Shown here: in pieces, positions 1 through 64,000 of the stretch
How positions within the stretch are numbered: the stretch's first letter is position 1
Layout of the letters: every line of letters begins with the position of its first letter
NCBI RefSeq assembly: GCF_000759715.1
Contig: NZ_BBLU01000002.1
Coordinates: 1 to 64,000 of the forward strand
Reading direction: 5' to 3'
Length of the DNA: 64,000 bases
Origin: Demequina mangrovi
GTDB lineage: Bacteria > Actinomycetota > Actinomycetes > Actinomycetales > Demequinaceae
Notes under the pieces: generated by a model
What the model saw: the letters and a program-made list of their open reading frames with translations, nothing else
The model's database searches: none
What the model was told of the DNA's origin: nothing
Translations under genes and position numbers: made by a program

Positions 1-685
1 GCCACGCACCGGGCGCGCGCTGGGTCCGCGCGTCGGCGACCGCGGACCCGGACTCGCGCTCCACCGCGGCGTCAGGACGCCAGGGCTGCGGCTCGGCGCA
101 GCGGACGAGCCCACGCGCGACCGCGGCCGCCGCGGGCCGTACCGAGGGATCGCGCGCGAGCAGCGGCGCCATCCAGGCCTCGGCGTCGCTCCGGAAACCC
201 TCCGGCGCCGCCGCCAGCGCGACCGCACCGAGCGCATGCACATCGTCGGCAGCGCTGGGCGGGCCTCCGGCCGCCCGCTCCGGGGCCGCGAAGCCGGGCG
301 TGCCGCGCTCGTGCCCGAGCGACGGACCCACGAGGTCGACCAGCACCGGCGCTCGCGCGATCATCACGTTCGCCGGGGCGATGTCGCCGTGCGTCAGCCC
401 TGACGCGTGCAGCGCGGCGAGCGCCTCGGCGATGCCGACGACCAGCCACACCCACTCCCCTGGGTCCGCGCACCGGCCTGCGTCCTCCAGCGTCACGCCC
501 GGCACCCGGGGGCTGCAGACCACCACCGCATCGTCCTCGCGCACCACGTCGAGGGGGACGCACAGGCCCGGGTGCGTCAGCTCGCTCAGCGCGGCGACGC
601 GCTCCCGGGCGAGCCGCTCGTCACGGTCGCCCGAGCCGACGGCGCGCGCGACCCGGTCGAGCCGGAGCGGGGTGACATGACGCAC
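1..685 (-). CDS. Protein kinase-like (probable pseudokinase) protein, 3' end beyond the left edge
   Basis: From a GTG at 685 the frame is open to the window edge (at least 228 residues). It reads as the catalytic core of a Ser/Thr kinase: a catalytic-loop-like HGDIAPANVMI at about residues 99-109, then an activation-segment-like GTPGFAAPE at about 128-136. The HRD arginine is glycine and the DFG motif is replaced by DLVG. The N-terminal lobe is very short, with no recognisable glycine loop or VAIK lysine, so catalysis is doubtful. A TGA lies just upstream in frame, and no other start precedes the kinase motifs closely. The start codon lies inside a strong hairpin (680-723) with GGAGGGG almost touching it. 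It sits downstream of the MMPL gene on the same strand. What follows the kinase domain lies outside the window. Confidence 0.72.
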   Translation of the reverse strand, partial: MRHVTPLRLDRVARAVGSGDRDERLARERVAALSELTHPGLCVPLDVVREDDAVVVCSPRVPGVTLEDAGRCADPGEWVWLVVGIAEALAALHASGLTHGDIAPANVMIARAPVLVDLVGPSLGHERGTPGFAAPERAAGGPPSAADDVHALGAVALAAAPEGFRSDAEAWMAPLLARDPSVRPAAAAVARGLVRCAEPQPWRPDAAVERESGSAVADARTQRAPGAW

Positions 686-723
686 CCCTCCACCGTCGCA
701 TCAGCGACGAGGGAGGGGTGCGT
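680..723 (-). terminator. Strong hairpin between MMPL gene and kinase-like gene
   Basis: Arms 680-691 and 712-723 are a perfect 12-bp inverted repeat (ACGCACCCCTCC / GGAGGGGTGCGT). A nested GTCGC/GCGAC pair lies inside the loop. It lies 13 nt after the MMPL stop. There is no clear U tract. The arm also contains the GTG start and ribosome-binding purines of the next gene, so it could act on translation as well as on transcription. Confidence 0.7.
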
Positions 724-735
724 TGTCCACAGGGG

Positions 736-2925
736 TCAGTCGGTGATCCGCTTCGACGGCCACCACGCGCGCCCGCCGATGTCCCCGATGAGCCCGGGCA
801 CCAGGAGCGACCGCACGACGAACGTGTCGATGAGCACGCCCGCGGCGACGATGAACGCGATCTGCGCGAGGAAGATCAGCGGGATCACGCCCAGCGCCGC
901 GAAGGTCGCGGCCAGCACGATGCCCGCCGACGTGATGACGCCGCCGGTGACCGCCAGCGCGCGGCGGATGCCCTGACGCGCCCCGTGCTGCAGCGACTCC
1001 TCGCGCGCCCTCGACATGAGGAAGATCGAGTAGTCGACGCCGAGCGCCACGAGGAACACGAAGCCCAGCAGCGGCACGGACGGGTCGGTCCCGGGGAAGC
1101 CGAGCACGTGGTTGAACACGAGCGCGGACAGGCCCATGGTCGCCGCGAAGCTCAGCACGTTCGCGACGATGATGAGCACCGGCGCGAGGATCGAGCGCAG
1201 CAGCAGCATGAGCACCACGAGGATCACCGCGAGGATGGTCGGGAGGATGATCCTCAGGTCCCGCTCGGACGTGAGGCGCGTGTCGAGCGACTCCGCCGCC
1301 TGACCGCCCACGAGCGCCTCTGCGTCGACCGCGTGCACGGCCTCGCGCACGTCCGCGACGATGTCGAGCGCCTCGGCGGACGACGCCGAGACCTGGGTCA
1401 CGGCGTCGATCTCGACCCGGCCGTCGACCACGATCGGCTCCTCGTTCGGCACCGCTCCGGCCGGCGCGCCCGCGGCCACCGACGGGGTGAGCACCGCGGC
1501 CTGGGTGACGCCCTCGATGCCGCTCACCGCGTCGAGCACCTCCTGCGACGAGCCCTCCGCCGTGATGACCCGGATGGGCGACGTGGCGCCCGCGTCGAAG
1601 TGCTGCTCCAGGAACTCGAAGCCGGTGACCGACTCCGTCTCGGCGGTGAAGATGTCGCGCTCGCCCAGGCCGCCCGACTTGAAGGTGGGCACGAAGGCCG
1701 CGAACAGCAGGAGGCCCAGTGCGGCCGCGACCCACACGAGACGCGGACGCGCGCTCACGGAGCGCGACACCCGTCCCCACACGCCGGCGCGACGCTCGAC
1801 GGCCTCGATGGTCTCCTCGGCCTCATGCGCCTCGTCGCCGCGGTAGCGCGGCATCGCCGGCCAGAACACGCCGCGGGCGTGCTTGCCGCCGATGAGCAGC
1901 AGCGCGGGCAGCAGCGTGAGCGCCGCGAGGAACGATGCGGCGATGCCGATCGCTCCGGCCGGGCCGAGCGCGGCGTTGGACTTGAGATCGCTCAGCAGCA
2001 GCACGAGCAGGCCGAGCACCACGGTGCCCGCGGAGGCCGCGATGGGCTCGAGCGACCGCTTCCACGCGTGGGCGAGCGCCGAGTACGGCGACTGGATCCG
2101 CAGCAGCTCCTCGCGGTAGCGGGCGACGAGCAGCAGCGCGTAGTCCGTGGTCGCGCCGACCACGAGGATGAACATGATGCCCTGGCTCTGGCCGTTGAGC
2201 GTGAGGACGTCGGCGTTCGCCATGGCGTACACCGCGATGATCGCGCCGGTGAGCGCGAGCATCGACGTCGCGAGCACGAGGAACGGCAGCACGGGGCTGC
2301 GGTACACGATGAGCAGGATCACCAGGACGACGCCGAGCGCGACGAGCAGCAGGATGCCGTCGATGCCGCCGAAGGCCTCGACGAGGTCGGCGACCAGTCC
2401 GGCCGGGCCGGTGACGTAGCCGGTGAGGCCGGTCTCGGCCTCCTCCCACGCGGTGCGCAGGGTGTCGACGTACAGCTGGCCGACCGAGTCCTCCCCGGCG
2501 GACTCGTCGAAGACCTCGGCGTCGACCGCGAGCGAGACGAGGATCGCCTCGCCGTCCTCGGACGGCACCGCAGTCGGGCCCTGGCCCTGAGGGCCGGTGA
2601 GCGTGACGTCGCCCACGGTGCGACCCTCGGGGTCGCCCTCGAGCGGACGGTCGAGGGCGCCGTCGACGAAGGCCTGCACGGTGGCGAGGTCCGCGGGCGT
2701 GCCCTCGACGGCGAGGAGCGCGGGGACGGACTCGGTCGGCGCGAACTCGGCGTGCGCGTCGGCCGCCTCGGTCGACTCGGCGCTCGACGGAAGGAACGCG
2801 GCGGAGTCGTTCTCCTGGACCTCCGACAGCTTGCCGAAGGTCTGGCCGCCGGCGCCGCCGATGGAGAGCCACGCGAAGATGACAAGGACGATGAGCAGGG
2901 GACGTGCCCAGGATCTGATGTTCAC
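736..2925 (-). CDS. MMPL/RND family transporter
   Basis: A 729-residue polytopic membrane protein of the MmpL branch of the RND superfamily, expected to export lipids or hydrophobic compounds using the proton gradient. It has two repeats, each with an N-terminal helix, an extracytoplasmic domain and a helix bundle. Hallmarks are GATTDYALLLVARYREEL near the first bundle and the matching ALGVDYSIFLMSRAREES in the second. I chose the GTG at 2925, whose product starts VNIRSWARPLLIVLVIF and runs straight into the first helix. The more upstream ATG at 3021 would add a non-hydrophobic stretch overlapping the lipB promoter. It is divergent from lipB, and no substrate can be read from context. Confidence 0.9.
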   Translation of the reverse strand: MNIRSWARPLLIVLVIFAWLSIGGAGGQTFGKLSEVQENDSAAFLPSSAESTEAADAHAEFAPTESVPALLAVEGTPADLATVQAFVDGALDRPLEGDPEGRTVGDVTLTGPQGQGPTAVPSEDGEAILVSLAVDAEVFDESAGEDSVGQLYVDTLRTAWEEAETGLTGYVTGPAGLVADLVEAFGGIDGILLLVALGVVLVILLIVYRSPVLPFLVLATSMLALTGAIIAVYAMANADVLTLNGQSQGIMFILVVGATTDYALLLVARYREELLRIQSPYSALAHAWKRSLEPIAASAGTVVLGLLVLLLSDLKSNAALGPAGAIGIAASFLAALTLLPALLLIGGKHARGVFWPAMPRYRGDEAHEAEETIEAVERRAGVWGRVSRSVSARPRLVWVAAALGLLLFAAFVPTFKSGGLGERDIFTAETESVTGFEFLEQHFDAGATSPIRVITAEGSSQEVLDAVSGIEGVTQAAVLTPSVAAGAPAGAVPNEEPIVVDGRVEIDAVTQVSASSAEALDIVADVREAVHAVDAEALVGGQAAESLDTRLTSERDLRIILPTILAVILVVLMLLLRSILAPVLIIVANVLSFAATMGLSALVFNHVLGFPGTDPSVPLLGFVFLVALGVDYSIFLMSRAREESLQHGARQGIRRALAVTGGVITSAGIVLAATFAALGVIPLIFLAQIAFIVAAGVLIDTFVVRSLLVPGLIGDIGGRAWWPSKRITD

Positions 2926-2978
2926 GTGGGTAATGATCGCGCAAACCCGGGACCTTATTCCCGTTCCCCGCCAAGAGT

Positions 2979-2984
2979 TACCAT
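2979..2984 (+). promoter_or_regulatory. -10 box of leaderless lipB
   Basis: TACCAT fits the actinobacterial TAnnnT -10 and ends exactly 6 nt before the lipB ATG, so the predicted transcript starts at the A of the start codon. There is no Shine-Dalgarno sequence. No convincing -35 is visible. Confidence 0.6.
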
Positions 2985-2990
2985 CCTGGG

Positions 2991-3683
2991 ATGCGAATCG
3001 TCCCCCTCGACCTCGGCACACGCCTCGTCCCGTATCAGGAGGCCTGGGATCTCCAGCGCGAGATCCACGCGCAGGTGGTCGCGGGTGAGGCCGAGGACAC
3101 GCTGCTCCTGGTCGAGCACGAGCCCGTCTACACCGCGGGCAAGCGCACCGCCGCCTGGGACCGACCGGTGGACGGCACGCCGGTGATCGACGTCGACCGC
3201 GGCGGCCGCATCACGTGGCACGGGCCGGGCCAGCTGGTCGGCTACCCGATCGTGCGTCTCGCGGAGCCGGTCGACGTGGTGCGCTACGTGCGCCACCTCG
3301 AGCAGGCTGTCATGGACGTGTGCACCTCGTTCGGGATCGAGACCATCCGGGTCGAGGACCGCTCGGGCGTGTGGCTGCCGGCGACGGAGAAGCGCCGCGA
3401 GCGGAAAATCTGCGCGATCGGCGTGCGTGTCGCCAAGGGCGTGACGATGCACGGCTTCGCGCTCAACTGCACGCCCGACCTCGGGTGGTTCGATCGCATC
3501 GTCCCGTGCGGGATCTCGGACGCCGACGTCACGTCCCTCGCGGCCGAGCTGGGACGCGACGTCCCGCTCGCCGAGGCCGTCGAGCCCACGGTGCGATTCC
3601 TGGAAGCCGCCCTCGCCGACGTAAGGTGGGCGCAGGCGCCCACCGGCGCATCGTCGAACCTCCCCACGAAGGAGCCCGTGTGA
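2991..3683 (+). CDS. lipB: Octanoyl-[acyl carrier protein]:protein N-octanoyltransferase
   Basis: LipB (230 residues) moves octanoate from acyl-ACP to the lipoyl domains of 2-oxoacid dehydrogenases and the glycine cleavage H protein, the first step of endogenous lipoate synthesis. The family motif [12 protein letters not shown] lies at residues 70-81. The conserved lysine is K139 in KICAIG and the acyl-thioester cysteine is C173 in VPCGI. Length is normal. The gene overlaps the lipA start (GTGTGA), which indicates translational coupling. It is probably leaderless. Confidence 0.96.
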
Positions 3684-4696
3684 CCATCGCACCCGAGGGC
3701 CGCAAGATGCTGCGCGTCGAGGCTCGCAACGCCGCCGTCCCCATCGAGCGCAAGCCCGAGTGGATCCGCACCAAGGCGACCATGGGCCCCGAGTACCAGG
3801 ACCTCAAGGGCCTGGTGAAGACCGGCGGCCTGCACACGGTGTGCGAGGAGGCGGGCTGCCCCAACATCTTCGAGTGCTGGGAGGACCGCGAGGCGACGTT
3901 CCTCATCGGCGGCGACCAGTGCACGCGCCGCTGCGACTTCTGCCAGATCGACACCGGCAAGCCGGCCGCGTTCGACGCCGACGAGCCGCGCCGCGTCGCG
4001 GAGTCGGTGCAGCAGATGGGCCTCAAGTACTCGACGGTCACCGGTGTGGCGCGCGACGACCTCGAGGACGGCGGCGCGTGGCTCTACGCGGAGACCGTGC
4101 GCCAGATCCACACGCTCAACCCCGGCGTGGGCGTCGAGCTCCTCATCCCCGACTTCAATGCGGACCCCGACCAGCTCGCCGAGGTGTTCTCCTCGCGCCC
4201 CGAGGTCCTCGCGCACAACCTTGAGACCGTGCCCAGCGTGTTCAAGCGCATCCGCCCGGGCTTCCGCTACGACCGTTCGCTGTCCGTGCTCACCGCGGCC
4301 CAGGAGGACGGCCTGGTGACCAAGTCGAACCTCATCCTCGGCATGGGCGAGACGTTCGACGAGGCCGTCGAGGCGCTGCGCGACCTGCACGCCGCGGGCT
4401 GCGACCTCATCACCATCACGCAGTACCTGCGCCCCTCCCCCCGCCACCACCCGGTGGACCGCTGGGTCAAGCCGCAGGAGTTCGTGGAGCTCTCGGACAT
4501 CGCCGAGGAGATCGGGTTCCTGGGCGTCATGTCGGGCCCGCTCGTGCGCTCGTCGTACCGCGCCGGCCGTCTCTGGGGCCAGGCGATGAAGCGCAAGGGT
4601 CGCGAGATCCCCGCGTCGCTCGCCCATCTCGGCGAGGCGACCGAGTCGCGCCAGGAGGCCTCCGCGCTGCTCAAGGCGCGTCCCGAGCTCGGCTGA
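3680..4696 (+). CDS. lipA: Lipoyl synthase (radical SAM)
   Basis: LipA (338 residues) inserts two sulfurs into protein-bound octanoyl groups to make lipoyl cofactor. The auxiliary Fe-S cluster cysteines are C55, C60 and C66 ([12 protein letters not shown]). The radical-SAM CxxxCxxC is C81, C85 and C88 (CTRRCDFC). The GTG start at 3680 overlaps the lipB stop and has a good AAGGAG ribosome site. A longer open frame extends upstream but runs inside lipB and is not used. Confidence 0.97.
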
Positions 4697-4757
4697 CGCG
4701 GCCGTCGCGACGCGGGGTCCTGGCGCCCCGCCCGCCTGCCACTAGACTGTCCGCATC

Positions 4758-5462
4758 ATGGCGAAGAACGACGCACCGAAGCCCAAGAAGCAGCGCTGGT
4801 ACCACCTGATCATTCAGGCGTACAAGATGACCGCCCCGCAGGACAAGCAGCTCCTGCCCGGCATCCTCGCGATCCTCATCGGGACCATCGCGATCTTCGT
4901 GGTGGTCGGCCTGCTCATCGGCGGCGTCGCGGCCATCATCTACACGTCGATCTTCGGCGTCCTCACGGCGGCCCTGCTCGCGATGTGGTTCCTCACGCGT
5001 CGCTTCGAGCGCACGGCGTACGCCCGCATGGAGGGTCAGACCGGCGGCTCCCTCGCCGTGGCGCAGTCGATCCGCACCGGCTGGAGCTTCCAGGACAACC
5101 CCGTCAACATGGACGCGCGCGGCGCGGCCGTGGTGTTCCAGGGCGTCGGCAAGGGCGGCATCGTCCTGCTCGCCGAGGGCGGCTCGGCCGCACGCAAGCC
5201 CGCGACGCAGGCCAAGAAGCGCATCGAGAAGCTGGTGCCCGGTGTTCCGGTCTCCATCATCTACGTCGGTCGCGGCGAGGGCGAGGTCCCGCTGCCGGAC
5301 CTCAACAAGGCGATCCGCAAGACCAAGAAGGCGCTCGGCCGCAACGACCGTCCCAAGGTCGAGGCGCGCCTCAAGGCGATCGGCGGCGCCAAGCCCCCGA
5401 TGCCCAAGGGCATCGACCCGGTGCGCGCCCGCCCGGACCGCAAGGGCATGCGCGGGCGCTGA
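4758..5462 (+). CDS. DUF4191 family membrane protein
   Basis: A 234-residue protein with a basic N terminus, two membrane helices (about residues 33-55 and 58-80) and a cytoplasmic C-terminal domain ending in Lys/Arg-rich sequence. This family commonly sits beside lipA in actinobacteria and its function is unknown. A -10-like TAGACT (4743-4748) ends 9 nt before the ATG, so the gene may have its own promoter and a nearly absent leader. A GC-rich 6-bp hairpin (4712-4731) separates it from lipA. Confidence 0.85.
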   Translation: MAKNDAPKPKKQRWYHLIIQAYKMTAPQDKQLLPGILAILIGTIAIFVVVGLLIGGVAAIIYTSIFGVLTAALLAMWFLTRRFERTAYARMEGQTGGSLAVAQSIRTGWSFQDNPVNMDARGAAVVFQGVGKGGIVLLAEGGSAARKPATQAKKRIEKLVPGVPVSIIYVGRGEGEVPLPDLNKAIRKTKKALGRNDRPKVEARLKAIGGAKPPMPKGIDPVRARPDRKGMRGR

Positions 5463-5475
5463 GCCGACTCTCGTC

Positions 5476-5518
5476 CGACGACCCCCCTGCCGCTTGCATC
5501 GCGGCAGGGGGGTCGTCG
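5476..5518. terminator. Bidirectional terminator hairpin
   Basis: An 18-bp perfect stem (5476-5493 with 5501-5518) around the 7-nt loop TTGCATC. It lies between the convergent DUF4191 and beta-helix lipoprotein genes. Confidence 0.85.
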
Positions 5519-5539
5519 CGTCTCCGGGATCGCTCGGGC

Positions 5540-6919
5540 CTAGGGCGTATAGAGCGCGCCGTCGACGTAGAGGCTGTACCCGTCGAGGTCGATGCCGTCC
5601 AGGCTGCCGGTGAGGGCCGTGACGTAGCTGTCGCCCGTGAGGGTCCACGTGCTGCTCGCGTCGAGGTCCACGGCGAGCGCCGCAGCCGCGGTGCCGTCCG
5701 GGTTGACCGCGCCCGTGTAGTCGCTGCCGCCCGTGAGGGACAGGGTCAGCTCGGAGATCTCGTCGACCACGATGTCCCCGCTCGCACTCTGCCCCGCAAG
5801 GTCCACCGTGGCGGTGCCGCCGTTCGCGCCCTCGGTGCCCCAGCCGCGCGAGCCGTCGTTGCCCGCCACCACCAGGAGGTCGGTGCCGTCAGCGAGGGTG
5901 AGGGCGACGCCGCTGAGCGAGATGACGGCGTCCGTGTTGGTGACGTAGAACATGTCGCCGCTGAGCGAGGTGAGGCTGCCGCCGCTCATGGTGAAGCTGC
6001 TCGTGCCCTCCTCGGCATCGCCCGACATGGACTGGTAGAGCATGACGTTCTGCAGCTGCTCGTCCGCGCCGCCGTCGGCGGAGGCGCTCATCGCGCCGGT
6101 GACGTCGGAGTCGGTGATCGACACCGAGTTGAGCCCCTCGACCACCACCGCCTCGGAATCCTCGGACACCAGGGTCGCGTCGCTCACGGAGATGTCCGCG
6201 GTGCTGTAGATCGCCGGGGCCCCGGTGCTGCCGCTCGTCGTGTACGTGCCCCCCTCGACCACGAGGGTCCCGCCGCCACGGTCGCTGCGGATCGCCGCCT
6301 TGACGGTCGCGTTCACCGTGAGGTCGGTCGCGTACAGCGTCCCGCCGCCGGCGACCTCGATGCCGCCGGCGTTCCCGCCGGACACGTCGATGACCGTGTC
6401 GGAGATGGTGATGGTGCCGCCGTAGGCCAAGACCCCGTTGGCGCCCTCGGCGGTCGCGGTGACGGTGCCGCCGTCGATGGTGAGGTCGGCGCCGTCGAGC
6501 GCGAGGATGGCGGCGTTCAGCCCGTAGAAACTCGAGGCGTCGGAGCTGGAGGAGCCTCCCCCTGTCTTCTCGACCGTGACGCTCTCGAGCGCTGCGGAGA
6601 TGTCCCCCTCGGCGCGGATCGCGTTCTCGTCGTCCCCCTCCGAGCTGTACGTGCCGCCGTCGAGGGTCTCGCCGTCGGCGAGGACGTAGGCGCCGGTGCC
6701 GGTGTCGACCTCCGCGCCCCCTCCGGGCGCGGCGCCGTCCCCCGGGGCCTCGCCGTCCGGCGGCGCGCCGTCGCCCGGAGGCGCCTCGTCGCCGGACGCC
6801 GCGGCGAGCGTCGCGTCAGACGCCTCGGCCGACGCCGACGCGCCGCTGGTACCGCTGCACGCGGTGAGGGCGAGCGCCATCGCCGCGAGACCGACGCCGA
6901 ACCGGGTACGGGTGAGCAT
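5540..6919 (-). CDS. Secreted lipoprotein with right-handed beta-helix repeats
   Basis: A 459-residue protein. It has a signal peptide with lipobox LALTACSG (cysteine near residue 21) and a low-complexity Ala/Ser/Asp/Pro/Gly linker to about residue 75. The rest is irregular ~20-residue repeats rich in Gly, Thr, Ser and Asp, with alternating hydrophobics such as GGTITISDTVIDVSG. This pattern is typical of parallel beta-helix domains in adhesins and carbohydrate-binding proteins. It is very acidic and has no catalytic motif I can name. The ribosome site AAGGGGG precedes the ATG. It is probably a surface-anchored binding protein, with unknown ligand. Confidence 0.75.
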   Translation of the reverse strand: MLTRTRFGVGLAAMALALTACSGTSGASASAEASDATLAAASGDEAPPGDGAPPDGEAPGDGAAPGGGAEVDTGTGAYVLADGETLDGGTYSSEGDDENAIRAEGDISAALESVTVEKTGGGSSSSDASSFYGLNAAILALDGADLTIDGGTVTATAEGANGVLAYGGTITISDTVIDVSGGNAGGIEVAGGGTLYATDLTVNATVKAAIRSDRGGGTLVVEGGTYTTSGSTGAPAIYSTADISVSDATLVSEDSEAVVVEGLNSVSITDSDVTGAMSASADGGADEQLQNVMLYQSMSGDAEEGTSSFTMSGGSLTSLSGDMFYVTNTDAVISLSGVALTLADGTDLLVVAGNDGSRGWGTEGANGGTATVDLAGQSASGDIVVDEISELTLSLTGGSDYTGAVNPDGTAAAALAVDLDASSTWTLTGDSYVTALTGSLDGIDLDGYSLYVDGALYTP

Positions 6920-7087
6920 GAGAACCCCCTTCTCCGTGGCCCGGCGCTCGATCCCCGCATCGCACGAGGACCCGCCATCGGGCCTCCTACCTGCGACGCT
7001 AGGAGCGCAGTGTCGGAGCGGGCTCGGAGGTCGCTGAGAGTTCGCTGGCAGCCGAGACGCTGGTGCCGTCGCGCCTGAGCGGAGGCC

Positions 7088-7732
7088 TCAGCCGAGGGAG
7101 ATGGTGACGCCCGCCGGGCTCGCGGCGAAGCTCACACCGCGCATGTCCGCGACGCGCGGGAGCCCCCGCGTCGCCGGCGTCGCGAGGTCGCCGACCACGA
7201 TGACGCGCGCACCGGCCGCGAGGCCCGCGCGCACCCCCGCGTCGGAGTCCTCGAAGACCACGCAGTCCTCGGGGTCCGCGCCGAGCGCGTCGGCGCCGCG
7301 GCGGTACGGCTCGGGGTCGGGCTTGCCGTGCTCGACGTCCTCCGCCGCGATGAGCACCTCGAGCGCGGGGAAGCCCAGACGCGCCATGCGGCGCACCGCG
7401 GCGTCCCGGATCGCAGAGGTCACCACGGCCCATCGGCCGGCCGGGAGGGCATGCACCGCCGCGACCGCGCCGGGGATCTCGACGTCGGCGTCGAAGCGCT
7501 CGTTCTCCCACTCCGAGATCTGCGCGAACCACGGCTCGATGTCCGCGTCCTCGCCGAGGAAGCGACGGAGCGTCGCGCGCGCGGGGACGCCGTGGACGTG
7601 CGCGAGCACCTCGTCGACGTCGAACCCGGCCTGACGGGCGAAGTCGCCCCACACCACGTCGACGGTGGCGGTCGAGTCGATGAGCGTGCCGTCCATGTCG
7701 AGCAGCACCCCCGCGGCCTCGAGCGAGGTCAT
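7088..7732 (-). CDS. HAD-superfamily sugar-phosphatase-like hydrolase
   Basis: A 214-residue HAD phosphatase of the beta-phosphoglucomutase-like subfamily. Motif I is LLDMDGTLIDST (nucleophile Asp and general acid Asp), motif II is VVTSA, motif III is the lysine in GKPDPEPY, and motif IV is VFEDSDAGVRAG. The likely substrate is a small sugar or polyol phosphate. The ATG at 7732 is preceded by GGAGG and overlaps the RDD gene by 4 nt (ATGA), so the two are co-translated. Confidence 0.88.
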   Translation of the reverse strand: MTSLEAAGVLLDMDGTLIDSTATVDVVWGDFARQAGFDVDEVLAHVHGVPARATLRRFLGEDADIEPWFAQISEWENERFDADVEIPGAVAAVHALPAGRWAVVTSAIRDAAVRRMARLGFPALEVLIAAEDVEHGKPDPEPYRRGADALGADPEDCVVFEDSDAGVRAGLAAGARVIVVGDLATPATRGLPRVADMRGVSFAASPAGVTISLG

Positions 7733-8172
7733 GCGTCCTCCCCCGCGCCCAGGCGCACGATGCGGGTGCCCGCAAGACGGTCGTGGAGGCCGCGCGCATC
7801 CGGCCCCCAGACGACCGCCGGGATAACGAGGGCGAGCAGCGCGGTACGGATGGCGGCCTTGGTGAGCCCCACCGCAGGGGCACCGTCCTCGCGCACCACG
7901 CGCAGCCCGACGATGCGGTGGCCGACCGTGCTCCCCAGCGTCGCGACGAGCACGAGGTGCTGGACCGCCCAGACGGCGAGCGTCGCGAACGGCACGCCCG
8001 CGAGCAGCGCGCGCTCGACGGCGGTGACCCCGCTCCCGAGGTACTCGGGATCCGGGAAGAACGCCGACGAGATCAGCAGGCACAGCGCCCAGTCGATCGC
8101 GATGCCGCCGAGGCGGCGCGGGACGTGCGCGGAAGGGGTGGTCGGAGCGGTCTGCTCGGTCTGCTCGGTCAC
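7729..8172 (-). CDS. RDD family membrane protein
   Basis: A 147-residue integral membrane protein with the RDD arrangement: PRRLGGIAIDW near the N terminus, three to four helices and a conserved GLHDRLAGTRIV near the C terminus. RDD proteins beside glnA are common in actinobacteria. The role is not settled, though some act as ion exchangers. I favour the GTG at 8172 over the ATG at 8193 because a TACGCT -10 ends exactly 6 nt before it. Confidence 0.83.
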   Translation of the reverse strand: MTEQTEQTAPTTPSAHVPRRLGGIAIDWALCLLISSAFFPDPEYLGSGVTAVERALLAGVPFATLAVWAVQHLVLVATLGSTVGHRIVGLRVVREDGAPAVGLTKAAIRTALLALVIPAVVWGPDARGLHDRLAGTRIVRLGAGEDA

Positions 8173-8178
8173 CCCAGA

Positions 8179-8184
8179 AGCGTA
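8179..8184 (-). promoter_or_regulatory. -10 box of leaderless RDD-HAD operon
   Basis: On the minus strand TACGCT (TAnnnT) is followed by 6 nt and the GTG start. There is no Shine-Dalgarno sequence. The box overlaps the alternative ATG region, which supports the shorter protein. Confidence 0.55.
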
Positions 8185-8261
8185 ACGGGACACGACCCCT
8201 GCTCCCCCGCGGGCGCATCGTGCGCCGGTCGTGGATTACCACGCGCCATGGGGTGCCACAT

Positions 8262-8315
8262 GTAACACCCCGGAAACATTCCGTGTATTTGCGGGCAACG
8301 CTTCGCCCCTAGGGT
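8262..8315 (+). promoter_or_regulatory. glnA promoter with GlnR-type a/b box
   Basis: GTAAC (8262-8266), 6 nt, GAAAC (8273-8277), 6 nt, TGTAT (8284-8288), 6 nt, GCAAC (8295-8299). This matches the spacing of the actinobacterial GlnR consensus GTnAC-n6-GAAAC-n6-GTnAC-n6-GAAAC. The first half is near perfect and the second half is weak. A -10-like TAGGGT lies at 8310-8315 with a TTTGCG/TTGCGG -35 candidate near 8288, so the box overlaps the core promoter upstream of glnA. Confidence 0.65.
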
Positions 8316-8360
8316 GTGAGGTGCCAGTGCAGGCCTGTCCACGTATTCAAGGAGTACCGG

Positions 8361-9794
8361 ATGTTCAAAGACGCCAACGAGGCGATCGAGTATGTGAAGA
8401 ATGAGGGCGTCGAGTTCGTCGACATCCGTTTCTGCGACCTTCCCGGTCAGATGCAGCACTTCAACATCCCCGCGTCGCAGTTCACCGAGGACGTGTTCAC
8501 CGAGGGAGCGATGTTCGACGGTTCGTCGATCCGCGGCTTCCAGGCGATCAACGAGTCCGACATGAAGCTGCTGCCGGACGTCGCCACCGCGTTCATCGAC
8601 CCGTTCCGCAAGGCCAAGACCCTGGTCATCAACTTCTCGATCGTGGACCCGTTCACGAACGAGCCCTACTCGCGCGACCCCCGCAACATCGCGGCGAAGG
8701 CTGTCGAGTACCTGAAGTCGACCGGCATCGGCGACACCGCGTTCTTCGCGCCCGAGGCCGAGTTCTTCATCTTCGACTCGGTGCGCTTCGACACCGCGCA
8801 GAACGAGGGCTACTACCACATCGAGTCCTCCGAGGCCTGGTGGAACACCGGCAAGGAGTTCGAGGCGGACGGCACCCCCAACCGCGGCTACAAGACGCGC
8901 TACAAGGGCGGCTACTTCCCCGTCTCCCCCGGTGACCAGTTCGCCGACATCCGCGACGAGATGTGCAAGGTCCTCGGCGAGGTCGGCCTCGAGCTCGAGC
9001 GCGCGCACCACGAGGTGGGCACCGCCGGCCAGCAGGAGATCAACTACCGCTTCAACACGCTGCTGCACGCGGGCGACGACATCCAGAAGTTCAAGTACGT
9101 CGTCAAGAACGTGGCGTGGAAGCACGGCAAGACCGTCACCTTCATGCCGAAGCCGCTCTTCGGCGACAACGGCTCGGGCATGCACGTCCACCAGTCGATC
9201 TGGAAGAACGGCGAGCCGCTGTTCTACGACGAGTCCGGCTACGGCGGCCTCTCGGACATCGCCCGCTGGTACATCGGTGGAATCCTCAAGCACGCGCCGT
9301 CGCTGCTGGCCTTCACCAACCCGACCGTGAACTCGTACCACCGCCTCGTGCCGGGCTACGAGGCCCCGGTCAACCTGGTGTACTCGGCGCGTAACCGCTC
9401 CGCCGCGGTCCGCATCCCGATCACCGGTTCGAACCCGAAGGCCAAGCGCATCGAGTTCCGCGCGCCCGACCCGTCGTCGAACCCGTACCTCGCGTTCGCG
9501 GCGCTCCTGATGGCCGGCATCGACGGCATCAAGAACCGCATCGAACCGCCGGCCCCGGTCGACAAGGACCTGTACGAGCTGCCCCCGGAGGAGCACGCTC
9601 AGATCGCTCAGGTCCCGGACTCGCTCCCCAAGGTGCTCGACGCCCTCGAGTCGGACCACGGCTTCCTCACCGAGGGTGGCGTGTTCACCGAGGACCTCAT
9701 CGAGATGTGGATCGACCTCAAGCGCACGCAGGAGATCGACCCGCTGCGCTTCCGTCCGCACCCGCACGAGTTCGAGCTCTACTACGACTGCTAA
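8361..9794 (+). CDS. glnA: Glutamine synthetase type I (GSI-beta)
   Basis: A 477-residue glutamine synthetase, making glutamine from glutamate, ammonia and ATP as a dodecamer. Signature motifs include [10 protein letters not shown] near residues 270-279. The adenylylation site is Y405 in [10 protein letters not shown], the tyrosine modified by GlnE, whose gene is 17 kb away in this window. The ATG at 8361 has AAGGAG 6 nt upstream. A more upstream ATG (8316) lies just beyond the -10 and is unlikely. Regulation is probably by GlnR plus adenylylation. Confidence 0.97.
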
Positions 9795-9808
9795 GTCCTA
9801 GCGCTCAC

Positions 9809-9847
9809 CCGAAGGCCCGTCCCGCATCGCGCGGGGCGGGCCTTCGG
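9809..9847 (+). terminator. glnA terminator hairpin
   Basis: CCGAAGGCCCG pairs with CGGGCCTTCGG and the stem extends inward with one G-T wobble to a 5-nt loop. It starts 15 nt after the glnA stop and is followed by CCTTCTCC. Confidence 0.8.
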
Positions 9848-9911
9848 CCTTCTCCTGCAGCCTTCGCGCCCCGGCCCGCGAGGCGCGCGCGGCGAGCCCG
9901 CCCGGCTGCGG

Positions 9912-9917
9912 CAGGAT
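9912..9917 (+). promoter_or_regulatory. Possible -10 of leaderless helicase gene
   Basis: CAGGAT ends 6 nt before the ATG, with no Shine-Dalgarno sequence between. It departs from TAnnnT only at the first base. The same word precedes the glnA2 start by 7 nt at 31241-31246 on the minus strand. Confidence 0.35.
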
Positions 9918-9923
9918 AGGCGG

Positions 9924-12581
9924 ATGCCTCAGACGTGGACCGGTCGCACCGGCTGGACGCTCACGTGCGACGGCACCCGCCTGACCCTCGCGGCGGACGG
10001 CCGCACGGAGACCTTCGACGGTCTCGAGGCCGCACGTATCGGCGTCTCCCGGCTGGGCCCGCGCCGCGCTCTCACCGTCGCAGCGACGGACGACGCGCCC
10101 GCGCGCCGGCTGCCCGGCCTCACCGGCCGCGACGCCTCGGAGATCACCGAAGCCGTCGCACGCATCGTCACCCGCGGGAAGCTCCGCGGCGCGCTGCTGC
10201 TCGCCGCCGAGCGTCGGCCGTACTTCGAGCGCCTGCTCGCGACGCGCGTCCGCAAGCAGCGGTGGATCGCCCACGACGACGCCGCCGCGATCCTCGCGGG
10301 TCTCCCCCGCCACGCGGACGTGCTCGCGCTCCTCACCCCGGCCGAGCGAGGTGGCCTCGAGACGCTCCTCTCGCCCGAGGAGCGCACGGCCCTCGCCTTC
10401 CTCGCGCAGGATCACCTCGCCCAGGTGAGCCGCGCGAACGACGAGATCCTCAGGCGCGAGCTCGCCACCGGCCGGCCGTTCTTCGCCCGCGTCGAGAAGT
10501 CGCCGCTCACCGAGGAGCAGGCACGCGCCGTCATCAGCCACGACAACAGGGTCCGCGTCATCGCCGCCGCCGGTTCCGGCAAGACCTCGGTGATGGTCGC
10601 GCGCGCCGCCTACGCGATCCGCCGCGGCTTCGTGCGACCCGAGCGCGTCCTCATGCTGGCCTTCAACGCGGATGCGGCGAAGGAGCTCCAGGAGCGCGTC
10701 GACTCGCGCCTCGGGGCGCTGGGGCTGCCCCACGCGGGCCTCAAGGCGAGCACTTTCCACTCGTTCGGGCTCGCGCTCATCGGCGAGGCGACCGGCCGCA
10801 AGCCGCGCATCGCGCCGTGGGTCGAGGGAGGCCGCGACGTCGAGAAGGTCCAGGAGATCGTCGACCGGCTGCGCGACCAGGACCTCGACTTCCGCTTCAA
10901 GTGGGACCTGTTCCGCCTGCTCTACGGGAAGGTCTCCGCAGCGGCGGACGGCGGCGAGCCAGACTCGTACGATCCGACGGCCAAGCGTGCCGGCTTCGGC
11001 ACGTACCGCGGCGAGACCGTCCGCAGCGAGGACGAGCGGCTCGTCGCTGACTGGCTGTTCCTCCACGGGGTCGACTACCGCTACGACGAGCCGTATCCGC
11101 GCAACGTCGCGGACCACGCGCACGGCCGCTACCGCGCCTCGTTCCACTACCCCGCCGCGGGCGTCTGGCACGAGCACTGGTCCGTCCGCGCCGACGGCTC
11201 CCCGGTCGAGGACGTGCGCGGCTACGGCGACGTCATGGCGTGGAAGCGCAAGGTGCACGCGGACCACGGGACGGCGCTCGTGGAGACCGCGTGGCACTCG
11301 ATCATGGACCACAGCGGCTTCGAGGCCCTCGCGCGGGACCTCGAGCGCCACGGCGTCGCCCTCGACTGGAACCCCGATCGACCGCTGCCGGGCGCCGAGC
11401 CCCTCGAGCACGAGCGTCTCGCACGGCTCATGCGCACCTTCATGTCGCATGTGAAGTCCGGCGCCGTCACCCGCGAGAGCCTGCGCGACCGCGTCGCGGC
11501 CAACCCCGCCTTCGACACCGCGCGCACGCGGCTCTTCGTCGACCTGTACTGGCGCATCCACGACGCGTGGCAGTCCGAGCTCGAGGCGACCCGCACCGTC
11601 GACTTCGACGACATGCTCCTCCAGGCCGCCGCGCTGGTCGAGCATGATCCACGCCTCGCCCGCTGGGACCTCGTCATGGTCGACGAGTTCCAGGACACCA
11701 GCCGGGCCCGCGCCCGCCTCACCAAGGCGCTCCTGCGCGATCGCGGCACGCATCTGCTGGCGGTCGGCGACGACTGGCAGGCCATCAACCGCTTCGCCGG
11801 CGCGGACCTCTCGGTCATGACGGACTTCGCCGCCTACTTCGGACCGGCGCTCACCCGCAGGCTGCAGACCACGTTCCGCACCACGCAGACCACGGCCGAT
11901 GTCGCGGGGCGGTTCGTGTCGCGCAACCCCGCGCAGATCACCAAGTCGGTGCGCTCGGCCCGGGGCGCGGGCGGTGCGCCCGTCACCGTCGTCCGGGTGG
12001 CCCGGCACGATGCGGTGCCCGCCGCGGTGGAGGCCCACCTCGCGCGGCTCTCCGCATCGTCCCGCCCGGCCGCCGCCGGGCGGACGACGGTCGACGTGCT
12101 CGGACGCTACGGCTTCGACCAGAAGCTCGTGCCCGCGCGGCGCTTCGACGGCCTGGACGTGCGCTTCCGCACCGTGCACCGGTCGAAGGGCCTCGAGGCG
12201 GACCACATCGTCCTGCCCAACGTCACCAGCGGCACGTACGGCTTCCCCAGCACCATCCCCGACGACCCGGTGCTCACGCTCGCGATGGCGGACGGCGACG
12301 CCTACCGCCACGCCGAGGAGCGCCGCCTGCTCTACGTCGCGCTCACCCGCGCGCGACAGACCGTCACCCTCGTCACCGTCACCGGACGCGAGTCGCCGTT
12401 CGTGCTCGAGCTGCTCGAGGATCCGGACGTCGAGGTCGTCGATGCCGACGGCGTCCCTGCGGGCGAGGTGCGGGTGTGCCCGGGCTGCGGCGAGGGCACC
12501 CTGGTCCGCCGTGACGGCCGCTACGGCGAGTTCTACGGCTGCAGCACGTTCCCCCGCTGCCACGAGACCGCGAGGGTCTAG
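9924..12581 (+). CDS. UvrD-family helicase (helicase IV-like) with C-terminal C4 zinc ribbon
   Basis: An 885-residue SF1A DNA helicase. An N-terminal domain of about 180 residues is followed by Walker A AAAGSGKTS (K220), DEFQD Walker B (D587-D591), VGDDWQAINRF, TTFRTT, VHRSKGLEADHIVLPN and LLYVALTRARQ. A helicase IV-type insertion (about 371-450, from ERLVADWLFLHGVDYRY to AWKRKVHADHGT) resembles a PD-(D/E)xK nuclease fold. The expected acidic residue in its YxPDF-like strand is a serine (S406), so nuclease activity is doubtful. A topoisomerase-type zinc ribbon ends the protein (C852, C855, C873, C879). It probably acts in DNA repair. Confidence 0.88.
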   Translation: MPQTWTGRTGWTLTCDGTRLTLAADGRTETFDGLEAARIGVSRLGPRRALTVAATDDAPARRLPGLTGRDASEITEAVARIVTRGKLRGALLLAAERRPYFERLLATRVRKQRWIAHDDAAAILAGLPRHADVLALLTPAERGGLETLLSPEERTALAFLAQDHLAQVSRANDEILRRELATGRPFFARVEKSPLTEEQARAVISHDNRVRVIAAAGSGKTSVMVARAAYAIRRGFVRPERVLMLAFNADAAKELQERVDSRLGALGLPHAGLKASTFHSFGLALIGEATGRKPRIAPWVEGGRDVEKVQEIVDRLRDQDLDFRFKWDLFRLLYGKVSAAADGGEPDSYDPTAKRAGFGTYRGETVRSEDERLVADWLFLHGVDYRYDEPYPRNVADHAHGRYRASFHYPAAGVWHEHWSVRADGSPVEDVRGYGDVMAWKRKVHADHGTALVETAWHSIMDHSGFEALARDLERHGVALDWNPDRPLPGAEPLEHERLARLMRTFMSHVKSGAVTRESLRDRVAANPAFDTARTRLFVDLYWRIHDAWQSELEATRTVDFDDMLLQAAALVEHDPRLARWDLVMVDEFQDTSRARARLTKALLRDRGTHLLAVGDDWQAINRFAGADLSVMTDFAAYFGPALTRRLQTTFRTTQTTADVAGRFVSRNPAQITKSVRSARGAGGAPVTVVRVARHDAVPAAVEAHLARLSASSRPAAAGRTTVDVLGRYGFDQKLVPARRFDGLDVRFRTVHRSKGLEADHIVLPNVTSGTYGFPSTIPDDPVLTLAMADGDAYRHAEERRLLYVALTRARQTVTLVTVTGRESPFVLELLEDPDVEVVDADGVPAGEVRVCPGCGEGTLVRRDGRYGEFYGCSTFPRCHETARV

Positions 12582-12671
12582 GCCCGTCGCGCGGACGCAC
12601 CCGATACAGTGCCGGGAGACGATGCGCGGGGCACCGCCGCATCGGACGCGAGGGGCTGAGGGGGAACGGCC

Positions 12672-13370
12672 ATGGAGCCGGAGATCATGGTGACGAGCGT
12701 GGTCGATGCGCTCGTCGAGGACCTGCGCCACAAGGTTCTCAGCGGCGAGCTCGCGCCCGGCACGCCTCTGACCGAGCTCGAGGTCGCGACGCGCTACGAC
12801 GTGGCGCGCGCGAGCGCTCGCGCCGCAATCGACCGTCTCACGGGCGAGAAGGTGCTGGTCCGCGCCAACTACAGGACCGCGCGCGTGATCGCCCTGGGCC
12901 CCGAGGACGTGCGCGACATCTATCGCACGCGCGCACGTCTCGAGTCCTCGGTGCTGCGCGAGCTGGCGCGCACGCGGCACGTCCCCGAAGAGGCCAGGGA
13001 GGCCAACGCTCAGCTCACCGCGCTCTGGGCGGAGCGCTCGCCGGGCAGGGTCGCTCCCGATATGCGTTTCCACACCAGCCTCGTGGACGCGGCCGGGAGC
13101 GAGCGCACCTCCGCGGTGTACCGCTCGCTGGCCTTCGAGACGCGGCTCTGCATGGCCCGTCTCCAGGTCAATCCGCAGCTGGACCCCGACGCCAACATCG
13201 CCGAGCACGCGCGCATCCTCGACCTCATCGCCGCGGGAGACGCCGACGGAGCCGCGGCGATGCTCGAGGAGCATCTGGCGCGTGCGCGCGAGCTGCTCGC
13301 GGCCAGCCTGGGCGGCGAGGCCGGCCCCGAGGCGAACCGGCCGTCGTCGGCGCTCCCGCCTGCCTCGTGA
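12672..13370 (+). CDS. GntR family regulator, FadR/FCD subfamily
   Basis: A 232-residue regulator. The N-terminal winged helix-turn-helix runs from DLRHKVLSGELAPG through TELEVATRYDVARASARAAI to residue 75. An all-helical FCD effector domain follows, with the metal-type ligands in DMRFHTSLV and EHARILDLI. Such proteins respond to small carboxylates or sugar acids. A GGGGGAAC ribosome site supports the ATG at 12672. A TACAGT -10-like element lies near 12604. No neighbouring catabolic gene identifies the ligand. Confidence 0.85.
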   Translation: MEPEIMVTSVVDALVEDLRHKVLSGELAPGTPLTELEVATRYDVARASARAAIDRLTGEKVLVRANYRTARVIALGPEDVRDIYRTRARLESSVLRELARTRHVPEEAREANAQLTALWAERSPGRVAPDMRFHTSLVDAAGSERTSAVYRSLAFETRLCMARLQVNPQLDPDANIAEHARILDLIAAGDADGAAAMLEEHLARARELLAASLGGEAGPEANRPSSALPPAS

Positions 13371-13394
13371 CGAGGCGCGGCCTCCCCTGAACGC

Positions 13395-13429
13395 AGAGCG
13401 CCCGCTCCCCTCGCGGGAACGGGCGCTCT
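13395..13429. terminator. Bidirectional terminator hairpin
   Basis: AGAGCGCCCG (13395-13404) pairs with CGGGCGCTCT (13420-13429), with extra pairing inside the loop. It lies between the convergent GntR and MFS genes, and a TT follows on the plus strand. Confidence 0.8.
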
Positions 13430-13455
13430 TGGTCGCTCCTGAGGCGTCGGGGCGC

Positions 13456-14934
13456 TCAGGCAGGCTCCGCCGCCGGCTCCACCGCCGAGGGCTCCTCCGC
13501 GTGAGCCCCGCCCGACATGGGCCGCGTCTGCACCAGGGTGACCGCCGCGACGGTCGCCAGCAGCACGGCGCCCACCGAGATCCACATCGCGGTCGAGAAC
13601 CCCTGGACGGTGGCCTCGGCGAGCTCGGCGGGCGTGGTCGCGCCGTTGTCCGTGATCCAGCTCGTGGTGACGGTCGCTGCCACGGTGTTGAGCAGCGCGA
13701 TGCCGATCGACCCGCCCACCTGCTGCGTGGTGTTGAGCGTCGCGGACACCACGCCCGCGTCGGTCCCGCGCACGCCGCCGGTGGCCGTCGCCATGGACGG
13801 CATGAAGGTCATGCCCATGCCGAGGCCCAGGAGGAGCAGGCCGGGGAACACGTGGAGCCAGTAGGTCGAGCCGACGTCGATCTGTGTGAGGAAGGCCAGC
13901 GCCGCGGCGCCGATGAGCGTGCCGGGGATCATGAGCCGACGCGGCCCGACCCGCGGCAGGAAGCGCGCCGAGATGCCGACGGCGCCCGACATCATGCCGA
14001 CCACCATGGGCAGGAAGGCCACACCCGTCTTGAGGGGCGAGTACCCCTGGATGCCCTGCATGTAGTACGTGAGGAACAGGAAGACGCCGAACATCCCGAT
14101 CTGGGTGAGGCCCACGGCCGCGAGGGCGCCCGCACGGTTGCGGTCGCGCAGCAGATGGAGCGGGAGCAGCGCGTGCGGGGTGCGTCGCTCGACCACGACG
14201 AAGAGCGCGAGCAGGGCCGCGCCGAGACCGAGCATCGACAGCACCAGCGTCGAGCCCCAGCCGTGCTGCTCGGCCTCGCTGAGCGCGTAGACGATGGCGA
14301 GCACGCCGCCGGTAGCGAGGAGCGCGCCGGGGACGTCGAGCCGTGTGCGGATGCCGGAGGTGCCGTGGTCGCGCAGGAACATGGTCGCGCCGATGATGGC
14401 GACCGCGGCGATGGGGACGTTCACCATGAGCGTCCAGCGCCAGTCGAGGTACTGCGTGAGCGCGCCGCCGAGGATCAGCCCGATCGCGGCGCCTCCGCCG
14501 GCGACCGCGCCGTAGACCCCGAGCGCACGCGCGCGCTCCTTGGGCTCGGTGAAGGTGACGTTGAGCATCGAGAGCGCGGCCGGTGCGAGCAGCGCCGCGA
14601 ACACGCCCTGGAGCGCACGCGCGATGAGGAGCATCGCGAAGGTCTGCGCGACGCCGCCGAGGGCCGAGGCGACGGCGAAGCCGACCAGGCCGATGATGAG
14701 CGTGCGCTTGCGGCCGAAGACGTCGCCGAGACGGCCGCCGAGCAGCAGGAGCCCGCCGAAGGCGAGGGTGTACGCGGTGATGACCCACTGGCGGTCGGCA
14801 TCCGAGATGCCGAGGTCCGCCTGGGCGGTGGGGAGCGCGATGTTGACGATGGTCATGTCGAGCACGACCATCAGCTGTGCCAGCGCGATCGCGCCGAGGC
14901 CCCACCAGCGGCGGGGATCGGGTGTGGTGTCCAT
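13456..14934 (-). CDS. MFS drug exporter, DHA2 (EmrB/QacA) family
   Basis: A 492-residue, 14-helix drug:proton antiporter. Family signatures are VVLDMTIVNIALPTAQADL in helix 1 (motif D1-like), LGGRLGDVFGRKRTL (motif A) in the first loop and GAVAGGGAAIGLILGG (motif C) in helix 5. The ATG at 14934 has AAAGG upstream. A longer frame exists but only adds Pro/Arg-rich sequence. A divergent TetR gene and a shared operator region make this an inducible efflux unit. Confidence 0.92.
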   Translation of the reverse strand: MDTTPDPRRWWGLGAIALAQLMVVLDMTIVNIALPTAQADLGISDADRQWVITAYTLAFGGLLLLGGRLGDVFGRKRTLIIGLVGFAVASALGGVAQTFAMLLIARALQGVFAALLAPAALSMLNVTFTEPKERARALGVYGAVAGGGAAIGLILGGALTQYLDWRWTLMVNVPIAAVAIIGATMFLRDHGTSGIRTRLDVPGALLATGGVLAIVYALSEAEQHGWGSTLVLSMLGLGAALLALFVVVERRTPHALLPLHLLRDRNRAGALAAVGLTQIGMFGVFLFLTYYMQGIQGYSPLKTGVAFLPMVVGMMSGAVGISARFLPRVGPRRLMIPGTLIGAAALAFLTQIDVGSTYWLHVFPGLLLLGLGMGMTFMPSMATATGGVRGTDAGVVSATLNTTQQVGGSIGIALLNTVAATVTTSWITDNGATTPAELAEATVQGFSTAMWISVGAVLLATVAAVTLVQTRPMSGGAHAEEPSAVEPAAEPA

Positions 14935-15076
14935 GGGTGCCTTTCGTGCGCACGCGCCGAGGCGCGGCGGATCCGGGGTGAGGCGGCGTCGCCGAGGAGC
15001 CCGCGAGGGCGGGACCGGGGCTCGTGGACGAGCCGGGGTCGTGGGCGGCACGGCGACGGGACGATGTGCCCGCCGG

Positions 15077-15138
15077 AACTTCCTAGCCGCCCGGTAAGTT
15101 ACGACTAGGACGCTATGCTGGAACTAGCCGGCCGTCAA
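15077..15138. promoter_or_regulatory. Divergent MFS/tetR promoter region with inverted repeats
   Basis: For the MFS gene (minus strand) TTGACG (15133-15138) and TAGCGT (15110-15115) are 17 nt apart. For tetR (plus strand) TATGCT lies at 15114-15119. Just inside the MFS transcript are three overlapping symmetries: GTAAGTTAC (15094-15102), AACTT-n14-AAGTT (15077-15100) and TCCTAG-n18-CTAGGA (15081-15110). One of these is the likely TetR operator, but which one cannot be decided from sequence alone. Confidence 0.6.
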
Positions 15139-15180
15139 GTCGAATCCCGGAAATCCCCCGGGACCGTCGGAGAGGAAGCG

Positions 15181-15744
15181 ATGACCGAGACCCCCACCCG
15201 CCGCCGCGGCGACACCCGCGAGCGCATCCAGGAGGTCGCGCTCGAGCGCTTCACCGAGAACGGCTACGACCAGACCTCGCTGCGCGAGATCGCCGAGGAC
15301 CTCGGCGTCACCAAGGCCGCGCTGTACTACCACTTCAAGACCAAGGACGAGATCCTCGAGTCGCTGCTGGGCCAGGCCTCGACGGAGCTCGACCACCTGG
15401 TCGAGTGGATGCAGGCCGAGCCCTCCACGCGCGAGCGCCGGCTCGAGATGATCCACCGCCTCGGCGACATCACCCGCGGGGTCCCCGGGGACGTCATGCG
15501 CTGCGTCCAGCAGAACGAGGCCGCGCTGCGGAACCTCGGCGCGACCACGCTGCTGGTGCACGATCTCAAGGTGCGCCTGTGGCAGGCGGCGCTGCCCGAG
15601 GACGCACCGCTCGAGGACCGGCTGCGCATCCGCATGGCGATCATGACCGTGCTCATCGCCAACAAGGCGGACAACGATCTGGGGGGCACGGCCGACGAGC
15701 GCGCGTCCGCCGCCCTCGCGATCGCCGAGGACCTGGTTCCCTAA
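15181..15744 (+). CDS. TetR family transcriptional regulator
   Basis: A 187-residue regulator. Its TetR DNA-binding domain covers residues 10-57: TRERIQEVALERFTENGYDQ, then TSLREIAEDLGVTKAALYYH and FKTKDEIL. The ligand-binding half is all-helical. The ATG at 15181 follows GAGAGGAAG, and an upstream in-frame ATG at 15115 lies within the promoter. It very likely represses the divergent MFS exporter and itself. Its stop codon overlaps the convergent gene at 15741. Confidence 0.92.
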   Translation: MTETPTRRRGDTRERIQEVALERFTENGYDQTSLREIAEDLGVTKAALYYHFKTKDEILESLLGQASTELDHLVEWMQAEPSTRERRLEMIHRLGDITRGVPGDVMRCVQQNEAALRNLGATTLLVHDLKVRLWQAALPEDAPLEDRLRIRMAIMTVLIANKADNDLGGTADERASAALAIAEDLVP

Positions 15745-16163
15745 TCCGCCAGCAGGTCGACGGCGTAGTCGGCCGGCTCTCCCGCGAGCCGCGCGCGGAG
15801 CCACGCGGCATCGGCCACCGACAGCGCGATCTCGATCGCGGCGTCGCGCGTGCGCAGCGTCAGGACGCTCATGGACGGGCCGATCACCTGCTCCTCGACC
15901 GCGCTCGGCACCCGCGCGGCCTCGTCGACCGACACGACGGCGATGACCCGCTCCCGGCGGCGCAGCTCGCCCGCGTCGACCTGCCAGCGCGGCCTCGACT
16001 CCCAGAACGGCTTGAGCCCGTCGACCCTGCCCGAAGCGGAGCGCGTATGCGCCACGATGATGCCTCGCGCCCGCTGCTTCGCGATCTGCCGGGGGCTCGG
16101 CTCGAGCCCCAACAGGCCGAGCACGACCTCGCCGATCAGCGGCCCGAGCACCGCGTCCCACAT
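15741..16163 (-). CDS. Hypothetical protein
   Basis: A 140-residue protein I do not recognise. It begins with one hydrophobic segment (MWDAVLGPLIGEVVLGLLGL), then a basic stretch, a central KPFWESRPRWQVDAGEL motif and a beta-rich hydrophobic C-terminal part with repeated V/I/A. The start at 16163 is backed by GGAGGTGGACG. It converges on tetR with 4 nt of overlap. GC skew by codon position looks like genuine coding sequence. Confidence 0.65.
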   Translation of the reverse strand: MWDAVLGPLIGEVVLGLLGLEPSPRQIAKQRARGIIVAHTRSASGRVDGLKPFWESRPRWQVDAGELRRRERVIAVVSVDEAARVPSAVEEQVIGPSMSVLTLRTRDAAIEIALSVADAAWLRARLAGEPADYAVDLLAD

Positions 16164-16262
16164 CGTCCACCTCCGGTCACGGCCTCGCGTGCTCGGATGC
16201 TCCCACACCGGGGCTCGCCGGCGCCAGAGTCTCGTCTCGGTCGCCGGCGAGCGCACGCGGAA

Positions 16263-16290
16263 GCGGCGCGGTCCCGCAGGACCGCGCCGC
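16263..16290 (-). terminator. Terminator hairpin downstream of M28 peptidase gene
   Basis: A perfect 12-bp stem (16263-16274 with 16279-16290), GCGGCGCGGTCC, and loop CGCA. It begins 25 nt after the peptidase stop on the minus strand. Confidence 0.75.
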
Positions 16291-16315
16291 TCCCCTGCTC
16301 AGCGTCCCTAGCGGA

Positions 16316-17839
16316 TCAGGACGCGTCGACCAGCCCCTTCGGCTTGAAGTTGCCCTTGCCCTTGACGCCGTTGACGGCCTCCGTGTTCATCGCGAACTGG
16401 AGCGTCGCGTAAGCGACCGCGTCGGTGTTGACCTCCATCGCCTCGCGGCTGACGTTGTCGATGGTGTCGCACGCCGAGTGGTAGCACGGGTCGTAGGCCT
16501 CGCCCGCGACGCCGCCGTACAGCGCCGCCTCGTCGGCCGTCTTGATGCCCTCGGCACCGGTGAACAGGCCGCCCGCGGGGATGCCCACGTCGATGAAGCC
16601 CGCATAGTCCGAGCGCCCGGAGAACTCGGTGGCCTGGAACGGCATGCCGATCGACTCGTAGTACTCCTGGAAGGTCGCCTCGATGACGTCGGATCCCGGC
16701 GGGCCCTCGAGCCCGAAGTCCGAGCCGTCGCCGTCATAGATGCCGTACATGTAGTTCGGCGAGCCGACCATGTCGAAGTTGAGGTACAGCGCGATGTCCT
16801 CGATCTCCTCATCGGTGAGCGAGTAGGCGTACTCGTACGAGCCGATGAGCCCGGACTCCTCGGCGCCCCACCATGCGAAGCGCACCTTGTTCGTCGTCTT
16901 GACCTTGGCCAGGTTCTCCGCGACCTCGAGGATCGCGGCCGAGCCCGAGCCGTTGTCGTTGACGCCCGGCCCCTCGGGGACCGAGTCGAGGTGCGCTCCC
17001 GCCATCACCACGTTGCCGGGGTCGCCCCACTTCGACTCCGCGATGACGTTCGACGTCTCCCGGGTCTCGGTGAGCGCGTCGACGATGATCCGCAGCTCGG
17101 TGCCCGGGTTGTCGTACAGCTCCTCGCCGATCGAGTACGACGCGCCGACCACAGGGATCCCCACGCCGACGCCGCCGAGCGTGCCCAGGAAGTTGGACTC
17201 CCGTCCCGGCTGACCCTCGTTGAAGATGATCACGGCAGAGGCACCCGCCGCCTCGGCGTTCGCAGCCTTGAGGTAGAAGCTGCACGAGCCGCGCTGCACC
17301 ACCGCGATGTTCCCCGCGGTGAAGCCCGCGAAGTCGGCGGACTCGCAGCCCGAGGTCGACGTGTTGGCGTCCGGCGCGGCGGGCACCATGACGTCGACGG
17401 TCTCCGCCGTCGCCGTGACGGTCCCCGAGCCCGAGTACTCCATCGTGGCGAAGCCGGGCTCCCCGAAGTACTCGTAGGTCGTCGGGTTCGGGCTGGTCTG
17501 CTCAAGCGTCGCCGGTGTGAGCTCCTCGAAGTAGTCGAACGTGAACGGCTCGATCGAGACGTCGTAGCCGGCGTCCTCCATGACGCCCGCCACGTACGCC
17601 ACCGAGGCGTCGTAGCCCGGGGTGCTCGACGCGCGGGTGCCGCCGTTGGCATCCGCGATCGCCTGGAACGCCGCCAGGTGCGTGAAGGCTCCCTCGCCTG
17701 ACACGCACTCCAGCAGCTTCTCGACGGTGTTGTTGACCCGGGTGTCGCACGACTTCGGGCCCGCAGACGCAGCAGGCGCGACCATGATGGTCGCGCCGCA
17801 CGCCAGGAGCCCCAGTGTCGCCAGTCTCTTCCTGTGCAT
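16316..17839 (-). CDS. Secreted M28 family zinc aminopeptidase with PA domain
   Basis: A 507-residue exported peptidase with a Sec signal peptide (MHRKRLATLGLLACGATIMV... to an ASA cleavage site near residue 27). A protease-associated domain (about 140-250) is inserted before the M28 core. Zinc ligands are recognisable: H283 in AHLDSV, D295 in VNDNGSG, E327/E328 in WGAEESG, an Asp in NFDMVG and H454 in CYHSACD. It resembles Streptomyces-type leucine aminopeptidases that trim peptides outside the cell. GGGGAGGA precedes the ATG. Confidence 0.93.
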   Translation of the reverse strand: MHRKRLATLGLLACGATIMVAPAASAGPKSCDTRVNNTVEKLLECVSGEGAFTHLAAFQAIADANGGTRASSTPGYDASVAYVAGVMEDAGYDVSIEPFTFDYFEELTPATLEQTSPNPTTYEYFGEPGFATMEYSGSGTVTATAETVDVMVPAAPDANTSTSGCESADFAGFTAGNIAVVQRGSCSFYLKAANAEAAGASAVIIFNEGQPGRESNFLGTLGGVGVGIPVVGASYSIGEELYDNPGTELRIIVDALTETRETSNVIAESKWGDPGNVVMAGAHLDSVPEGPGVNDNGSGSAAILEVAENLAKVKTTNKVRFAWWGAEESGLIGSYEYAYSLTDEEIEDIALYLNFDMVGSPNYMYGIYDGDGSDFGLEGPPGSDVIEATFQEYYESIGMPFQATEFSGRSDYAGFIDVGIPAGGLFTGAEGIKTADEAALYGGVAGEAYDPCYHSACDTIDNVSREAMEVNTDAVAYATLQFAMNTEAVNGVKGKGNFKPKGLVDAS

Positions 17840-18051
17840 TTCCTCCCCTTTCGTCACCTCAGCCGTAAGTGCACCGTAGGCGCAACGCGGCGATCGTGCC
17901 CAGGGAACCTGACATTTCACACGAATCCTGCGTCTCTCACCGCATTCGCGACCGCTCGCTCCCCCGCAGCGCGCAGCCGTCCGCACGCGGCCCCTCACCC
18001 GGCGCATCGTCCCTGGCCTTGCTACGTTTCTTGCGGGAGGGAGGAGGGCCG

Positions 18052-19479
18052 ATGGCGGGATCACCCGAGCGCGCGCCGGTCAAGCTGTCGCTGCTCACCA
18101 TGACCACGATGGTGGTCGGCACCATGGTGGGCGCGGGCGTCTTCACCCTCCCCCAGCGCTTCGCCGCCGCGACCGGCGTGAGCGGCGCGCTCATCGCGTG
18201 GACCATCGCGGGAGCCGGCACGCTCACCCTCGCGCTGATGTTCCAGGCCCTCTCGAACCGCAAGCCGCACCTCGACGCGGGCATCTACGCGTACGCGAAG
18301 GCGGGCTTCGGCGAGTACCTCGGCTTCTTCTCCGCCTTCGGCTACTGGGCGACCACCTGCGTGGGCAACGTCGCCTTCTGGGTGCTCATCATGTCGACGC
18401 TCGGCGGGCTGTTCCCGGCGCTGGGCGAGGGCGACACCATCCTCGCGGTCGCGCTGTCGACCGCGGGGCTGTGGGGCTTCTACCTGCTGGTCCGCCAGGG
18501 CGTGAGGGAGGCGGCCGCGATCAACCGCATCGTCACCTTCGCGAAGCTGGTGCCCATCCTGGTCTTCATCGTGATCGCGCTCTTCTACGTCGATCCCCAG
18601 GTGTTCGCCGACAACATGTCCGGACAGGGCGGTGAGCCGCTGTTCGACCAGGTCAAGGCGACGATGCTCGTCATGGTCTTCGTCTTTCTCGGCGTCGAGG
18701 GCGCGAGCGTGTACTCGCGGCACGCCAAGCGGCGCGAGGACGTGGGCCGCGCGACGGTCCTCGGCTACCTGAGCGTGTTCGCGATCTTCGCCTCGGTCAC
18801 GATGGTGTCCTACGGGATCATGCCGGTCGCCGAGATGGCGGAGCTGCGCCAGCCGTCGATGGCGGGCGTGCTCGAGGCTGCGGTCGGGGGCTGGGGCTCG
18901 GTCTTCGTCAGCGTGGGGCTCATCGTGTCGATCCTGGGCGCGTACCTCGCGTGGACGATGATCGCCGCGGAGCTGCTCTTCGTGGCCGCCAAGGACGGGG
19001 ACATGCCGCGGTTCCTCGCCCGGCAGTCGAGCCGCGACGTGCCGGTCGCGGCCCTCCTCACCACCTCGTGGCTCACGCAGGGGGTGCTGCTGGTGGTCCT
19101 GGTCTCCGCCGACGCCGTCAACTTCATGGTCGACCTCACGAGCGCGCTGTCGCTCATCCCGTTCCTCTTCGCGGCCGGGTACCTGCTGAAGATCGCGGCC
19201 CTGCGCGACGGCTATGACGAGGCCCGGTCCCGACGGCGGGAGCTGGCGCTCGGGATCCTCACGACCGCGTACGTGGCGTTCCTGCTGTTCGCGGCCGGGC
19301 TGACGTTCGTGCTGGTGTCCGCGATCATCTACGCCCCCGCGTCGATCCTGTTCATCATGGTGAGGCGCGAGCAGGGTCGCCGATGGTTCAGCCCGCGCGA
19401 GAGCATCATCCTCGCGGTGTCGCTCGCGGCGGCCGCCGTGGGCGCGGTGGGCCTCGCCACGGGCTGGCTCAGCATCTAG
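18052..19479 (+). CDS. APC-family amino acid permease/antiporter
   Basis: A 475-residue, 12-13-helix transporter of the amino acid-polyamine-organocation superfamily. The first helix carries VVGTMVGAGVFTLPQRFA, the glycine-rich substrate-binding break. Later helices and PHLDAGIYAYAKAGFGEYLG match the basic amino acid/polyamine antiporter (ArcD-like) group. Substrate is inferred only. GGAGGGAGGAGG precedes the ATG. A TACGTT -10 candidate lies at 18023-18028. It is divergent from the M28 peptidase, so peptide breakdown and amino-acid exchange may be paired. Confidence 0.87.
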   Translation: MAGSPERAPVKLSLLTMTTMVVGTMVGAGVFTLPQRFAAATGVSGALIAWTIAGAGTLTLALMFQALSNRKPHLDAGIYAYAKAGFGEYLGFFSAFGYWATTCVGNVAFWVLIMSTLGGLFPALGEGDTILAVALSTAGLWGFYLLVRQGVREAAAINRIVTFAKLVPILVFIVIALFYVDPQVFADNMSGQGGEPLFDQVKATMLVMVFVFLGVEGASVYSRHAKRREDVGRATVLGYLSVFAIFASVTMVSYGIMPVAEMAELRQPSMAGVLEAAVGGWGSVFVSVGLIVSILGAYLAWTMIAAELLFVAAKDGDMPRFLARQSSRDVPVAALLTTSWLTQGVLLVVLVSADAVNFMVDLTSALSLIPFLFAAGYLLKIAALRDGYDEARSRRRELALGILTTAYVAFLLFAAGLTFVLVSAIIYAPASILFIMVRREQGRRWFSPRESIILAVSLAAAAVGAVGLATGWLSI

Positions 19480-19553
19480 CGGCGCGGCGCGTCCGGCCTG
19501 GCAGCAGCACGATGCGCGGTTAGGTTCGGGTCACCCGGATCGAAGGACGCGCC

Positions 19554-20111
19554 ATGGAAACGACACCTCCCGGCTTCTTCAGCCGTCACCGCGACGAGCT
19601 GATCCTCCAGGCGATCGGCAGCCTGGTGCTCGGCATGATCGTGTCGCTCGCGCTCTACGTGGTCGACCAGATGCGCGAGGACGCCCGCAACGCCCGCGAC
19701 GAGTCGCTCGGGAACTCGCTGTTCGTGCGGCAGGCGGTCATGGCCGACCGCGACATCCTCCCGTTCTCCGCGCTGTACCTGGCCGACGCGCAGCTGAGCG
19801 GGCTGGACCTGTCCGGCGCCGACCTCTCCGACGCCGTCCTCGCGGGCGCCGAGCTCAAGGAGACCGACCTGTCCGGCGCCGACCTGTCCGAGGCGGACCT
19901 CTCCGGCGCGGACCTCAGCGGAGCCGTGCTCACGGGCGCGGCGCTCGCGGAGGCGAACCTGTCGGACGCGGATCTCAGCGGCGCCGATCTCTCGGGCGCG
20001 GACCTCACCCAGGCGATCGCGGACGGCGCGACCTACGACGCCGGCGACCCTCCCCTGGGCGCCGACGCGCTTCTGACCTCGCTCGCGGTCGGCGACGAGG
20101 ACGACGACTGA
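19554..20111 (+). CDS. Membrane-anchored pentapeptide-repeat protein
   Basis: A 185-residue protein. One membrane helix lies at residues 16-39, then a short charged linker, then about 17 pentapeptide repeats of the A(D/N)LSG type from residue 73 to 157, predicted to form a right-handed quadrilateral beta-helix. A short acidic tail ends in DEDDD. Pentapeptide proteins can mimic DNA or scaffold membranes, and no function can be read here. A TAGGTT -10 candidate is at 19521-19526, with GAAGGA as ribosome site. It converges with the DUF2235 gene, 9 nt apart. Confidence 0.85.
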   Translation: METTPPGFFSRHRDELILQAIGSLVLGMIVSLALYVVDQMREDARNARDESLGNSLFVRQAVMADRDILPFSALYLADAQLSGLDLSGADLSDAVLAGAELKETDLSGADLSEADLSGADLSGAVLTGAALAEANLSDADLSGADLSGADLTQAIADGATYDAGDPPLGADALLTSLAVGDEDDD

Positions 20112-20120
20112 CCCGCCCGG

Positions 20121-21167
20121 CTACACGGGCACCACGTCGATGCCGCCGTCGAGCGCCGGCTTGAGCCTCGGCGGGCGGTAGTCCGGGTTCTGGTCGAAGC
20201 GCTCCTTGGCCGTGGAGGCGACGGCCTGGTCCGGGCCGCGCGTGAGGGCGATCAGGCGATGCAGCGGCCGCCAGACCTTGAACACGCCCACCCGTCCCAC
20301 GCCGAGCCCGCCGTCGACCGCCTTCCCCGGGAGCGCGCCCAGGCCTGTGTCGAGGCCCTGGCCTGCCGCCTTCGCACCGATCCATCGCAGCGCGATGTCG
20401 GAGAGGCCGCGATCCGGGTGCCCGCCGCCCACGTTGGAGTGGCCGCCGGCGAACCACACCTGCTCGGCGACCTGATCCGGCGCATCCTGCGGGATCTTCC
20501 ACAGCGTGGGGGCGAAGGTCTTGCGCTGCTCGTCGATCGCGAGCGCGTGGAAGGCCGCCTTGACCGTCGAGGACAGGTCCGTGTCGTGGAAGCCCCACTT
20601 CTTGTTGAGGCGCCTGATCAACGGGTTGTCGAAGCCGGGGATGCCGAGCGATCCGACCGTGTCGAAGACGCCGATGAACCGGATCCCGAAGTCCGGGTGG
20701 GAGTGCTCCTTGCGGAACGCCACGGCCTTCTCGCCGTTGGGATGCGCCTCAGGCGCCGGGTCACGGTAGAGGGCGTACGCCTCGTCGATGAGCGCCTTCA
20801 CCTGGTCCTCGTCACGACCTTCGGTCGTGATCACCCCGACGTTCCTGATGAAGCCCGCGAGGCTGCGCGCCGTGTAGGCCCCGCGGCTGTAGCCGAACAG
20901 GAACACGTCGTCGCCGTGCTCGTAGTGCTTCACCACGTGCGCGTAGCCGTCGCGCACGTTCTGGGACAGCCCCCACCCGAAGGCGCCCCCGGCCAGCCGG
21001 GTGACCATGGCGCCGACGACGCCGACCCCCTCGTCGTAGCCGACCTTCTGCTCGATCCCGTCGGCGGCGACGTCCGGGATGCTCTTCTTGAGCGTGGCGA
21101 TGTTGGTCGCGTTCTTCTGGTCGGCCCTGCTCCACGTGCCGTCGCACAGCACCACGATGCGCTTCAT
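20121..21167 (-). CDS. DUF2235 alpha/beta hydrolase (Tle1-like)
   Basis: A 348-residue protein of the DUF2235 family, related to type VI secretion phospholipases of the Tle1 group but lacking any secretion domain. It starts KRIVVLCDGTW. The nucleophile elbow is GYSRGAYTAR (Ser near residue 95), the Asp is in IGVFDTVGS and the His is in AGGHSNVGGGH, completing a Ser-Asp-His triad. There is no signal peptide, so it is cytosolic. The substrate is probably a lipid or ester. It has no type VI neighbours. Confidence 0.87.
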   Translation of the reverse strand: MKRIVVLCDGTWSRADQKNATNIATLKKSIPDVAADGIEQKVGYDEGVGVVGAMVTRLAGGAFGWGLSQNVRDGYAHVVKHYEHGDDVFLFGYSRGAYTARSLAGFIRNVGVITTEGRDEDQVKALIDEAYALYRDPAPEAHPNGEKAVAFRKEHSHPDFGIRFIGVFDTVGSLGIPGFDNPLIRRLNKKWGFHDTDLSSTVKAAFHALAIDEQRKTFAPTLWKIPQDAPDQVAEQVWFAGGHSNVGGGHPDRGLSDIALRWIGAKAAGQGLDTGLGALPGKAVDGGLGVGRVGVFKVWRPLHRLIALTRGPDQAVASTAKERFDQNPDYRPPRLKPALDGGIDVVPV

Positions 21168-21295
21168 CGCGCCCTCCCCCCTCGGAGCCCGCGGGGACGC
21201 GGCCTCACCCGACCATTCGACTCCCGCGCGCCGAGCGGTGTCAACCGCGCGGAACGGTCAACGCCCTGGTGCGGGCTGGTGCGCGGATGCGCGGC

Positions 21296-21997
21296 TCAGA
21301 ACGGGAGCGCGAGGGTGTGCGCGGTGTGCTCGACCTTGGCCGCGAGGTAGCGGGCGTTCGCGTCGGTGAGGTGCACGTCGGTGGGGACGCGCTGCTCCAC
21401 GGCGATGCCGAGCACCTCGAGCTGCGCCGCCTTGTCGGGGTTGTTGCTCAGCAGCCGGATGCGGTCGGCGCCGACGGCCGCGAGCATCTGCGCCGCCGGG
21501 GCGTAGTTACGCTCGTCCTCGCCGTGGCCGAGCGCGACGTTCGCCTCGTACGTGTCCAGCCCGGCGTCCTGGAGCGCATAGGCGTCGAGCTTCGCGTAGA
21601 GGCCGATGCCGCGGCCCTCCTGGCGCAGGTACAGCAGGAACCCGCCCGCCTCCTCGATCCGGGCCACGGCCTCCCGCAGCTGCGTCCCGCAGTCGCATCG
21701 CTCCGAGCCGAGCACGTCGCCGGTGAGGCACTCGGAGTGCGGGCGCACCAGGGGCGCCTCGCCTCCGGCCTCCGCGCGGGCGAGCGCGCCCTCCCAGTCC
21801 CCGAGCCCGAGCGCGAGGTGCTCCTTGCCGTCGACCAGGCCCTCGAAGGTCATGACGCGCGCCGTGGTCGCGTAGCCGTCGGCGAAGCGCAGCGGCACCG
21901 TCACGGCGGTGCGGACCGTCGCGACCGGCGGGTCGAGCGGCTCGGGCAGGACGGCATCGTCCGCGGCGGCACGGCGGCTGGGGCAGATCGTGGTCAT
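21296..21997 (-). CDS. ribA: GTP cyclohydrolase II
   Basis: A 233-residue monofunctional RibA, opening the GTP ring at the first step of riboflavin synthesis. Zinc cysteines lie in GSERCDCGTQL. Substrate motifs are RPHSECLTGD and RQEGRGIGLYAKL. The catalytic region continues to NNPDKAAQLE. It lacks the DHBP synthase (RibB) half that is fused in many actinobacteria, and no other rib gene is nearby, so it is a stand-alone copy. The ATG follows AGGAGG. No FMN riboswitch core was seen upstream. Confidence 0.92.
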   Translation of the reverse strand: MTTICPSRRAAADDAVLPEPLDPPVATVRTAVTVPLRFADGYATTARVMTFEGLVDGKEHLALGLGDWEGALARAEAGGEAPLVRPHSECLTGDVLGSERCDCGTQLREAVARIEEAGGFLLYLRQEGRGIGLYAKLDAYALQDAGLDTYEANVALGHGEDERNYAPAAQMLAAVGADRIRLLSNNPDKAAQLEVLGIAVEQRVPTDVHLTDANARYLAAKVEHTAHTLALPF

Positions 21998-22096
21998 GGC
22001 AGCCTCCTGAGGTCTCGCGCGCCCGGGCGCGGGCGCGTTGGGTGACGCAACAACCGCCGTGACGCGGTGATTCCCGGCGTCCGAGCGCCCCGGTGG

Positions 22097-22138
22097 TGCA
22101 TGGGTGCACGGTTCAGCGGCAGAACGCGCACCCATGCA
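22097..22138. repeat. Long inverted repeat in ribA/glucosidase spacer
   Basis: TGCATGGGTGC (22097-22107) is perfectly complementary to GCACCCATGCA (22128-22138). A second small stem GTTC/GAAC (22111-22114 with 22122-22125) lies inside. The element lies 100 nt upstream of the ribA start, so it could fold in the ribA leader or bind a dimeric regulator. No terminator-like U tract follows. Confidence 0.55.
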
Positions 22139-22218
22139 ACACAGGGACGTGGGGACCCGATCGCGCGAGGGTCCGAACCGCGGGACCGTGCGGCCGGCTC
22201 GGGACGCACCGGCCCGGT

Positions 22219-22247
22219 TTGCGCGCCCGCCATGTAACCGCTTACAT
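22219..22247 (+). promoter_or_regulatory. Glucosidase promoter with overlapping LacI-family operator
   Basis: ATGTAACCGCTTACAT (22232-22247) is a near-perfect palindrome with the central CG typical of LacI-family operators. A -35-like TTGCGC (22219-22224) is 17 nt before a -10-like TTACAT (22242-22247), so the operator covers the -10. The lacI-type gene downstream of the glucosidase is the obvious candidate repressor. Confidence 0.75.
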
Positions 22248-22309
22248 TGGGCGGCAATCGCCGCTTCGCCTCCCGCGCGCGGCCGCTACCGCATGACCGA
22301 GAGGACACC

Positions 22310-23992
22310 GTGGCCCACACCGTCGCCGCCGCCCCCGCCACCGCAGCCGCCCAGCGCACCGAGTGGTGGCGCTCCTCGGTGATCTATCAGATCTACCCGC
22401 GCTCGTTCGCCGACTCGAGCGGCTCGGGCGTGGGCGATCTGGGCGGCATCACCCAGCGCCTCGAGAGCCTTAAGGACCTCGGCGTCGACGCGATCTGGCT
22501 GTCCCCGTTCTACCGCTCCCCGCAGAAGGACGCCGGCTACGACGTCTCCGACTTCCGCGACGTGGACCCGCTGTTCGGCACGCTCGCCGACTTCGACGCG
22601 ATGGTGGCGCGCGCACACGAGCTGGGCCTGCGCGTCATCGCGGACATCGTGCCCAACCACTCGAGCGACCAGCACGAGTGGTTCCAGGCCGCGCTGGCGG
22701 CGGGCCCGGGCTCGCAGGAGCGCGAGCGCTACATCTTCCGCGACGGCAAGGGCGAGCACGGCGAGCTGCCCCCGAACAACTGGGAGTCCGTCTTCGGCGG
22801 GCCGATGTGGACCCGCGTGACCGAGCCCGACGGTACGCCGGGCCAGTGGTACCTGCACATCTTCGACAGCTCGCAGCCCGACTTCAACTGGGAGCTCGAG
22901 GAGGTCCGCGCCGAGTTCGACGACATCCTGCGCTTCTGGCTCGACCGCGGCGTCGACGGCTTCCGCGTGGACGTCGCGCACGGCCTCATCAAGGCCGAGG
23001 GCCTTCCCGACTTCGTCCAGGACGACGACGAGGCGTCGATGGGCGGCGGTGCCGCGACCCAGTCGCCGTACTGGGCGCAGGACGGCGTCCACGAGGTGTG
23101 GCGCCGGTGGCGCACGGTGGTCGACGAGTACGAGGGCGAGCGCATCCTCGCGGCCGAGGCCTGGGTGTACCCGCTCGACTTCATGGCGAACTGGGTGCGT
23201 CCGGACGAGATGCACCAGACCTTCAACTTCGGCTACATGGAGGCGCACTGGGACGCCACCGAGCTGCGCGAGGTGGTCGACGACTCGATCGCGACCTTCG
23301 GCGCGGTGGGCGCGCCCAGCACCTGGGTGCTGTCCAACCACGACATGATCCGCCACGCGACCCGCCTCGCGCTGGGCAAGGACACTCCGCAGGGCCACGG
23401 AATCGGCCCGGCGAGCCCCGGCCTCCCCGACGTCGAGGAGGGCATCCGTCGCGCCCGCGCCGCCTCGCTCTTCATGCTGTCGCTGCCCGGCGGCGCGTAC
23501 CTCTACCAGGGCGAGGAGCTCGGCCTGCCCGAGGCGATCGACATCCCTGACGACGCCCGTCAGGACCCGACGTGGTTCCGCACCGAGGGCGAGCGCTACG
23601 GCCGTGACGGCTGCCGCGTCCCGCTCCCCTGGGAGGCCGATGCGCCGGCCTTCGGATTCTCCCCCTCCGGCGACGCGTGGCTCCCCCAGCCCGCGGTGTA
23701 CGGCACGCTCGCGCGCGACGCGCAGGCCGGCGTCGAGGGCTCGACGCTCGAGATGTACCGCGCCGCGCTGCGCCTGCGTCACGAGCACGGCCTTGGAACG
23801 GGCACCGGCACCGTCACGTGGGAGGAGGCGCCCGAGGGCGTGCTCATGCACCGCGTCGGCGACGTGCGCGTCATCGCGAACGTGAGCGGCGACCCGGTCC
23901 CCGTCGAGGACGACGTGCTCGTGTCCTCCGCGCCTCTCGTGGACGGCGCGCTCGAGGCCGATGCGACCGTGTGGGTGCGGGTGCGCGGGTAG
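22310..23992 (+). CDS. GH13 alpha-glucosidase (oligo-1,6-glucosidase type)
   Basis: A 560-residue cytosolic glycoside hydrolase that releases glucose from malto- or isomalto-oligosaccharides. Motifs are VIYQIYPRSFADSSGSG at the start, DIVPNHSSDQHEWF, nucleophile D221 in GFRVDVAHGL, acid/base E283 in LAAEAWV and D345 in LSNHD. No signal peptide is present. The GTG at 22310 follows GAGAGGACACC. It leads a cassette with a LacI regulator and a PfkB-type kinase. Confidence 0.92.
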   Translation: MAHTVAAAPATAAAQRTEWWRSSVIYQIYPRSFADSSGSGVGDLGGITQRLESLKDLGVDAIWLSPFYRSPQKDAGYDVSDFRDVDPLFGTLADFDAMVARAHELGLRVIADIVPNHSSDQHEWFQAALAAGPGSQERERYIFRDGKGEHGELPPNNWESVFGGPMWTRVTEPDGTPGQWYLHIFDSSQPDFNWELEEVRAEFDDILRFWLDRGVDGFRVDVAHGLIKAEGLPDFVQDDDEASMGGGAATQSPYWAQDGVHEVWRRWRTVVDEYEGERILAAEAWVYPLDFMANWVRPDEMHQTFNFGYMEAHWDATELREVVDDSIATFGAVGAPSTWVLSNHDMIRHATRLALGKDTPQGHGIGPASPGLPDVEEGIRRARAASLFMLSLPGGAYLYQGEELGLPEAIDIPDDARQDPTWFRTEGERYGRDGCRVPLPWEADAPAFGFSPSGDAWLPQPAVYGTLARDAQAGVEGSTLEMYRAALRLRHEHGLGTGTGTVTWEEAPEGVLMHRVGDVRVIANVSGDPVPVEDDVLVSSAPLVDGALEADATVWVRVRG

Positions 23993-24063
23993 GATTCCCG
24001 CAGGTACGGGCGACCCGGCACCGCGGCGACGCGGCCGGGAGCCGCGACGGAAGGGAGCCGAGG

Positions 24064-25098
24064 GTGGCGACGATCCAGGGGGTCGCCGAGCTGGCGGGCG
24101 TGTCGACCGCGACCGTCTCTCGGGCGCTCGCGGGGAAGTCGACCGTCTCGGCGGCTACCAGGCAGAAGGTCGAGGACGCCGCGCGCGAGCTCGGCTACGT
24201 CGCCTCGGCCACCGCATCGTCCCTCGCCTCCGGTCGCACCCGCAACGTCGGCTTCGTGCTGCCGGTGCTGGGCAGCTGGTACTACGGCAGCGTGCTCAAG
24301 GGCGCCAACCGCGCCCTCGCGGACGCCGGCTACGACATCACGCTCTACCACCTCGAAGACACGGACCGGCATCCCGAGCGCCGCAAGCGGCTCTTCGCGG
24401 AGTTCCTTCAGCGCAAGCGCGTCGACGCCTTCATCGCGGTCTCCGTCGAGCTCACCGACGCCGAGCTCGCGCGCATCCACGACCTGCGCAAGCCGATGGT
24501 CGGTGTCGGTGGCCCCCTCCCCGGCGTCACCACCCTCAGCCTCGACGACGTGGCGGTCGCCTCGCTCGCGACCTCCCACCTCACGTCGCTCGGCCACCGC
24601 CGCATCGGCTTCGTCGGCGGCGAGGAGGGCGACAACCTCGACTTCCAGCTCCCCCGCCACCGGCGCGAGGGCTACGAGGCGGCGCTCGCGGAGGCCGGCA
24701 TCGAGCCCGACCCCCGCCTGCTCGCCGTCGCCGACTTCACCATCCAGGGCGGCTACGAGGCCACCAAGCAGCTCCTCGGCGACCCGCGCGCGCACCCCAC
24801 CGCGATCTTCGCGATCTCCGACGAGACGGCGATCGGCGCGATCCTCGCGGCGCGCGACCTCGGGATCCGCGTGCCCGACGACCTCTCCGTCATCGGCATC
24901 GACGGGCACGAGCTGGGCGAGTTCTTCGAGCTCACCACGGTCGACCAGCACCCGGTCGAGCAGGGACGGCTCGCGGCGCAGGCGCTCCTCGCCGAGCTGC
25001 GTCCCGACAAGGCGGCCACCCCGATCGCCGTCGATCTCCCCTATGAGCTCAAGGTGCGACGCAGCACCGCGGTCCCGCCGGCGAGGCAGCGTGACTGA
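24064..25098 (+). CDS. LacI family transcriptional regulator
   Basis: A 344-residue regulator. Its N-terminal helix-turn-helix is IQGVAELAGVSTATVSRALA (residues 4-23), and the hinge region is YVASATASSLASGRT. A periplasmic-binding-protein-like sensor domain follows to the end. The GTG at 24064 comes after a purine-rich ribosome site (GGAAGGGAGCCGAGG). It is 71 nt after the glucosidase and overlaps the kinase gene by 8 nt, so it is co-transcribed with both. It probably binds the operator at 22232-22247 and senses a sugar. Confidence 0.9.
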   Translation: MATIQGVAELAGVSTATVSRALAGKSTVSAATRQKVEDAARELGYVASATASSLASGRTRNVGFVLPVLGSWYYGSVLKGANRALADAGYDITLYHLEDTDRHPERRKRLFAEFLQRKRVDAFIAVSVELTDAELARIHDLRKPMVGVGGPLPGVTTLSLDDVAVASLATSHLTSLGHRRIGFVGGEEGDNLDFQLPRHRREGYEAALAEAGIEPDPRLLAVADFTIQGGYEATKQLLGDPRAHPTAIFAISDETAIGAILAARDLGIRVPDDLSVIGIDGHELGEFFELTTVDQHPVEQGRLAAQALLAELRPDKAATPIAVDLPYELKVRRSTAVPPARQRD

Positions 25099-25996
25099 CG
25101 TCGACGTGCTGGTGGTCGGGCCGACGAGCGAGAACCTCATCGTCACGCTCGACCGGCTGCCGCGACCCGAGCCGCACACCGTCTTCGCGGAGTCCTCGAC
25201 CACGGTGCTCGGCGGTACCTCCGCCGGCAAGGCGCTCCACCTGGTGGACCGCGGCGTGGCCGCGCTCCTGCTCACCACGCAGGGGGACGATGCCACGGGC
25301 GAGGCGCTCCTGTCCTCGCTGCGCGCGTGCGGGGTCGACGTCCGCGCCGTCCGCACCGACGGCCCGAGCGAGCGCCATCTCAACCTCATGTCGGCCCGGG
25401 GCGAGCGGGTGTCGATCTACCTTCAGGCGGCCGGCGAGATCCCGGACGAGGAGCTCCGGCGCGCTCGGGCCACCGCGAGGGAGGCGCTCGGCCAGGCCCG
25501 CGCGGTGTTCCTCGACCTCGCCGACCTGTCGCGCTCGCTCATCCCCGAGGTCACCGCCCTCGCGCACGAGGTATGGGTCGACATCCACGACTACGACGGC
25601 GCCGAGGCCTTCCACCGGCCGTTCATCGAGGCGGCCGACGTGATCCTGATGAACGGCGACCGCATGGAGAACCCGTCGGTCTACCTCCGCGGGCTGGTCG
25701 AGGGCGGCAAGCGCCTCGGCGTGTGCACCCTGGGCGCGCGCGGCGCGATCGCGGTCGGCTCCGACGGCTCGTTCGCGCGGGTCGAGGCGCCGCGCGTCGA
25801 CGTGGTGGACCCCAACGGCGCGGGCGACGCCTTCGCCGCCGGGGTCCTCTCCCACGCCCTGCGCGTCGGCGGGGCGGAGCGGCTCACGGGCGACGCCCTG
25901 TGGGAGGCGCTCGAGGCGGGCACCGCTCAGGCGACGCGCGCCATCACCAGCAGGCAGCTCTCGCCGCTGCTCGAGCACGCCCCTCCCCGGGGCTAG
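25091..25996 (+). CDS. PfkB family carbohydrate kinase
   Basis: A 301-residue ribokinase-fold kinase. It starts VDVLVVGPTSENLIVTLD, has the GGTSAGKALHL substrate motif and ends with DPNGAGDAFAAG (residues 240-251), where D246 is the catalytic base and the glycines form the anion hole. It is likely to phosphorylate a sugar released or sensed by the cassette, with substrate unknown. The GTG start overlaps the lacI stop by 8 nt. It converges with the next gene with 4 nt of overlap. Confidence 0.85.
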   Translation: MTDVDVLVVGPTSENLIVTLDRLPRPEPHTVFAESSTTVLGGTSAGKALHLVDRGVAALLLTTQGDDATGEALLSSLRACGVDVRAVRTDGPSERHLNLMSARGERVSIYLQAAGEIPDEELRRARATAREALGQARAVFLDLADLSRSLIPEVTALAHEVWVDIHDYDGAEAFHRPFIEAADVILMNGDRMENPSVYLRGLVEGGKRLGVCTLGARGAIAVGSDGSFARVEAPRVDVVDPNGAGDAFAAGVLSHALRVGGAERLTGDALWEALEAGTAQATRAITSRQLSPLLEHAPPRG

Positions 25997-26886
25997 CGCT
26001 CCGCCGCAAGCGGGCGCGGGCGCGGGCGCGTCAGCAGCGCCACGGCGAGGAGCACGGCCGCGACCGCGAAGGCGATCAGCGCGAGCGTCCCGAGCCGGGA
26101 GGCCAGCGCATCGATCCCGTCCTCGGTGACGATCCGCAGCAACGCCTCCGCGGCATCGCCGTCGCTCCCGCCGGGCAGCAGGCGGAGGATCCCGTCGAGC
26201 CCCCACCATGTCAGCACCAGCCACAGCCCGCCGGCGATCGCGCCCACGGCGAGCCCCGCCTTCGCACCGAACCACCGCGTGCGGTGCGTGACCACGAAGC
26301 CGAGCACGATGCACGCGAGCCCCGCCCATAGCGCCCACCGCTGCGCGAGCTCGGCGTATCCGTAGCCCGTGCGGACGCGCTCGAAGGCCTCGGCGCCGAG
26401 CACCCGCACCGGGATGGGCTCGACCACCAGGTCGGGGACCTGCTCCCCCACCACGGGGATGGCGTCGATCTGTGCGTTGACGTAGCCCGAGACGTCGATC
26501 TCGAGACGCAGCGGCCCCGAGGGCCTGTCCTCCGCCGTGATCTCGTCGGACGCCTGCGCGTGGACGGCGTCGATCTGGTCGAGCACCGCCCCGCGGAACT
26601 CGTCGGCGCGCGCGGCGTCCGCGATGACGGCGCGCACCGCCGTGTCGAGCCCCCACCGCTCGGCGTCGAAGCCGGCCTCGGCCATCGCCTCGAGCGCGCT
26701 GTCGGATGCCGCGTCCGCGATGCCGTCGAGGACGGCGTCGCTCTCCAGGGCGCGCACGGCGATGCCGTGCACGGCCGTGCCGTCCTCGACCGTGGAGACG
26801 ACCACGCCCGCGACCGCCCACGCCACGATGAGCATCGCGCCGAGCAGGATCAGGGCGGCCGAGGCGGCGGTCCGGAGACCGCTCAC
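25993..26886 (-). CDS. Predicted membrane protein translationally coupled to glnE
   Basis: A 297-residue protein I do not recognise by family. One N-terminal helix (about 10-32) is followed by an acidic, probably extracytoplasmic domain of about 130 residues with Ala/Asp/Glu-rich helices. Three further helices (about 190-285) and an Arg/Pro-rich tail end the protein. The GTG start (26886) overlaps the glnE stop (GTGA), so it is the third gene of a glnA2-glnE operon. Context hints at a nitrogen- or envelope-related role but nothing proves it. Confidence 0.72.
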   Translation of the reverse strand: MSGLRTAASAALILLGAMLIVAWAVAGVVVSTVEDGTAVHGIAVRALESDAVLDGIADAASDSALEAMAEAGFDAERWGLDTAVRAVIADAARADEFRGAVLDQIDAVHAQASDEITAEDRPSGPLRLEIDVSGYVNAQIDAIPVVGEQVPDLVVEPIPVRVLGAEAFERVRTGYGYAELAQRWALWAGLACIVLGFVVTHRTRWFGAKAGLAVGAIAGGLWLVLTWWGLDGILRLLPGGSDGDAAEALLRIVTEDGIDALASRLGTLALIAFAVAAVLLAVALLTRPRPRPLAAER

Positions 26887-29800
26887 CGCGAGTCCTCGTC
26901 CCATCCGAAGAACAGGCGCTCGGTCACGGCGCGGGCCCTCCTCGAGTTGCGCGAGTACCTCTCGTCGAGCTCGGAGCCGGTGAGCGAGGTGCCCAGGATC
27001 TCCGCGAGCACGCCGAGCTCCTTGAGGTCCGGCGGCAGCACGTCGGTGTCGCGCGCGTTCCCGCGCAGGGCGAGCGCGCCGCGCAGGTCGGTCGCCAGCA
27101 CCCACGCCGAGCGCAGCTGGTTGGCGTCGGGCCTGGCGATGAGGTCGAGCTCCGCGGCGGCGGCGAGCGCGTCGAGCGTGATCGTGGTGCGGATCTCGGG
27201 GTAACGATGGCCGTGGCGGAGCTGCGTGAGCTGGACCACCCACTCGACGTCGGACAGGCCACCCGGACCCAGCTTGAGGTGGCGGCGCGGGTCGATGCCC
27301 CGGGGCAGCCGCTCGGCCTCCATGCGCGCCTTGAGCAGGCGCATCTGCTTGAGGGCGTTGTCGGGCAGCCTCTCGGGGTAGCGCACCCCGTCGATCATCG
27401 CGACGAAGGCCTCCTTGAGCTCGGCGTCGCCCGCGCAGGGCCGCGCGCGCAGCAGCGCCTGCGCCTCCCACGGATCCGACCACCGCCCGTAGTAGTCGGT
27501 GCAGGAGGCGAGCGAGCGCGCCAGCGGGCCGTTGCGCCCCTCGGGCCGGAGGTCGGCATCGATCTCGAGCGGCGGCTGCGGGCCCACCTTCTGCAGCAGG
27601 GAGCGGAGCTCCTGGGCGAGCGCCACCGCGATCGCCTGGCCGTCCGGCGCGTCGCCGTCCCAGACGAACTGGACGTCGGCGTCGGAGGCGTAGCCCATCT
27701 CGAGGCCGCCGTAGCGCCCCATCGCGATGACCGCGAAGCGGATCGGGAGCCCGTCCTCGAGCCCGCGCGCCTCGGCGACCTTGTGGCGCGCGATCCGCAG
27801 CGCGCCCTCGATCAGCATGTCGGCGCTGTGCGACACGGCGAGCGCCGCCGCGGACGAGTTGATGAGCCCGAGCGTGTCCGCGGCGGCCACGCGCGACAGC
27901 TCGCGCCGTCGCAGCCCGCGCAGCGCCGTGATCGCCTGCTCCGGGTCGTTCGAGCGCCGCAGCACGGCGTCGGCCTCGCGCCACAGCCGCGCGTAGTCGC
28001 GCGGGACCAGGTCCTCGTCGCGGTCGAGCCAGGTGACGGCCTCGCCGCCCGACGCGAGCAGCGCGCGCGCCACGTAGCGCGACGTCGAGAGCAGACGGGC
28101 GAGCCTCTCCGCGGCGGTGCCGGAGTCGCGCAGCAGCTTGAGGTACCACTGCGTGCCGCGCAGCTGCTCCGAGAGCTGGCGGAAGGCCAGCAGCCCCGCG
28201 TCCGGGTCGGCGCCCTGCGCGAACCACCCGATGAGCGCCGGCATGAGCTGGCGTTGGATGGCGGTGGTGCGCGAGACGCCCTCGGTGAGCGCCTGGATGT
28301 GGCGGTACGCGCCCGCCGGATCGACGAAGCCCACGGCGGCGAGGCGGGCCTTGGCGGCCGCATCGTCCAGCCGTGCCTCGTCGGCGCTCAGCCGCGCGAC
28401 CACGGGCAGGATGGGCCGGTAGAACATCTCGAGGTGCATGGCGCGCACGTCGCGGCGGATGTCCGTCCAGACCTCGTCCATGTACTCGACCGTCGCGAAG
28501 CCGCTCGCGCGGGCGAGGATCCTGCGCTCCTGGTCGTCCTCGGGCATGAGGTGGGTGCGGGTGAGCTTGCGCAGCTGGAGACGATGCTCCCAGACCCTGA
28601 GCTGACGGTACGAGCGGTCCATCGCGGCCGCCTGAGGGCGGCCGACGTAGCCGCCGGCCCGCAGGCGCGCGAGCGCGTCGAGCGTGCCTCGCACGCGCAG
28701 CGATTCGTCCGCGCGTCCGTGCACCAGCTGCAGCAGCTGGATGGTGAACTCGACGTCGCGCAGGCCGCCCGGGCCCAGCTTGATCTGCCGGTCGGCCTCC
28801 GCGGCGGGGACGTGCTGCTCGACGCGACGGCGCATCGCCTGCGCGGACTCGACGAAGCCCTCCCGCTCGACCGCCTTCCACACCATCGGCTGCAGCGTCT
28901 CGACGTAGCGTCGACCCACCTCGGGGTCGCCTGCCGCCGGCCTGGCCTTGAGCAGCGCCTGGAACTCCCACGTCTGGGCCCACCGCTCGTAGTAGGCCTG
29001 GTGGCTCGCGAGGTTGCGCACCAGGGGCCCGTCGCGGCCCTCGGGCCGCAGGTTGGGGTCGACCTCCCACAGCGCGGGCTCGACGCCCATGCCGCCGCAC
29101 GCCTTCGCGGCCGCGACCGCGAGACGCGTCGCGATCTGGAGCGACCGGGCGTCCTCGACGCCCTCGGCCGGCTCGGCGACGTAGATGACGTCGACGTCCG
29201 AGACGTAGTTGAGCTCGCGCGCGCCGCACTTGCCCATCGCGATGATCGCGAGCCTCGTCGCGGCATGGTCGGGCTCGTCGTGCCGGGCGATCGCGAGGCC
29301 CGCGTCGAGCGCCGCGCCGGCCAGATCCGCGAGGGCCGCGCCCACGTCCGGCATGAGCGTGGGCGGCGAGTGCTCGAACAGGTCCGCGGCGGCGATGCGC
29401 AGGAGCGCGCGGCGGTACGCGATGCGCATCGCGGCGATCCCCTCGGCGCCGCCGAGCGTGGCGACCGGCGCCGGGTCCCGCGGGTTCGCCCCGACCGCCT
29501 CGAGCAGCGCGGCGCGGGTGTCGACGGCCGTGAAGGGCTCCCCCTCGGGCCATCGCTCGAAGTCCTCGAGGAACGCCGGATGACGGATGAGGAAGTCGCC
29601 CAGCGCGAGGGAGCCGCCCAGCAGCACGCCGAGCTGCGCGCCCGCCCGGGTGCGCGACATCCGCACCAGCGTGTCGAGGTGGCCCTGGTCCCGGGCGGCC
29701 TCGGCCAGGCGCAGGAGCTGCAGGAGCCCCGCGTCCGGATCGGCGAGATACGACACCGCGGTCGCGGGATCGTCGATCTCGATCCCCGTGATCTCGAGGA

Positions 29801-29888
29801 TCTCGGCGACCAGCCGCTCGGCCCGGGCGGGCTCCGCCGCTCCCGCCCGCCTCAGCCTGGTGGTGAACGAGACCTCGCGTGCGCTCAT
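26883..29888 (-). CDS. glnE: Bifunctional glutamine synthetase adenylyltransferase/deadenylase
   Basis: GlnE (1001 residues) switches glutamine synthetase off by adenylylating its tyrosine and on again by deadenylylation. Both nucleotidyltransferase domains keep their motifs: AIIAMGKCGARELNYVSDVD in the N-terminal removase half and AVIAMGRYGGLEMGYASDAD in the C-terminal transferase half. Length is normal for actinobacteria. It lies 10 nt after glnA2, and its likely target is the GlnA encoded at 8361, which has the modified tyrosine. Confidence 0.96.
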   Translation of the reverse strand: MSAREVSFTTRLRRAGAAEPARAERLVAEILEITGIEIDDPATAVSYLADPDAGLLQLLRLAEAARDQGHLDTLVRMSRTRAGAQLGVLLGGSLALGDFLIRHPAFLEDFERWPEGEPFTAVDTRAALLEAVGANPRDPAPVATLGGAEGIAAMRIAYRRALLRIAAADLFEHSPPTLMPDVGAALADLAGAALDAGLAIARHDEPDHAATRLAIIAMGKCGARELNYVSDVDVIYVAEPAEGVEDARSLQIATRLAVAAAKACGGMGVEPALWEVDPNLRPEGRDGPLVRNLASHQAYYERWAQTWEFQALLKARPAAGDPEVGRRYVETLQPMVWKAVEREGFVESAQAMRRRVEQHVPAAEADRQIKLGPGGLRDVEFTIQLLQLVHGRADESLRVRGTLDALARLRAGGYVGRPQAAAMDRSYRQLRVWEHRLQLRKLTRTHLMPEDDQERRILARASGFATVEYMDEVWTDIRRDVRAMHLEMFYRPILPVVARLSADEARLDDAAAKARLAAVGFVDPAGAYRHIQALTEGVSRTTAIQRQLMPALIGWFAQGADPDAGLLAFRQLSEQLRGTQWYLKLLRDSGTAAERLARLLSTSRYVARALLASGGEAVTWLDRDEDLVPRDYARLWREADAVLRRSNDPEQAITALRGLRRRELSRVAAADTLGLINSSAAALAVSHSADMLIEGALRIARHKVAEARGLEDGLPIRFAVIAMGRYGGLEMGYASDADVQFVWDGDAPDGQAIAVALAQELRSLLQKVGPQPPLEIDADLRPEGRNGPLARSLASCTDYYGRWSDPWEAQALLRARPCAGDAELKEAFVAMIDGVRYPERLPDNALKQMRLLKARMEAERLPRGIDPRRHLKLGPGGLSDVEWVVQLTQLRHGHRYPEIRTTITLDALAAAAELDLIARPDANQLRSAWVLATDLRGALALRGNARDTDVLPPDLKELGVLAEILGTSLTGSELDERYSRNSRRARAVTERLFFGWDEDSR

Positions 29889-29898
29889 GGCGCTCCTG

Positions 29899-31233
29899 TC
29901 ACAGCACCGACAGGTACGTGTCGAGCTCGTACGGCGTGACCTGGGCGCGATACGCCTCCCACTCGGCCCGCTTGTTGCGCAGCACGAAGTCGAAGACCCG
30001 CTCCCCCAGCGTCTCGGCCACCAGCTCGGAGCGCTCCATCTCGGCGATCGCCTCCGCGAGCGACGTGGGCAGCGGCTCGTAACCGAGCGCGCGACGCTCG
30101 GCGTTGGAGAGCTCCCACACGTCGTCCTCGGCGCCCTCGGGCAGCTCGAGGCCGTCCTCGATGCCCTTGAGGCCCGCCGCGAGCAGCACCGAGAACGCGA
30201 GGTACGGGTTCGCGGCGGAGTCCATGGCCCGGTACTCGACCCGCGCGGACTGGCTCTTGCCGGGCTTGTGCACGGGTACGCGCACCAGCGCGGAACGGTT
30301 GTTCGAGCCCCAGCACACGTAGGACGGAGCCTCGGCGCCGCCCCAGAGTCGCTTGTACGAGTTGACGTACTGGTTGGTGATCGCGGTGATCTCAGGGGCG
30401 TACTTGAGCAGGCCCGCCATGAACTGGCGCGCGGTGACCGAGAGGCCCATCTCCGCGCCGGCCTCGTGGAACGCGTTGCGGTCCCCCTCGAACAGGCTCA
30501 TGTGCGTGTGCATGCCGGAGCCCGGCGCCTCGAACAGCGGCTTGGGCATGAAGGAGGCGAACACGCCCTGCTCGAGCGCGACCTCCTTGATCACGGTGCG
30601 GAACGTCATGATGTTGTCGGCCGTGGTGAGCGCGTCGGCGTACCGCAGGTCGATCTCGTTCTGACCGGGCCCCGCCTCGTGGTGGCTGAACTCGACCGAG
30701 ATGCCCATGTTCTCGAGCATCGTGATCGCCTCGCGGCGGAAGTTGTGCGCCGTGCCGCGCGGCACGTTGTCGAAGTAGCCTGCGCGGTCCACCGGGACCG
30801 GCTGCTGGCCGGTCTCGAACTGCTTGAACAGGTAGAACTCGATCTCGGGGTGCGTGTAGAAGCTGAAGCCCTGCTCGGACGCCTTGTCCAGCGTGCGCTT
30901 GAGCACCTGACGGGGGTCGGACAGCGCCGGCTCACCGTCGGGCGTGTAGATGTCACAGAACATGCGCGCGGCGCCCTGACGCTCGCCGCGCCACGGCAGG
31001 ATCTGGTACGAGGCCGGGTCCGGCTTCGCGATCATGTCCGCCTCGTACACGCGCGTCAGGCCCTCGACGGCCGAGCCGTCGAAGCCGATCCCCTCGGCGA
31101 ACGCGTTCTCGAGCTCCGCCGGCGCGATCGCGACCGACTTGAGGATGCCGAGCACGTCCGTGAACCAGAGCCTGATGAAGCGGATGTCGCGCTCCTCGAC
31201 GCTGCGGAGCACATATTCCTGCTGCTTGTCCAT
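29899..31233 (-). CDS. glnA2: Glutamine synthetase, GlnA2 type (GSI-alpha-like)
   Basis: A 444-residue glutamine synthetase paralogue, shorter than GlnA. It keeps EIEFYLF, FSHHEAGPGQNEIDLRY and GSGMHTHMSL. It has no [10 protein letters not shown] adenylylation loop, the matching region reading VWELSNAERRALGYEPLP, so it should escape GlnE control although it shares an operon with glnE. The actinobacterial order glnA2-glnE is conserved. The start at 31233 lacks a strong ribosome site, and CAGGAT 7 nt upstream could be a -10 of a leaderless transcript. Confidence 0.93.
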   Translation of the reverse strand: MDKQQEYVLRSVEERDIRFIRLWFTDVLGILKSVAIAPAELENAFAEGIGFDGSAVEGLTRVYEADMIAKPDPASYQILPWRGERQGAARMFCDIYTPDGEPALSDPRQVLKRTLDKASEQGFSFYTHPEIEFYLFKQFETGQQPVPVDRAGYFDNVPRGTAHNFRREAITMLENMGISVEFSHHEAGPGQNEIDLRYADALTTADNIMTFRTVIKEVALEQGVFASFMPKPLFEAPGSGMHTHMSLFEGDRNAFHEAGAEMGLSVTARQFMAGLLKYAPEITAITNQYVNSYKRLWGGAEAPSYVCWGSNNRSALVRVPVHKPGKSQSARVEYRAMDSAANPYLAFSVLLAAGLKGIEDGLELPEGAEDDVWELSNAERRALGYEPLPTSLAEAIAEMERSELVAETLGERVFDFVLRNKRAEWEAYRAQVTPYELDTYLSVL

Positions 31234-31295
31234 GCCGCCTATCCTGCACCATCCATGTGACGATCGTGTGTCCCGTCGCCTCGTGCCGCGCGCCC

Positions 31296-31301
31296 TACGC
31301 T
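31296..31301 (+). promoter_or_regulatory. -10 box of leaderless nadE
   Basis: TACGCT (TAnnnT) followed by 6 nt and the nadE ATG. There is no ribosome-binding purine run, so a leaderless transcript is predicted. Confidence 0.6.
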
Positions 31302-31307
31302 TGACCC

Positions 31308-32954
31308 ATGTCCGACCTCCGCATCGCACTCGCCCAGATCAACACCTGCGTGGGCGACATCGCTGGTAACGCCGCGCTCATCCTCGACCGGTGCCGCGCC
31401 GCCCACGCTCTGGGCGCGCACGTGGTCGCGTTCCCGGAGATGACCACCACCGGGTACCCGATCGAGGACCTCGCGCTGCGCTCGAGCTTCCAGCGCGCCG
31501 CGGCGCGCGCGGTCGACGAGATCGCCGCCGCGCTCGACGCGGAGGCGCTCGGCGAGCTCACGGTGATGATCGGCACGCTGGGCGTCTCGCAGGCGGGGCG
31601 GCCCTTCAATCAGGCGGTCGTGATCCAGGGCGGCGCCGTGGTCGCGCGCTACAACAAGCACCACCTCCCCAACTACGGTGTCTTCGACGAGCGGCGCATC
31701 TTCGCCTCGGGCGAGGACCCCTGCGTGGTCTCCCCCGGCGGCTCGCCCGTGGGCATCGCGATCTGCGAGGACATCTGGCAGGACGGCGGCACCGTCGCGC
31801 AGCTGACGGGCCAGGGCCTGCGGCTGCTCGTGGTCCTCAACGGCTCCCCGTTCGAGGAGGGCAAGGGCCACACCCGCGTCGAGCTCGCGGCGCGCCGCGC
31901 CCGCGAGGTCGGGGCGCCGGTCGCCTACGTCAACCTGTGGGGCGGCCAGGACGACCTCGTCTTCGACGGCCACTCGTTCATCGTCTCCGCCTCGGGCGAG
32001 GTGGTCGCCTCCGCGCCCGGCTTCTCCGACGCGATGATCGTGTGGGACGTGCCCGCCGCGGGCACGCCGGCGCTCGTCTCGGGCATCGCGCCCGCCGAGG
32101 ACCTCGACGAGCAGACCTACTGGGCGTGCGTCACCGGACTGCGCGACTACGTGGTGAAGAACGGCTTCCGCAGCGTCATCCTCGGGATGTCCGGCGGCAT
32201 CGACTCGGCGCTCACCGCCGCGATCGCCGCCGACGCGATCGGCGGGGAGAACGTGGTCGGCGTGTCGATGCCGTCGGAGTTCTCCTCCGACCACTCGAAG
32301 GACGATGCGGCGGACCTCGCCAAGCGCATCGGCGCCGACTACCGCGTCGAGCCGATCGCCCGGCTGGTCGACGGGTTCCAGGACCAGCTCGCGCTCACCG
32401 GCGTCGCCGAGGAGAACCTCCAGGCGCGCGTGCGCGGCGTCATCCTCATGGGGCTGTCGAACCGCGAGGGGCACCTGGTGATCGCGCCGGGCAACAAGAG
32501 CGAGCTCGCCACCGGCTACGCGACGATTTATGACGCGGGCTCGATCGGCGGCTTCGCCCCGCTCAAGGACCTCGACAAGACCCGCGTGTGGGAGCTCGCC
32601 CGTTGGCGCAACGCCTACGCGGAGTCGCGCGGCGAGGTCGCGCCGATCCCCGAGAGCTCGATCACCAAGCCGCCGAGCGCCGAGCTCCGCCCCGGCCAGA
32701 CCGACCAGGACTCGCTCCCCGACTACGCGCTGCTCGACGAGGTGCTCGACGCGTACGTCGAGCACGCCGAGGGCCGCGAGGAGCTGCTCGCGCGCGGCTT
32801 CGAGCCCGCGGTGGTGGACAAGGTGCTGTCCCTCGTGGACCGCGCCGAGTGGAAGCGCCGCCAGTACCCGCCGGGCGCCAAGGTGACGGCGCTCGCCTTC
32901 GGCCGCGACCGCCGCCTGCCGATCACCTCCCGCTGGCGCGAGCTCGAGGGCTGA
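31308..32954 (+). CDS. nadE: Glutamine-dependent NAD+ synthetase
   Basis: A 548-residue fused enzyme making NAD+ from deamido-NAD+, ATP and glutamine. The N-terminal nitrilase-fold glutaminase has E44 (FPEMTT), a lysine in YNKHHLPNYGVFDE and nucleophile C153 (GIAICEDIW). The C-terminal synthetase has the ATP-pyrophosphatase loop SGGIDSA from S295 and ends with FGRDRRLPI. This is the short two-domain form rather than the ~680-residue mycobacterial type. Confidence 0.96.
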   Translation: MSDLRIALAQINTCVGDIAGNAALILDRCRAAHALGAHVVAFPEMTTTGYPIEDLALRSSFQRAAARAVDEIAAALDAEALGELTVMIGTLGVSQAGRPFNQAVVIQGGAVVARYNKHHLPNYGVFDERRIFASGEDPCVVSPGGSPVGIAICEDIWQDGGTVAQLTGQGLRLLVVLNGSPFEEGKGHTRVELAARRAREVGAPVAYVNLWGGQDDLVFDGHSFIVSASGEVVASAPGFSDAMIVWDVPAAGTPALVSGIAPAEDLDEQTYWACVTGLRDYVVKNGFRSVILGMSGGIDSALTAAIAADAIGGENVVGVSMPSEFSSDHSKDDAADLAKRIGADYRVEPIARLVDGFQDQLALTGVAEENLQARVRGVILMGLSNREGHLVIAPGNKSELATGYATIYDAGSIGGFAPLKDLDKTRVWELARWRNAYAESRGEVAPIPESSITKPPSAELRPGQTDQDSLPDYALLDEVLDAYVEHAEGREELLARGFEPAVVDKVLSLVDRAEWKRRQYPPGAKVTALAFGRDRRLPITSRWRELEG

Positions 32955-33003
32955 CCGGCGCGGTCCGCCCCGCCGATCCCGCCCGACCCCGCCGCCTCGC
33001 GAA

Positions 33004-33046
33004 ATGGGGCGCCCAGCGTCGCTTTCCGGCCCTCGCAGCGCCCCAT
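33004..33046 (+). terminator. Possible nadE terminator hairpin
   Basis: ATGGGGCGC (33004-33012) pairs with GCGCCCCAT (33038-33046) across a 25-nt loop. GCGCCCCATGGGGCG itself is also palindromic. It is 50 nt after the nadE stop. The long loop and missing U tract make this uncertain. Confidence 0.35.
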
Positions 33047-33123
33047 GGGGCGATTCGCACTGGCACTGCGCGCCGCATCGTGCCCGGTCACCGGCGCTTC
33101 GCACCCCGTGAGACAGTGGAGCC

Positions 33124-33930
33124 ATGAGCCGCAAGAAGGTCCGGATCCACCACTTCAAGGAGATGAAGCAGCGGGGCGAGAAGATCGCCATGCTGACCGC
33201 CTACGACTTCCCCACCGCCCGCGCGTTCGACGCCGGCGGCGCGGACATCCTCCTGGTCGGCGACTCGCTCGGCGACAACATGCTCGGCATGGAGTCGACC
33301 GTGCCGCTCGAGCTCGACGAGATGATCCCGTTCGCGCGCGCCGTGGTGCGCGGCGCCGAGCACGCCTTCGTGGTCGCCGACCTCCCGTTCGGCGCGTACG
33401 AGGTCTCGCCCGAGCAGGCCGTCGAGTCCTCGATCCGCATGGTCAAGCTCTCGGGCGCCCACGCGATCAAGTTCGAGGGCGGGCGCCGCATCGCGCGCCA
33501 GGTCAAGGCCGTGACCGATGCCGGCATCCCGTTCTGCGGCCACCTCGGCTTCACGCCCCAGTCCGAGACGGCGCTGGGCGGCCGCCGCATCCAGGGTCGC
33601 GGCGAGCACGGCATCGAGGAGCTGGTGGCCGATGCCCTCGCGCTCCAGGAGGCCGGCGCCTTCGCGGTCGTGCTCGAGATGGTGATCGCGCCCGCGGCCA
33701 AGGCCGTGACCGAGGCCCTCGACATCCCCACCATCGGCATCGGCGCGGGCCCCGACACCGACGGCCAGGTGCTCGTGTGGCTCGACATGGCCGGCGTGGG
33801 CGACTGGCACCCGCGCTTCTCGAAGCAGTTCGGCGCGGTGGGCCAGGCGATGACCGATGCGGCCGCCGCGTACGTCGGCGAGGTCAAGGACGTCGCCTTC
33901 CCCGCCGCCGAGCACACGTTCGAGAGCTGA
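33124..33930 (+). CDS. panB: 3-methyl-2-oxobutanoate hydroxymethyltransferase
   Basis: PanB (268 residues) adds a hydroxymethyl group from 5,10-methylene-tetrahydrofolate to ketoisovalerate, the first committed step to pantothenate. Motifs are MLTAYDFPTARAFD, the Mg-binding VGDSLGDNMLG, KFEGG and the catalytic glutamate in FAVVLEMV, followed by TIGIGAGPDTDGQVLV. No panC or panD lies beside it. A GACAGT element 6 nt before the ATG may be the -10 of a leaderless transcript. Confidence 0.95.
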   Translation: MSRKKVRIHHFKEMKQRGEKIAMLTAYDFPTARAFDAGGADILLVGDSLGDNMLGMESTVPLELDEMIPFARAVVRGAEHAFVVADLPFGAYEVSPEQAVESSIRMVKLSGAHAIKFEGGRRIARQVKAVTDAGIPFCGHLGFTPQSETALGGRRIQGRGEHGIEELVADALALQEAGAFAVVLEMVIAPAAKAVTEALDIPTIGIGAGPDTDGQVLVWLDMAGVGDWHPRFSKQFGAVGQAMTDAAAAYVGEVKDVAFPAAEHTFES

Positions 33931-33934
33931 GCCG

Positions 33935-34786
33935 GTGGCGTCGATCGTCGTCACCGGCTCGGAGGGCAAGCTCGGGCGCCACGTGGTCGCACGCCTCGCC
34001 GCGGACGGCCACGCCGTCCACCGTCTCGACACGAAGCCGCTCCCGCCGGCGATGGACTACACCCGCATCGACCTCACGGACGCCGGCCAGGCGATGGACG
34101 CGATGTTCGGCGCCCAGGACCGCTACGACGGCGTCGACGCGGTGGTGCACCTCGCCGCGGTGCCCGCGCCCGGCCAGATGACCGACGTCGCGACCTTCCA
34201 CCACAACATCGCCGCGACGTTCAACGTGTTCCAGGGCGCCCGTCGCGCCGGGATCCGGGACATCGTCTACGCGTCCTCCGAGACCGTGCTCGGCCTGCCC
34301 TTCGAGACTCCCCCGCCGTACATCCCCGTCGACGAGGACTACGACGCGCGCCCCGAGTCCCACTACTCGCTGGTGAAGCACCTCGAGGAGCAGATGGCGA
34401 TCCAGCTGTGCCGCTGGGATCCCGACCTCAAGATCCTCGCGCTGCGCTTCTCCAACGTCATGGACGTCGAGGACTACGCCGCCTTCCCCGCCTTCGACGA
34501 GGACCCGAAGGCGCGCCGCTGGAACCTCTGGGGCTACATCGACGGGCGCGACGGGGCCGCCGCCGTCGCGGATGCGCTGGCGTACGAGCCGCGAGGCTTC
34601 GACCGCTTCGTCGTCGCCAACGCGGACACCGTGATGTCACGGTCCTCGGCGGACCTCGCGGAGGCCGAGTTCCCGGGCGTGCCCGTCACCAAGGAGCTCG
34701 GCGAGCACGAGACGATGCTGTCGATCGACAAGGCTCGCCGCCTGCTCGGCTACGAGCCGCAGCACTCCTGGCGCCACCACGTCTGA
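33935..34786 (+). CDS. NAD(P)-dependent epimerase/dehydratase (extended SDR)
   Basis: A 283-residue short-chain dehydrogenase of the extended type. It has the Rossmann loop VTGSEGKLGRHV at residues 6-17, VVHLAAVPAPG as the active-site strand and the catalytic pair in HYSLVKH (Y and K). These proteins oxidise, epimerise or dehydrate sugar nucleotides, and the exact substrate is unknown. The GTG at 33935 begins 5 nt after panB, so the two are co-transcribed. Confidence 0.85.
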   Translation: MASIVVTGSEGKLGRHVVARLAADGHAVHRLDTKPLPPAMDYTRIDLTDAGQAMDAMFGAQDRYDGVDAVVHLAAVPAPGQMTDVATFHHNIAATFNVFQGARRAGIRDIVYASSETVLGLPFETPPPYIPVDEDYDARPESHYSLVKHLEEQMAIQLCRWDPDLKILALRFSNVMDVEDYAAFPAFDEDPKARRWNLWGYIDGRDGAAAVADALAYEPRGFDRFVVANADTVMSRSSADLAEAEFPGVPVTKELGEHETMLSIDKARRLLGYEPQHSWRHHV

Positions 34787-34801
34787 CGCTCCGCGCGCGT
34801 C

Positions 34802-35749
34802 CTACGCCGGCATGGGCTGAAGCACCGGCGGTGTCCAGGTCCCGTCCACGATCTCGCGTCGCGGACGGTACAGGCGCAGCACGATGCCCCACTCCCCGGG
34901 CACGGGGATGTCGTTCGGCCCCTGCGGGATGCCGTGGACCAACCTCACGGTCACGGCGCCCGCGTCGTCGGGCGTCGCGGTGACGCTGTTGACCGTGTAC
35001 CTCTCGTGGGGGTTGGGCTCAAAGAAGCCGTCGCCGTTGTAGACGGAGATGGACCAGAAGGCGTCGACGGGCACGTCGGCGAGCACGATCTCGTGGTCCA
35101 CCGTCGGATCGTCCGGGGCCAGCGACACATACACCGCCTCGCTCGTGGGAAGCCCGCCCCAGCCCGACGCGGTGCCGATGAGATGGTGTATCGGGTCGAC
35201 CTCGCCCGCTCTGCCGAACGCGCCCGTGTAGTCGCTCAGCCCTGCGGCGAGCGCGAGGAGCGCCGCGCGGGTCGCGTCGAGGCTCGCCGTGTCGTAGTCC
35301 GGGTAGGCGAACGGCTCGCCCCCGCCGCCCGACAGGGACACCTGGTCCTGAAGCGCTCCCACCGCGGCGACGTCCGCGGGGTCCGACGGGTCCACCAGGA
35401 TCCGCAGCGCGACCAGGGCGTACCGGGTCCCCACCGTCGCCTCGTCGAGGACGTGCTCCCCCGCATCGTGCAGGATCACGGGGATGTGGTGGTCGTTGCT
35501 CACGATCATCGCGGACAGGTACCGACCGTCGGCGTCCGGCAGCGTGAGCGTGACCGGCCGCGCGAGGTCGACCACCCCGAAGCTGTAGAGAGTGTCGCGG
35601 TTCATGCGGATCACCGTCTGCTCATCGATGGGCGTGGGCGCGCGGTGATGCGCGAGAGCTCCCGGGCCGCCCGCGCTCCGCTGGATGTCCGCGAACATGC
35701 GATCGGTCTCGGCGCGCACGAACGTGTCGACGTTGACATGGATGCTCAT
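34802..35749 (-). CDS. DUF1254/DUF1214 domain protein
   Basis: A 315-residue protein. The N-terminal half matches DUF1254 (TVIRMNRDTLYSFGVVDL, then LPDADGRYLSAMIV). The C-terminal half matches DUF1214 (FWSISVYNGDGFFEPN, ending RLYRPRREIVDGTWTPP). It is shorter than most two-domain members. No signal peptide is present, so it seems cytosolic here although many relatives are exported. Function is unknown. GGAGG supports the ATG at 35749. It converges with the epimerase gene, 15 nt apart. Confidence 0.8.
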   Translation of the reverse strand: MSIHVNVDTFVRAETDRMFADIQRSAGGPGALAHHRAPTPIDEQTVIRMNRDTLYSFGVVDLARPVTLTLPDADGRYLSAMIVSNDHHIPVILHDAGEHVLDEATVGTRYALVALRILVDPSDPADVAAVGALQDQVSLSGGGGEPFAYPDYDTASLDATRAALLALAAGLSDYTGAFGRAGEVDPIHHLIGTASGWGGLPTSEAVYVSLAPDDPTVDHEIVLADVPVDAFWSISVYNGDGFFEPNPHERYTVNSVTATPDDAGAVTVRLVHGIPQGPNDIPVPGEWGIVLRLYRPRREIVDGTWTPPVLQPMPA

Positions 35750-35790
35750 GGCGAGCCTCCTCATGAAGGGCGGACCCTCCGACGCGGGGT

Positions 35791-35991
35791 CTACGACTCG
35801 TTCCGCCAACGGTCGTCGTCATCGTCCCAGGACTCGGTGCGGTGCTTCGCGATCTCCAGCGCCCCTGCCGCCTCCTCGGCCGTCGGGTACGGGCCCATGA
35901 GGTGCTCCCACGAGCTCTGACGGCCCTTCTCGACCATCTTCGTGCGCGTGTTGAAGAAGTACTCGACCGGGTGGTCGCTCTCGGGTGACAT
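35791..35991 (-). CDS. Small conserved actinobacterial protein (SPOR-like)
   Basis: A 66-residue acidic protein reading SDHPVEYFFNTRTKMVEKG, then SSWEHLMGPYPTAEEAAGAL and an Asp-rich tail. The GPYPTAEEA segment resembles SPOR-type small proteins often found beside map in actinobacteria. The second ATG (35991) has GGAGG at proper distance, and the first (35997) is too close. It lies divergent from map with only 31 nt between starts. Confidence 0.72.
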   Translation of the reverse strand: MSPESDHPVEYFFNTRTKMVEKGRQSSWEHLMGPYPTAEEAAGALEIAKHRTESWDDDDDRWRNES

Positions 35992-36009
35992 CGGCATCGC
36001 CTCCGTGAA

Positions 36010-36015
36010 TAGACT
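36010..36015 (+). promoter_or_regulatory. -10 box of leaderless map-ppgK operon
   Basis: TAGACT (TAnnnT) followed by 7 nt and the map ATG. There is no Shine-Dalgarno sequence. The box lies between the divergent start codons. Confidence 0.55.
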
Positions 36016-36022
36016 GCCAGCC

Positions 36023-36904
36023 ATGAGCCCTGTACGCGAGAAGGTCATCAAGGGCGTCGTCTCCCCGTGGCGTGAGGTACCCGCCGCGATCACCCGTCCC
36101 GAGTACGTCGGGAAGAAGCGGGCGACCGTCTGGGGCGGCGGCGACGTGCACGATGCCGAGACCATCGAGAAGATCCGCATCAGCGCGAGGATCGCCGCCC
36201 AGGCGCTCGCCGAGGTGGGACGCCATGTGGTCCCGGGCGTCACCACGGACGAGCTCGACCGCATCGGCCACGAGTTCTGCCTCGACCACGACGCCTATCC
36301 GTCGACGCTCGGCTACCCGGGCGCGGCCGGCCGGCCGGCCTTCCCCAAGGCGCTGTGCACCTCGGTCAACGAGGTGATCTGCCACGGCATCCCCGACTCG
36401 ACCGTGATCGAGGAGGGCGACATCGTCAAGGTCGACATCACGGCCTTCAAGAACGGCGTCCACGGCGACAACTGCGGGTCCTTCATCGCGGGTGAGGGAT
36501 CGCCCGAGGCGACCAAGCTCGTCGAGGTCACGCACGAGGCGATGATGCGCGGCATCAAGGCCGCGCAGCCGGGCCGGCAGGTCAACATCATCGGCCGGGT
36601 GATCGAGAAGTACGCCGCGCGCTTCGGCTACGAGTCCGTGCGCAGCTACACCGGCCACGGCGTGGGGCCGGCGTTCCACACCGGGCTGATCATCCCCCAC
36701 TACGACGCGGCGCCCCATCACGACGACGTCATCGAGCCCGGCATGGTCTTCACCGTCGAGCCGATGCTCTGCATGGGATCCGAGGAGAACCACGAGTGGG
36801 ACGACGGCTGGACCGTGGTCACCGACGACGGCTCGTGGGTCGCGCAGTTCGAGCACACCATCGTCATCACGGAGAACGGACCGGAGGTTCTGACGCTGCC
36901 ATGA
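36023..36904 (+). CDS. map: Methionine aminopeptidase type I
   Basis: A 293-residue enzyme removing the initiator methionine from new proteins. It has an N-terminal extension of about 45 residues, as in actinobacterial MapB-like forms. The metal ligands are intact: Asp in VDITAFKNGVHGD (two aspartates), His in SYTGHGVG, Glu in FTVEPML and Glu in AQFEHT. The stop overlaps the ppgK start (ATGA), giving a coupled pair. Confidence 0.95.
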   Translation: MSPVREKVIKGVVSPWREVPAAITRPEYVGKKRATVWGGGDVHDAETIEKIRISARIAAQALAEVGRHVVPGVTTDELDRIGHEFCLDHDAYPSTLGYPGAAGRPAFPKALCTSVNEVICHGIPDSTVIEEGDIVKVDITAFKNGVHGDNCGSFIAGEGSPEATKLVEVTHEAMMRGIKAAQPGRQVNIIGRVIEKYAARFGYESVRSYTGHGVGPAFHTGLIIPHYDAAPHHDDVIEPGMVFTVEPMLCMGSEENHEWDDGWTVVTDDGSWVAQFEHTIVITENGPEVLTLP

Positions 36905-37728
36905 GCAAGAACATCGCGATCGGAGTCGACATCGGGGGCACCGGCATCAAGGCTGCGCCCGTCAACCTCAAGACCGGGGAGTTCACCGACGACCGGTACC
37001 GGATCCCGACCCCGCAGCCCTCGACCCCGGACGCGATCGCGCGCACGGTGGCGAAGGTGATCGCCAAGTTCAACCCCTCGAAGAAGGTGCCGATCGGCGT
37101 CGCCTTCCCCGGGGTCGTGCAGCACGGGATCGTGAAGACGGCGGCGAACGTCGACGACAGCTGGATCGGCACCGACCTGCGGGCGATCATCCGCGACTAC
37201 GCCGGCCACGACGTCCACGTCCTCAACGACGCCGATGCGGCGGGCTACGGCGAGTACAAGTTCGGCGCGGCCCACGGGCGCAACGGCTCGATCCTCATGA
37301 CCACGCTCGGCACGGGCATCGGCACCGCGATGATCGTCGACGGCACGCTGGTTCCCAACCTCGAGCTGGGTCACATCATCGTGGACGGGCACGATGCGGA
37401 GGACCGCGCCGCGGAGTCCGCACGCGACCGCTACGGCTACGACTGGGACCAGTGGATCGCGGAGCTGCAGAAGTACTACTCCGAGATGGAGCGGCTGCTG
37501 TGGCCCGACCTCATCATCGTGGGCGGCGGCATCTCCAAGTCGCATCACATGTTCCTGCCGAAGCTCCGGCTGCGCGCACCCATCGTCCCCGCGGAGCTGC
37601 TCAACGGCGCCGGCATCGTCGGTGCCGCGGCGGCGGCGGCCGCGGAGGCCAAGCGGGAGCGCGAGGAGGCCAAGCTCGCCGAGAAGGCGGCCAAGAAGGC
37701 GGCGGCGAAGGCGCAGGCCTCCTCCTGA
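36901..37728 (+). CDS. ppgK: Polyphosphate glucokinase
   Basis: A 275-residue ROK-type kinase phosphorylating glucose with polyphosphate or ATP. Motifs are GVDIGGTGIKAAPV at the N terminus, VLNDADAAGYGE with the catalytic aspartate, TTLGTGIGTA and LELGH. The family is characteristic of actinobacteria. The C terminus is a 35-residue Ala/Lys/Glu coiled-coil-like tail (EAKREREEAKLAEKAAKKAA), which could contact polyphosphate. Its start overlaps the map stop. Confidence 0.95.
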   Translation: MSKNIAIGVDIGGTGIKAAPVNLKTGEFTDDRYRIPTPQPSTPDAIARTVAKVIAKFNPSKKVPIGVAFPGVVQHGIVKTAANVDDSWIGTDLRAIIRDYAGHDVHVLNDADAAGYGEYKFGAAHGRNGSILMTTLGTGIGTAMIVDGTLVPNLELGHIIVDGHDAEDRAAESARDRYGYDWDQWIAELQKYYSEMERLLWPDLIIVGGGISKSHHMFLPKLRLRAPIVPAELLNGAGIVGAAAAAAAEAKREREEAKLAEKAAKKAAAKAQASS

Positions 37729-37745
37729 CGTACGGAGGCAGGGCC

Positions 37746-37751
37746 TAGGCT
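37746..37751 (+). promoter_or_regulatory. -10 box of leaderless GNAT gene
   Basis: TAGGCT (TAnnnT) followed by 7 nt and the ATG at 37759, with no purine-rich ribosome site. Confidence 0.5.
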
Positions 37752-37758
37752 CCGGGCC

Positions 37759-38346
37759 ATGGCCTTCCACGACGCTCCCGCTCTCGCGCATCCGCTCGCT
37801 CGCCTCGAGCCGCTGTCCGCGGACCACGCGCCGGAGCTCGCGGAGGCCGTCGGCGATCTCCATGCGCTCTGGTACACCGCGATCCCCACGCCGGACGGCA
37901 TGGCCGCGGAGATCGAGGCGCGGCTGGCCCGGCAGGAGGCCGGCACGGTCGCGCCGTGGGCGGTGATCGACCCCCGGACCGGCCGCGCGGTCGGCATGAC
38001 CACCTACCTCAACCTCGACACCGCCCATCGGCGCGTCGAGATCGGCAGCACGTGGATCGGCCGCGAGGCCCAGGGCACGGGGCTCAACCCCGCGATGAAG
38101 CTGCTGCTGCTGGAACGCGCCTTCGAGGAGCTCGGCTGCATCGCCGTCGAGCTGCGCACGCACTGGCACAACCACCAGTCCCGCGCGGCGATCGCCCGGC
38201 TCGGCGCGCATCAGGACGGCGTGCTCCGCCAGCACCAGGTGTGGCGCGACGGGACGCTGCGCGACACGGTGGTGTTCTCGATCCTCGACCGCGAGTGGCC
38301 CGCGGTGCGGGCCGGGCTCGAGGCGCGGATCGCGCCCCGCCTCTGA
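37759..38346 (+). CDS. GNAT family N-acetyltransferase (RimJ/RimL type)
   Basis: A 195-residue acetyltransferase. The acetyl-CoA loop is GREAQGTGLN (about residues 106-115) after the typical RVEIGSTWI strand. ELRTHWHNHQSRAAIARLGA is the conserved helix near the C-terminal half. This subgroup often acts on protein N termini or small amines, and the substrate is not evident. It is transcribed separately from ppgK. Confidence 0.85.
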   Translation: MAFHDAPALAHPLARLEPLSADHAPELAEAVGDLHALWYTAIPTPDGMAAEIEARLARQEAGTVAPWAVIDPRTGRAVGMTTYLNLDTAHRRVEIGSTWIGREAQGTGLNPAMKLLLLERAFEELGCIAVELRTHWHNHQSRAAIARLGAHQDGVLRQHQVWRDGTLRDTVVFSILDREWPAVRAGLEARIAPRL

Positions 38347-38360
38347 ATCGGCGGCGCCGG

Positions 38361-39011
38361 TCAGCCGGCGTCGTCCGCGAGCAGCCGGTAGAGGTCGCGG
38401 CGCGCCGCGGCGAGGATCTCGACCGCGCGGTCCCCGGTCGCCTCGTCGGCCTGCCGGCTCACGTGGATCGCCGCGTCGCGCAGCGCGCCCATCTCCCGCC
38501 GCAGCGCGATGTCGCGCCGCTCGCGGTCGTCGACCTCGAAGAGCGCGTCGAGCTGAGCGGCGTTGTCCTCGGTCCACGCGGCGCCCGCCTCGGTGAGCGC
38601 CGCCGTCTTGCGACCCTCGACCACGTCGATGGCCACGAGGCCCTCGTCCTCGAGCGCCTGGAGCGTCGGGTAGATCGAGCCGGGGCTCGGCACCCACGCG
38701 CCCCCGCTGCGCTCCTCGATCGCGCGGATGAGGTCGTAGCCGTGGCGCGGCTGCTCGGCGAGCAGCAGCAGGATCGCGGCGCGGACATCGCCGCGCGGGC
38801 GGCCGCCGTGGCGTCCACGACCGCGACCGTGGCCGCCGTGCCTCCCTCCGCCGGGTCCGTGAGCACCCGGGTCGGGCCCGTCGTGCGCACCGGGGCCGAA
38901 GCCGCCCCGACGTCCCATCGACCGGTCCCCGCGCTCCTCGGAGGCGTCCGCCCAGTGCGGGCCGAGCCCGCGCATGCCGCGCGGGCCGTGATGCTGATGC
39001 GAACCCTTCAT
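38361..39011 (-). CDS. PadR family transcriptional regulator
   Basis: A 216-residue regulator. A Gly/His/Arg-rich, probably disordered region covers the first 72 residues. A PadR winged helix follows: RAAILLLLAEQPRHGYDLIR, SPGSIYPTLQALEDEGLV and a helical dimerisation tail. The histidine-rich segment might bind metal. The palindrome at 39048-39063 is a likely autoregulatory operator. It is divergent from the acyl-CoA synthetase gene. A short stem (38355-38370) spans its stop codon. Confidence 0.87.
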   Translation of the reverse strand: MKGSHQHHGPRGMRGLGPHWADASEERGDRSMGRRGGFGPGAHDGPDPGAHGPGGGRHGGHGRGRGRHGGRPRGDVRAAILLLLAEQPRHGYDLIRAIEERSGGAWVPSPGSIYPTLQALEDEGLVAIDVVEGRKTAALTEAGAAWTEDNAAQLDALFEVDDRERRDIALRREMGALRDAAIHVSRQADEATGDRAVEILAAARRDLYRLLADDAG

Positions 39012-39047
39012 GAGCCGCTCCCTTCGTTCGTGTCGATTGCGTCTCTG

Positions 39048-39063
39048 TCACGATATATCGCGA
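39048..39063. promoter_or_regulatory. PadR-type operator palindrome
   Basis: TCACGATATATCGCGA contains the perfect palindrome CGATATATCG in a window where AT-rich words are rare. It lies 37 nt upstream of the padR start and about 110 nt from the divergent acyl-CoA synthetase. ATAT-CG-type palindromes are typical of PadR operators. Confidence 0.6.
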
Positions 39064-39170
39064 TAGCGACGGGTGCAAGCGGTCCGGGTCCGAAGCCGAC
39101 GTCCGCACGCCCGGACGGCGCACCGACGCGCGGCGCGGTCAGCCGCCCCCGCGTAGCCTGGAGAACGATC

Positions 39171-40985
39171 ATGAGCGCGCCCCACCTGGCCGAGTCGGCG
39201 ACACCGCTGATCGTCCGCACCGCGGACGACCACACCTTCACCGCGCTCCTGCGCGACCGCGTCGCGGAGGCGCCCGAGCACCTCTTCGGCGAGTACAAGG
39301 ACGAGTCCGGGGCGTGGGTCCCGGTCACCCTCGCCGCCTTCCAGGAGGACGTGTCCGCGGCCGCCAAGGGCCTCATCGCGATGGGCATCGCACCCGCGCA
39401 GACCGTGGGGCTCCAGGCCAACACCCGTTACGAGTGGGCCGTGCTCGACTTCGCGATCCAGGCCGCCGGCGCCATCACGGTGCCCGTGTATCCGAGCTCG
39501 TCGGCGCATCAGGTGCAATGGATGGTCGACGATGCCGGGCTCGCCATGCTCGTCGTCGAGACCGAGGCGATGGCCGAGGTCGCCCGCGCCCTCGAGGGCA
39601 CGCACCGCCTCCTCGTGATCGACGGCGACGAGGAGCCGGCTCTCGACGTCCTCGCCGAGGCGGGCGCGATCATCGACGACGCCACCCTCGCCGCCGCCAC
39701 CGCCGACGTCCGCGCGGACGACGTCGCGACCATCGTCTACACCTCCGGCACCACGGGCCGGCCCAAGGGCGTCGCCCTCCCCCACCGCGCCTTCGTCGAG
39801 CACGCGATCAACGGCGCCTCGCATCCCGACCTCGGGACGCTCGCGCAGAACGATGCACGGGTCCTGCTGTTCCTTCCGCTCGCGCATGTGCTGGCGCGCC
39901 ACGTCGAGGTCCTCGCGCTCGCGTGCGGCGCGGTGCTCGGCTTCGCGCCGTCGCACAAGACCCTCGCCTCGGACCTCCGGACGTTCAGGCCCACGTGGCT
40001 CATGACCGTCCCCCGCGTGCTTGAGACGTTCTACAACGTGATCGACGAGCGCACCGGCGGAGGCGTCAAGCAGAAGCTGTTCCGGTGGAGCGCCTTCGTG
40101 TCGCGCAAGGTCGACGAGGCGCGCGTGCGCCGGGGTCGGCACGGCATCGTCCTGCGTGCCCAGATGGCCCTCGCGAACGCCCTGGTGCTCCACAAGGTCC
40201 GCGACGCGCTCGGCGGCAACCTCCGCCACATCGTCTGCGGCGGCGCGCGCCTGGTCCCCCGCGTCTCGCACTTCTACGGCGGGCTGGGGATCGCGGTGAT
40301 GGAGGGCTACGGCACCACCGAGATCGCGGGCCCGATGACCATCAACCCGCCGTCGGACGTACGCGTCGGCACGGTGGGCATCCCGTACCCGGGCGGCACC
40401 GTGCGCATCGCCGAGGACGGCGAGGTGCTCGCCAAGGGTCCGAACGTGTTCTCGGGCTACTGGAGGAACCCCGAGGCGACCGCCGAGGTCATGACCGACG
40501 GCTGGTACCGCACGGGCGATCTCGGCTCGATCGACGCGGACGGCTACCTCTCCATCACCGGCCGGAAGAAGGAGATCCTGGTGACGGCGGGCGGCAAGAA
40601 CGTCCAGCCCGCGAGCCTCGAGGACGCGATCCGCCCGTACGCGCTCATCCAGGAGGTCGTGGTGGTCGGCGACGGCAAGCCCTTCATCGGCGCGCTGCTG
40701 TCGATCGACGAGGCGATGCTCCCCGGCTGGCTCAAGTCCAAGGGCCTGCCGCTGATGTCAGCCGTCGAGGCCGCGAAGGACTCGACCGTCCGCGAGCACA
40801 TCCAGCACATCGTCGACCAGGCGAACACCCTGGTCTCGCGCGCCGAGGCGATCCGCGAATGGCGCGTCCTGCCGCGCGAGCTGTCCGAGCGGTACGAGGA
40901 GATGTCGGCCTCGCTCAAGGTGCGCCGGAAGCAGGTCGAGGAGCACTTCGCCGACGTGATCGACGGGATCTACGCGAAGGCGTGA
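39171..40985 (+). CDS. Long-chain fatty acid-CoA ligase (AMP-binding)
   Basis: A 604-residue adenylate-forming enzyme activating fatty acids to acyl-CoA. Motifs are the P-loop TIVYTSGTTGRPKGVAL, MEGYGTTEIAGP, DGWYRTGDLGSIDADGYL and GRKKEILVTAGGKNVQP with the C-terminal catalytic lysine region. Its closest pattern is the FAA1/FadD15-type group of actinobacteria. A TAGCCT element lies 11 nt before the ATG. Confidence 0.92.
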   Translation: MSAPHLAESATPLIVRTADDHTFTALLRDRVAEAPEHLFGEYKDESGAWVPVTLAAFQEDVSAAAKGLIAMGIAPAQTVGLQANTRYEWAVLDFAIQAAGAITVPVYPSSSAHQVQWMVDDAGLAMLVVETEAMAEVARALEGTHRLLVIDGDEEPALDVLAEAGAIIDDATLAAATADVRADDVATIVYTSGTTGRPKGVALPHRAFVEHAINGASHPDLGTLAQNDARVLLFLPLAHVLARHVEVLALACGAVLGFAPSHKTLASDLRTFRPTWLMTVPRVLETFYNVIDERTGGGVKQKLFRWSAFVSRKVDEARVRRGRHGIVLRAQMALANALVLHKVRDALGGNLRHIVCGGARLVPRVSHFYGGLGIAVMEGYGTTEIAGPMTINPPSDVRVGTVGIPYPGGTVRIAEDGEVLAKGPNVFSGYWRNPEATAEVMTDGWYRTGDLGSIDADGYLSITGRKKEILVTAGGKNVQPASLEDAIRPYALIQEVVVVGDGKPFIGALLSIDEAMLPGWLKSKGLPLMSAVEAAKDSTVREHIQHIVDQANTLVSRAEAIREWRVLPRELSERYEEMSASLKVRRKQVEEHFADVIDGIYAKA

Positions 40986-41009
40986 GCGCCGGCGGGCGGT
41001 GCGGCCGGG

Positions 41010-42023
41010 TCAGCGCTCGCAGACCGTCCCGTCACCGTCACCGTCGCGGTACCAGCCGTACTCCTCGTCCCGGCCCTGGACGTAAGGCCCGTAGCCCGCG
41101 TCGACCGCCTTGGCGCACGAGGAGAAGCGCGGGTCGGTGGACGATGCCGGCGCGTCCTCGGACTTCTTCGCGGCCGGCTCGTCAGCCTCGTCCTCCGGCT
41201 CCGGCGGGTCGCCGACGCCCGCGGCGAGCACGGGCTGGTCCCCGAAGTCCGGGAGCGGCTCGTCCGGGCAGGTGTCGAGGACGACGAGCATCGCGGCGCG
41301 CTCCGCCTTGGTGACCCAGAGCTCGTACTTGGCCTTGACGGCGATCTGGCGTGCCACGTAGTCGCACTGGAACGCCTCGTCCGGCGGGAGGTACTCGGAG
41401 GCGTCGTCGTCGCCCTTCGAGCGGTTCTCCCCCGCGTCGACGGGCTCGAGGTTGAGCGGGTCGTTGGCGATCGCGACGCGCTTGGCGTACTCCCAGCTCC
41501 CCGCCCCGGTCTGCCATGCCGCGGACAGCGCGACCAGGTGGTCGATGTCGATCTCGCTCGCGCCGCCGCGCTCGAAGCGGATCTCGGTCCCGGTGAACGG
41601 GTCGTCGAGGACGCCCTCCAGCACGGTGCAGGAGCCGTCCTTCACCACCGCGGTGAGGCGCAGCGCGAGCATGTCGTTGCGGGTGTCGCAGCCGTTGTCG
41701 TCGACGTCGAACCACGCCGGGCCGAACTGCTCGCGCGAGTAGCCGTCCGACGACGCGACGCGCTTGACCGCGAGGTCGAGCAGCGCCGCGCGGGCGGTGC
41801 CGTCCCCGGCATCGTCCGCGGTCGCGGTCGCGCTGGGGCTCGCGTCGACCGTCGGGCTCGCGGACGCCTCGGGCGACGCCGATGCGTCCGCCGTCGCAAG
41901 CGCGGTGGCCGACTCGGTCGGCACGCCCGGCACCGTGCTCGTCTCGGTCGGCGCTCCGCAGGCCGCGAGGGCCAGCACCCCGATCCCGAGGAGCGCGGCG
42001 AGGGACGGACGGACTGCGGACAA
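41010..42023 (-). CDS. Secreted lipoprotein nuclease: HNH (DUF1524) plus Excalibur domain
   Basis: A 337-residue protein starting with TTG. GAAGGAG lies 6 nt before TTG (42023), whereas the upstream ATG (42056) has no ribosome site. The signal peptide has lipobox ALAACGA, and a Ser/Ala/Thr linker follows. The HNH/GmrSD C-terminal-like domain shows EIDIDHLVALSAAWQTGA, ANDPLNLEPV and NRSKGDDDASEYLPP. A C-terminal Excalibur calcium-binding domain (SCAKAVDAGYGPY, DGDGDGTVCE) ends it. It probably degrades extracellular DNA. Confidence 0.85.
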   Translation of the reverse strand: MSAVRPSLAALLGIGVLALAACGAPTETSTVPGVPTESATALATADASASPEASASPTVDASPSATATADDAGDGTARAALLDLAVKRVASSDGYSREQFGPAWFDVDDNGCDTRNDMLALRLTAVVKDGSCTVLEGVLDDPFTGTEIRFERGGASEIDIDHLVALSAAWQTGAGSWEYAKRVAIANDPLNLEPVDAGENRSKGDDDASEYLPPDEAFQCDYVARQIAVKAKYELWVTKAERAAMLVVLDTCPDEPLPDFGDQPVLAAGVGDPPEPEDEADEPAAKKSEDAPASSTDPRFSSCAKAVDAGYGPYVQGRDEEYGWYRDGDGDGTVCER

Positions 42024-42114
42024 CGGCGGCTCCTTCGGCGAAAACGAACGCTCCACACTACCGCCGCGCCCGGGGCCGCATGGAGCCCGCGGCCCCCACG
42101 CCTGGGATCGGGGC

Positions 42115-43170
42115 CTAGGGGGCGAGCATCACCTTGATGGCCGTCCGCTCATCCATCGCGCGGTACGCGTCGGCGGCCTGCTCGAGCGGCAGGACCAGGT
42201 CGAAGACCCGGCCCGGCTCGATGCGGCCGTCGAGGACCTCGGGGAGCAGCTCCTCGATGTAGCCGCGGACCGGCGCGACGCCGCCCCGCACGCCGACGTT
42301 GGTGTCGAACATCGTCCTCGCCGGGAGCTCGGGCCCACCGTTGGGGACGCCCACGAAGCCGACCTGCCCACCGGGGCGGGCCGAGCGCAGCGCCTGGTCC
42401 ATCGACTCCTTGGTGCCGACGCACTCGAGCACCACGTCCGGGCCGATGCCCCCGCACATCTCCTTGAGCCGGGCGATGCCCTCGTCGCCGCGCTCGGGCA
42501 CGATGTCGGTCGCGCCGAACTCGACCGCGAGCTCCTGGCGTGCGGCGTGCCGGGACATCGCGATGATGCGCGACGCGCCCAGGCGCTTGGCCGCGATGAT
42601 CGCGCACAGCCCCACCGCGCCGTCGCCCACGACGGCGACCGTCGATCCCTCGCGCACCCCGCCCGAGACGGCGGCGTGGTGGCCGGTGCCCATGACGTCC
42701 GCGAGCGTGAGGAGACCCGGGACGAGCGCCGGATCCGGCTGACCGCCGGGCACCGGCACGAGCGTGCCGTCGGCCATCGGGACACGGACGCGCTCGCCCT
42801 GGGCGCCGTCCGCGAAGCCGAGGCCCTCGGTCTCGGAGCCCCACCAGCCGCCGTTGAGGCAGCTCACGCTCATGCCGTTGGCGCAGTTCACGCACGTGTT
42901 GTCGCACTGGTAGAACGGCGCGATCACGAAGTCGCCGAGCGCGACCTGCGTCACCTCGGACCCGACCTCCTCGACCACGCCCACGAACTCGTGACCGATG
43001 CGCTTGGGCACCGCGGGCCGGGTGATCCCTCGGTAGGGCCACAGGTCGGATCCGCAGACGCAGGCCGCGACCACCCTCACGATCGCGTCGAGCCCGCTCG
43101 TGCCGAGCACGGGGTCCGGCACGTCCTCGACGCGGATGTCACGCTCGCCGTGAAGCACCGTCGCACGCAT
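42115..43170 (-). CDS. Zinc-dependent alcohol dehydrogenase
   Basis: A 351-residue medium-chain dehydrogenase. Catalytic zinc ligands are the Cys in CVCGSD and GHE in RIGHEFVGVVEEVG. Structural zinc cysteines lie in QCDNTCVNCANGMSVSC, with spacing slightly unlike classical ADH. The cofactor fold is VAVVGDGAVGLCAIIAAKRL. It oxidises an alcohol or polyol with NAD(P), substrate unknown. GGAGGACAGAC precedes the ATG. Confidence 0.9.
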   Translation of the reverse strand: MRATVLHGERDIRVEDVPDPVLGTSGLDAIVRVVAACVCGSDLWPYRGITRPAVPKRIGHEFVGVVEEVGSEVTQVALGDFVIAPFYQCDNTCVNCANGMSVSCLNGGWWGSETEGLGFADGAQGERVRVPMADGTLVPVPGGQPDPALVPGLLTLADVMGTGHHAAVSGGVREGSTVAVVGDGAVGLCAIIAAKRLGASRIIAMSRHAARQELAVEFGATDIVPERGDEGIARLKEMCGGIGPDVVLECVGTKESMDQALRSARPGGQVGFVGVPNGGPELPARTMFDTNVGVRGGVAPVRGYIEELLPEVLDGRIEPGRVFDLVLPLEQAADAYRAMDERTAIKVMLAP

Positions 43171-43238
43171 GTCTGTCCTCCTGGGTGGTGGGCCTGTTGC
43201 CGCCCCGAGCATGCCGCACGCGGCGCCCTCCGGGCGAA

Positions 43239-44639
43239 TCAGACCACCGGCGGCCGGGTGAGGACGGTGACGGGGTCCTCGGCCTGCGCGACGTCGTCGG
43301 ACGGGGCCCCCGTGCGCACGAGCGCCGGGTCGACGATCGCGAGCGTGAAGACGCCCGGGCCGGAGACGAAGAGCACGACGAGCAGGAACCAGCCGCCCTC
43401 GACCAGCAGGCGCGACTCGGTCAGCGCCTGCAGCGCGAGGCCGGCGGTCAGCAGCGCCCACCCGAGCGGGACGTACGTGTCGCCGCGGCTGGCGCGCTCG
43501 ACCAGTCGCCATGCGCTTCCGAAGGACAGCACGACCATGACGATGAGCAGCACCATCCCGATGAGCCCGAGCTGGAGCCATGCGTCGAGGTACGCGTTGT
43601 GCGCGTGCCCCGCGACCACGCCGGCGTTGTCGACGATGGTGCTGTACGGCTCCTCCCAGATGGGCCAGTAGCCCACGTAGCCCCAGCCCTCCGGGCGGTC
43701 CCAGGCGAACTGGACCACCTGGTCCCAGATCGCGGTGCGGTGCGTCGCGTCGGGGCCGCGGTCGACGAGCGCGAAGATCTCCTCGCGGAACTTGAGCGTG
43801 AGGACCGCGACCACGGCCGTCGCGGCGAGCACGGCGAAGGACAGCCGCCGCTTCATCGACGGGCGTGCCCGCCGGATCATCAGCGCGGCCACGGTGAGCC
43901 CCGTGAGGTACACGGCCGCGACGGTGACGGTCGCCGACGAGGTGAGGAGATGGACCGCGATCGCCGCGGCGAGGGTGATGCTGCCGTCCACGACCCTGAT
44001 GCGGCGCTCGAGCAGCAGGATCACCGCGACCACCGCGGTGAACAGCGCGATCGCGGCGAAGGGGTTGCGGTTGCCGACGAAGCCCTGGATCGGCCCGCCG
44101 ACGAAGAGGTTGTCGCGCGACCACGTGATCGGCTCGCCCGCGCCGTCGACCTTCGCGATGCTCGACAGGTCGGTCGCGAGCGGCGGCAGGTCCTCGCGGA
44201 TCACCACCGCGACGAACAGCTCGAACAGCAGGCCTCCGAACAGGCTCACCTGCAGCCCGCGATAGAGGAAGGCCATGAACTGACCGCGCGAGGTGCCCCG
44301 CGCGATGAGCACCGCGACGAAGGTGGTCGCGGCGAGCACCGCGACCGCGAGCACCGTGATCCCCGGCGTCGCCGACCACAGCACGCTGAGCGCCGCGAGG
44401 GCCACGAAGGTGCTCACCAGGAGCGGCGGCCGGAGCTCGCTGAGGAAGCGTCGGAAGCTGATCGCGACGGCCACGACGGTGAGCGCGCACAGCACGCTGT
44501 AGAGCGGGATGCCCAGCAGGTAGCGGAAGCCCTGACCGCAGAACAGCAGCACCACGGCCCAGACGGTCACCCAGGCGCGGGCGCGCTGGGACCGCGTGCG
44601 CGTGACGAGCGCTCGGAGATCGGACGTGGGACCGCGCAT
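43239..44639 (-). CDS. O-antigen ligase/polymerase-like membrane protein
   Basis: A 466-residue protein with about 11-12 membrane helices of the Wzy_C/WaaL superfamily. A periplasmic loop in the second half holds WDRPEGWGYVGYWPIW and then the conserved GHAHNAYLDAWLQLGLIG. Such proteins polymerise or ligate surface polysaccharide. No glycosyltransferase cluster surrounds it, so it is an orphan copy. The ATG at 44639 is backed by GAGGAGGAG. Confidence 0.85.
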   Translation of the reverse strand: MRGPTSDLRALVTRTRSQRARAWVTVWAVVLLFCGQGFRYLLGIPLYSVLCALTVVAVAISFRRFLSELRPPLLVSTFVALAALSVLWSATPGITVLAVAVLAATTFVAVLIARGTSRGQFMAFLYRGLQVSLFGGLLFELFVAVVIREDLPPLATDLSSIAKVDGAGEPITWSRDNLFVGGPIQGFVGNRNPFAAIALFTAVVAVILLLERRIRVVDGSITLAAAIAVHLLTSSATVTVAAVYLTGLTVAALMIRRARPSMKRRLSFAVLAATAVVAVLTLKFREEIFALVDRGPDATHRTAIWDQVVQFAWDRPEGWGYVGYWPIWEEPYSTIVDNAGVVAGHAHNAYLDAWLQLGLIGMVLLIVMVVLSFGSAWRLVERASRGDTYVPLGWALLTAGLALQALTESRLLVEGGWFLLVVLFVSGPGVFTLAIVDPALVRTGAPSDDVAQAEDPVTVLTRPPVV

Positions 44640-44755
44640 GCACTCTCCTCCTCGGGGACGTGGGAGCCCGTGGCGACGCGCATCGGCCGCCCTCGCATCA
44701 GCTCGCACCTGAACGAGACCGGCGGATCATCCTAACGCGCGCGGATACTGGAGCC

Positions 44756-45631
44756 ATGACCTCGACCGCCCATCCTGTCCGACGCGTGCGCGCGCGGGCG
44801 GGTGCGGCGCTGTTCGCGAAGATCGGCGGAGACGACGGGCCCGCGATCCGGGCGCGTGTCCACGAGACCCCTGGTCCCCGATGGTTCCCTCCCGGCGCGG
44901 CGATCCGCATCGTCCACGGCGACGCCGCGATGTACGTGGGCGGCGTGCGCGCGCTGCTGCTCCAGTCCCTGCACCCGCTCGCGATGGCGGGCGTCGCGGG
45001 CCACTCGGGCTACCGGTCGGACCCCTGGGGACGGCTGTCGCGGACCGCGACGTTCCTCGCCTTCACCACGTTCGGGACGGTCGAGGACGCCGAGGAGACG
45101 ATCGCACGGATCCGCGGGGTCCACGCGCGGGTGCGCGGCCGCGCCGCGGACGGCCGCGAGTACCGCGCGAGCGATCCCCACCTGCTGCGCTGGGTGCACC
45201 TCGCCGAGGCGGACTCCTTCCTCGCGGCGCACACCGCCCACGGGCTCCGGCCCCTGGACCCCGCGCAGCGTGACGAGTACGTCGCGCAGTCCGCGGAGGT
45301 GGGACGACGGCTGGGCGCCGAGGATCTGCCGGAGACCGTCGCCGGGCTCCAGCAGGCTCTCGCGGGATACCGTGGCGAGCTCGCGGCGACGCCCGAGGCG
45401 CGCGATGCGGCCGACTTCCTGCTGCACGAGCCGCCGGTGAGCCGTGCCGTGCGGCTGCCGTACGCGGGGCTCGCCTCCGGCGCCGTCGCGCTGCTGCCGC
45501 CGTGGGCGCGCACGATGCTCGGGCGCGAGCGCTGGTCCACGCGCACGCTGGGGCCGCTCGGAGGCGAGGCCGCGACGCGGGCGATCCGCTGGGCGAGCCG
45601 CCCGACCCGGCCGACGCGCAACGTCGACTGA
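44756..45631 (+). CDS. Oxygenase MpaB family (DUF2236) protein
   Basis: A 291-residue helical protein of the DUF2236 family, which includes the fungal mycophenolate oxygenase MpaB and the haem-type rubber oxygenase Lcp. Family features are ALLLQSLHPLAMAGVAGHSG, RLSRTATFLAFTTFGTVEDA and LRWVHLAEADSFL. Haem binding is expected from relatives only. GATACT ends 6 nt before the ATG and may be a leaderless -10. Confidence 0.85.
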   Translation: MTSTAHPVRRVRARAGAALFAKIGGDDGPAIRARVHETPGPRWFPPGAAIRIVHGDAAMYVGGVRALLLQSLHPLAMAGVAGHSGYRSDPWGRLSRTATFLAFTTFGTVEDAEETIARIRGVHARVRGRAADGREYRASDPHLLRWVHLAEADSFLAAHTAHGLRPLDPAQRDEYVAQSAEVGRRLGAEDLPETVAGLQQALAGYRGELAATPEARDAADFLLHEPPVSRAVRLPYAGLASGAVALLPPWARTMLGRERWSTRTLGPLGGEAATRAIRWASRPTRPTRNVD

Positions 45632-45646
45632 GACGCGCCACGCGTC
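45632..45646. terminator. Small hairpin between convergent MpaB-like and LCP genes
   Basis: GACGCG (45632-45637), loop CCA and CGCGTC (45641-45646) follow directly on the MpaB-like stop codon. It is compact and GC-rich but only 6 bp. Confidence 0.4.
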
Positions 45647-45651
45647 AGGTA

Positions 45652-46911
45652 TCAGGGAGCGCCGCCCACCTCGGTCCCGGGCTCGAGGTTGCCCTCGGCG
45701 ATGTCCTCCCAGAACTGGTCGAGCTGGTCGGGATCGAGCAGCACGGTGGAGCCGGCGCCCGAGACGCGGTAGTTCATGGAAGCGATCGGGGGCGTGCCCG
45801 AGACCGCGTCGCCGCCACGCCCGGAGTTGAAGGCGAGGGCGACCTGGACCAGGTCGAACGGACCCGCGTTCTCATCCACACGGAACGCGTCGAGGCCCGC
45901 GCCGACCACCGGCACCAGCTGGAACGGGTTGAGGATGGTCGCCGGGCTGAGGATCTCGTCCGCGACCCGCGCCACCACCTGCTGCTGGCGCTGCGCGCGG
46001 CCGATGTCGCCCAGCGGGTCGCTGTAGCGCATGCGCGCGAAGGCGAGCGCGGTGTCGCCGTCCGCGACGTGGCAGCCGGCCTCCCACTTCAGGCGGCTCA
46101 GCTTGTCGTCGACGTCCTCGTCGTAGCAGAGCCGGACGCCGTCGAGCGCGTCGACGATCTCGCCGACGCCGGTGAATCCCACCTCGAGGTAGCGGTCCAC
46201 GGTGAGCCCCGTGAGGTTCTCGACCGTCTCGACGAGCAGCTGCGGCCCGCCCCACGCGAACGACGCGTTGATCTTGTTCGCGTTGTTGCCGGGGATCTCG
46301 ACGTACGAGTCGCGCGGGATCGAGATGAGCGCCGTGGGCCCGGACTCGGGCTTGTGGAGCACCATGATCGTATCGGTCCGCGCGCCCTCGGTGCCGTCCT
46401 CGTCCCAGCCCTCGCGCGAGTCCGACCCGACGATGAGCGTGGTGAGGCCCGGGGTGTCAGGCGCGCCGCTGAGCGCGTCGACGTGGTTGATGTGCGAGGC
46501 GATCCAGAAGTAGAACACCACGAGCACCGTCACCACGATCGCGAGCAGCGCGAGCAGCACCCGGCGCACCGGGTGGCGCTTGCGCCGGCGCTTCTGCGGG
46601 GGCGCCGCGGGCGGCTGGCCGGAGGGCCGGCGCGGCGGCGCGGTCTCGGTCCGGGTGGACGATGCGGGGCGCTGCTGCGAGGGCGGCGCCTGGCGCGTCG
46701 GCTGCGGGGCCTGGGCGGCCGCGGCCGCGTGGCTGCGGCCCGGCGGGGTGTCGTACTGCTGCCCCTCCGACGGACGCACGCTCTGCCGGCGGACCGGCAC
46801 CGAGGGGCGCGCCGTGCCGGGGCGCTCCTGGCCGCTGCGCGGAGGGATCGAGGGCGGTACTCGGCGTGCGCCGTTGCGCGAGCCCGAGGTGCCGTCGCGG
46901 TCGTCTGTCAC
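45652..46911 (-). CDS. LytR-CpsA-Psr (LCP) family cell-wall glycopolymer ligase
   Basis: A 419-residue type II membrane protein attaching anionic or glycan polymers to peptidoglycan. A long Pro/Arg/Gln-rich cytoplasmic tail covers residues 1-108, with one helix about 110-131 (RRVLLALLAIVVTVLVVF). The LCP domain has GSDSREG, RTDTIMVLH, SIPRDSYVEIPG, KINASFAWGG and the Arg cluster in ARMRYSDPLGDIGRAQRQQQ. The GTG at 46911 is chosen because a TACCCT -10 ends exactly 6 nt before it. Confidence 0.93.
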   Translation of the reverse strand: MTDDRDGTSGSRNGARRVPPSIPPRSGQERPGTARPSVPVRRQSVRPSEGQQYDTPPGRSHAAAAAQAPQPTRQAPPSQQRPASSTRTETAPPRRPSGQPPAAPPQKRRRKRHPVRRVLLALLAIVVTVLVVFYFWIASHINHVDALSGAPDTPGLTTLIVGSDSREGWDEDGTEGARTDTIMVLHKPESGPTALISIPRDSYVEIPGNNANKINASFAWGGPQLLVETVENLTGLTVDRYLEVGFTGVGEIVDALDGVRLCYDEDVDDKLSRLKWEAGCHVADGDTALAFARMRYSDPLGDIGRAQRQQQVVARVADEILSPATILNPFQLVPVVGAGLDAFRVDENAGPFDLVQVALAFNSGRGGDAVSGTPPIASMNYRVSGAGSTVLLDPDQLDQFWEDIAEGNLEPGTEVGGAP

Positions 46912-46917
46912 GCTGCG

Positions 46918-46923
46918 AGGGTA
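46918..46923 (-). promoter_or_regulatory. -10 box of leaderless LCP gene
   Basis: On the minus strand TACCCT (TAnnnT), 6 nt, then GTG. There is no ribosome-binding site upstream of this GTG. Confidence 0.6.
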
Positions 46924-46983
46924 ACGCGAGAGGCGCCGGGACACCGGGAGCACGGCCCGATGCCCTGGCAGATGGGGCGGGCG

Positions 46984-47157
46984 CTACCGGTCCTCGGGGT
47001 CGCGCTCGATGGCCTGCGCGATCCGGGCGATCTTGGTCGCGAGCCCCTGCACGGCGGTCTCGGACGAGACCTGCCGGATCCGCGCCGCGAGCAGCGCGAT
47101 CTCGTACGCCCCGTCGGAGCGCTCCTGAGCGGTGACCGTCGAGTCCTGGGCGTTCAT
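46984..47157 (-). CDS. Small hypothetical protein
   Basis: A 57-residue protein starting MNAQDSTVTAQERSDGAYEI and continuing as an amphipathic Ala/Ile/Arg-rich helix to a charged end (ERDPEDR). GGGGGAGAG lies directly before the ATG. It is not recognised and lacks signal or membrane segments. It precedes the LCP gene on the same strand but the LCP gene has its own promoter. Confidence 0.5.
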   Translation of the reverse strand: MNAQDSTVTAQERSDGAYEIALLAARIRQVSSETAVQGLATKIARIAQAIERDPEDR

Positions 47158-47357
47158 CTCTCCCCCTTCGCTTGGCCTCGATGCCAGCGTGACGCTCCCG
47201 ACGCCCGCGGGGAAGGAGCGCCACATGAACGCTCGGACAACGATGGACGGCGAACAGATGAAGACCCGCGAGATGAGGGCCCCGAGGGAACCTGCCGCGC
47301 CCCGCGCGCGTCTGACAGAGGGGGCATCTCGCACCCGCCGACGACGACAGGGACACG

Positions 47358-48047
47358 ATGACGCAGACCACTCCGTTCGATGCCATGGCGACCTTGGGAC
47401 ATGCGGACGGCCCACTCGTCACGGCCGATCAGGTGAGGTCGGTGCGTCAGGAGATCCAGCGCTTCCTGCTCCAGTACGAGTTCGGGCTGCGCGAGGTCGA
47501 GACCAAGCTGTCGATCCTGCGCGACGAGTTCCTCGAGCTGCACGACTACAACCCCATCGAGCACGTCTCGAGCCGGGTCAAGTCGCCCGAGAGCCTGCTG
47601 CGCAAGGTCGCCCGCAAGGGCATCGACCGCGACCTCGCGACCATCCGCGCGCACGTCACCGACATCGCCGGCGTGCGCGTCACGTGCGCCTTCGTGCAGG
47701 ACGTCCACCGTCTGTTCGCGCTGCTCACCCGGCAGGACGACATCCGCGTCCTCCAGGTCAAGGACTACATCGCCGACCCCAAGCCGAACGGCTACCAGAG
47801 CCTCCACGCGATCATCGAGATCCCGGTGTTCCTCTCGACCGGCACCAGCGCGGTGCCCGTCGAGGTGCAGTTCCGCACCGTCGCGATGGACTTCTGGGCG
47901 AGCCTCGAGCACCGGATCTACTACAAGTACGACGCGGACGTGCCGGAGCGGCTCACCGAGGAGCTGCGCGAGGCCGCGCAGACCGCCGCGGAGCTCGACG
48001 CGCGCATGGCCCGGCTGCACCAGCAGATCCACGGCGCCGAGGCCTGA
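47358..48047 (+). CDS. Small alarmone synthetase (RelA/SpoT-type (p)ppGpp synthetase)
   Basis: A 229-residue single-domain synthetase transferring pyrophosphate from ATP to GDP/GTP. Motifs are HVSSRVKSPESLLRKVARKG (ATP side), DIAGVRVTCAFVQDVHRL, VKDYIADPKPNGYQSLH (GTP-binding tyrosine loop) and VEVQFRTVAMDFWASLEH. There is no hydrolase, TGS or ACT domain, so it resembles RelQ/YjbM-type enzymes, probably controlled at expression level or allosterically. A weak CAGGGA ribosome site precedes the ATG. Confidence 0.92.
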   Translation: MTQTTPFDAMATLGHADGPLVTADQVRSVRQEIQRFLLQYEFGLREVETKLSILRDEFLELHDYNPIEHVSSRVKSPESLLRKVARKGIDRDLATIRAHVTDIAGVRVTCAFVQDVHRLFALLTRQDDIRVLQVKDYIADPKPNGYQSLHAIIEIPVFLSTGTSAVPVEVQFRTVAMDFWASLEHRIYYKYDADVPERLTEELREAAQTAAELDARMARLHQQIHGAEA

Positions 48048-48051
48048 GCGC

Positions 48052-48072
48052 CGCCTGCCGGACCGGCGGGCG
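48052..48072. terminator. Bidirectional terminator hairpin
   Basis: CGCCTGCCGG pairs with CCGGCGGGCG (one T-G wobble) just after the alarmone synthetase stop. It lies between convergent genes. A second weaker stem (48078-48082 with 48091-48095) follows. Confidence 0.65.
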
Positions 48073-48095
48073 CCGGGCCCGCGCGGAGCACGGGC

Positions 48096-48902
48096 TCAGC
48101 CGAGCGCGACCTGCGCGCCGAGCGCGTACGCGCCGACCACCGCGACCGCCGTCGTCGCCACCACGGCCACGTCGAGCGTGCCGATCGACAGCCGCGCGAT
48201 CCGCAGGTCGCGACCCTGATTGGCGGTGAAGCCGCGCGTCTCGAGCGACTCCACGGTGGTGCGGACGCTCTTCGCGGTGTTGAGGAAGATCGGATAGAAC
48301 GCCTGCACCGCGTAGGTCCCCCAGCGCCACAGCGCCCTGAGGCCCAGGAAGCCGCGGGCCCCCGGCGCCGAGCGCAGCCGCAGCCCGGTGAACACGATCC
48401 CGAACTCCTCGAACAGGATGGGCATCATCCGGTAGCCGTAGCTGACACCGAAGGCCAGCAGCTCGGGCGCCCCCAGCGCGAGCAGGCCCGTGCTGAGCTT
48501 CTCCGGGTCGAGCGAGACGAACGCGGCGATCGACGCGAGCGAGACCGAGGCGAGCTTGAGGTTGATCTCGATGAGGGCGATCGCGGTGTGCGCGTCGCCG
48601 CCGAAGAGCCACGCCGCGAGGAACGCGTAGGCGAAGTCGGTGACGAAGCCGAACAGGAACAGCCCGAGCACCAGCGGCCCGACCCTGGCGAGCGCCGCGC
48701 TCACCGCGGTGATGACGAACAGCGCGATGATGGTCGCGAAGCTGTGTGTCAGCCACGGCGCGACGGCCAGCATGAGGTACCAGCCGATGACCATGCGCGC
48801 GTCCATCTTCGCGAACAGGCCGCCGCGCGTCGCATAGGCCGTCCGGATGAGCTCGAGCTTGACCCACTCGACGGACAGGACGTCCCTGGTCTTGCGGCTC
48901 AT
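48096..48902 (-). CDS. ECF transporter T component (EcfT/CbiQ family)
   Basis: A 268-residue membrane protein with five or six helices, the energy-coupling subunit linking ATPases to the substrate-binding S component. The two coupling-helix Arg-Gly signatures appear as PGARGFLGLRAL and ESLETRGFTANQG. The ATG (48902) overlaps the upstream ATPase gene by 4 nt. It is the last gene of the HAD-S-A-T operon. Confidence 0.9.
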   Translation of the reverse strand: MSRKTRDVLSVEWVKLELIRTAYATRGGLFAKMDARMVIGWYLMLAVAPWLTHSFATIIALFVITAVSAALARVGPLVLGLFLFGFVTDFAYAFLAAWLFGGDAHTAIALIEINLKLASVSLASIAAFVSLDPEKLSTGLLALGAPELLAFGVSYGYRMMPILFEEFGIVFTGLRLRSAPGARGFLGLRALWRWGTYAVQAFYPIFLNTAKSVRTTVESLETRGFTANQGRDLRIARLSIGTLDVAVVATTAVAVVGAYALGAQVALG

Positions 48903-50614
48903 GCGTGCACCTCCGTGCGGGTCGGCGCGACGGCGTCGCGCCATTCGGCGACCGACAGCGGCACGGGGTCGAGCCCGAGCGCGCGACCGAGCGCGACGAT
49001 CTGCGGCGGCACCAGTCGCGCCTGGGCGAGCAGCGCATCGTCCGCGAACAGCTCGCGAGGCGTGACGTCGGCGAGGATCCGCCCCTGCTCGAGGACGATG
49101 ACGCGGGTCGCCCATTCGGCCACGAGGTGCATGTCGTGAGTCGCGACCACCGCGGCCGCGATGGTGCCCGAGAGCTCCTCGAGCATCGCGATCACGCTGT
49201 CGCGGCTCGCGACGTCGAGGCTCGCGGTCGGCTCGTCGGCGAGCAGCAGCGCGGGGCTCATCGCGAGCCCGATCGCGAGCGTCGCGCGGCGCTGCTGACC
49301 CCCGGACAGCGTGCGACCGTCGCGGTCGGCGAAGGGCGCGAGGCGCACGCGCTCCAGCACGTGATCGACCAGCGCGTCGGCGTCGGCTCGCCCGCGCCCG
49401 GCCGGGTGCAGGCGCACATCCGCGCGGATGGAGTCCTTGAGGAACATCTGCTCGGGGCGCTGGAACAGGTACGCGGCGTGGTCGGCGAGGCGGGCGCTCG
49501 ACGTGGACCGGGTGTCGACGCCGTCGAGCACGATGGTCCCCCCGCGCGGCACCTGGAGCCCGCCGAGCAGCCGCATGAGCGTCGACTTCCCTGCGCCGTT
49601 GCCGCCCACCAGCGCGATGCGGTCGCCCGCGTCGACGGTGAGGTCGAGCTCGTGGAGCACGGGCATGAGATCCCCGGCGACGGTGCGGTAGCCGTGCGAG
49701 AGGGACGATGCGGTGACGACCGCCCGCGCCGGCTCGGCGGCCTCCTCCCCCGCCTCGGCGGGCACGGCGGACGATGCGCCGACCGGCACGGCGCCGGCAT
49801 CGCGCAGCAGCGCGGCCGCCTCGGCGACGGTGCGCGGCGCGCCCGCGACGTCGAGCGCGGCGCAGGCGTCGATGATCTGCGGCGCGGGGATGCCGTGCGT
49901 CGCGAGCTCGTCGGCGCGCGCGGCGGCCTCGGCGACGGGCAGGTGCCACACCGGGGCGCCGTCGTCCATGAGGACCACCGACTTCGCGTACTGCGAGATG
50001 AACTCGGCGTGGTGCTCGATCACCACGACGGTGATGCCGTGCTCGCGGTTGAGCTGCGTGAGCCGCTCGTACAGCGCGTGTGCGCCGGCCGGGTCGACCT
50101 CGGCGACGGGCTCGTCGACCACGATGACGCGGGGCCGCATCGCGAGCACCGAGGCGAGGGCCGTGAGGTGCGCCTGCCCGCCGGAGAGCTGCCACACGAA
50201 GCGGTCGGCGAGGTGGGTGATGCCCAGGGCCTCCATCGCCTCCTCGCCGCGCTCGGCGAAGTCGGCCATCCCAAAGTTCATGGGGCCGAACTCGACCTCG
50301 TCGCGCACCCGGGGACGCACCAGCTGGTTCTGGAAGTCCTGGTAGACGTAGCCGACCGTACCCGACAGCTCGGCGACGCTCGAGTCGTAGGTGTCGACGC
50401 CCGCCACCGTGGCCTCGCCCGCGAACTCCCCCACCCAGTAGTGCGGCACCAGCCCGTTGAACGTCTTGCACAGGGTGGTCTTGCCGGAGCCGTTGCCGCC
50501 GATCACGGCGACGAAGTCGCCCTCCTCGATGGTCAGGCACACGTTCCGGAGGGTGTCGCGGGTGGCTCCCGGGTAGCGGAAGCTCACCCGGTCGAGCTCG
50601 ATGATGGCGCTCAT
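48899..50614 (-). CDS. ECF transporter ATPase, two fused ABC domains
   Basis: A 571-residue fusion of the two EcfA ATPases. Domain 1 has GGNGSGKTT, LSGGQAHLTAL and VIVVDEPVAEVDP. Domain 2 (from about residue 300) has GGNGAGKST, LSGGQQRRATL and LLLADEPTASLDV. Both sites look complete. An Ala/Pro/Glu-rich linker joins the halves at about 270-300. It energises import with the T and S proteins. Its start lies 66 nt after the S gene, with a strong hairpin between, and has only a poor ribosome site. Confidence 0.92.
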   Translation of the reverse strand: MSAIIELDRVSFRYPGATRDTLRNVCLTIEEGDFVAVIGGNGSGKTTLCKTFNGLVPHYWVGEFAGEATVAGVDTYDSSVAELSGTVGYVYQDFQNQLVRPRVRDEVEFGPMNFGMADFAERGEEAMEALGITHLADRFVWQLSGGQAHLTALASVLAMRPRVIVVDEPVAEVDPAGAHALYERLTQLNREHGITVVVIEHHAEFISQYAKSVVLMDDGAPVWHLPVAEAAARADELATHGIPAPQIIDACAALDVAGAPRTVAEAAALLRDAGAVPVGASSAVPAEAGEEAAEPARAVVTASSLSHGYRTVAGDLMPVLHELDLTVDAGDRIALVGGNGAGKSTLMRLLGGLQVPRGGTIVLDGVDTRSTSSARLADHAAYLFQRPEQMFLKDSIRADVRLHPAGRGRADADALVDHVLERVRLAPFADRDGRTLSGGQQRRATLAIGLAMSPALLLADEPTASLDVASRDSVIAMLEELSGTIAAAVVATHDMHLVAEWATRVIVLEQGRILADVTPRELFADDALLAQARLVPPQIVALGRALGLDPVPLSVAEWRDAVAPTRTEVHA

Positions 50615-50639
50615 GCGGCGATGGCTTTCTAGGAGAGGA

Positions 50640-50675
50640 GGGTCCGGGCCGGGACCGATGCCCCGGCCCGGACCC
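50640..50675 (-). terminator. Intercistronic hairpin between S-component and ATPase genes
   Basis: A perfect 13-bp stem: GGGTCCGGGCCGG (50640-50652) with CCGGCCCGGACCC (50663-50675) and a 10-nt loop. It begins 6 nt after the S-gene stop. There is no U tract, so it may be an attenuator or an mRNA-stabilising element that makes more S than A/T. Confidence 0.75.
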
Positions 50676-50680
50676 GGGTG

Positions 50681-51589
50681 TCAGTTCTCGTCGTCGGACT
50701 TGCCGCGCGCGGCGCGGGCCAGCGCGACACCCACGAGGAAGGCGATCGCGGCGGCGCCGATCCCGACCCAGATGAAGCCGGGGCCGTAGGTGTCGAGCCA
50801 CTCGGGCTCGAACACGCCGAGCTCGATGTCCCACGCCTCGAGGAAGGCGAAGAGGAAGGACGCGACGCTGAGCGCCACGGCGACCGCGACGAACAGCGCG
50901 TTGCGCGGAGCCGAGCCCTGGATCGGTTCGCCCGGGACGCGGGGACGCATGCCGAGCAGCGGCTCGATGCGTCCGTGCAGCGCCGGGATGAGCCAGATCG
51001 CGGGGATGACGCCGAACAGGATGCCGCTCATGAGGATGTCGACGGCGTAGCCGATGCCCTCGAGAAGGATGATCGACTCGGGAAGACCCTCGACGAACTC
51101 CGCGTCCTCGACGCCGATCCACACCTTGGAGAGGTCCACGAGAGCGGAGAGCGCCTTGTCGATCACCACGACTGTGACCGCCGCGATCGCGATCTGGAGA
51201 CGGTTGCGCGGGTTCCGCACCAGCGAGCCGGCGATGTAGAGCGCGAGGAACATCTGGATGATGCCCTCGACCTCGGCGAGGCCGGAGAAGTCGCCCATGA
51301 GCAGGTCGACGAAGATGACCTCGCCGATCGGCGCGCCGAGCGCGGCCCAGAACGGGTTGAGCAGCGCGACGAGCGCGAGCGGGACGAAGACGAAGTAGCT
51401 GACGGAGACGTCGACCGGACCGATGGTCACGTCAGGGATGATCTCGAGGACGAGGTTCGCGACGCCGGACAGCGCCATGGCCAGCACGAAGACCATGAGC
51501 TTCTGCGACGCGCTCAGGTCGCGCGGCAGGCCGGCGACGGTGCCGCGGATCCTTCCGGCACGCTCGTCGGATGCGGTGGTCTGGGACAT
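50681..51589 (-). CDS. ECF transporter substrate-binding S component, unusually long
   Basis: A 302-residue membrane protein with about eight predicted helices, where typical S components have six helices and 170-220 residues. The core looks like an S protein: LGAPIGEVIFVDLLMG, FLALYIAGSLVRNP and GIGYAVDILMSGILFGVIPA. Two extra C-terminal helices (about 230-252 and 270-293) end in a basic tail. GGAGCC precedes the ATG. The substrate is unknown, and the neighbouring phosphatase suggests a compound related to a phosphate ester. Confidence 0.8.
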   Translation of the reverse strand: MSQTTASDERAGRIRGTVAGLPRDLSASQKLMVFVLAMALSGVANLVLEIIPDVTIGPVDVSVSYFVFVPLALVALLNPFWAALGAPIGEVIFVDLLMGDFSGLAEVEGIIQMFLALYIAGSLVRNPRNRLQIAIAAVTVVVIDKALSALVDLSKVWIGVEDAEFVEGLPESIILLEGIGYAVDILMSGILFGVIPAIWLIPALHGRIEPLLGMRPRVPGEPIQGSAPRNALFVAVAVALSVASFLFAFLEAWDIELGVFEPEWLDTYGPGFIWVGIGAAAIAFLVGVALARAARGKSDDEN

Positions 51590-51620
51590 CGAAGGCTCCT
51601 TGATGAGGGAACAGAGGTGG

Positions 51621-53252
51621 TCAGGACACTGCGGGGTGGGGCGTGGGCTGCCGCAGGAGCGCGAGCAGTCCGGTCGCGTCGTCCACCACGTCGGTCGCCG
51701 TCCCGGCGGCCTTCGCGGTGTCGAGCACGTCGTCGGCGACCGCCCCGCCGCGCACCATGACGCGGCGTCCGATGCCGGCCGCGAGCGCGGCCTCGGCGTC
51801 GGCGTGGGGCTTGTCGCCGTAGAACCACGAGGAGGCGGGGTCCGCGTCGGCGATCCGCAGCGCCTCCTCGACGATGCTGCGGTGCGGCTTGCGCACGCCG
51901 TGCTCGTCCGAGCACACGTACGCGCCGATGTACGGGGCCAGCCCGTGAGCGGCGCAGGCGTCGCGCACGGCACGGCCGGACAGGGTGTTGGAGACCACCA
52001 CGACCGGCATGCCCAGCTCGCGGCAACGCCGCATCACGTCGGCGACGCCGGCGCGCAGCGAGCGGCGGCTCTTGGCGCGGCCGTAGCGGTGCATGAGGTC
52101 GGCCGCCTCGGCGGCGAGCACCGCGCGAGCGCGGTCGTCCAGGTCGGCGCCGAAGCACTCGACCCAGAACTCGGCGGGCTGCGTCTCCGCGAGCGAGTCA
52201 CCCTTGCGCTCGGCGCGGCGGCTCTTCGCGGCACGGATCATCGCGACCGCCTCGTCGGCGGACAGCGGCGCCTCCGCGGTGCCGAGCAGGCGCGAGAGGT
52301 GCTCCCCCAGCGCGAGCAGCGCGTCGGGGTCGGGATGCGAGGCGGAGATGACACCGCCGTGGTCGATGAGCAGCGCCCCACGACGGGCGGGCGAGGCGGC
52401 GGGCGCCGGTGCGGCGGGCGTCTCGGGAGCCGGCGCGGCGAGGGCCGCCTCGAACGCGTCGGCGAGCCCCTCGGGGGTGTCGAAGACCGCAGCGGCCTGC
52501 TGCGCGACGTCGAAGGGCGGGTGGTCGGTGTGCTTGTCCCGGGTCACCAGCGCCGCGCCGATGCCCGCGCGGTGGGCGGCAACCACGTCGCGGTCGAACG
52601 TGTCCCCGACGTACCAGCAGTCCGCGGGCGCGACCCCGGTGGCGGCGGCCGCGAGCTCGAGCATCCGCGGGTTGGGCTTCCGCATGCCGACCTCGTCGGA
52701 GTAGACCTGCACCGCGAACGCGTCGACGATGCCGAGCTCCGCGAGGATCCGGCGATGGCTGCGGCCGGAGTGCGCGTTGGAGACGATGCCCACCGGGATC
52801 GCGCGGCTCCGGGCCACCTGGAGTAGCCGGCGCACGCCGGGGCGAAGGTGGTGATCGCCGATGAGCGTCTGGAGCGCGTCGAGCAGCTCTGCCGCCTCGG
52901 CGACGAGGAGCGCCCGCGCGGTGTCAGGAAGCTCGGAGGCGAGGAAGTCGCCCACGATCTCCCGCGGCGCGAGCTCGCGCGGCTCGAGACGCCGGCTCGA
53001 CGCGTGCTTCCAGTGCGTGAGCGCGGTCAGCCCGGACCGGAGGCTGCGGCGGATGTCCGCGACGGGCACCGGCACCAGTCCGCGCTCGAGCATCGCGGCG
53101 ACGTGCGCCGAGGCCTCGTCGAGCCCGTGCGCACGCTTCGCGGTGGTGACCACCACCCCGCCGAAGTCGAGCAGGAGGGCGCGCGGCCGGGGAAGGCGCG
53201 GAGCCGCGTCCGGCCCGGGGGCGGTCGCGGTCTCGATCGAGGAGAACGTCAT
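51621..53252 (-). CDS. Tandem HAD-superfamily hydrolase (two HAD domains in one chain)
   Basis: A 543-residue protein holding two complete HAD domains. Domain 1 (about 20-255) has LLLDFGGVVVT, GIVSNAHSG, VGMRKPNP and CWYVGDTFDRDV. Domain 2 (about 285-540) has LLIDHGGVISA, VVVSNTLSG, HGVRKPHRS and SWFYGDKPHAD. Both keep the nucleophile Asp but have Gly at the usual second Asp, as in YihX-type phosphatases. An Ala/Pro linker joins them. It is the first gene of the ECF operon and is probably leaderless. Confidence 0.88.
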   Translation of the reverse strand: MTFSSIETATAPGPDAAPRLPRPRALLLDFGGVVVTTAKRAHGLDEASAHVAAMLERGLVPVPVADIRRSLRSGLTALTHWKHASSRRLEPRELAPREIVGDFLASELPDTARALLVAEAAELLDALQTLIGDHHLRPGVRRLLQVARSRAIPVGIVSNAHSGRSHRRILAELGIVDAFAVQVYSDEVGMRKPNPRMLELAAAATGVAPADCWYVGDTFDRDVVAAHRAGIGAALVTRDKHTDHPPFDVAQQAAAVFDTPEGLADAFEAALAAPAPETPAAPAPAASPARRGALLIDHGGVISASHPDPDALLALGEHLSRLLGTAEAPLSADEAVAMIRAAKSRRAERKGDSLAETQPAEFWVECFGADLDDRARAVLAAEAADLMHRYGRAKSRRSLRAGVADVMRRCRELGMPVVVVSNTLSGRAVRDACAAHGLAPYIGAYVCSDEHGVRKPHRSIVEEALRIADADPASSWFYGDKPHADAEAALAAGIGRRVMVRGGAVADDVLDTAKAAGTATDVVDDATGLLALLRQPTPHPAVS

Positions 53253-53259
53253 GTGCTGG

Positions 53260-53279
53260 ACGCTACTGGAACGTTCCAG
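53260..53279 (-). promoter_or_regulatory. LacI-family operator in the ECF operon promoter
   Basis: CTGGAACGTTCCAG (53266-53279) is a perfect 14-bp palindrome with a central CG. On the minus strand it is followed at once by the -10 TAGCGT (53265-53260), then 7 nt and the HAD ATG. The operator therefore fills the -35/-10 spacer, where a bound repressor would block RNA polymerase. Confidence 0.8.
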
Positions 53280-53332
53280 GCCTTTTCCGATCCGTTCCCG
53301 CAAGTTCTCCTGACGTTCACCTGGGGCTCTGC

Positions 53333-53338
53333 TAGAAC
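53333..53338 (+). promoter_or_regulatory. -10 box of divergent lacI-type gene
   Basis: TAGAAC ends 6 nt before the GTG at 53345, and CTGACG (53310-53315) is a -35 candidate 17 nt upstream. There is no ribosome-binding site, so a leaderless transcript is likely. Confidence 0.5.
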
Positions 53339-53344
53339 TTCAGG

Positions 53345-54343
53345 GTGAGCACCCCCTCGAGAAGCGCGCCGACCATCGTCGACGTCGCCCGCGAGGCCGG
53401 GGTCTCGAAGTCGCTCGTCTCGCTCGCGATCCGCGGCGACGCCGGCGTCTCCGACGCGACCCGCACGCGGATCCTCGACGTCGCGGATCGTCTCGGCTAT
53501 CACTCGAACGCCCTGGCACGAGGGCTGGTGAAGGGCCGTACCCAGGTGGTCGGGCTGCTGGTGAGCGACCTGTCGAACCCGTACTTCGCGGACGTGGTCG
53601 AGGGCATCGAGGAGGACGCGACGGCCACCGGGCTGGGCACCGTCATCGGCCACGGGCGCGGCTCGGCCGAGGTGCTCGCGCGACGCCTCGACGAGATGCT
53701 CGACCTCGGCGTCGACGGCGTCATCGTGATCTCGGCGATGCTCGACGCGGAGACGCTCGATCGCGCCGCCGCCCGCCGCCCGCTCGTCATGGTCGGCCGG
53801 CCGTTCGACGCGCCACGACGCGTGAGCGTGGTGCGCAACCACGATGAGCACGGCGCCCAGGCCGCCGTCGGCCACCTGCTCGGACTGGGCCACACGCGCA
53901 TCGTCCACGTGGCATCGTCCCGGCGTGCGGCCGCGACCGCGCGCCGCTCCAGCTACAAGGAGACGATGCGCGCGGCCGGCCTCGAGCCGCAGGTGGTCGA
54001 GGCGGCCGACGGAGGCGTCTCGCAGGCGCTCGACCTCGTCGCACGCGACGGCGGCCCGACGGCGTGCTTCGCGGGCAACGACCGCATCGGCACCGCGCTG
54101 ATCCACGATGCGCTCGAGCGCCGGATCGACGTCCCGGGCGCCATCAGCGTGGTCGGCTACGACAACTCGGAGGTCGGGCGGCTGGTCCGGCCCGCGCTCA
54201 CCACCGTCGAGCAGCCGCGCGAGGCCATGGGCCGCGAGGCGATGCGCCTGCTGCTGTCGCGCATCGACGGCGACCGGGAGGTCGCGGAGGTCACGCTCGA
54301 GCCGCGCCTCGTGGTGCGCGCGTCGACAGGGACGGCGCGCTGA
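53345..54343 (+). CDS. LacI family transcriptional regulator of the ECF operon
   Basis: A 332-residue LacI regulator. The helix-turn-helix is IVDVAREAGVSKSLVSLAIR (about residues 11-30), the hinge is YHSNALARGLVKGRT and the sensor domain starts VVGLLVSDLSNPYFADVV. The third DNA-contact helix reads SKSLVSLAIRG rather than the common SxxTVSRALNG. It is divergent from the HAD-ECF operon, whose promoter has a perfect palindrome, so it is the probable repressor. The effector should be the imported compound or a derivative. Confidence 0.9.
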   Translation: MSTPSRSAPTIVDVAREAGVSKSLVSLAIRGDAGVSDATRTRILDVADRLGYHSNALARGLVKGRTQVVGLLVSDLSNPYFADVVEGIEEDATATGLGTVIGHGRGSAEVLARRLDEMLDLGVDGVIVISAMLDAETLDRAAARRPLVMVGRPFDAPRRVSVVRNHDEHGAQAAVGHLLGLGHTRIVHVASSRRAAATARRSSYKETMRAAGLEPQVVEAADGGVSQALDLVARDGGPTACFAGNDRIGTALIHDALERRIDVPGAISVVGYDNSEVGRLVRPALTTVEQPREAMGREAMRLLLSRIDGDREVAEVTLEPRLVVRASTGTAR

Positions 54344-54352
54344 GCGCTTCCG

Positions 54353-55147
54353 TCAGGCGTTGAGCCCGTCGCGCCAGGACAACCACTCGTCGAGACCCGG
54401 GATCGCGTAGTCGGGTCCGCCCGTGCCGAGCGTGAACAGCGTCGCGCCGCGCTCGTGCAGCGCGGTCGCCTCGTCGATCGAGCGGTTGGCCACCTCGGTC
54501 GAGATCTCGATCTCGCTCACGTCGCGCCCCACGTCCTCGCCGTGCTTCGCGAGGATCCCCAGCTTGCGGTCGAGGGTCGGCAGGTCGGAGAAGCTGTGCC
54601 AGATGTCGGCATGCTTCGCGACGAGGCGCAGCGTCTTGCGCTCTCCCCCGCCGCCGATGAGCACGGGGATCTTGCGCGTCGGGGCCGGGTTGAGGCGCGC
54701 CCACCGCTCCTCGATGAGCGGCAGCGACGCCGCGAGGTCGTCGAGGCGCGACCCCACCGTGCCGAAGTCGTAGCCGTACTCGACGTAGTCGCGCTCGAAC
54801 CAGCCCGAGCCCGTCCCGAAGATGAAGCGGCCGGTGCCCCCCTTGGCGCTGATGTGGTCGATGGTGCGCGCCATGTCCGCCTGGAGCTGCGCGTTGCGGT
54901 AGCTGTTGCAGTTGACGAGCGCCCCGATCTCGACGCGCGAGGTCTGCTCGGCGAACGCGGCGAGCATGGTCCACGACTCGAAGTGGAGACCGTCGGGCTC
55001 GCCGGAGAGCGGGAAGAAGTGATCCCAGTTGAAGAGGATGTCGACGCCGGCGTCCTCGAGCTCGGCGGCGACGTCGCGGATCCGCTCGTAGGGCGCGTGC
55101 TGCGGCCGGATCTGGACGGCGATGCGGACGGGACGTGTCGACGTCAT
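54353..55147 (-). CDS. LLM-class (probably F420-dependent) oxidoreductase
   Basis: A 264-residue luciferase-like monooxygenase fold protein. Features are RIAVQIRPQHAPY at the start, ILFNWDHFFPL, RVEIGALVNCNSYRN and RFIFGTGSGWFERDYVEYGYDFG, the last typical of F420-binding family members in actinobacteria. The substrate is unknown. GGAGGCTCCGAGATG gives the start at 55147. It converges with the lacI gene, 9 nt apart. Confidence 0.87.
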   Translation of the reverse strand: MTSTRPVRIAVQIRPQHAPYERIRDVAAELEDAGVDILFNWDHFFPLSGEPDGLHFESWTMLAAFAEQTSRVEIGALVNCNSYRNAQLQADMARTIDHISAKGGTGRFIFGTGSGWFERDYVEYGYDFGTVGSRLDDLAASLPLIEERWARLNPAPTRKIPVLIGGGGERKTLRLVAKHADIWHSFSDLPTLDRKLGILAKHGEDVGRDVSEIEISTEVANRSIDEATALHERGATLFTLGTGGPDYAIPGLDEWLSWRDGLNA

Positions 55148-55359
55148 CTCGGAGCCTCCATGGCTGCTCGGGTGCCCTCGCAGGCTATCGCGCCCACTCG
55201 CGGCACGCCGCGCGGCACGGGCGCCGCCCCGCCTCCCGGCGCTGAGGGGAACGTGGGAGGCGGGGCGGAGCCACCTCGCCAAACTAGCGCTCTTCCAGCG
55301 ACGACACCCCCATCTGGCGTGGGGAGTTCGTCACAGTGGGCGCGGACAGTCGCCGGACA

Positions 55360-55421
55360 CGACGCGACCCCCGTGGCGAGCCGGGCCTCGGGGACCCGGG
55401 AACGCCGCGGGGGTCGCGTCG
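55360..55421 (-). terminator. Terminator hairpin downstream of lipoprotein gene
   Basis: A 14-bp perfect stem CGACGCGACCCCCG (55360-55373) with CGGGGGTCGCGTCG (55408-55421), and a smaller stem inside the loop. It begins 8 nt after the stop at 55429. The rest of the gap 55148-55359 shows no supported gene. Confidence 0.7.
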
Positions 55422-55428
55422 ATGCGCC

Positions 55429-55884
55429 TTACTCGGCGACGGGCAGCTCGCGCACGATCTCGACGTCGGTGTCCGCGACGGTCGCGAAGTGGCTCGAGTC
55501 GGTGGTCGCGACGATGTAGTCGCCGCCGGCGAGGATCGCGGTGTCCTCGGCGGCCGCCTCGACCTCGGTGAGGCCCGTGGCGAGGTCGTCGCCGGTCGCG
55601 TAGATCGAGAGCGTCGTCTCGACGGTGCCGTCACCGTCGGCGTCGCAGGTGTAGACCCAGCCGGCGGCCGCATCGGCGTCGGCCGACTCGCCGCCCTCCC
55701 AGGTGCCGCCGAAGGCGTCGCAGCCCGTGCGCGTGTCGATGTCCTCGGCGATCGCCGCGAAGTCGGGGGTCGCGACCTCGGCGCTCGCGCTCGCCTCGGC
55801 GTCGGAGTCCGCGCTGCAGGCGCTGAGGAGCAGACCGGCCGTCGCGGCGACGAGCGCCACCTTCACACCGTTGTTGAAAGCCAT
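55429..55884 (-). CDS. Lipoprotein with DxDGDG loop, paralogue A
   Basis: A 151-residue lipoprotein: signal peptide, lipobox LLLSACSA, short Asp/Ala/Ser-rich linker and a compact domain. The domain has two cysteines (GCDAFGGTWEGG and VYTCDADGDGTVETTLSIY) likely to form a disulfide, and an EF-hand/dockerin-like DADGDGTVE. It ends in a beta-rich part finishing EIVRELPVAE. The family is not recognised. A clear paralogue lies at 56773-57222 on the other side of the patatin gene. Confidence 0.75.
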   Translation of the reverse strand: MAFNNGVKVALVAATAGLLLSACSADSDAEASASAEVATPDFAAIAEDIDTRTGCDAFGGTWEGGESADADAAAGWVYTCDADGDGTVETTLSIYATGDDLATGLTEVEAAAEDTAILAGGDYIVATTDSSHFATVADTDVEIVRELPVAE

Positions 55885-56016
55885 GGGAGACCCTTCGAGT
55901 CAGGGGGACGATTGGTGAACCGCATCAGCGTAGATGAGTTTGCGACACTCGATGTCGGCGCAGGTCCCGGGTACGAGAGCCTCCCGCCGCGACCCAGGCG
56001 CGTCGCTGCGCGACCC

Positions 56017-56022
56017 TAGAGT
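56017..56022 (+). promoter_or_regulatory. -10 box of leaderless patatin gene
   Basis: TAGAGT (TAnnnT), 6 nt, then the GTG start at 56029, with no ribosome-binding site. Confidence 0.55.
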
Positions 56023-56028
56023 GGAACC

Positions 56029-56760
56029 GTGATCGACCTGCGCCACGCGCCCTCGCTGGGCCTCAGCCTGGGCGGCGGCGGGACGCTCGGCGGAGCGCAC
56101 ATCGGGGTGCTGCAGGTCCTGCACGAGCGCGGCATCCGGCCGTCGATGGTCATCGGCACGTCCTCCGGCGCGCTCGTGGGTGCCGCCTACGCGATGGGCC
56201 TCGACCCCTACCGGCTCGAGGAGCTGCTGCTCGACGTGCGGTGGACCGATGTGGCCACCGTGCCGCGCCGTCCCGGCATGGGCCTGCTCGACGCGGCCGC
56301 GCTGCGGGCGTCGGTCACGGAGCTCATCGGTGGGGACGTGCGGATCGAGGACATGCCGATGCGCTTCGCGGCGGTCGCGACGGACCTGGTCTCGCGGGAG
56401 ACGGCCGTGATCGAGAGCGGGTCGCTCATCGACGCGCTGCGCGCCTCGATCTCCGTGCCGGGCATCTTCCGCCCGGTGACGCTCGACGGACGCAGGCTCG
56501 CGGACGGCGGGCTCAAGACCAATCTTCCGCTCCAGGCCGCTCTCGATCTCGGCGCCAGCCCGGTGATCGGCGTCCGGGTCGCACCCGAGTGGGACGTGCC
56601 GGGCTTCTCGAGCGCGGCGCAGCTCCGCGCCCTGGAGATCCGGCCGGACGTGCTCGTCATCTCGCCTGCGCTGCGCGGACGCACGTGGTGGCAGACCAAG
56701 GGCCTCGGCGCCGTGGTCGCCGCGGGGCGGGCCGCGGCCGAGGCCGCCCTGTCCGAGTAG
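56029..56760 (+). CDS. Patatin-like phospholipase
   Basis: A 243-residue cytosolic lipid acyl hydrolase with a Ser-Asp dyad. Motifs are the oxyanion segment LGGGGTLGGAHIGVLQVL, nucleophile GTSSGAL (Ser near residue 45) and the catalytic Asp in LADGGLKTNLP. The usual Arg/Lys of the GGGxRG oxyanion motif is replaced (GGTLGG), which may lower activity. The GTG start is immediately preceded by a leaderless-type promoter. Confidence 0.88.
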   Translation: MIDLRHAPSLGLSLGGGGTLGGAHIGVLQVLHERGIRPSMVIGTSSGALVGAAYAMGLDPYRLEELLLDVRWTDVATVPRRPGMGLLDAAALRASVTELIGGDVRIEDMPMRFAAVATDLVSRETAVIESGSLIDALRASISVPGIFRPVTLDGRRLADGGLKTNLPLQAALDLGASPVIGVRVAPEWDVPGFSSAAQLRALEIRPDVLVISPALRGRTWWQTKGLGAVVAAGRAAAEAALSE

Positions 56761-56772
56761 CCGCAGGTCCCT

Positions 56773-57222
56773 CTACGGGATCTCGCGCACCACCTCGCCG
56801 CCGAGCCCCGACACCGCCGCGAACTGGTCCGGGTCCGACGTCGCGTAGAGGTAACGGTCTCCCTCGACGATGCCGGTGTCCGTCGCGGCCCCCTCGACGT
56901 TCGCGAGGTCGGAGTCGAGCGCCTCGGCGGTCGGGTAGATCGACAGCGTGCCCTCGGCGACGCCGTCACCGTCGGTGTCGCACGTGTACTGCCACCCCAC
57001 GAGCACATCCGAGCCCGCCATCTTGCCCCCGGCCCATGAGCCGTCGCACGCGATCGCGTCCTTGACGGCCGCGACCGTGCCGGCCACGTCGGGCGTCGCC
57101 TCCGCCGCGGGAGCCGAGGCCTCCGCGCTGGCGTCGCCGTCGGAGTCCGAGGAGCACGCGACCAGCACGAGCGCCGTGGCCGCGGCGAGCATCGTCGCCT
57201 TCACCGTGTCGTTGATGCGCAT
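56773..57222 (-). CDS. Lipoprotein with DxDGDG loop, paralogue B
   Basis: A 149-residue lipoprotein with signal peptide and lipobox LVLVACSS. It shares the paralogue-A pattern: an N-terminal cysteine (IACDGSWAGG), WQYTCDTDGDGVAEGTLSIY with the acidic calcium-like loop, ATDTGIVEGDRYLYATSD and the ending EVVREIP. GAAGGGAGAG precedes the ATG. Function is unknown. Together with paralogue A it flanks the patatin gene. Confidence 0.75.
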   Translation of the reverse strand: MRINDTVKATMLAAATALVLVACSSDSDGDASAEASAPAAEATPDVAGTVAAVKDAIACDGSWAGGKMAGSDVLVGWQYTCDTDGDGVAEGTLSIYPTAEALDSDLANVEGAATDTGIVEGDRYLYATSDPDQFAAVSGLGGEVVREIP

Positions 57223-57319
57223 GACTCTCCCTTCGCCGGCGGGCCGCTCCTGGCCCGAGACGGCACAACGCCCCCTTCGCGCCAGTATGAGCGGATTCTC
57301 CCGGGCGCGCACGGCACGG

Positions 57320-57352
57320 CTCCGCCGGCGCCGCCTCGCGACGCCGGCGGAG
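57320..57352 (-). terminator. Terminator hairpin downstream of HtrA-like protease
   Basis: CTCCGCCGGCG (57320-57330) pairs perfectly with CGCCGGCGGAG (57342-57352). It begins 7 nt after the protease stop on the minus strand. Confidence 0.75.
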
Positions 57353-57359
57353 GGAGAGG

Positions 57360-58730
57360 TTACGCGGCCGGACCCTGCGCCAGGGTGACGGTCGCGGACT
57401 GCGTGGCGCCCGCGGCGTCGGTCCAGGTGAGGGTGACCGTGTCGCCGGGGTCGTGCTCCGCGAGCGCCGCGGAGAGCTCGTCGCCGTCGGCCACCGCGAC
57501 CCCGTCGACGGCGGTGATGACGTCACCGGCCGCGAGACCCGCGTCCGCCGCTGGGGTGTCGGCGAAGACGTAGCCGATCTCCGCGCCGTCGTTCGAGGTC
57601 ACCACACCCAGGCGACCGTCGGACGTGACACCGATGCCCGCGTCGCTCGCGAGCCCGATCCCGAGGAAGGCGCCGTATCCGAGCGTCACGCCGTCCGACT
57701 CGTCGCCCGCCTGGATCTGGTCGACGATCGCGAGCGCGTCCTCGATGGGGACGGCGAAGGCGATCGTGGTGGCGAGCCCGCTCGAGGCCGCCGTGGTCAT
57801 GCCGACCACCTCGCCCTCGTCGTCGATGAGCGCGCCGCCCGAGTCGCCGCCCACGACATCGGCCGCGAACTGGATCATCCCGTCGAGCGTCTCGCTCTCG
57901 GTCGAGTACTCGGCCGCCGTGGTGACGGTGGACTCGAGATCGGTCACCGAGCCGTCCGCCGCCATGAGCACGCCGCCGCCCTCGGCGTTGCCCACCGCGG
58001 TGACCGAGTCGCCGATCGCGACCCCGTCGTCGTCGAGCGTGATGGTGGTGAGCCCCGACGCGCCGTCGAGCTGGAGCAGCGCGACGTCGTCCTCGGCGTC
58101 CGTGCCGATCACGGTGGCGGAGTACGTCTCCCCCGTCGCCGCGACGGTCACCTCGATCTCGGTCGAGCCCGAGATCACGTGGTTGTTGGTGAGCACGAGC
58201 CCGTCGGAGCTCAGCACCATGCCGGTGCCGGCGGCCTCCGCATCCTGGTAGCCGAGCACCGTATCGATGAGCACGATCCCGGTGGACTCGTCGGCCCCCG
58301 CCTCGGTCGCGGCCGTCTGCGTCGTGCCGGACGTGCCGGCTGTGCCGGACGCGCCGGACGATGCGCCGCCATCGAGCGTGCTGCCGTCGTCGAGCGTGGC
58401 GCCGCCAGCGGACGAGCCACCGCCCGACCACGCCCCACCGCCGGGCGGCATCATGCCGCGCATCGTGCCCGCCGCCGGCTGCGTCGAGGGCACCTGGTCG
58501 AGCGTCGTGGTCGCGGTCTCCGTGCTCGCGTCCGAGAGCGCCGATGCCGTGGCATCGTCGTCCGCCATCCGGCTGCTCGACACGACCCCCGTGGCGACCG
58601 CGGTGAGCGCCAGCGCGGAGACGGTGGTGGCGACCGCGATGCGACGCATGCGGCGCCCGCGACGCGGAGGGAGGGTCGCCGCCTCCTCGGTCGAGATGAC
58701 TTCCGTGGACACGTCCCTGCTGTCGCTCAT
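57360..58730 (-). CDS. HtrA/DegP-like S1C serine protease with PDZ domain
   Basis: A 456-residue membrane-anchored protease. A cytosolic N terminus is followed by one helix (about 28-50) and a Ser/Thr/Gly/Ala-rich linker to about residue 150. The trypsin-like domain has H184 (LTNNHV), the Asp in EDDVALLQL and S297 (GGDSGGALI). A C-terminal PDZ domain holds GYVFADTPAADAGLAAGD. AGGAGGACGTG precedes the ATG. It works in envelope protein quality control and is the last gene of a kinase-regulator-CPBP-protease run. Confidence 0.93.
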   Translation of the reverse strand: MSDSRDVSTEVISTEEAATLPPRRGRRMRRIAVATTVSALALTAVATGVVSSSRMADDDATASALSDASTETATTTLDQVPSTQPAAGTMRGMMPPGGGAWSGGGSSAGGATLDDGSTLDGGASSGASGTAGTSGTTQTAATEAGADESTGIVLIDTVLGYQDAEAAGTGMVLSSDGLVLTNNHVISGSTEIEVTVAATGETYSATVIGTDAEDDVALLQLDGASGLTTITLDDDGVAIGDSVTAVGNAEGGGVLMAADGSVTDLESTVTTAAEYSTESETLDGMIQFAADVVGGDSGGALIDDEGEVVGMTTAASSGLATTIAFAVPIEDALAIVDQIQAGDESDGVTLGYGAFLGIGLASDAGIGVTSDGRLGVVTSNDGAEIGYVFADTPAADAGLAAGDVITAVDGVAVADGDELSAALAEHDPGDTVTLTWTDAAGATQSATVTLAQGPAA

Positions 58731-58742
58731 CACGTCCTCCTG

Positions 58743-58764
58743 AGTAGGTTTCCCATCTCCTACT
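58743..58764. promoter_or_regulatory. Inverted repeat upstream of HtrA-like protease
   Basis: AGTAGG (58743-58748), 10 nt, CCTACT (58759-58764), immediately upstream of the protease ribosome site. It is a possible regulator-binding site. A separate short stem (58787-58804) lies between CPBP stop and this repeat and may end the CPBP transcript. Confidence 0.4.
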
Positions 58765-58823
58765 TCACCGCGCGCGGCGGGGAGGACCCTGAGAGGAATC
58801 AGGGAGAACGCCAAGAGCCAGAG

Positions 58824-59594
58824 TCAGCCGAGGACGGCCGCCGTGATCAGCGGGACCGAGAACATCGCCCAGTCGTTCACGATGTGCGCTCCGGTCGAGA
58901 CCCACAGGTTCCTGGTCACCACGAAGGCGAGCGTGAGGAGGACGCGTGCCACCGCGATGTACGCGAGGCACTGGAGCACGTTCCAGTCGTACGTCGGCAG
59001 GTGCATCAGGCCGAACATCACGGCGGTGGCGATCCACGCGGTCGCGAGCGCCACGCGGCGGTTCCACCGGTAGCGGCGCACCAGCACCGACAGCAGCGCG
59101 AGCAGCGGCAGGATGGTGATGAGCTCCTCGCCGAGCAGCTGCGGGATCGTGGCGGCGAAGAAGTGGAGACGCTCCACCGCGGAGGCGTCCGCGAGCGTGT
59201 CGCCGGCGGGGTTCGCGGTGCCGCCGATCACGGAGTTGAGGCTCAGCGCGACACCGAACGTGACGGCGAGGTTGAGGAGCCCGAAGCCGAGCATCTGCGC
59301 CACCTGGCGCACGCCGACCTGGCGGAACACCGACGTCCAGCCGCGAGGGGCGGCCCACGCGAGGGCGATCAGCGGGAGCGCCGCGAGCAGGATCGCGTGG
59401 ACCCACATCTCGAGCTCGCCGCCGCCGGGGATCGGCAGCAGCGCGAGCTGGCCGAAGGCGAGCGCGCAGGCCGCGACCACCACGAGCCAGCGACCGCCGC
59501 TGATCGCGAACGGTCCGTCGTAGAGGGGCAGGTCGGGCTTCTCGGTGGCTTGCGGGACGTCGTCCTGGTCGGACGCGGTGGCGATCCAGCTCAT
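58824..59594 (-). CDS. CPBP family intramembrane protein (Abi-like)
   Basis: A 256-residue, seven- to eight-helix membrane protein of the CPBP (CAAX protease/bacteriocin-immunity) family. Motif 1 reads LLGEELITIL, so the two glutamates are present but the usual EExxxR arginine is missing. Motif 2 FGLMHLP and motif 3 GAHIVND keep the histidines. Activity may therefore be altered. AGGAGATGAC gives the start. It lies between the response regulator and the protease. Confidence 0.82.
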   Translation of the reverse strand: MSWIATASDQDDVPQATEKPDLPLYDGPFAISGGRWLVVVAACALAFGQLALLPIPGGGELEMWVHAILLAALPLIALAWAAPRGWTSVFRQVGVRQVAQMLGFGLLNLAVTFGVALSLNSVIGGTANPAGDTLADASAVERLHFFAATIPQLLGEELITILPLLALLSVLVRRYRWNRRVALATAWIATAVMFGLMHLPTYDWNVLQCLAYIAVARVLLTLAFVVTRNLWVSTGAHIVNDWAMFSVPLITAAVLG

Positions 59595-59671
59595 GTCATC
59601 TCCTCGGTGGTCGATGACTCCAGCCTTCCGAAACGCCCCCTTCCGCACATCGTCCGGGCGTGGGCATTCGG

Positions 59672-59693
59672 GCGTACCGCGATCGCAGTACGC
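59672..59693. promoter_or_regulatory. Inverted repeat in CPBP promoter region
   Basis: GCGTAC (59672-59677), 10 nt, GTACGC (59688-59693), just downstream of the response-regulator gene and about 80 nt upstream of the CPBP start. NarL-type regulators often bind such dyads, so this is a plausible site for the neighbouring regulator. Confidence 0.5.
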
Positions 59694-59705
59694 ACGCGGA
59701 ACCGG

Positions 59706-60365
59706 TCAGGATCCGGCGAGTCCTGCCTGGTAGGCGGCGACCACCAGCTGTGCGCGGTCGCGGGCGCCGATCTTGGTCATCGCCCGGTTGACGTGCGTCT
59801 TGGCCGTGAGCGGGCTGACGAAGAGCCGCTGCGCGATCTCGTCGTTGCTCAGGCCCTCGGCGACGAGCAGCACCACCTCGCGCTCACGCTCGGTGAGGTA
59901 GCGGAAGCGGTCGCCCTCGACCGACGGCGTGGCGCGGTCCTCCGCGACGTGCGCGATCACGGCGCGGGTCGCCGCAGCGGACAACAGCTCCTCCCCCGCC
60001 GCGATGGTGCGGATCGCACCGAGCAGCTCCGCGGGACGCACGCTCTTGCCGAGGAAGCCGCTCGCCCCGCCGCGCAGCGCGCGCAGCACGTACTCGTCCT
60101 CCTCGAAGGTGGTGAGGACCGCGATCCGCACGCCCGCGAGGTCCGGGTCCGCGGCGATCTGCTCGGTCGCCTCGAGCCCGTCCGTCCCCGGCATGCGGAT
60201 GTCCATGAGCACCACGTCGGGGCGCGTCTCACGCACCACCGCGACGGCCTCGGCGCCGTCCGACGCCTCCCCCACGACCTCGATGTCCTCGACGGTGCCG
60301 ATGATCGCGACGAAGCCGCCGCGGATCAGCTCCTGATCGTCGACCACCACCACACGCGTCGTCAT
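59706..60365 (-). CDS. NarL/LuxR-type response regulator
   Basis: A 219-residue two-component regulator. The receiver domain has acidic pocket D9/D10, phosphorylated D55 (VVLMDIRMPG) and a conserved lysine in FLGKSVRP. The C-terminal LuxR helix-turn-helix reads LTEREREVVLLVAEGLSNDE and then IAQRLFVSPLTAKTHVNRAM. It overlaps the sensor-kinase gene by 4 nt (ATGA), so the two form a pair. Confidence 0.95.
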   Translation of the reverse strand: MTTRVVVVDDQELIRGGFVAIIGTVEDIEVVGEASDGAEAVAVVRETRPDVVLMDIRMPGTDGLEATEQIAADPDLAGVRIAVLTTFEEDEYVLRALRGGASGFLGKSVRPAELLGAIRTIAAGEELLSAAATRAVIAHVAEDRATPSVEGDRFRYLTEREREVVLLVAEGLSNDEIAQRLFVSPLTAKTHVNRAMTKIGARDRAQLVVAAYQAGLAGS

Positions 60366-61522
60366 GCCTCCGCCCCTCTCCGCGCCGGCAGCGCCGCACG
60401 CACCACGAACTCGTCGCCCTCCCGGCCGGCGGCCACCGTGCCACCCGCCGCAACGGCGCGCTCCGCCATGCCGACCAGGCCGAAGCCCGTGCCCTGCGCG
60501 CCGGTATTTGCCTCGTCCACCGCGTTGCGGACCTCGACAGCCAAGATGCCGCCGTCGGAGGCGATCGCGACCGAGGCCGCACCCTCGCCGTACCGCCGCG
60601 CGTTGGCCAGGGCCTCCTGGACGATGCGGTACGCCGCATGGTCGGTCGCGGAGGGAAGGTCGTCGGGGACGTCGTGCGCCTCGACGGTCACCTCGAGACC
60701 CGCGTCACGCGCCTGCGCGACCAGCTCGTCCAGCAGCGCCAGGCCCGCGGTCGGACGGGTGTCCTCCTCGCCCTGACGCAGCACCCGCAGCATGACCGGG
60801 AGCTCCTCGAGCACGCGCGCGCCCGCCTCCTGCACCCGCTCGAGCGCCTCGGACGCATGGGCGGGATCGGAGTCGAGCAGCGCCTCGGCGACGCCGGCCT
60901 GGACGTTCATGACCGCCACGTGGTGCCCCACCGCATCGTGCAGCTCGCGCGCGATCCTCAGCCGCTCCTCGGCGACGCGGCCGCGAGCGACGGCCTCGCG
61001 GGTCTCCTCGGCCTGCCGCGCGCGCTCGCGCTCCTGCGCGACCGTGCGACGGTAGAGGTTCATCGCGATCCCGACGGCCGTGACGAGCGCCATCCAGATC
61101 CCGGCCGAGACCACCACCGAGTCGGCCGCGGCACGCTCCGGCCCGATCGCGAGCACGCCGCCCACGAAGACGACGGCGAGCGCGCCGAGCGCAAGGCCTG
61201 CGGGGATCTGCGGGGCGCGGGACACCGCGGTGTAGAGCGCCACCCACATGGGGATCACCGCGGTCGCGACGTCCCCCGTGACGAGCGTCGATGTCCCGAC
61301 CAGCGCTGCGCAGACCACCAGCACCACGAGCGGGAACGCCCGCCGCCACGCGAGCGCCGCGCACGCGACGAGGGCCGCGAGCATGTCCACCGAGACCAGC
61401 TCGTCGAGCCCGTTCTCCACGAGGCCGATGAGGGCGATCACGACCGCGAGCGCTCCCGCGCCGAGCGCGTCGCGCCCGCGCTCGGTCGCCGGCCTCGGCA
61501 GCCTGCTCACCAGGGAGGTCAT
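60362..61522 (-). CDS. Sensor histidine kinase (HisKA_3 type)
   Basis: A 386-residue kinase. About five or six membrane helices with very short outer loops fill residues 20-155, which suggests intramembrane sensing as in LiaS/DesK-like kinases. A short coiled coil is followed by the H-box RIARELHDAVGHHVAV with phospho-acceptor H195. The ATP-binding domain has RIVQEALANARRYG (N box) and GTGFGLVGM (G box). GGAGG does not lie far from the ATG (CCCTGGTGA upstream is weak). It pairs with the regulator downstream. Confidence 0.93.
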   Translation of the reverse strand: MTSLVSRLPRPATERGRDALGAGALAVVIALIGLVENGLDELVSVDMLAALVACAALAWRRAFPLVVLVVCAALVGTSTLVTGDVATAVIPMWVALYTAVSRAPQIPAGLALGALAVVFVGGVLAIGPERAAADSVVVSAGIWMALVTAVGIAMNLYRRTVAQERERARQAEETREAVARGRVAEERLRIARELHDAVGHHVAVMNVQAGVAEALLDSDPAHASEALERVQEAGARVLEELPVMLRVLRQGEEDTRPTAGLALLDELVAQARDAGLEVTVEAHDVPDDLPSATDHAAYRIVQEALANARRYGEGAASVAIASDGGILAVEVRNAVDEANTGAQGTGFGLVGMAERAVAAGGTVAAGREGDEFVVRAALPARRGAEA

Positions 61523-61594
61523 GCCCGCCAACCTAGCGCGGGCGGTGCGCCCCGGGCGCGCGTTTCGGCCGGGCACGCGCTGCCAGTGGGCCGT

Positions 61595-62125
61595 TCAGTG
61601 CGGACCGAACTGCGACCTCCGCAGGGTGGCCGGACCGGCGGGTGGGGCACCCAGCTGCGAGGAGAACTCCCGATCGGCGAGCAGGTGCGCAACCATCTCC
61701 GCCCTGCTCGAGACCGCGAGCTTCGCGAACACCCGTCGCAGGTGAGTCGAGACGGTCCACACGCTGATCTCGAGCGCGTTCGCGATCGCCTGGTTGGTGC
61801 GGCCACGAGCGACCATGACCGCGACCTGCTTCTCTCGCGGGCTGAGCGCGACGAGCAGCGACGGTCGATGCTCGACCACCACGCAGTGCATTCCACCGAC
61901 CACGACGTCCAGGAGGACCCCGTCGCCACGATCGAGGTCGGGCTCCGAGCTCCGCAGCAAGCCGATGATCTCCTCGAGCGCGCTCAGGAGGAGCCCATGT
62001 TCATCCCGTTGCTCGGCGACCGCATCGACATCGCGACGTCGCGTCGGCGCACGCAGATCGGTCGCCACGCCGTCGGCGAAGCCACCGACGAGCGAGACTC
62101 GGCGGAAGGACTCACCCTGCGTCAT
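61595..62125 (-). CDS. LuxR-family transcriptional regulator
   Basis: A 176-residue protein. An N-terminal region of about 90 residues has no recognised sensor domain. A LuxR helix-turn-helix follows: LSPREKQVAVMVARGRTNQA and IANALEISVWTVSTHLRRVF. There is no receiver domain, so it is not a classical response regulator. A short run of six guanines precedes the ATG as a weak ribosome site. A TAGGAT -10 candidate lies about 165 nt upstream (62291-62296, minus strand). Confidence 0.82.
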   Translation of the reverse strand: MTQGESFRRVSLVGGFADGVATDLRAPTRRRDVDAVAEQRDEHGLLLSALEEIIGLLRSSEPDLDRGDGVLLDVVVGGMHCVVVEHRPSLLVALSPREKQVAVMVARGRTNQAIANALEISVWTVSTHLRRVFAKLAVSSRAEMVAHLLADREFSSQLGAPPAGPATLRRSQFGPH

Positions 62126-62389
62126 CGTCGACCCCCCGGTACGTGACTGGTGCGGTGAACACGTCTGTGCTTCGCCCCGCCGTCCGAGCGGACGAGCCCA
62201 TGATCCGGGCCGCCTGCCGCGCGCTCCGGGGAGGCGTCGCTCGCTGCAAGTCGCACGCCTGGCCGTGGTGCCTCGGCAGGCGTTCTCTGCATCCTACCCA
62301 AGGGCCGCTCCGTCGTCCCCGGCCCCGCACGCGGCGGCCGACGGGCCCACTGCGCAGCGCGCCACGTCGAGGCACCCCCGCCTCGCCCC
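62126..62389. other. 264-bp spacer without a supported gene
   Basis: GC-rich DNA between the LuxR gene and the unrecognised operon. Plus-strand frames here are Arg/Ser/Ala-rich with no ribosome site or family match. Only a -10 candidate for the LuxR gene (62291-62296, minus) is visible. Confidence 0.5.
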
Positions 62390-63607
62390 TCACCGCCGGC
62401 TACCGGGCGGACGCTTGGACCGCGCGGAGGGATCGCCGCGCCGCTGCGGGACCGGACGCGTCGACCGCCGCGATCCGGAGACGGGCCCGCGCTCGGCCCT
62501 CCGAGCCGTGGCTCCGGAAGCCCCGCTGCGCTCCCAGGGCGTCACGCTGCGCGCGCTCGCGCGAGGTGCGAGGCTCATCGCCTGCGCAGACGTCAGCCAC
62601 TCCTCCGCGGGCTCGGCGATATGGTTGAGCAGCGCCTCGAACTGCGGCCGGTTCGACTCGAGGATGTGGCCGGACGCGAGCCACCGGAGCACATCGCGCC
62701 CGGTCTCGGCCATGCGCTGGCGAGGCGAGGTCTGCAGCCGCTCGTCGAAGTAGCGGACGAGGATCTCGTCGATCACATCCCACGCGTTGTCGGCACCGAA
62801 CAGCTCCATCACGTCCGGCGATCCGAGGATCGCGAAGCACTCCTCCAGCACCTGCATCAGCTCGATGCGCATGACGTTGAGGTGGCCGAACGACGCGAAC
62901 TTGAGGTTGTTGCGAAGGTCCAGTCCTGCGCGCCGGACCACGGCGATCGACCCGAAGCTCGGGTCGTTCGCCCCCTGCCGCATGACCTCGGAGATGCGCT
63001 TGTCGCGCCAGAACAGGGTGACCTGGTTGACGAAGTGCCCGAACAGCCGATGGAAGTCCGTGTTCGGCCGACTCTGGCCGGCACCGAGTCCACGGCCGTA
63101 ACCCAGCACACGGCGGTATCCGTCGAGCCGATCGCGCCGCGTGTAGCGCAGCACATCGCGGCGATCGAACTGGTAGAGCCGGTACGCCCCCTGCCCGGAG
63201 GACAATCGCACCGCGCCCGCCTCGAAGAGCTGCTTGAGCTTCTGGACGACCTTGAAGACCCCGATCTGCTCATGCTGGTAGATGTAGTAGAGATCCCCGA
63301 CCGCGGCGATGCGCTCCGAGTTCACCTGATCGTCGTAGCGGACCACACCGTTCGGCACCCGCGTCTCGCCCAGCGTGAGCGCCGCGTCGGGTCCGATGCC
63401 GATGAGCCCGCCGAAGCCCCCGTCGGGTGGGGCGGGCCGCTGCCCCTCCGCGGCGACCAGGCTGTCGACGTGCTCGTCGATCTGCCGGTGGAGCTCCTCG
63501 GCGATCACCGGATTCGAGGCGAGGCTCCCCGCCAGCTGCTCCGCGATCCGTGCGCGGAGCGCGTTGACTCGATCCAGTCGCTCCTGCTGCTCGCGCTGCG
63601 TGGGCAT
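62390..63607 (-). CDS. Unrecognised 405-residue protein with basic C-terminal tail
   Basis: I do not recognise this family. An N-terminal coiled-coil-like helix (residues 1-55) is followed by a possible winged-helix-like part (IGVFKVVQKLKQLFEAGAVR, GAYRLYQFDRRDVLRYTRRD). A long helical domain (about 175-335) holds DFHRLFGHFVNQVTLFWRDK and NNLKFASFGHLNVMRIELMQ. The last 60 residues are an Arg/Ser/Pro/Gly-rich basic tail, possibly nucleic-acid binding or poorly conserved. GAAGGGAAG precedes the ATG. It follows the coiled-coil gene by 6 nt. Confidence 0.7.
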   Translation of the reverse strand: MPTQREQQERLDRVNALRARIAEQLAGSLASNPVIAEELHRQIDEHVDSLVAAEGQRPAPPDGGFGGLIGIGPDAALTLGETRVPNGVVRYDDQVNSERIAAVGDLYYIYQHEQIGVFKVVQKLKQLFEAGAVRLSSGQGAYRLYQFDRRDVLRYTRRDRLDGYRRVLGYGRGLGAGQSRPNTDFHRLFGHFVNQVTLFWRDKRISEVMRQGANDPSFGSIAVVRRAGLDLRNNLKFASFGHLNVMRIELMQVLEECFAILGSPDVMELFGADNAWDVIDEILVRYFDERLQTSPRQRMAETGRDVLRWLASGHILESNRPQFEALLNHIAEPAEEWLTSAQAMSLAPRASARSVTPWERSGASGATARRAERGPVSGSRRSTRPVPQRRGDPSARSKRPPGSRR

Positions 63608-63613
63608 GGTGGA

Positions 63614-64000
63614 TCACTTCCCTTCGGTCTTCTGCTCGGCTACGGCGAGCGCGGTCCTCGCCGCCTCGGCCTCGTCCAGTGAGCGCTCGAGTGCGGAGAC
63701 CGCGTCGATGAGCTCCTGAGCCAGGTCGCGCAGCGGGGGGTTGTCGGAGCTGCCGACCACCTGGGCCGCGATCTCCTCCTGATACCGCGCGCGGGTGTCG
63801 GGGCGCAGGTTCTGGCGCTTGAGCGCCGCCTCCGACTTCTTGGAATCCGCCATCCGCGAGGCGAGCGCCTCGCTCGCGAGCCTGACACGCTGCTTGGCGT
63901 CCTCCGCAGCGGAGCTGGTGCGGTCGACGTCCGCGCGCAGCGTCGCTAGCACCGCGGCGTCGCTGTCGTCGATCTCGACGACTGAACCGTCGCCGACGTC
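63614..64000 (-). CDS. Coiled-coil protein, 5' end beyond the right edge
   Basis: The frame is open from the window edge to a stop at 63614 (at least 128 residues). It includes an acidic VVEIDDSDAAVL and long heptad-like helices rich in Ala, Glu, Arg and Lys (ASRMADSKKSEAALKRQNLR, ELIDAVSALERSLDEAEAAR) ending KTEGK. An internal GTG at 63952 could be a start but the frame clearly continues upstream. It is co-transcribed with the next gene. The family is not recognised. Confidence 0.6.
   Translation of the reverse strand, partial: DVGDGSVVEIDDSDAAVLATLRADVDRTSSAAEDAKQRVRLASEALASRMADSKKSEAALKRQNLRPDTRARYQEEIAAQVVGSSDNPPLRDLAQELIDAVSALERSLDEAEAARTALAVAEQKTEGK

Follow-up and report, generated by a model that had tools for sequence, protein, structure and literature searches.

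A candidate effector module with a predicted zinc peptidase and acidic-repeat proteins in Demequina mangrovi and its recurrence across bacterial phyla

Six genes, named here B to G, form together with a LuxR-type regulator gene one operon-like block in the actinobacterium Demequina mangrovi, and F and G are its end. The block lies at the right edge of the analysed window, i.e., the whole stretch of 64,000 nucleotides that starts contig NZ_BBLU01000002.1 (296,820 bp). The acidic-repeat proteins B and C, the predicted zinc peptidase D and the proteins F and G recur together across phyla with a patchy spread. Conserved in this way and unmatched in the libraries searched, the block looks like an unnamed system. 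The explanation favored here, with a probability of roughly 40%, is that B to G constitute an effector module in which D would mature the masked B and C proteins and the neighboring wall hydrolases or nucleases would be exchangeable. It is preferred because the site of D is intact, B and C combine acidic and cationic parts, and wall hydrolases are fused or near in several lineages.

According to the ORF reading of the contig, the genes are transcribed on the minus strand in the order B, C, D, E, F, G and then the LuxR gene. B (386 aa, 68469-69629) and C (261 aa, 67601-68386) encode the acidic-repeat proteins, D (444 aa, 66283-67617) the predicted helical zinc peptidase and E (65731-66279) a protein of 182 aa; these four genes lie beyond the window and are given in its numbering, continued. 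F (706 aa, with a start codon of our own choice) spans 63614-65734, and its last 128 codons and the stop are inside the window (63614-64000). G (405 aa, 62390-63607) is helical, belongs to no known family and has a basic tail, which is modeled with very low confidence. Spacers of 82 nt and 3 nt separate B from C and D from E, respectively, and the overlaps amount to 17 nt between C and D and 4 nt between E and F. The stop codon of F starts at 63614 and leaves 6 nt (63608-63613) to G, whose ATG is preceded by the RBS-like AAGGGAAG. A first-pass annotation had described G and the reading frame upstream as a two-gene operon. Its length for G, the 6-nt spacing and the statement that neither protein is of a known family agree with the coordinates and the profile searches, but the pair is actually the end of the six-gene block with its LuxR gene: extension along the contig turns the upstream frame into the 706-aa F and continues the operon to B.

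The LuxR regulator reported beside the two genes is real. It is a GerE-only protein of 176 aa (61595-62125, minus strand; Pfam GerE E 2.1e-16), 57-59% identical to those in Nocardioides and Mycolicibacterium, and is likely the regulator of the module. The gap between this gene and G (62126-62389) is in many relatives the site of an M20 peptidase gene (H). In the window genome it contains neither H nor a remnant of it, and the M20 genes elsewhere in this genome are distant ones only. In the unannotated loci the genes are our own ORF picks, and the starts of several homologues were set by alignment or by eye.

In two congeners the left-hand alignment with the window contig extends to 61540, close to where a histidine kinase gene starts, and the alignment resumes at an SNF2-type helicase, the 8.4 kb between having no counterpart. 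Since the kinase-side and helicase-side alignments stop at its edges, the insert is placed at about 61541-69960 (61541-64000 within the window) and comprises the LuxR gene and B to G. At the same site, different genes take up 2.1 and 3.4 kb in the two congeners. The G+C content of the insert (71.2%) equals that of the flank (71.3%), and therefore composition shows no sign of recent arrival. Counting the own genome, the histidine kinase is present in 8 and the helicase in 18 of the 25 genomes of the genus sample. The helicase was considered as a module member and rejected, being common in the genus and outside the insert; its PADLOC match is therefore off-module.

The genome-wide counts are lower bounds, since few first-look candidates were scored per genome (4 to 7 in the phylum, cyanobacterial and Thermomicrobiales samples): no G is found in any of the 24 congeners, two order-mates giving distant matches only (39 genomes searched); D has one full match, that of the window genome itself, in the 396 genomes of the phylum sample, plus a weak one of 45 residues; and G occurs in 5 of the 244 genomes of a cyanobacterial sample, centre genome counted, and in 1 of the 251 genomes of the phylum sample of a Thermomicrobiales genome, namely the centre genome itself. 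A scan with D led to 23 loci, from isolates of Actinomycetota and Cyanobacteriota and from MAG contigs that include Melainabacteria, Chloroflexota, Thermomicrobiota, Verrucomicrobiota and Acidobacteriota, and a Paraburkholderia plasmid copy extends the module to Pseudomonadota. The module spans three phyla by isolates or plasmids and four more by MAG contigs only. Among 17 checked genomes of these D loci, 16 also have G, in two cases on a contig other than that of D. The tree of D mixes phyla: the cyanobacterial sequences make up two separate groups and one long-branch row, and one group (100/100 support) includes Mycobacterium, acidobacterial and Thermomicrobiales MAGs. MAG contigs may be mis-binned, and the plasmid and isolate rows weigh more. 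A phage origin was also considered and dismissed, G being absent from 50,697 phage records and the PHROGs matches to B to G being weak (best E 0.0039, for B).

The gene set was tabulated in 29 loci (23 retrieved with D, four retrieved with G, one plasmid and the own locus). B/C proteins are found in 28 of them, the single miss being a contig end, F in 26 and E in 19. G, whose presence like that of D is partly due to selection because the loci were gathered with D or G, is found in 23; five of its six misses are contig ends, and the sixth is an acidobacterial MAG (L020) whose locus has room and whose genome is without G. The M20 peptidase accompanies 16 loci and an amidohydrolase 7. A LuxR match is present in 20, some perhaps by chance as the domain is common, and in one locus (L025) it falls in an ORF that by eye is response-regulator-like. 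Gene order is mostly kept, one locus (L023) having B-D and F-G-H on opposite strands, and the LuxR gene is divergent in some loci. An accessory operon with a conserved partnership had been suggested in the first-pass annotation, and the table bears this out: the partnership is conserved in the neighborhoods, and no housekeeping homology was found.

The 16 homologues of G are 43-71% identical to the window protein, with many invariant residues in the 17-sequence alignment; this identity shows G to be a real gene and excludes chance. The long basic tail noted earlier is present in the window protein, but the same alignment shows that it is not conserved among the cyanobacterial homologues. A winged-helix region had also been proposed for G and finds no support, as there is no Pfam match of any kind and the AlphaFold2 model, itself weak (mean pLDDT 65.5), is helical with zero strands. 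The profile of G against PDB sequences returned weak rows only, the best being a designed helical protein (E 0.0088), and the fold search gave nothing under E 0.59. In F, the N-terminal part is conserved among relatives and the C-terminal part is variable. No Pfam family is common to 20 F members, one of which has an amidohydrolase end, and the C-terminal piece inside the window, which the first-pass annotation had described as a coiled-coil protein cut by the edge, has sub-threshold Pfam matches only (Fib_alpha, SNARE, Pepco). In the acidobacterial locus L020 an F-like start stands in frame with an amidohydrolase end (11840-13189), either by fusion or by assembly error.

The residues H223, E224 and H227 of D (the HExxH motif) and E266xxxD270 are invariant in 23 of 23 aligned sequences, the next invariant glutamate standing 39 residues after the second histidine. 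They sit on helices 219-232 and 264-277 of the predicted model, which is mostly helical and confident (pLDDT 83.8, pTM 0.84). On these sequence features D is predicted to be a zinc metallopeptidase, putatively gluzincin-like. Structure comparison with the PDB by Foldseek gave nothing under E 0.001, angiotensin-converting enzyme (ACE) chains recurring at E 0.43 and above. VIA-align reached Z values of at most 8.0, mainly for helical bundles over residues 26-140, a result that rules no family out, and the D profile against PDB sequences gave weak rows only (best E 0.079). In all four Kribbella loci an Amidase_2 domain is fused in frame to the start of D (E 3e-22 to 2.6e-21).

The motif of the window genome reads HEVSHNLQ, i.e., HExxHxxQ, and the glutamine is kept in 22 of the 23 aligned sequences and is H in L024. 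HExxHxxQ is the signature given for the PVC-metallopeptidases in the available part of PMC3482391, and the fit is compatible with an effector set for an extracellular contractile injection system (eCIS), in which B/C and the neighbors would be cargo of a tail-like particle encoded elsewhere in the genome and D the releasing peptidase. The window genome is alone among the 25 of the genus sample in having a Phage_sheath_1 match and alone among the same 25 in having G; B has a tape-measure match at chance level (PHROGs E 0.051). On the other hand, a Pfam scan of this D to E 1 returned Zn_peptidase at 0.25 alone and no DUF4157-type match. The sheath matches are on another contig, and no tail gene is seen by eye among the ORFs of the locus. 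Moreover, a Phage_sheath_1 match is lacking in 10 of 17 genomes that carry the module, several being drafts, and a search with a positive control revealed no relative of B, D, F or G and no signature protein among the 2,075 ORFs of the sheath neighborhoods of seven genomes. Such a set is decidedly unlikely. As a separate observation, contig C33 of the window genome holds an eCIS-like locus (~274,000-300,000) with two Phage_sheath_1 matches and, by eye, tube-, spike- and baseplate-like ORFs.

The effector module proposed here draws in addition on the charge layout of B and C. These proteins (231-490 aa in the examined set) consist of E/F/D/Y-rich repeats followed by a cationic amphipathic segment (in Lentzea, for example, FFKRIGRGLRRFGRIASR), a conserved domain of helical appearance and a basic tail. 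The layout was assessed in 26 proteins chosen to cover phyla from 42 clustered ORFs and later loci. With a charge-plus-hydrophobicity score and cut-off that were picked after B/C had been seen, 23 of the 26 scored at least 9.5, compared with 24 of a control set of 185 other ORFs of 200-520 aa taken from these loci. Among the 24 are one B protein and several ORFs that by eye resemble membrane proteins. The helical moment exceeds that of composition shuffles at p <= 0.06 in 23 of the 26 segments, and the other three are not clearly above the shuffles (p 0.10, 0.12 and 0.56). The acidic-repeat filter also caught an ORF at 29902-31338, which by eye is glutamine-synthetase-like and was discarded as a false positive.

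The size of B and C weighs on the possibility of a RiPP-like or signaling pathway of peptide maturation, in which D would mature B/C as precursors, and trimming or recycling of the released peptide, a signal or a metabolite and not lytic, would fall to the M20 peptidase and the amidohydrolase. The M20 gene near 16 of the 29 loci, the amidohydrolase near 7 and the LuxR match in 20 are in line with it, and the pairing of a zincin with a small, rapidly diverging precursor is described in the available part of PMC7159879. However, proteins of 231-490 aa with a long conserved domain are not short precursors, the window copy has no adjoining M20 or amidohydrolase gene, no modification enzyme is recognised in the locus, and the wall-lytic fusions and neighbors are left unexplained. 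This pathway is considered unlikely. Most loci hold two or three B/C paralogues, and together with the acidic low-complexity domains of B/C and the high conservation of G this could also suit a structural or storage assembly, i.e., a protein body or compartment made of acidic-repeat B/C and helical F/G with D as the assembly protease. The lytic fusions and neighbors argue against such an assembly, as does the fact that G resembles no solved protein by sequence or fold, and it is very improbable.

The reading of B to G as an effector module leans further on the linked genes. In one genome of the cyanobacterial sample, G is followed by a gene for a Peptidase_M15_3 plus PG_binding_1 protein. In other cyanobacteria the products of the genes that follow G have a QWLFEAP start or a variant of it, near the LFEAP/IFEAP start of some B proteins of cyanobacteria and a Thermomicrobiales MAG; one of these neighbors has a sub-threshold GIY-YIG match (E 0.0096) and the remaining ones are without a known domain. 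A DNA-pattern scan of the 244 genomes for WLFEAP gave 5 matches, three of them 0.1-1.1 kb after G, versus 7 for the reversed control pattern in the same genomes; WLFEAP is therefore not commoner than chance, and only its position is telling. Distant relatives of D occur on rhizobial and Paraburkholderia plasmids (profile E 3.6e-22 to 7.3e-41). Three of them adjoin proteins that are B-like by eye, of which the B-domain profile picks up a single Paraburkholderia protein (E 0.0013). About 3 kb after the distant D, Ensifer has a PG_binding_1 plus GIY-YIG protein and Rhizobium CCGE532 a protein with a glucosaminidase-type C-terminal domain (E 2.4e-44, below the whole-length cut-off of the model). 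A clear lytic or nuclease domain is present in 3 of the 11 scanned neighbors, two of the three beside a distant D, in a count confined to loci with the module or a distant relative of its genes. Four neighbor proteins compared with PDB sequences gave nothing useful, and no cargo gene stands beside the copy of the window itself. In some copies, M15, GIY-YIG or glucosaminidase ends are joined to QWLFEAP/EFE-type starts, a layout that may correspond to the shared N-terminus and differing C-termini of polymorphic toxins.

On rhizobial plasmids, distant D-like peptidases are also found beside CHAT, C25, PLD and patatin genes (L033, 7755-9176; L034, 7788-9176). CHAT, PLD and patatin domains are often met in conflict systems. 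A PLP-enzyme-like gene is possible by eye in rhizobial versions of the module (L118, 13311-14405; L119, ~18411-19625). The CHAT, PLD and patatin neighbors, and the rarity and patchiness of the module, would accord with intracellular defence, whereby D would activate membrane-disrupting B/C on phage infection and the infected cell would be killed or arrested. A defence-type module had been suggested at the outset and gains no support from the present searches. PADLOC, which offers no convincing match for B to G, has no hit to B, D, F or G, and its scores for C and E are trivial (best 0.022); Pfam reveals no sensor or nucleotide-signaling domain; and G is in none of the phage records. The wall hydrolases better suit an attack on other cells, and the linked genes are more suggestive of wall-lytic effectors. 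Intracellular defence is quite unlikely.

From the observed operon and its conservation, the invariant catalytic-type residues of D, the charge layout of B/C and the lytic or nuclease neighbors of some copies, we infer all biochemical steps of the effector reading as well as its target and its export route. The module would be mobile and its target probably other bacteria. After the operon is switched on by LuxR, B and C would be made in a masked form, the acidic E/F/D repeat region preceding the cationic amphipathic helix and the conserved helical domain. Then, D would cut B/C, and possibly the neighboring cargo too, and the membrane-active part would be freed. F, G and E may be a scaffold or export complex, and the exchangeable neighbors with an acidic or LFEAP-type N-terminus would be wall hydrolases or nucleases. 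Export machinery is not recognised in the locus, and the M20 peptidase and amidohydrolase of many copies are left unexplained by the effector reading. A bolder version, which is doubtful yet holds a real chance, is an undescribed class of inter-bacterial weapon, a horizontally moving set of wholly new protein families that is controlled by LuxR. In it, membrane-active proteins with an acidic shield would be unmasked by the helical zinc peptidase, and an F/G scaffold would deliver exchangeable wall hydrolases and nucleases sharing an acidic or LFEAP-type entry signal. If the effector reading is true, bacteria would possess a new means of storing lytic proteins, unmasking them and delivering them, and the N-terminal signature could mark new antibacterial enzymes.

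No protein from B to G passes a Pfam or NCBIfam cut-off or scores convincingly in PHROGs or PADLOC, and searches of open-licence PMC papers turned up no description of the module or of its sequence motifs. With no library match and no description found, the families and the gene set are called new, and several known systems serve for comparison. D resembles ACE (M2) in being a mostly helical HExxH peptidase, with ACE chains among the top Foldseek rows; unlike ACE, to which the match is not significant (best E 0.43), D has a glutamate 39 residues past the second histidine and the invariant ExxxD. A Burkholderia pyrrocinia cluster (pBPJTT, 385000-434000), itself uncharacterised, includes two distant homologues of G (E 1.6e-22 and 4.5e-15 with the profile) along with a large N-acetylmuramoyl-L-alanine amidase of 1255 aa and an S8 peptidase. 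Unlike the module, this sister cluster has, on searching, no relatives of B, D or F and instead has four other proteins, similar by eye and of no known family. Pieces of the same cluster are present in an order-mate of the window genome.

As far as the available part of PMC3482391 describes them, the polymorphic toxins with PVC-metallopeptidases share with the module a zincin-type HExxHxxQ with a downstream glutamate, diverse lytic or nuclease linkages and a presence in many phyla. They differ in that D is a separate, mostly helical protein of about 440 aa (amidase-fused in the four Kribbella loci) and not an N-terminal toxin domain, in that D has no profile match and no tail genes are recognised beside it, and in that the module adds the families B, C, E, F and G. 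The systems of a zincin with an FxSxx or acidic-type precursor, in the available part of PMC7159879, contain VMAP or FtsH ternary components, none of which is recognised here, and B/C are long proteins; the module is like them in that the candidate substrate beside the metallopeptidase varies and is partly acidic. The claim of newness covers the protein families and their combination, and the proposed mechanism may turn out to be a familiar one.
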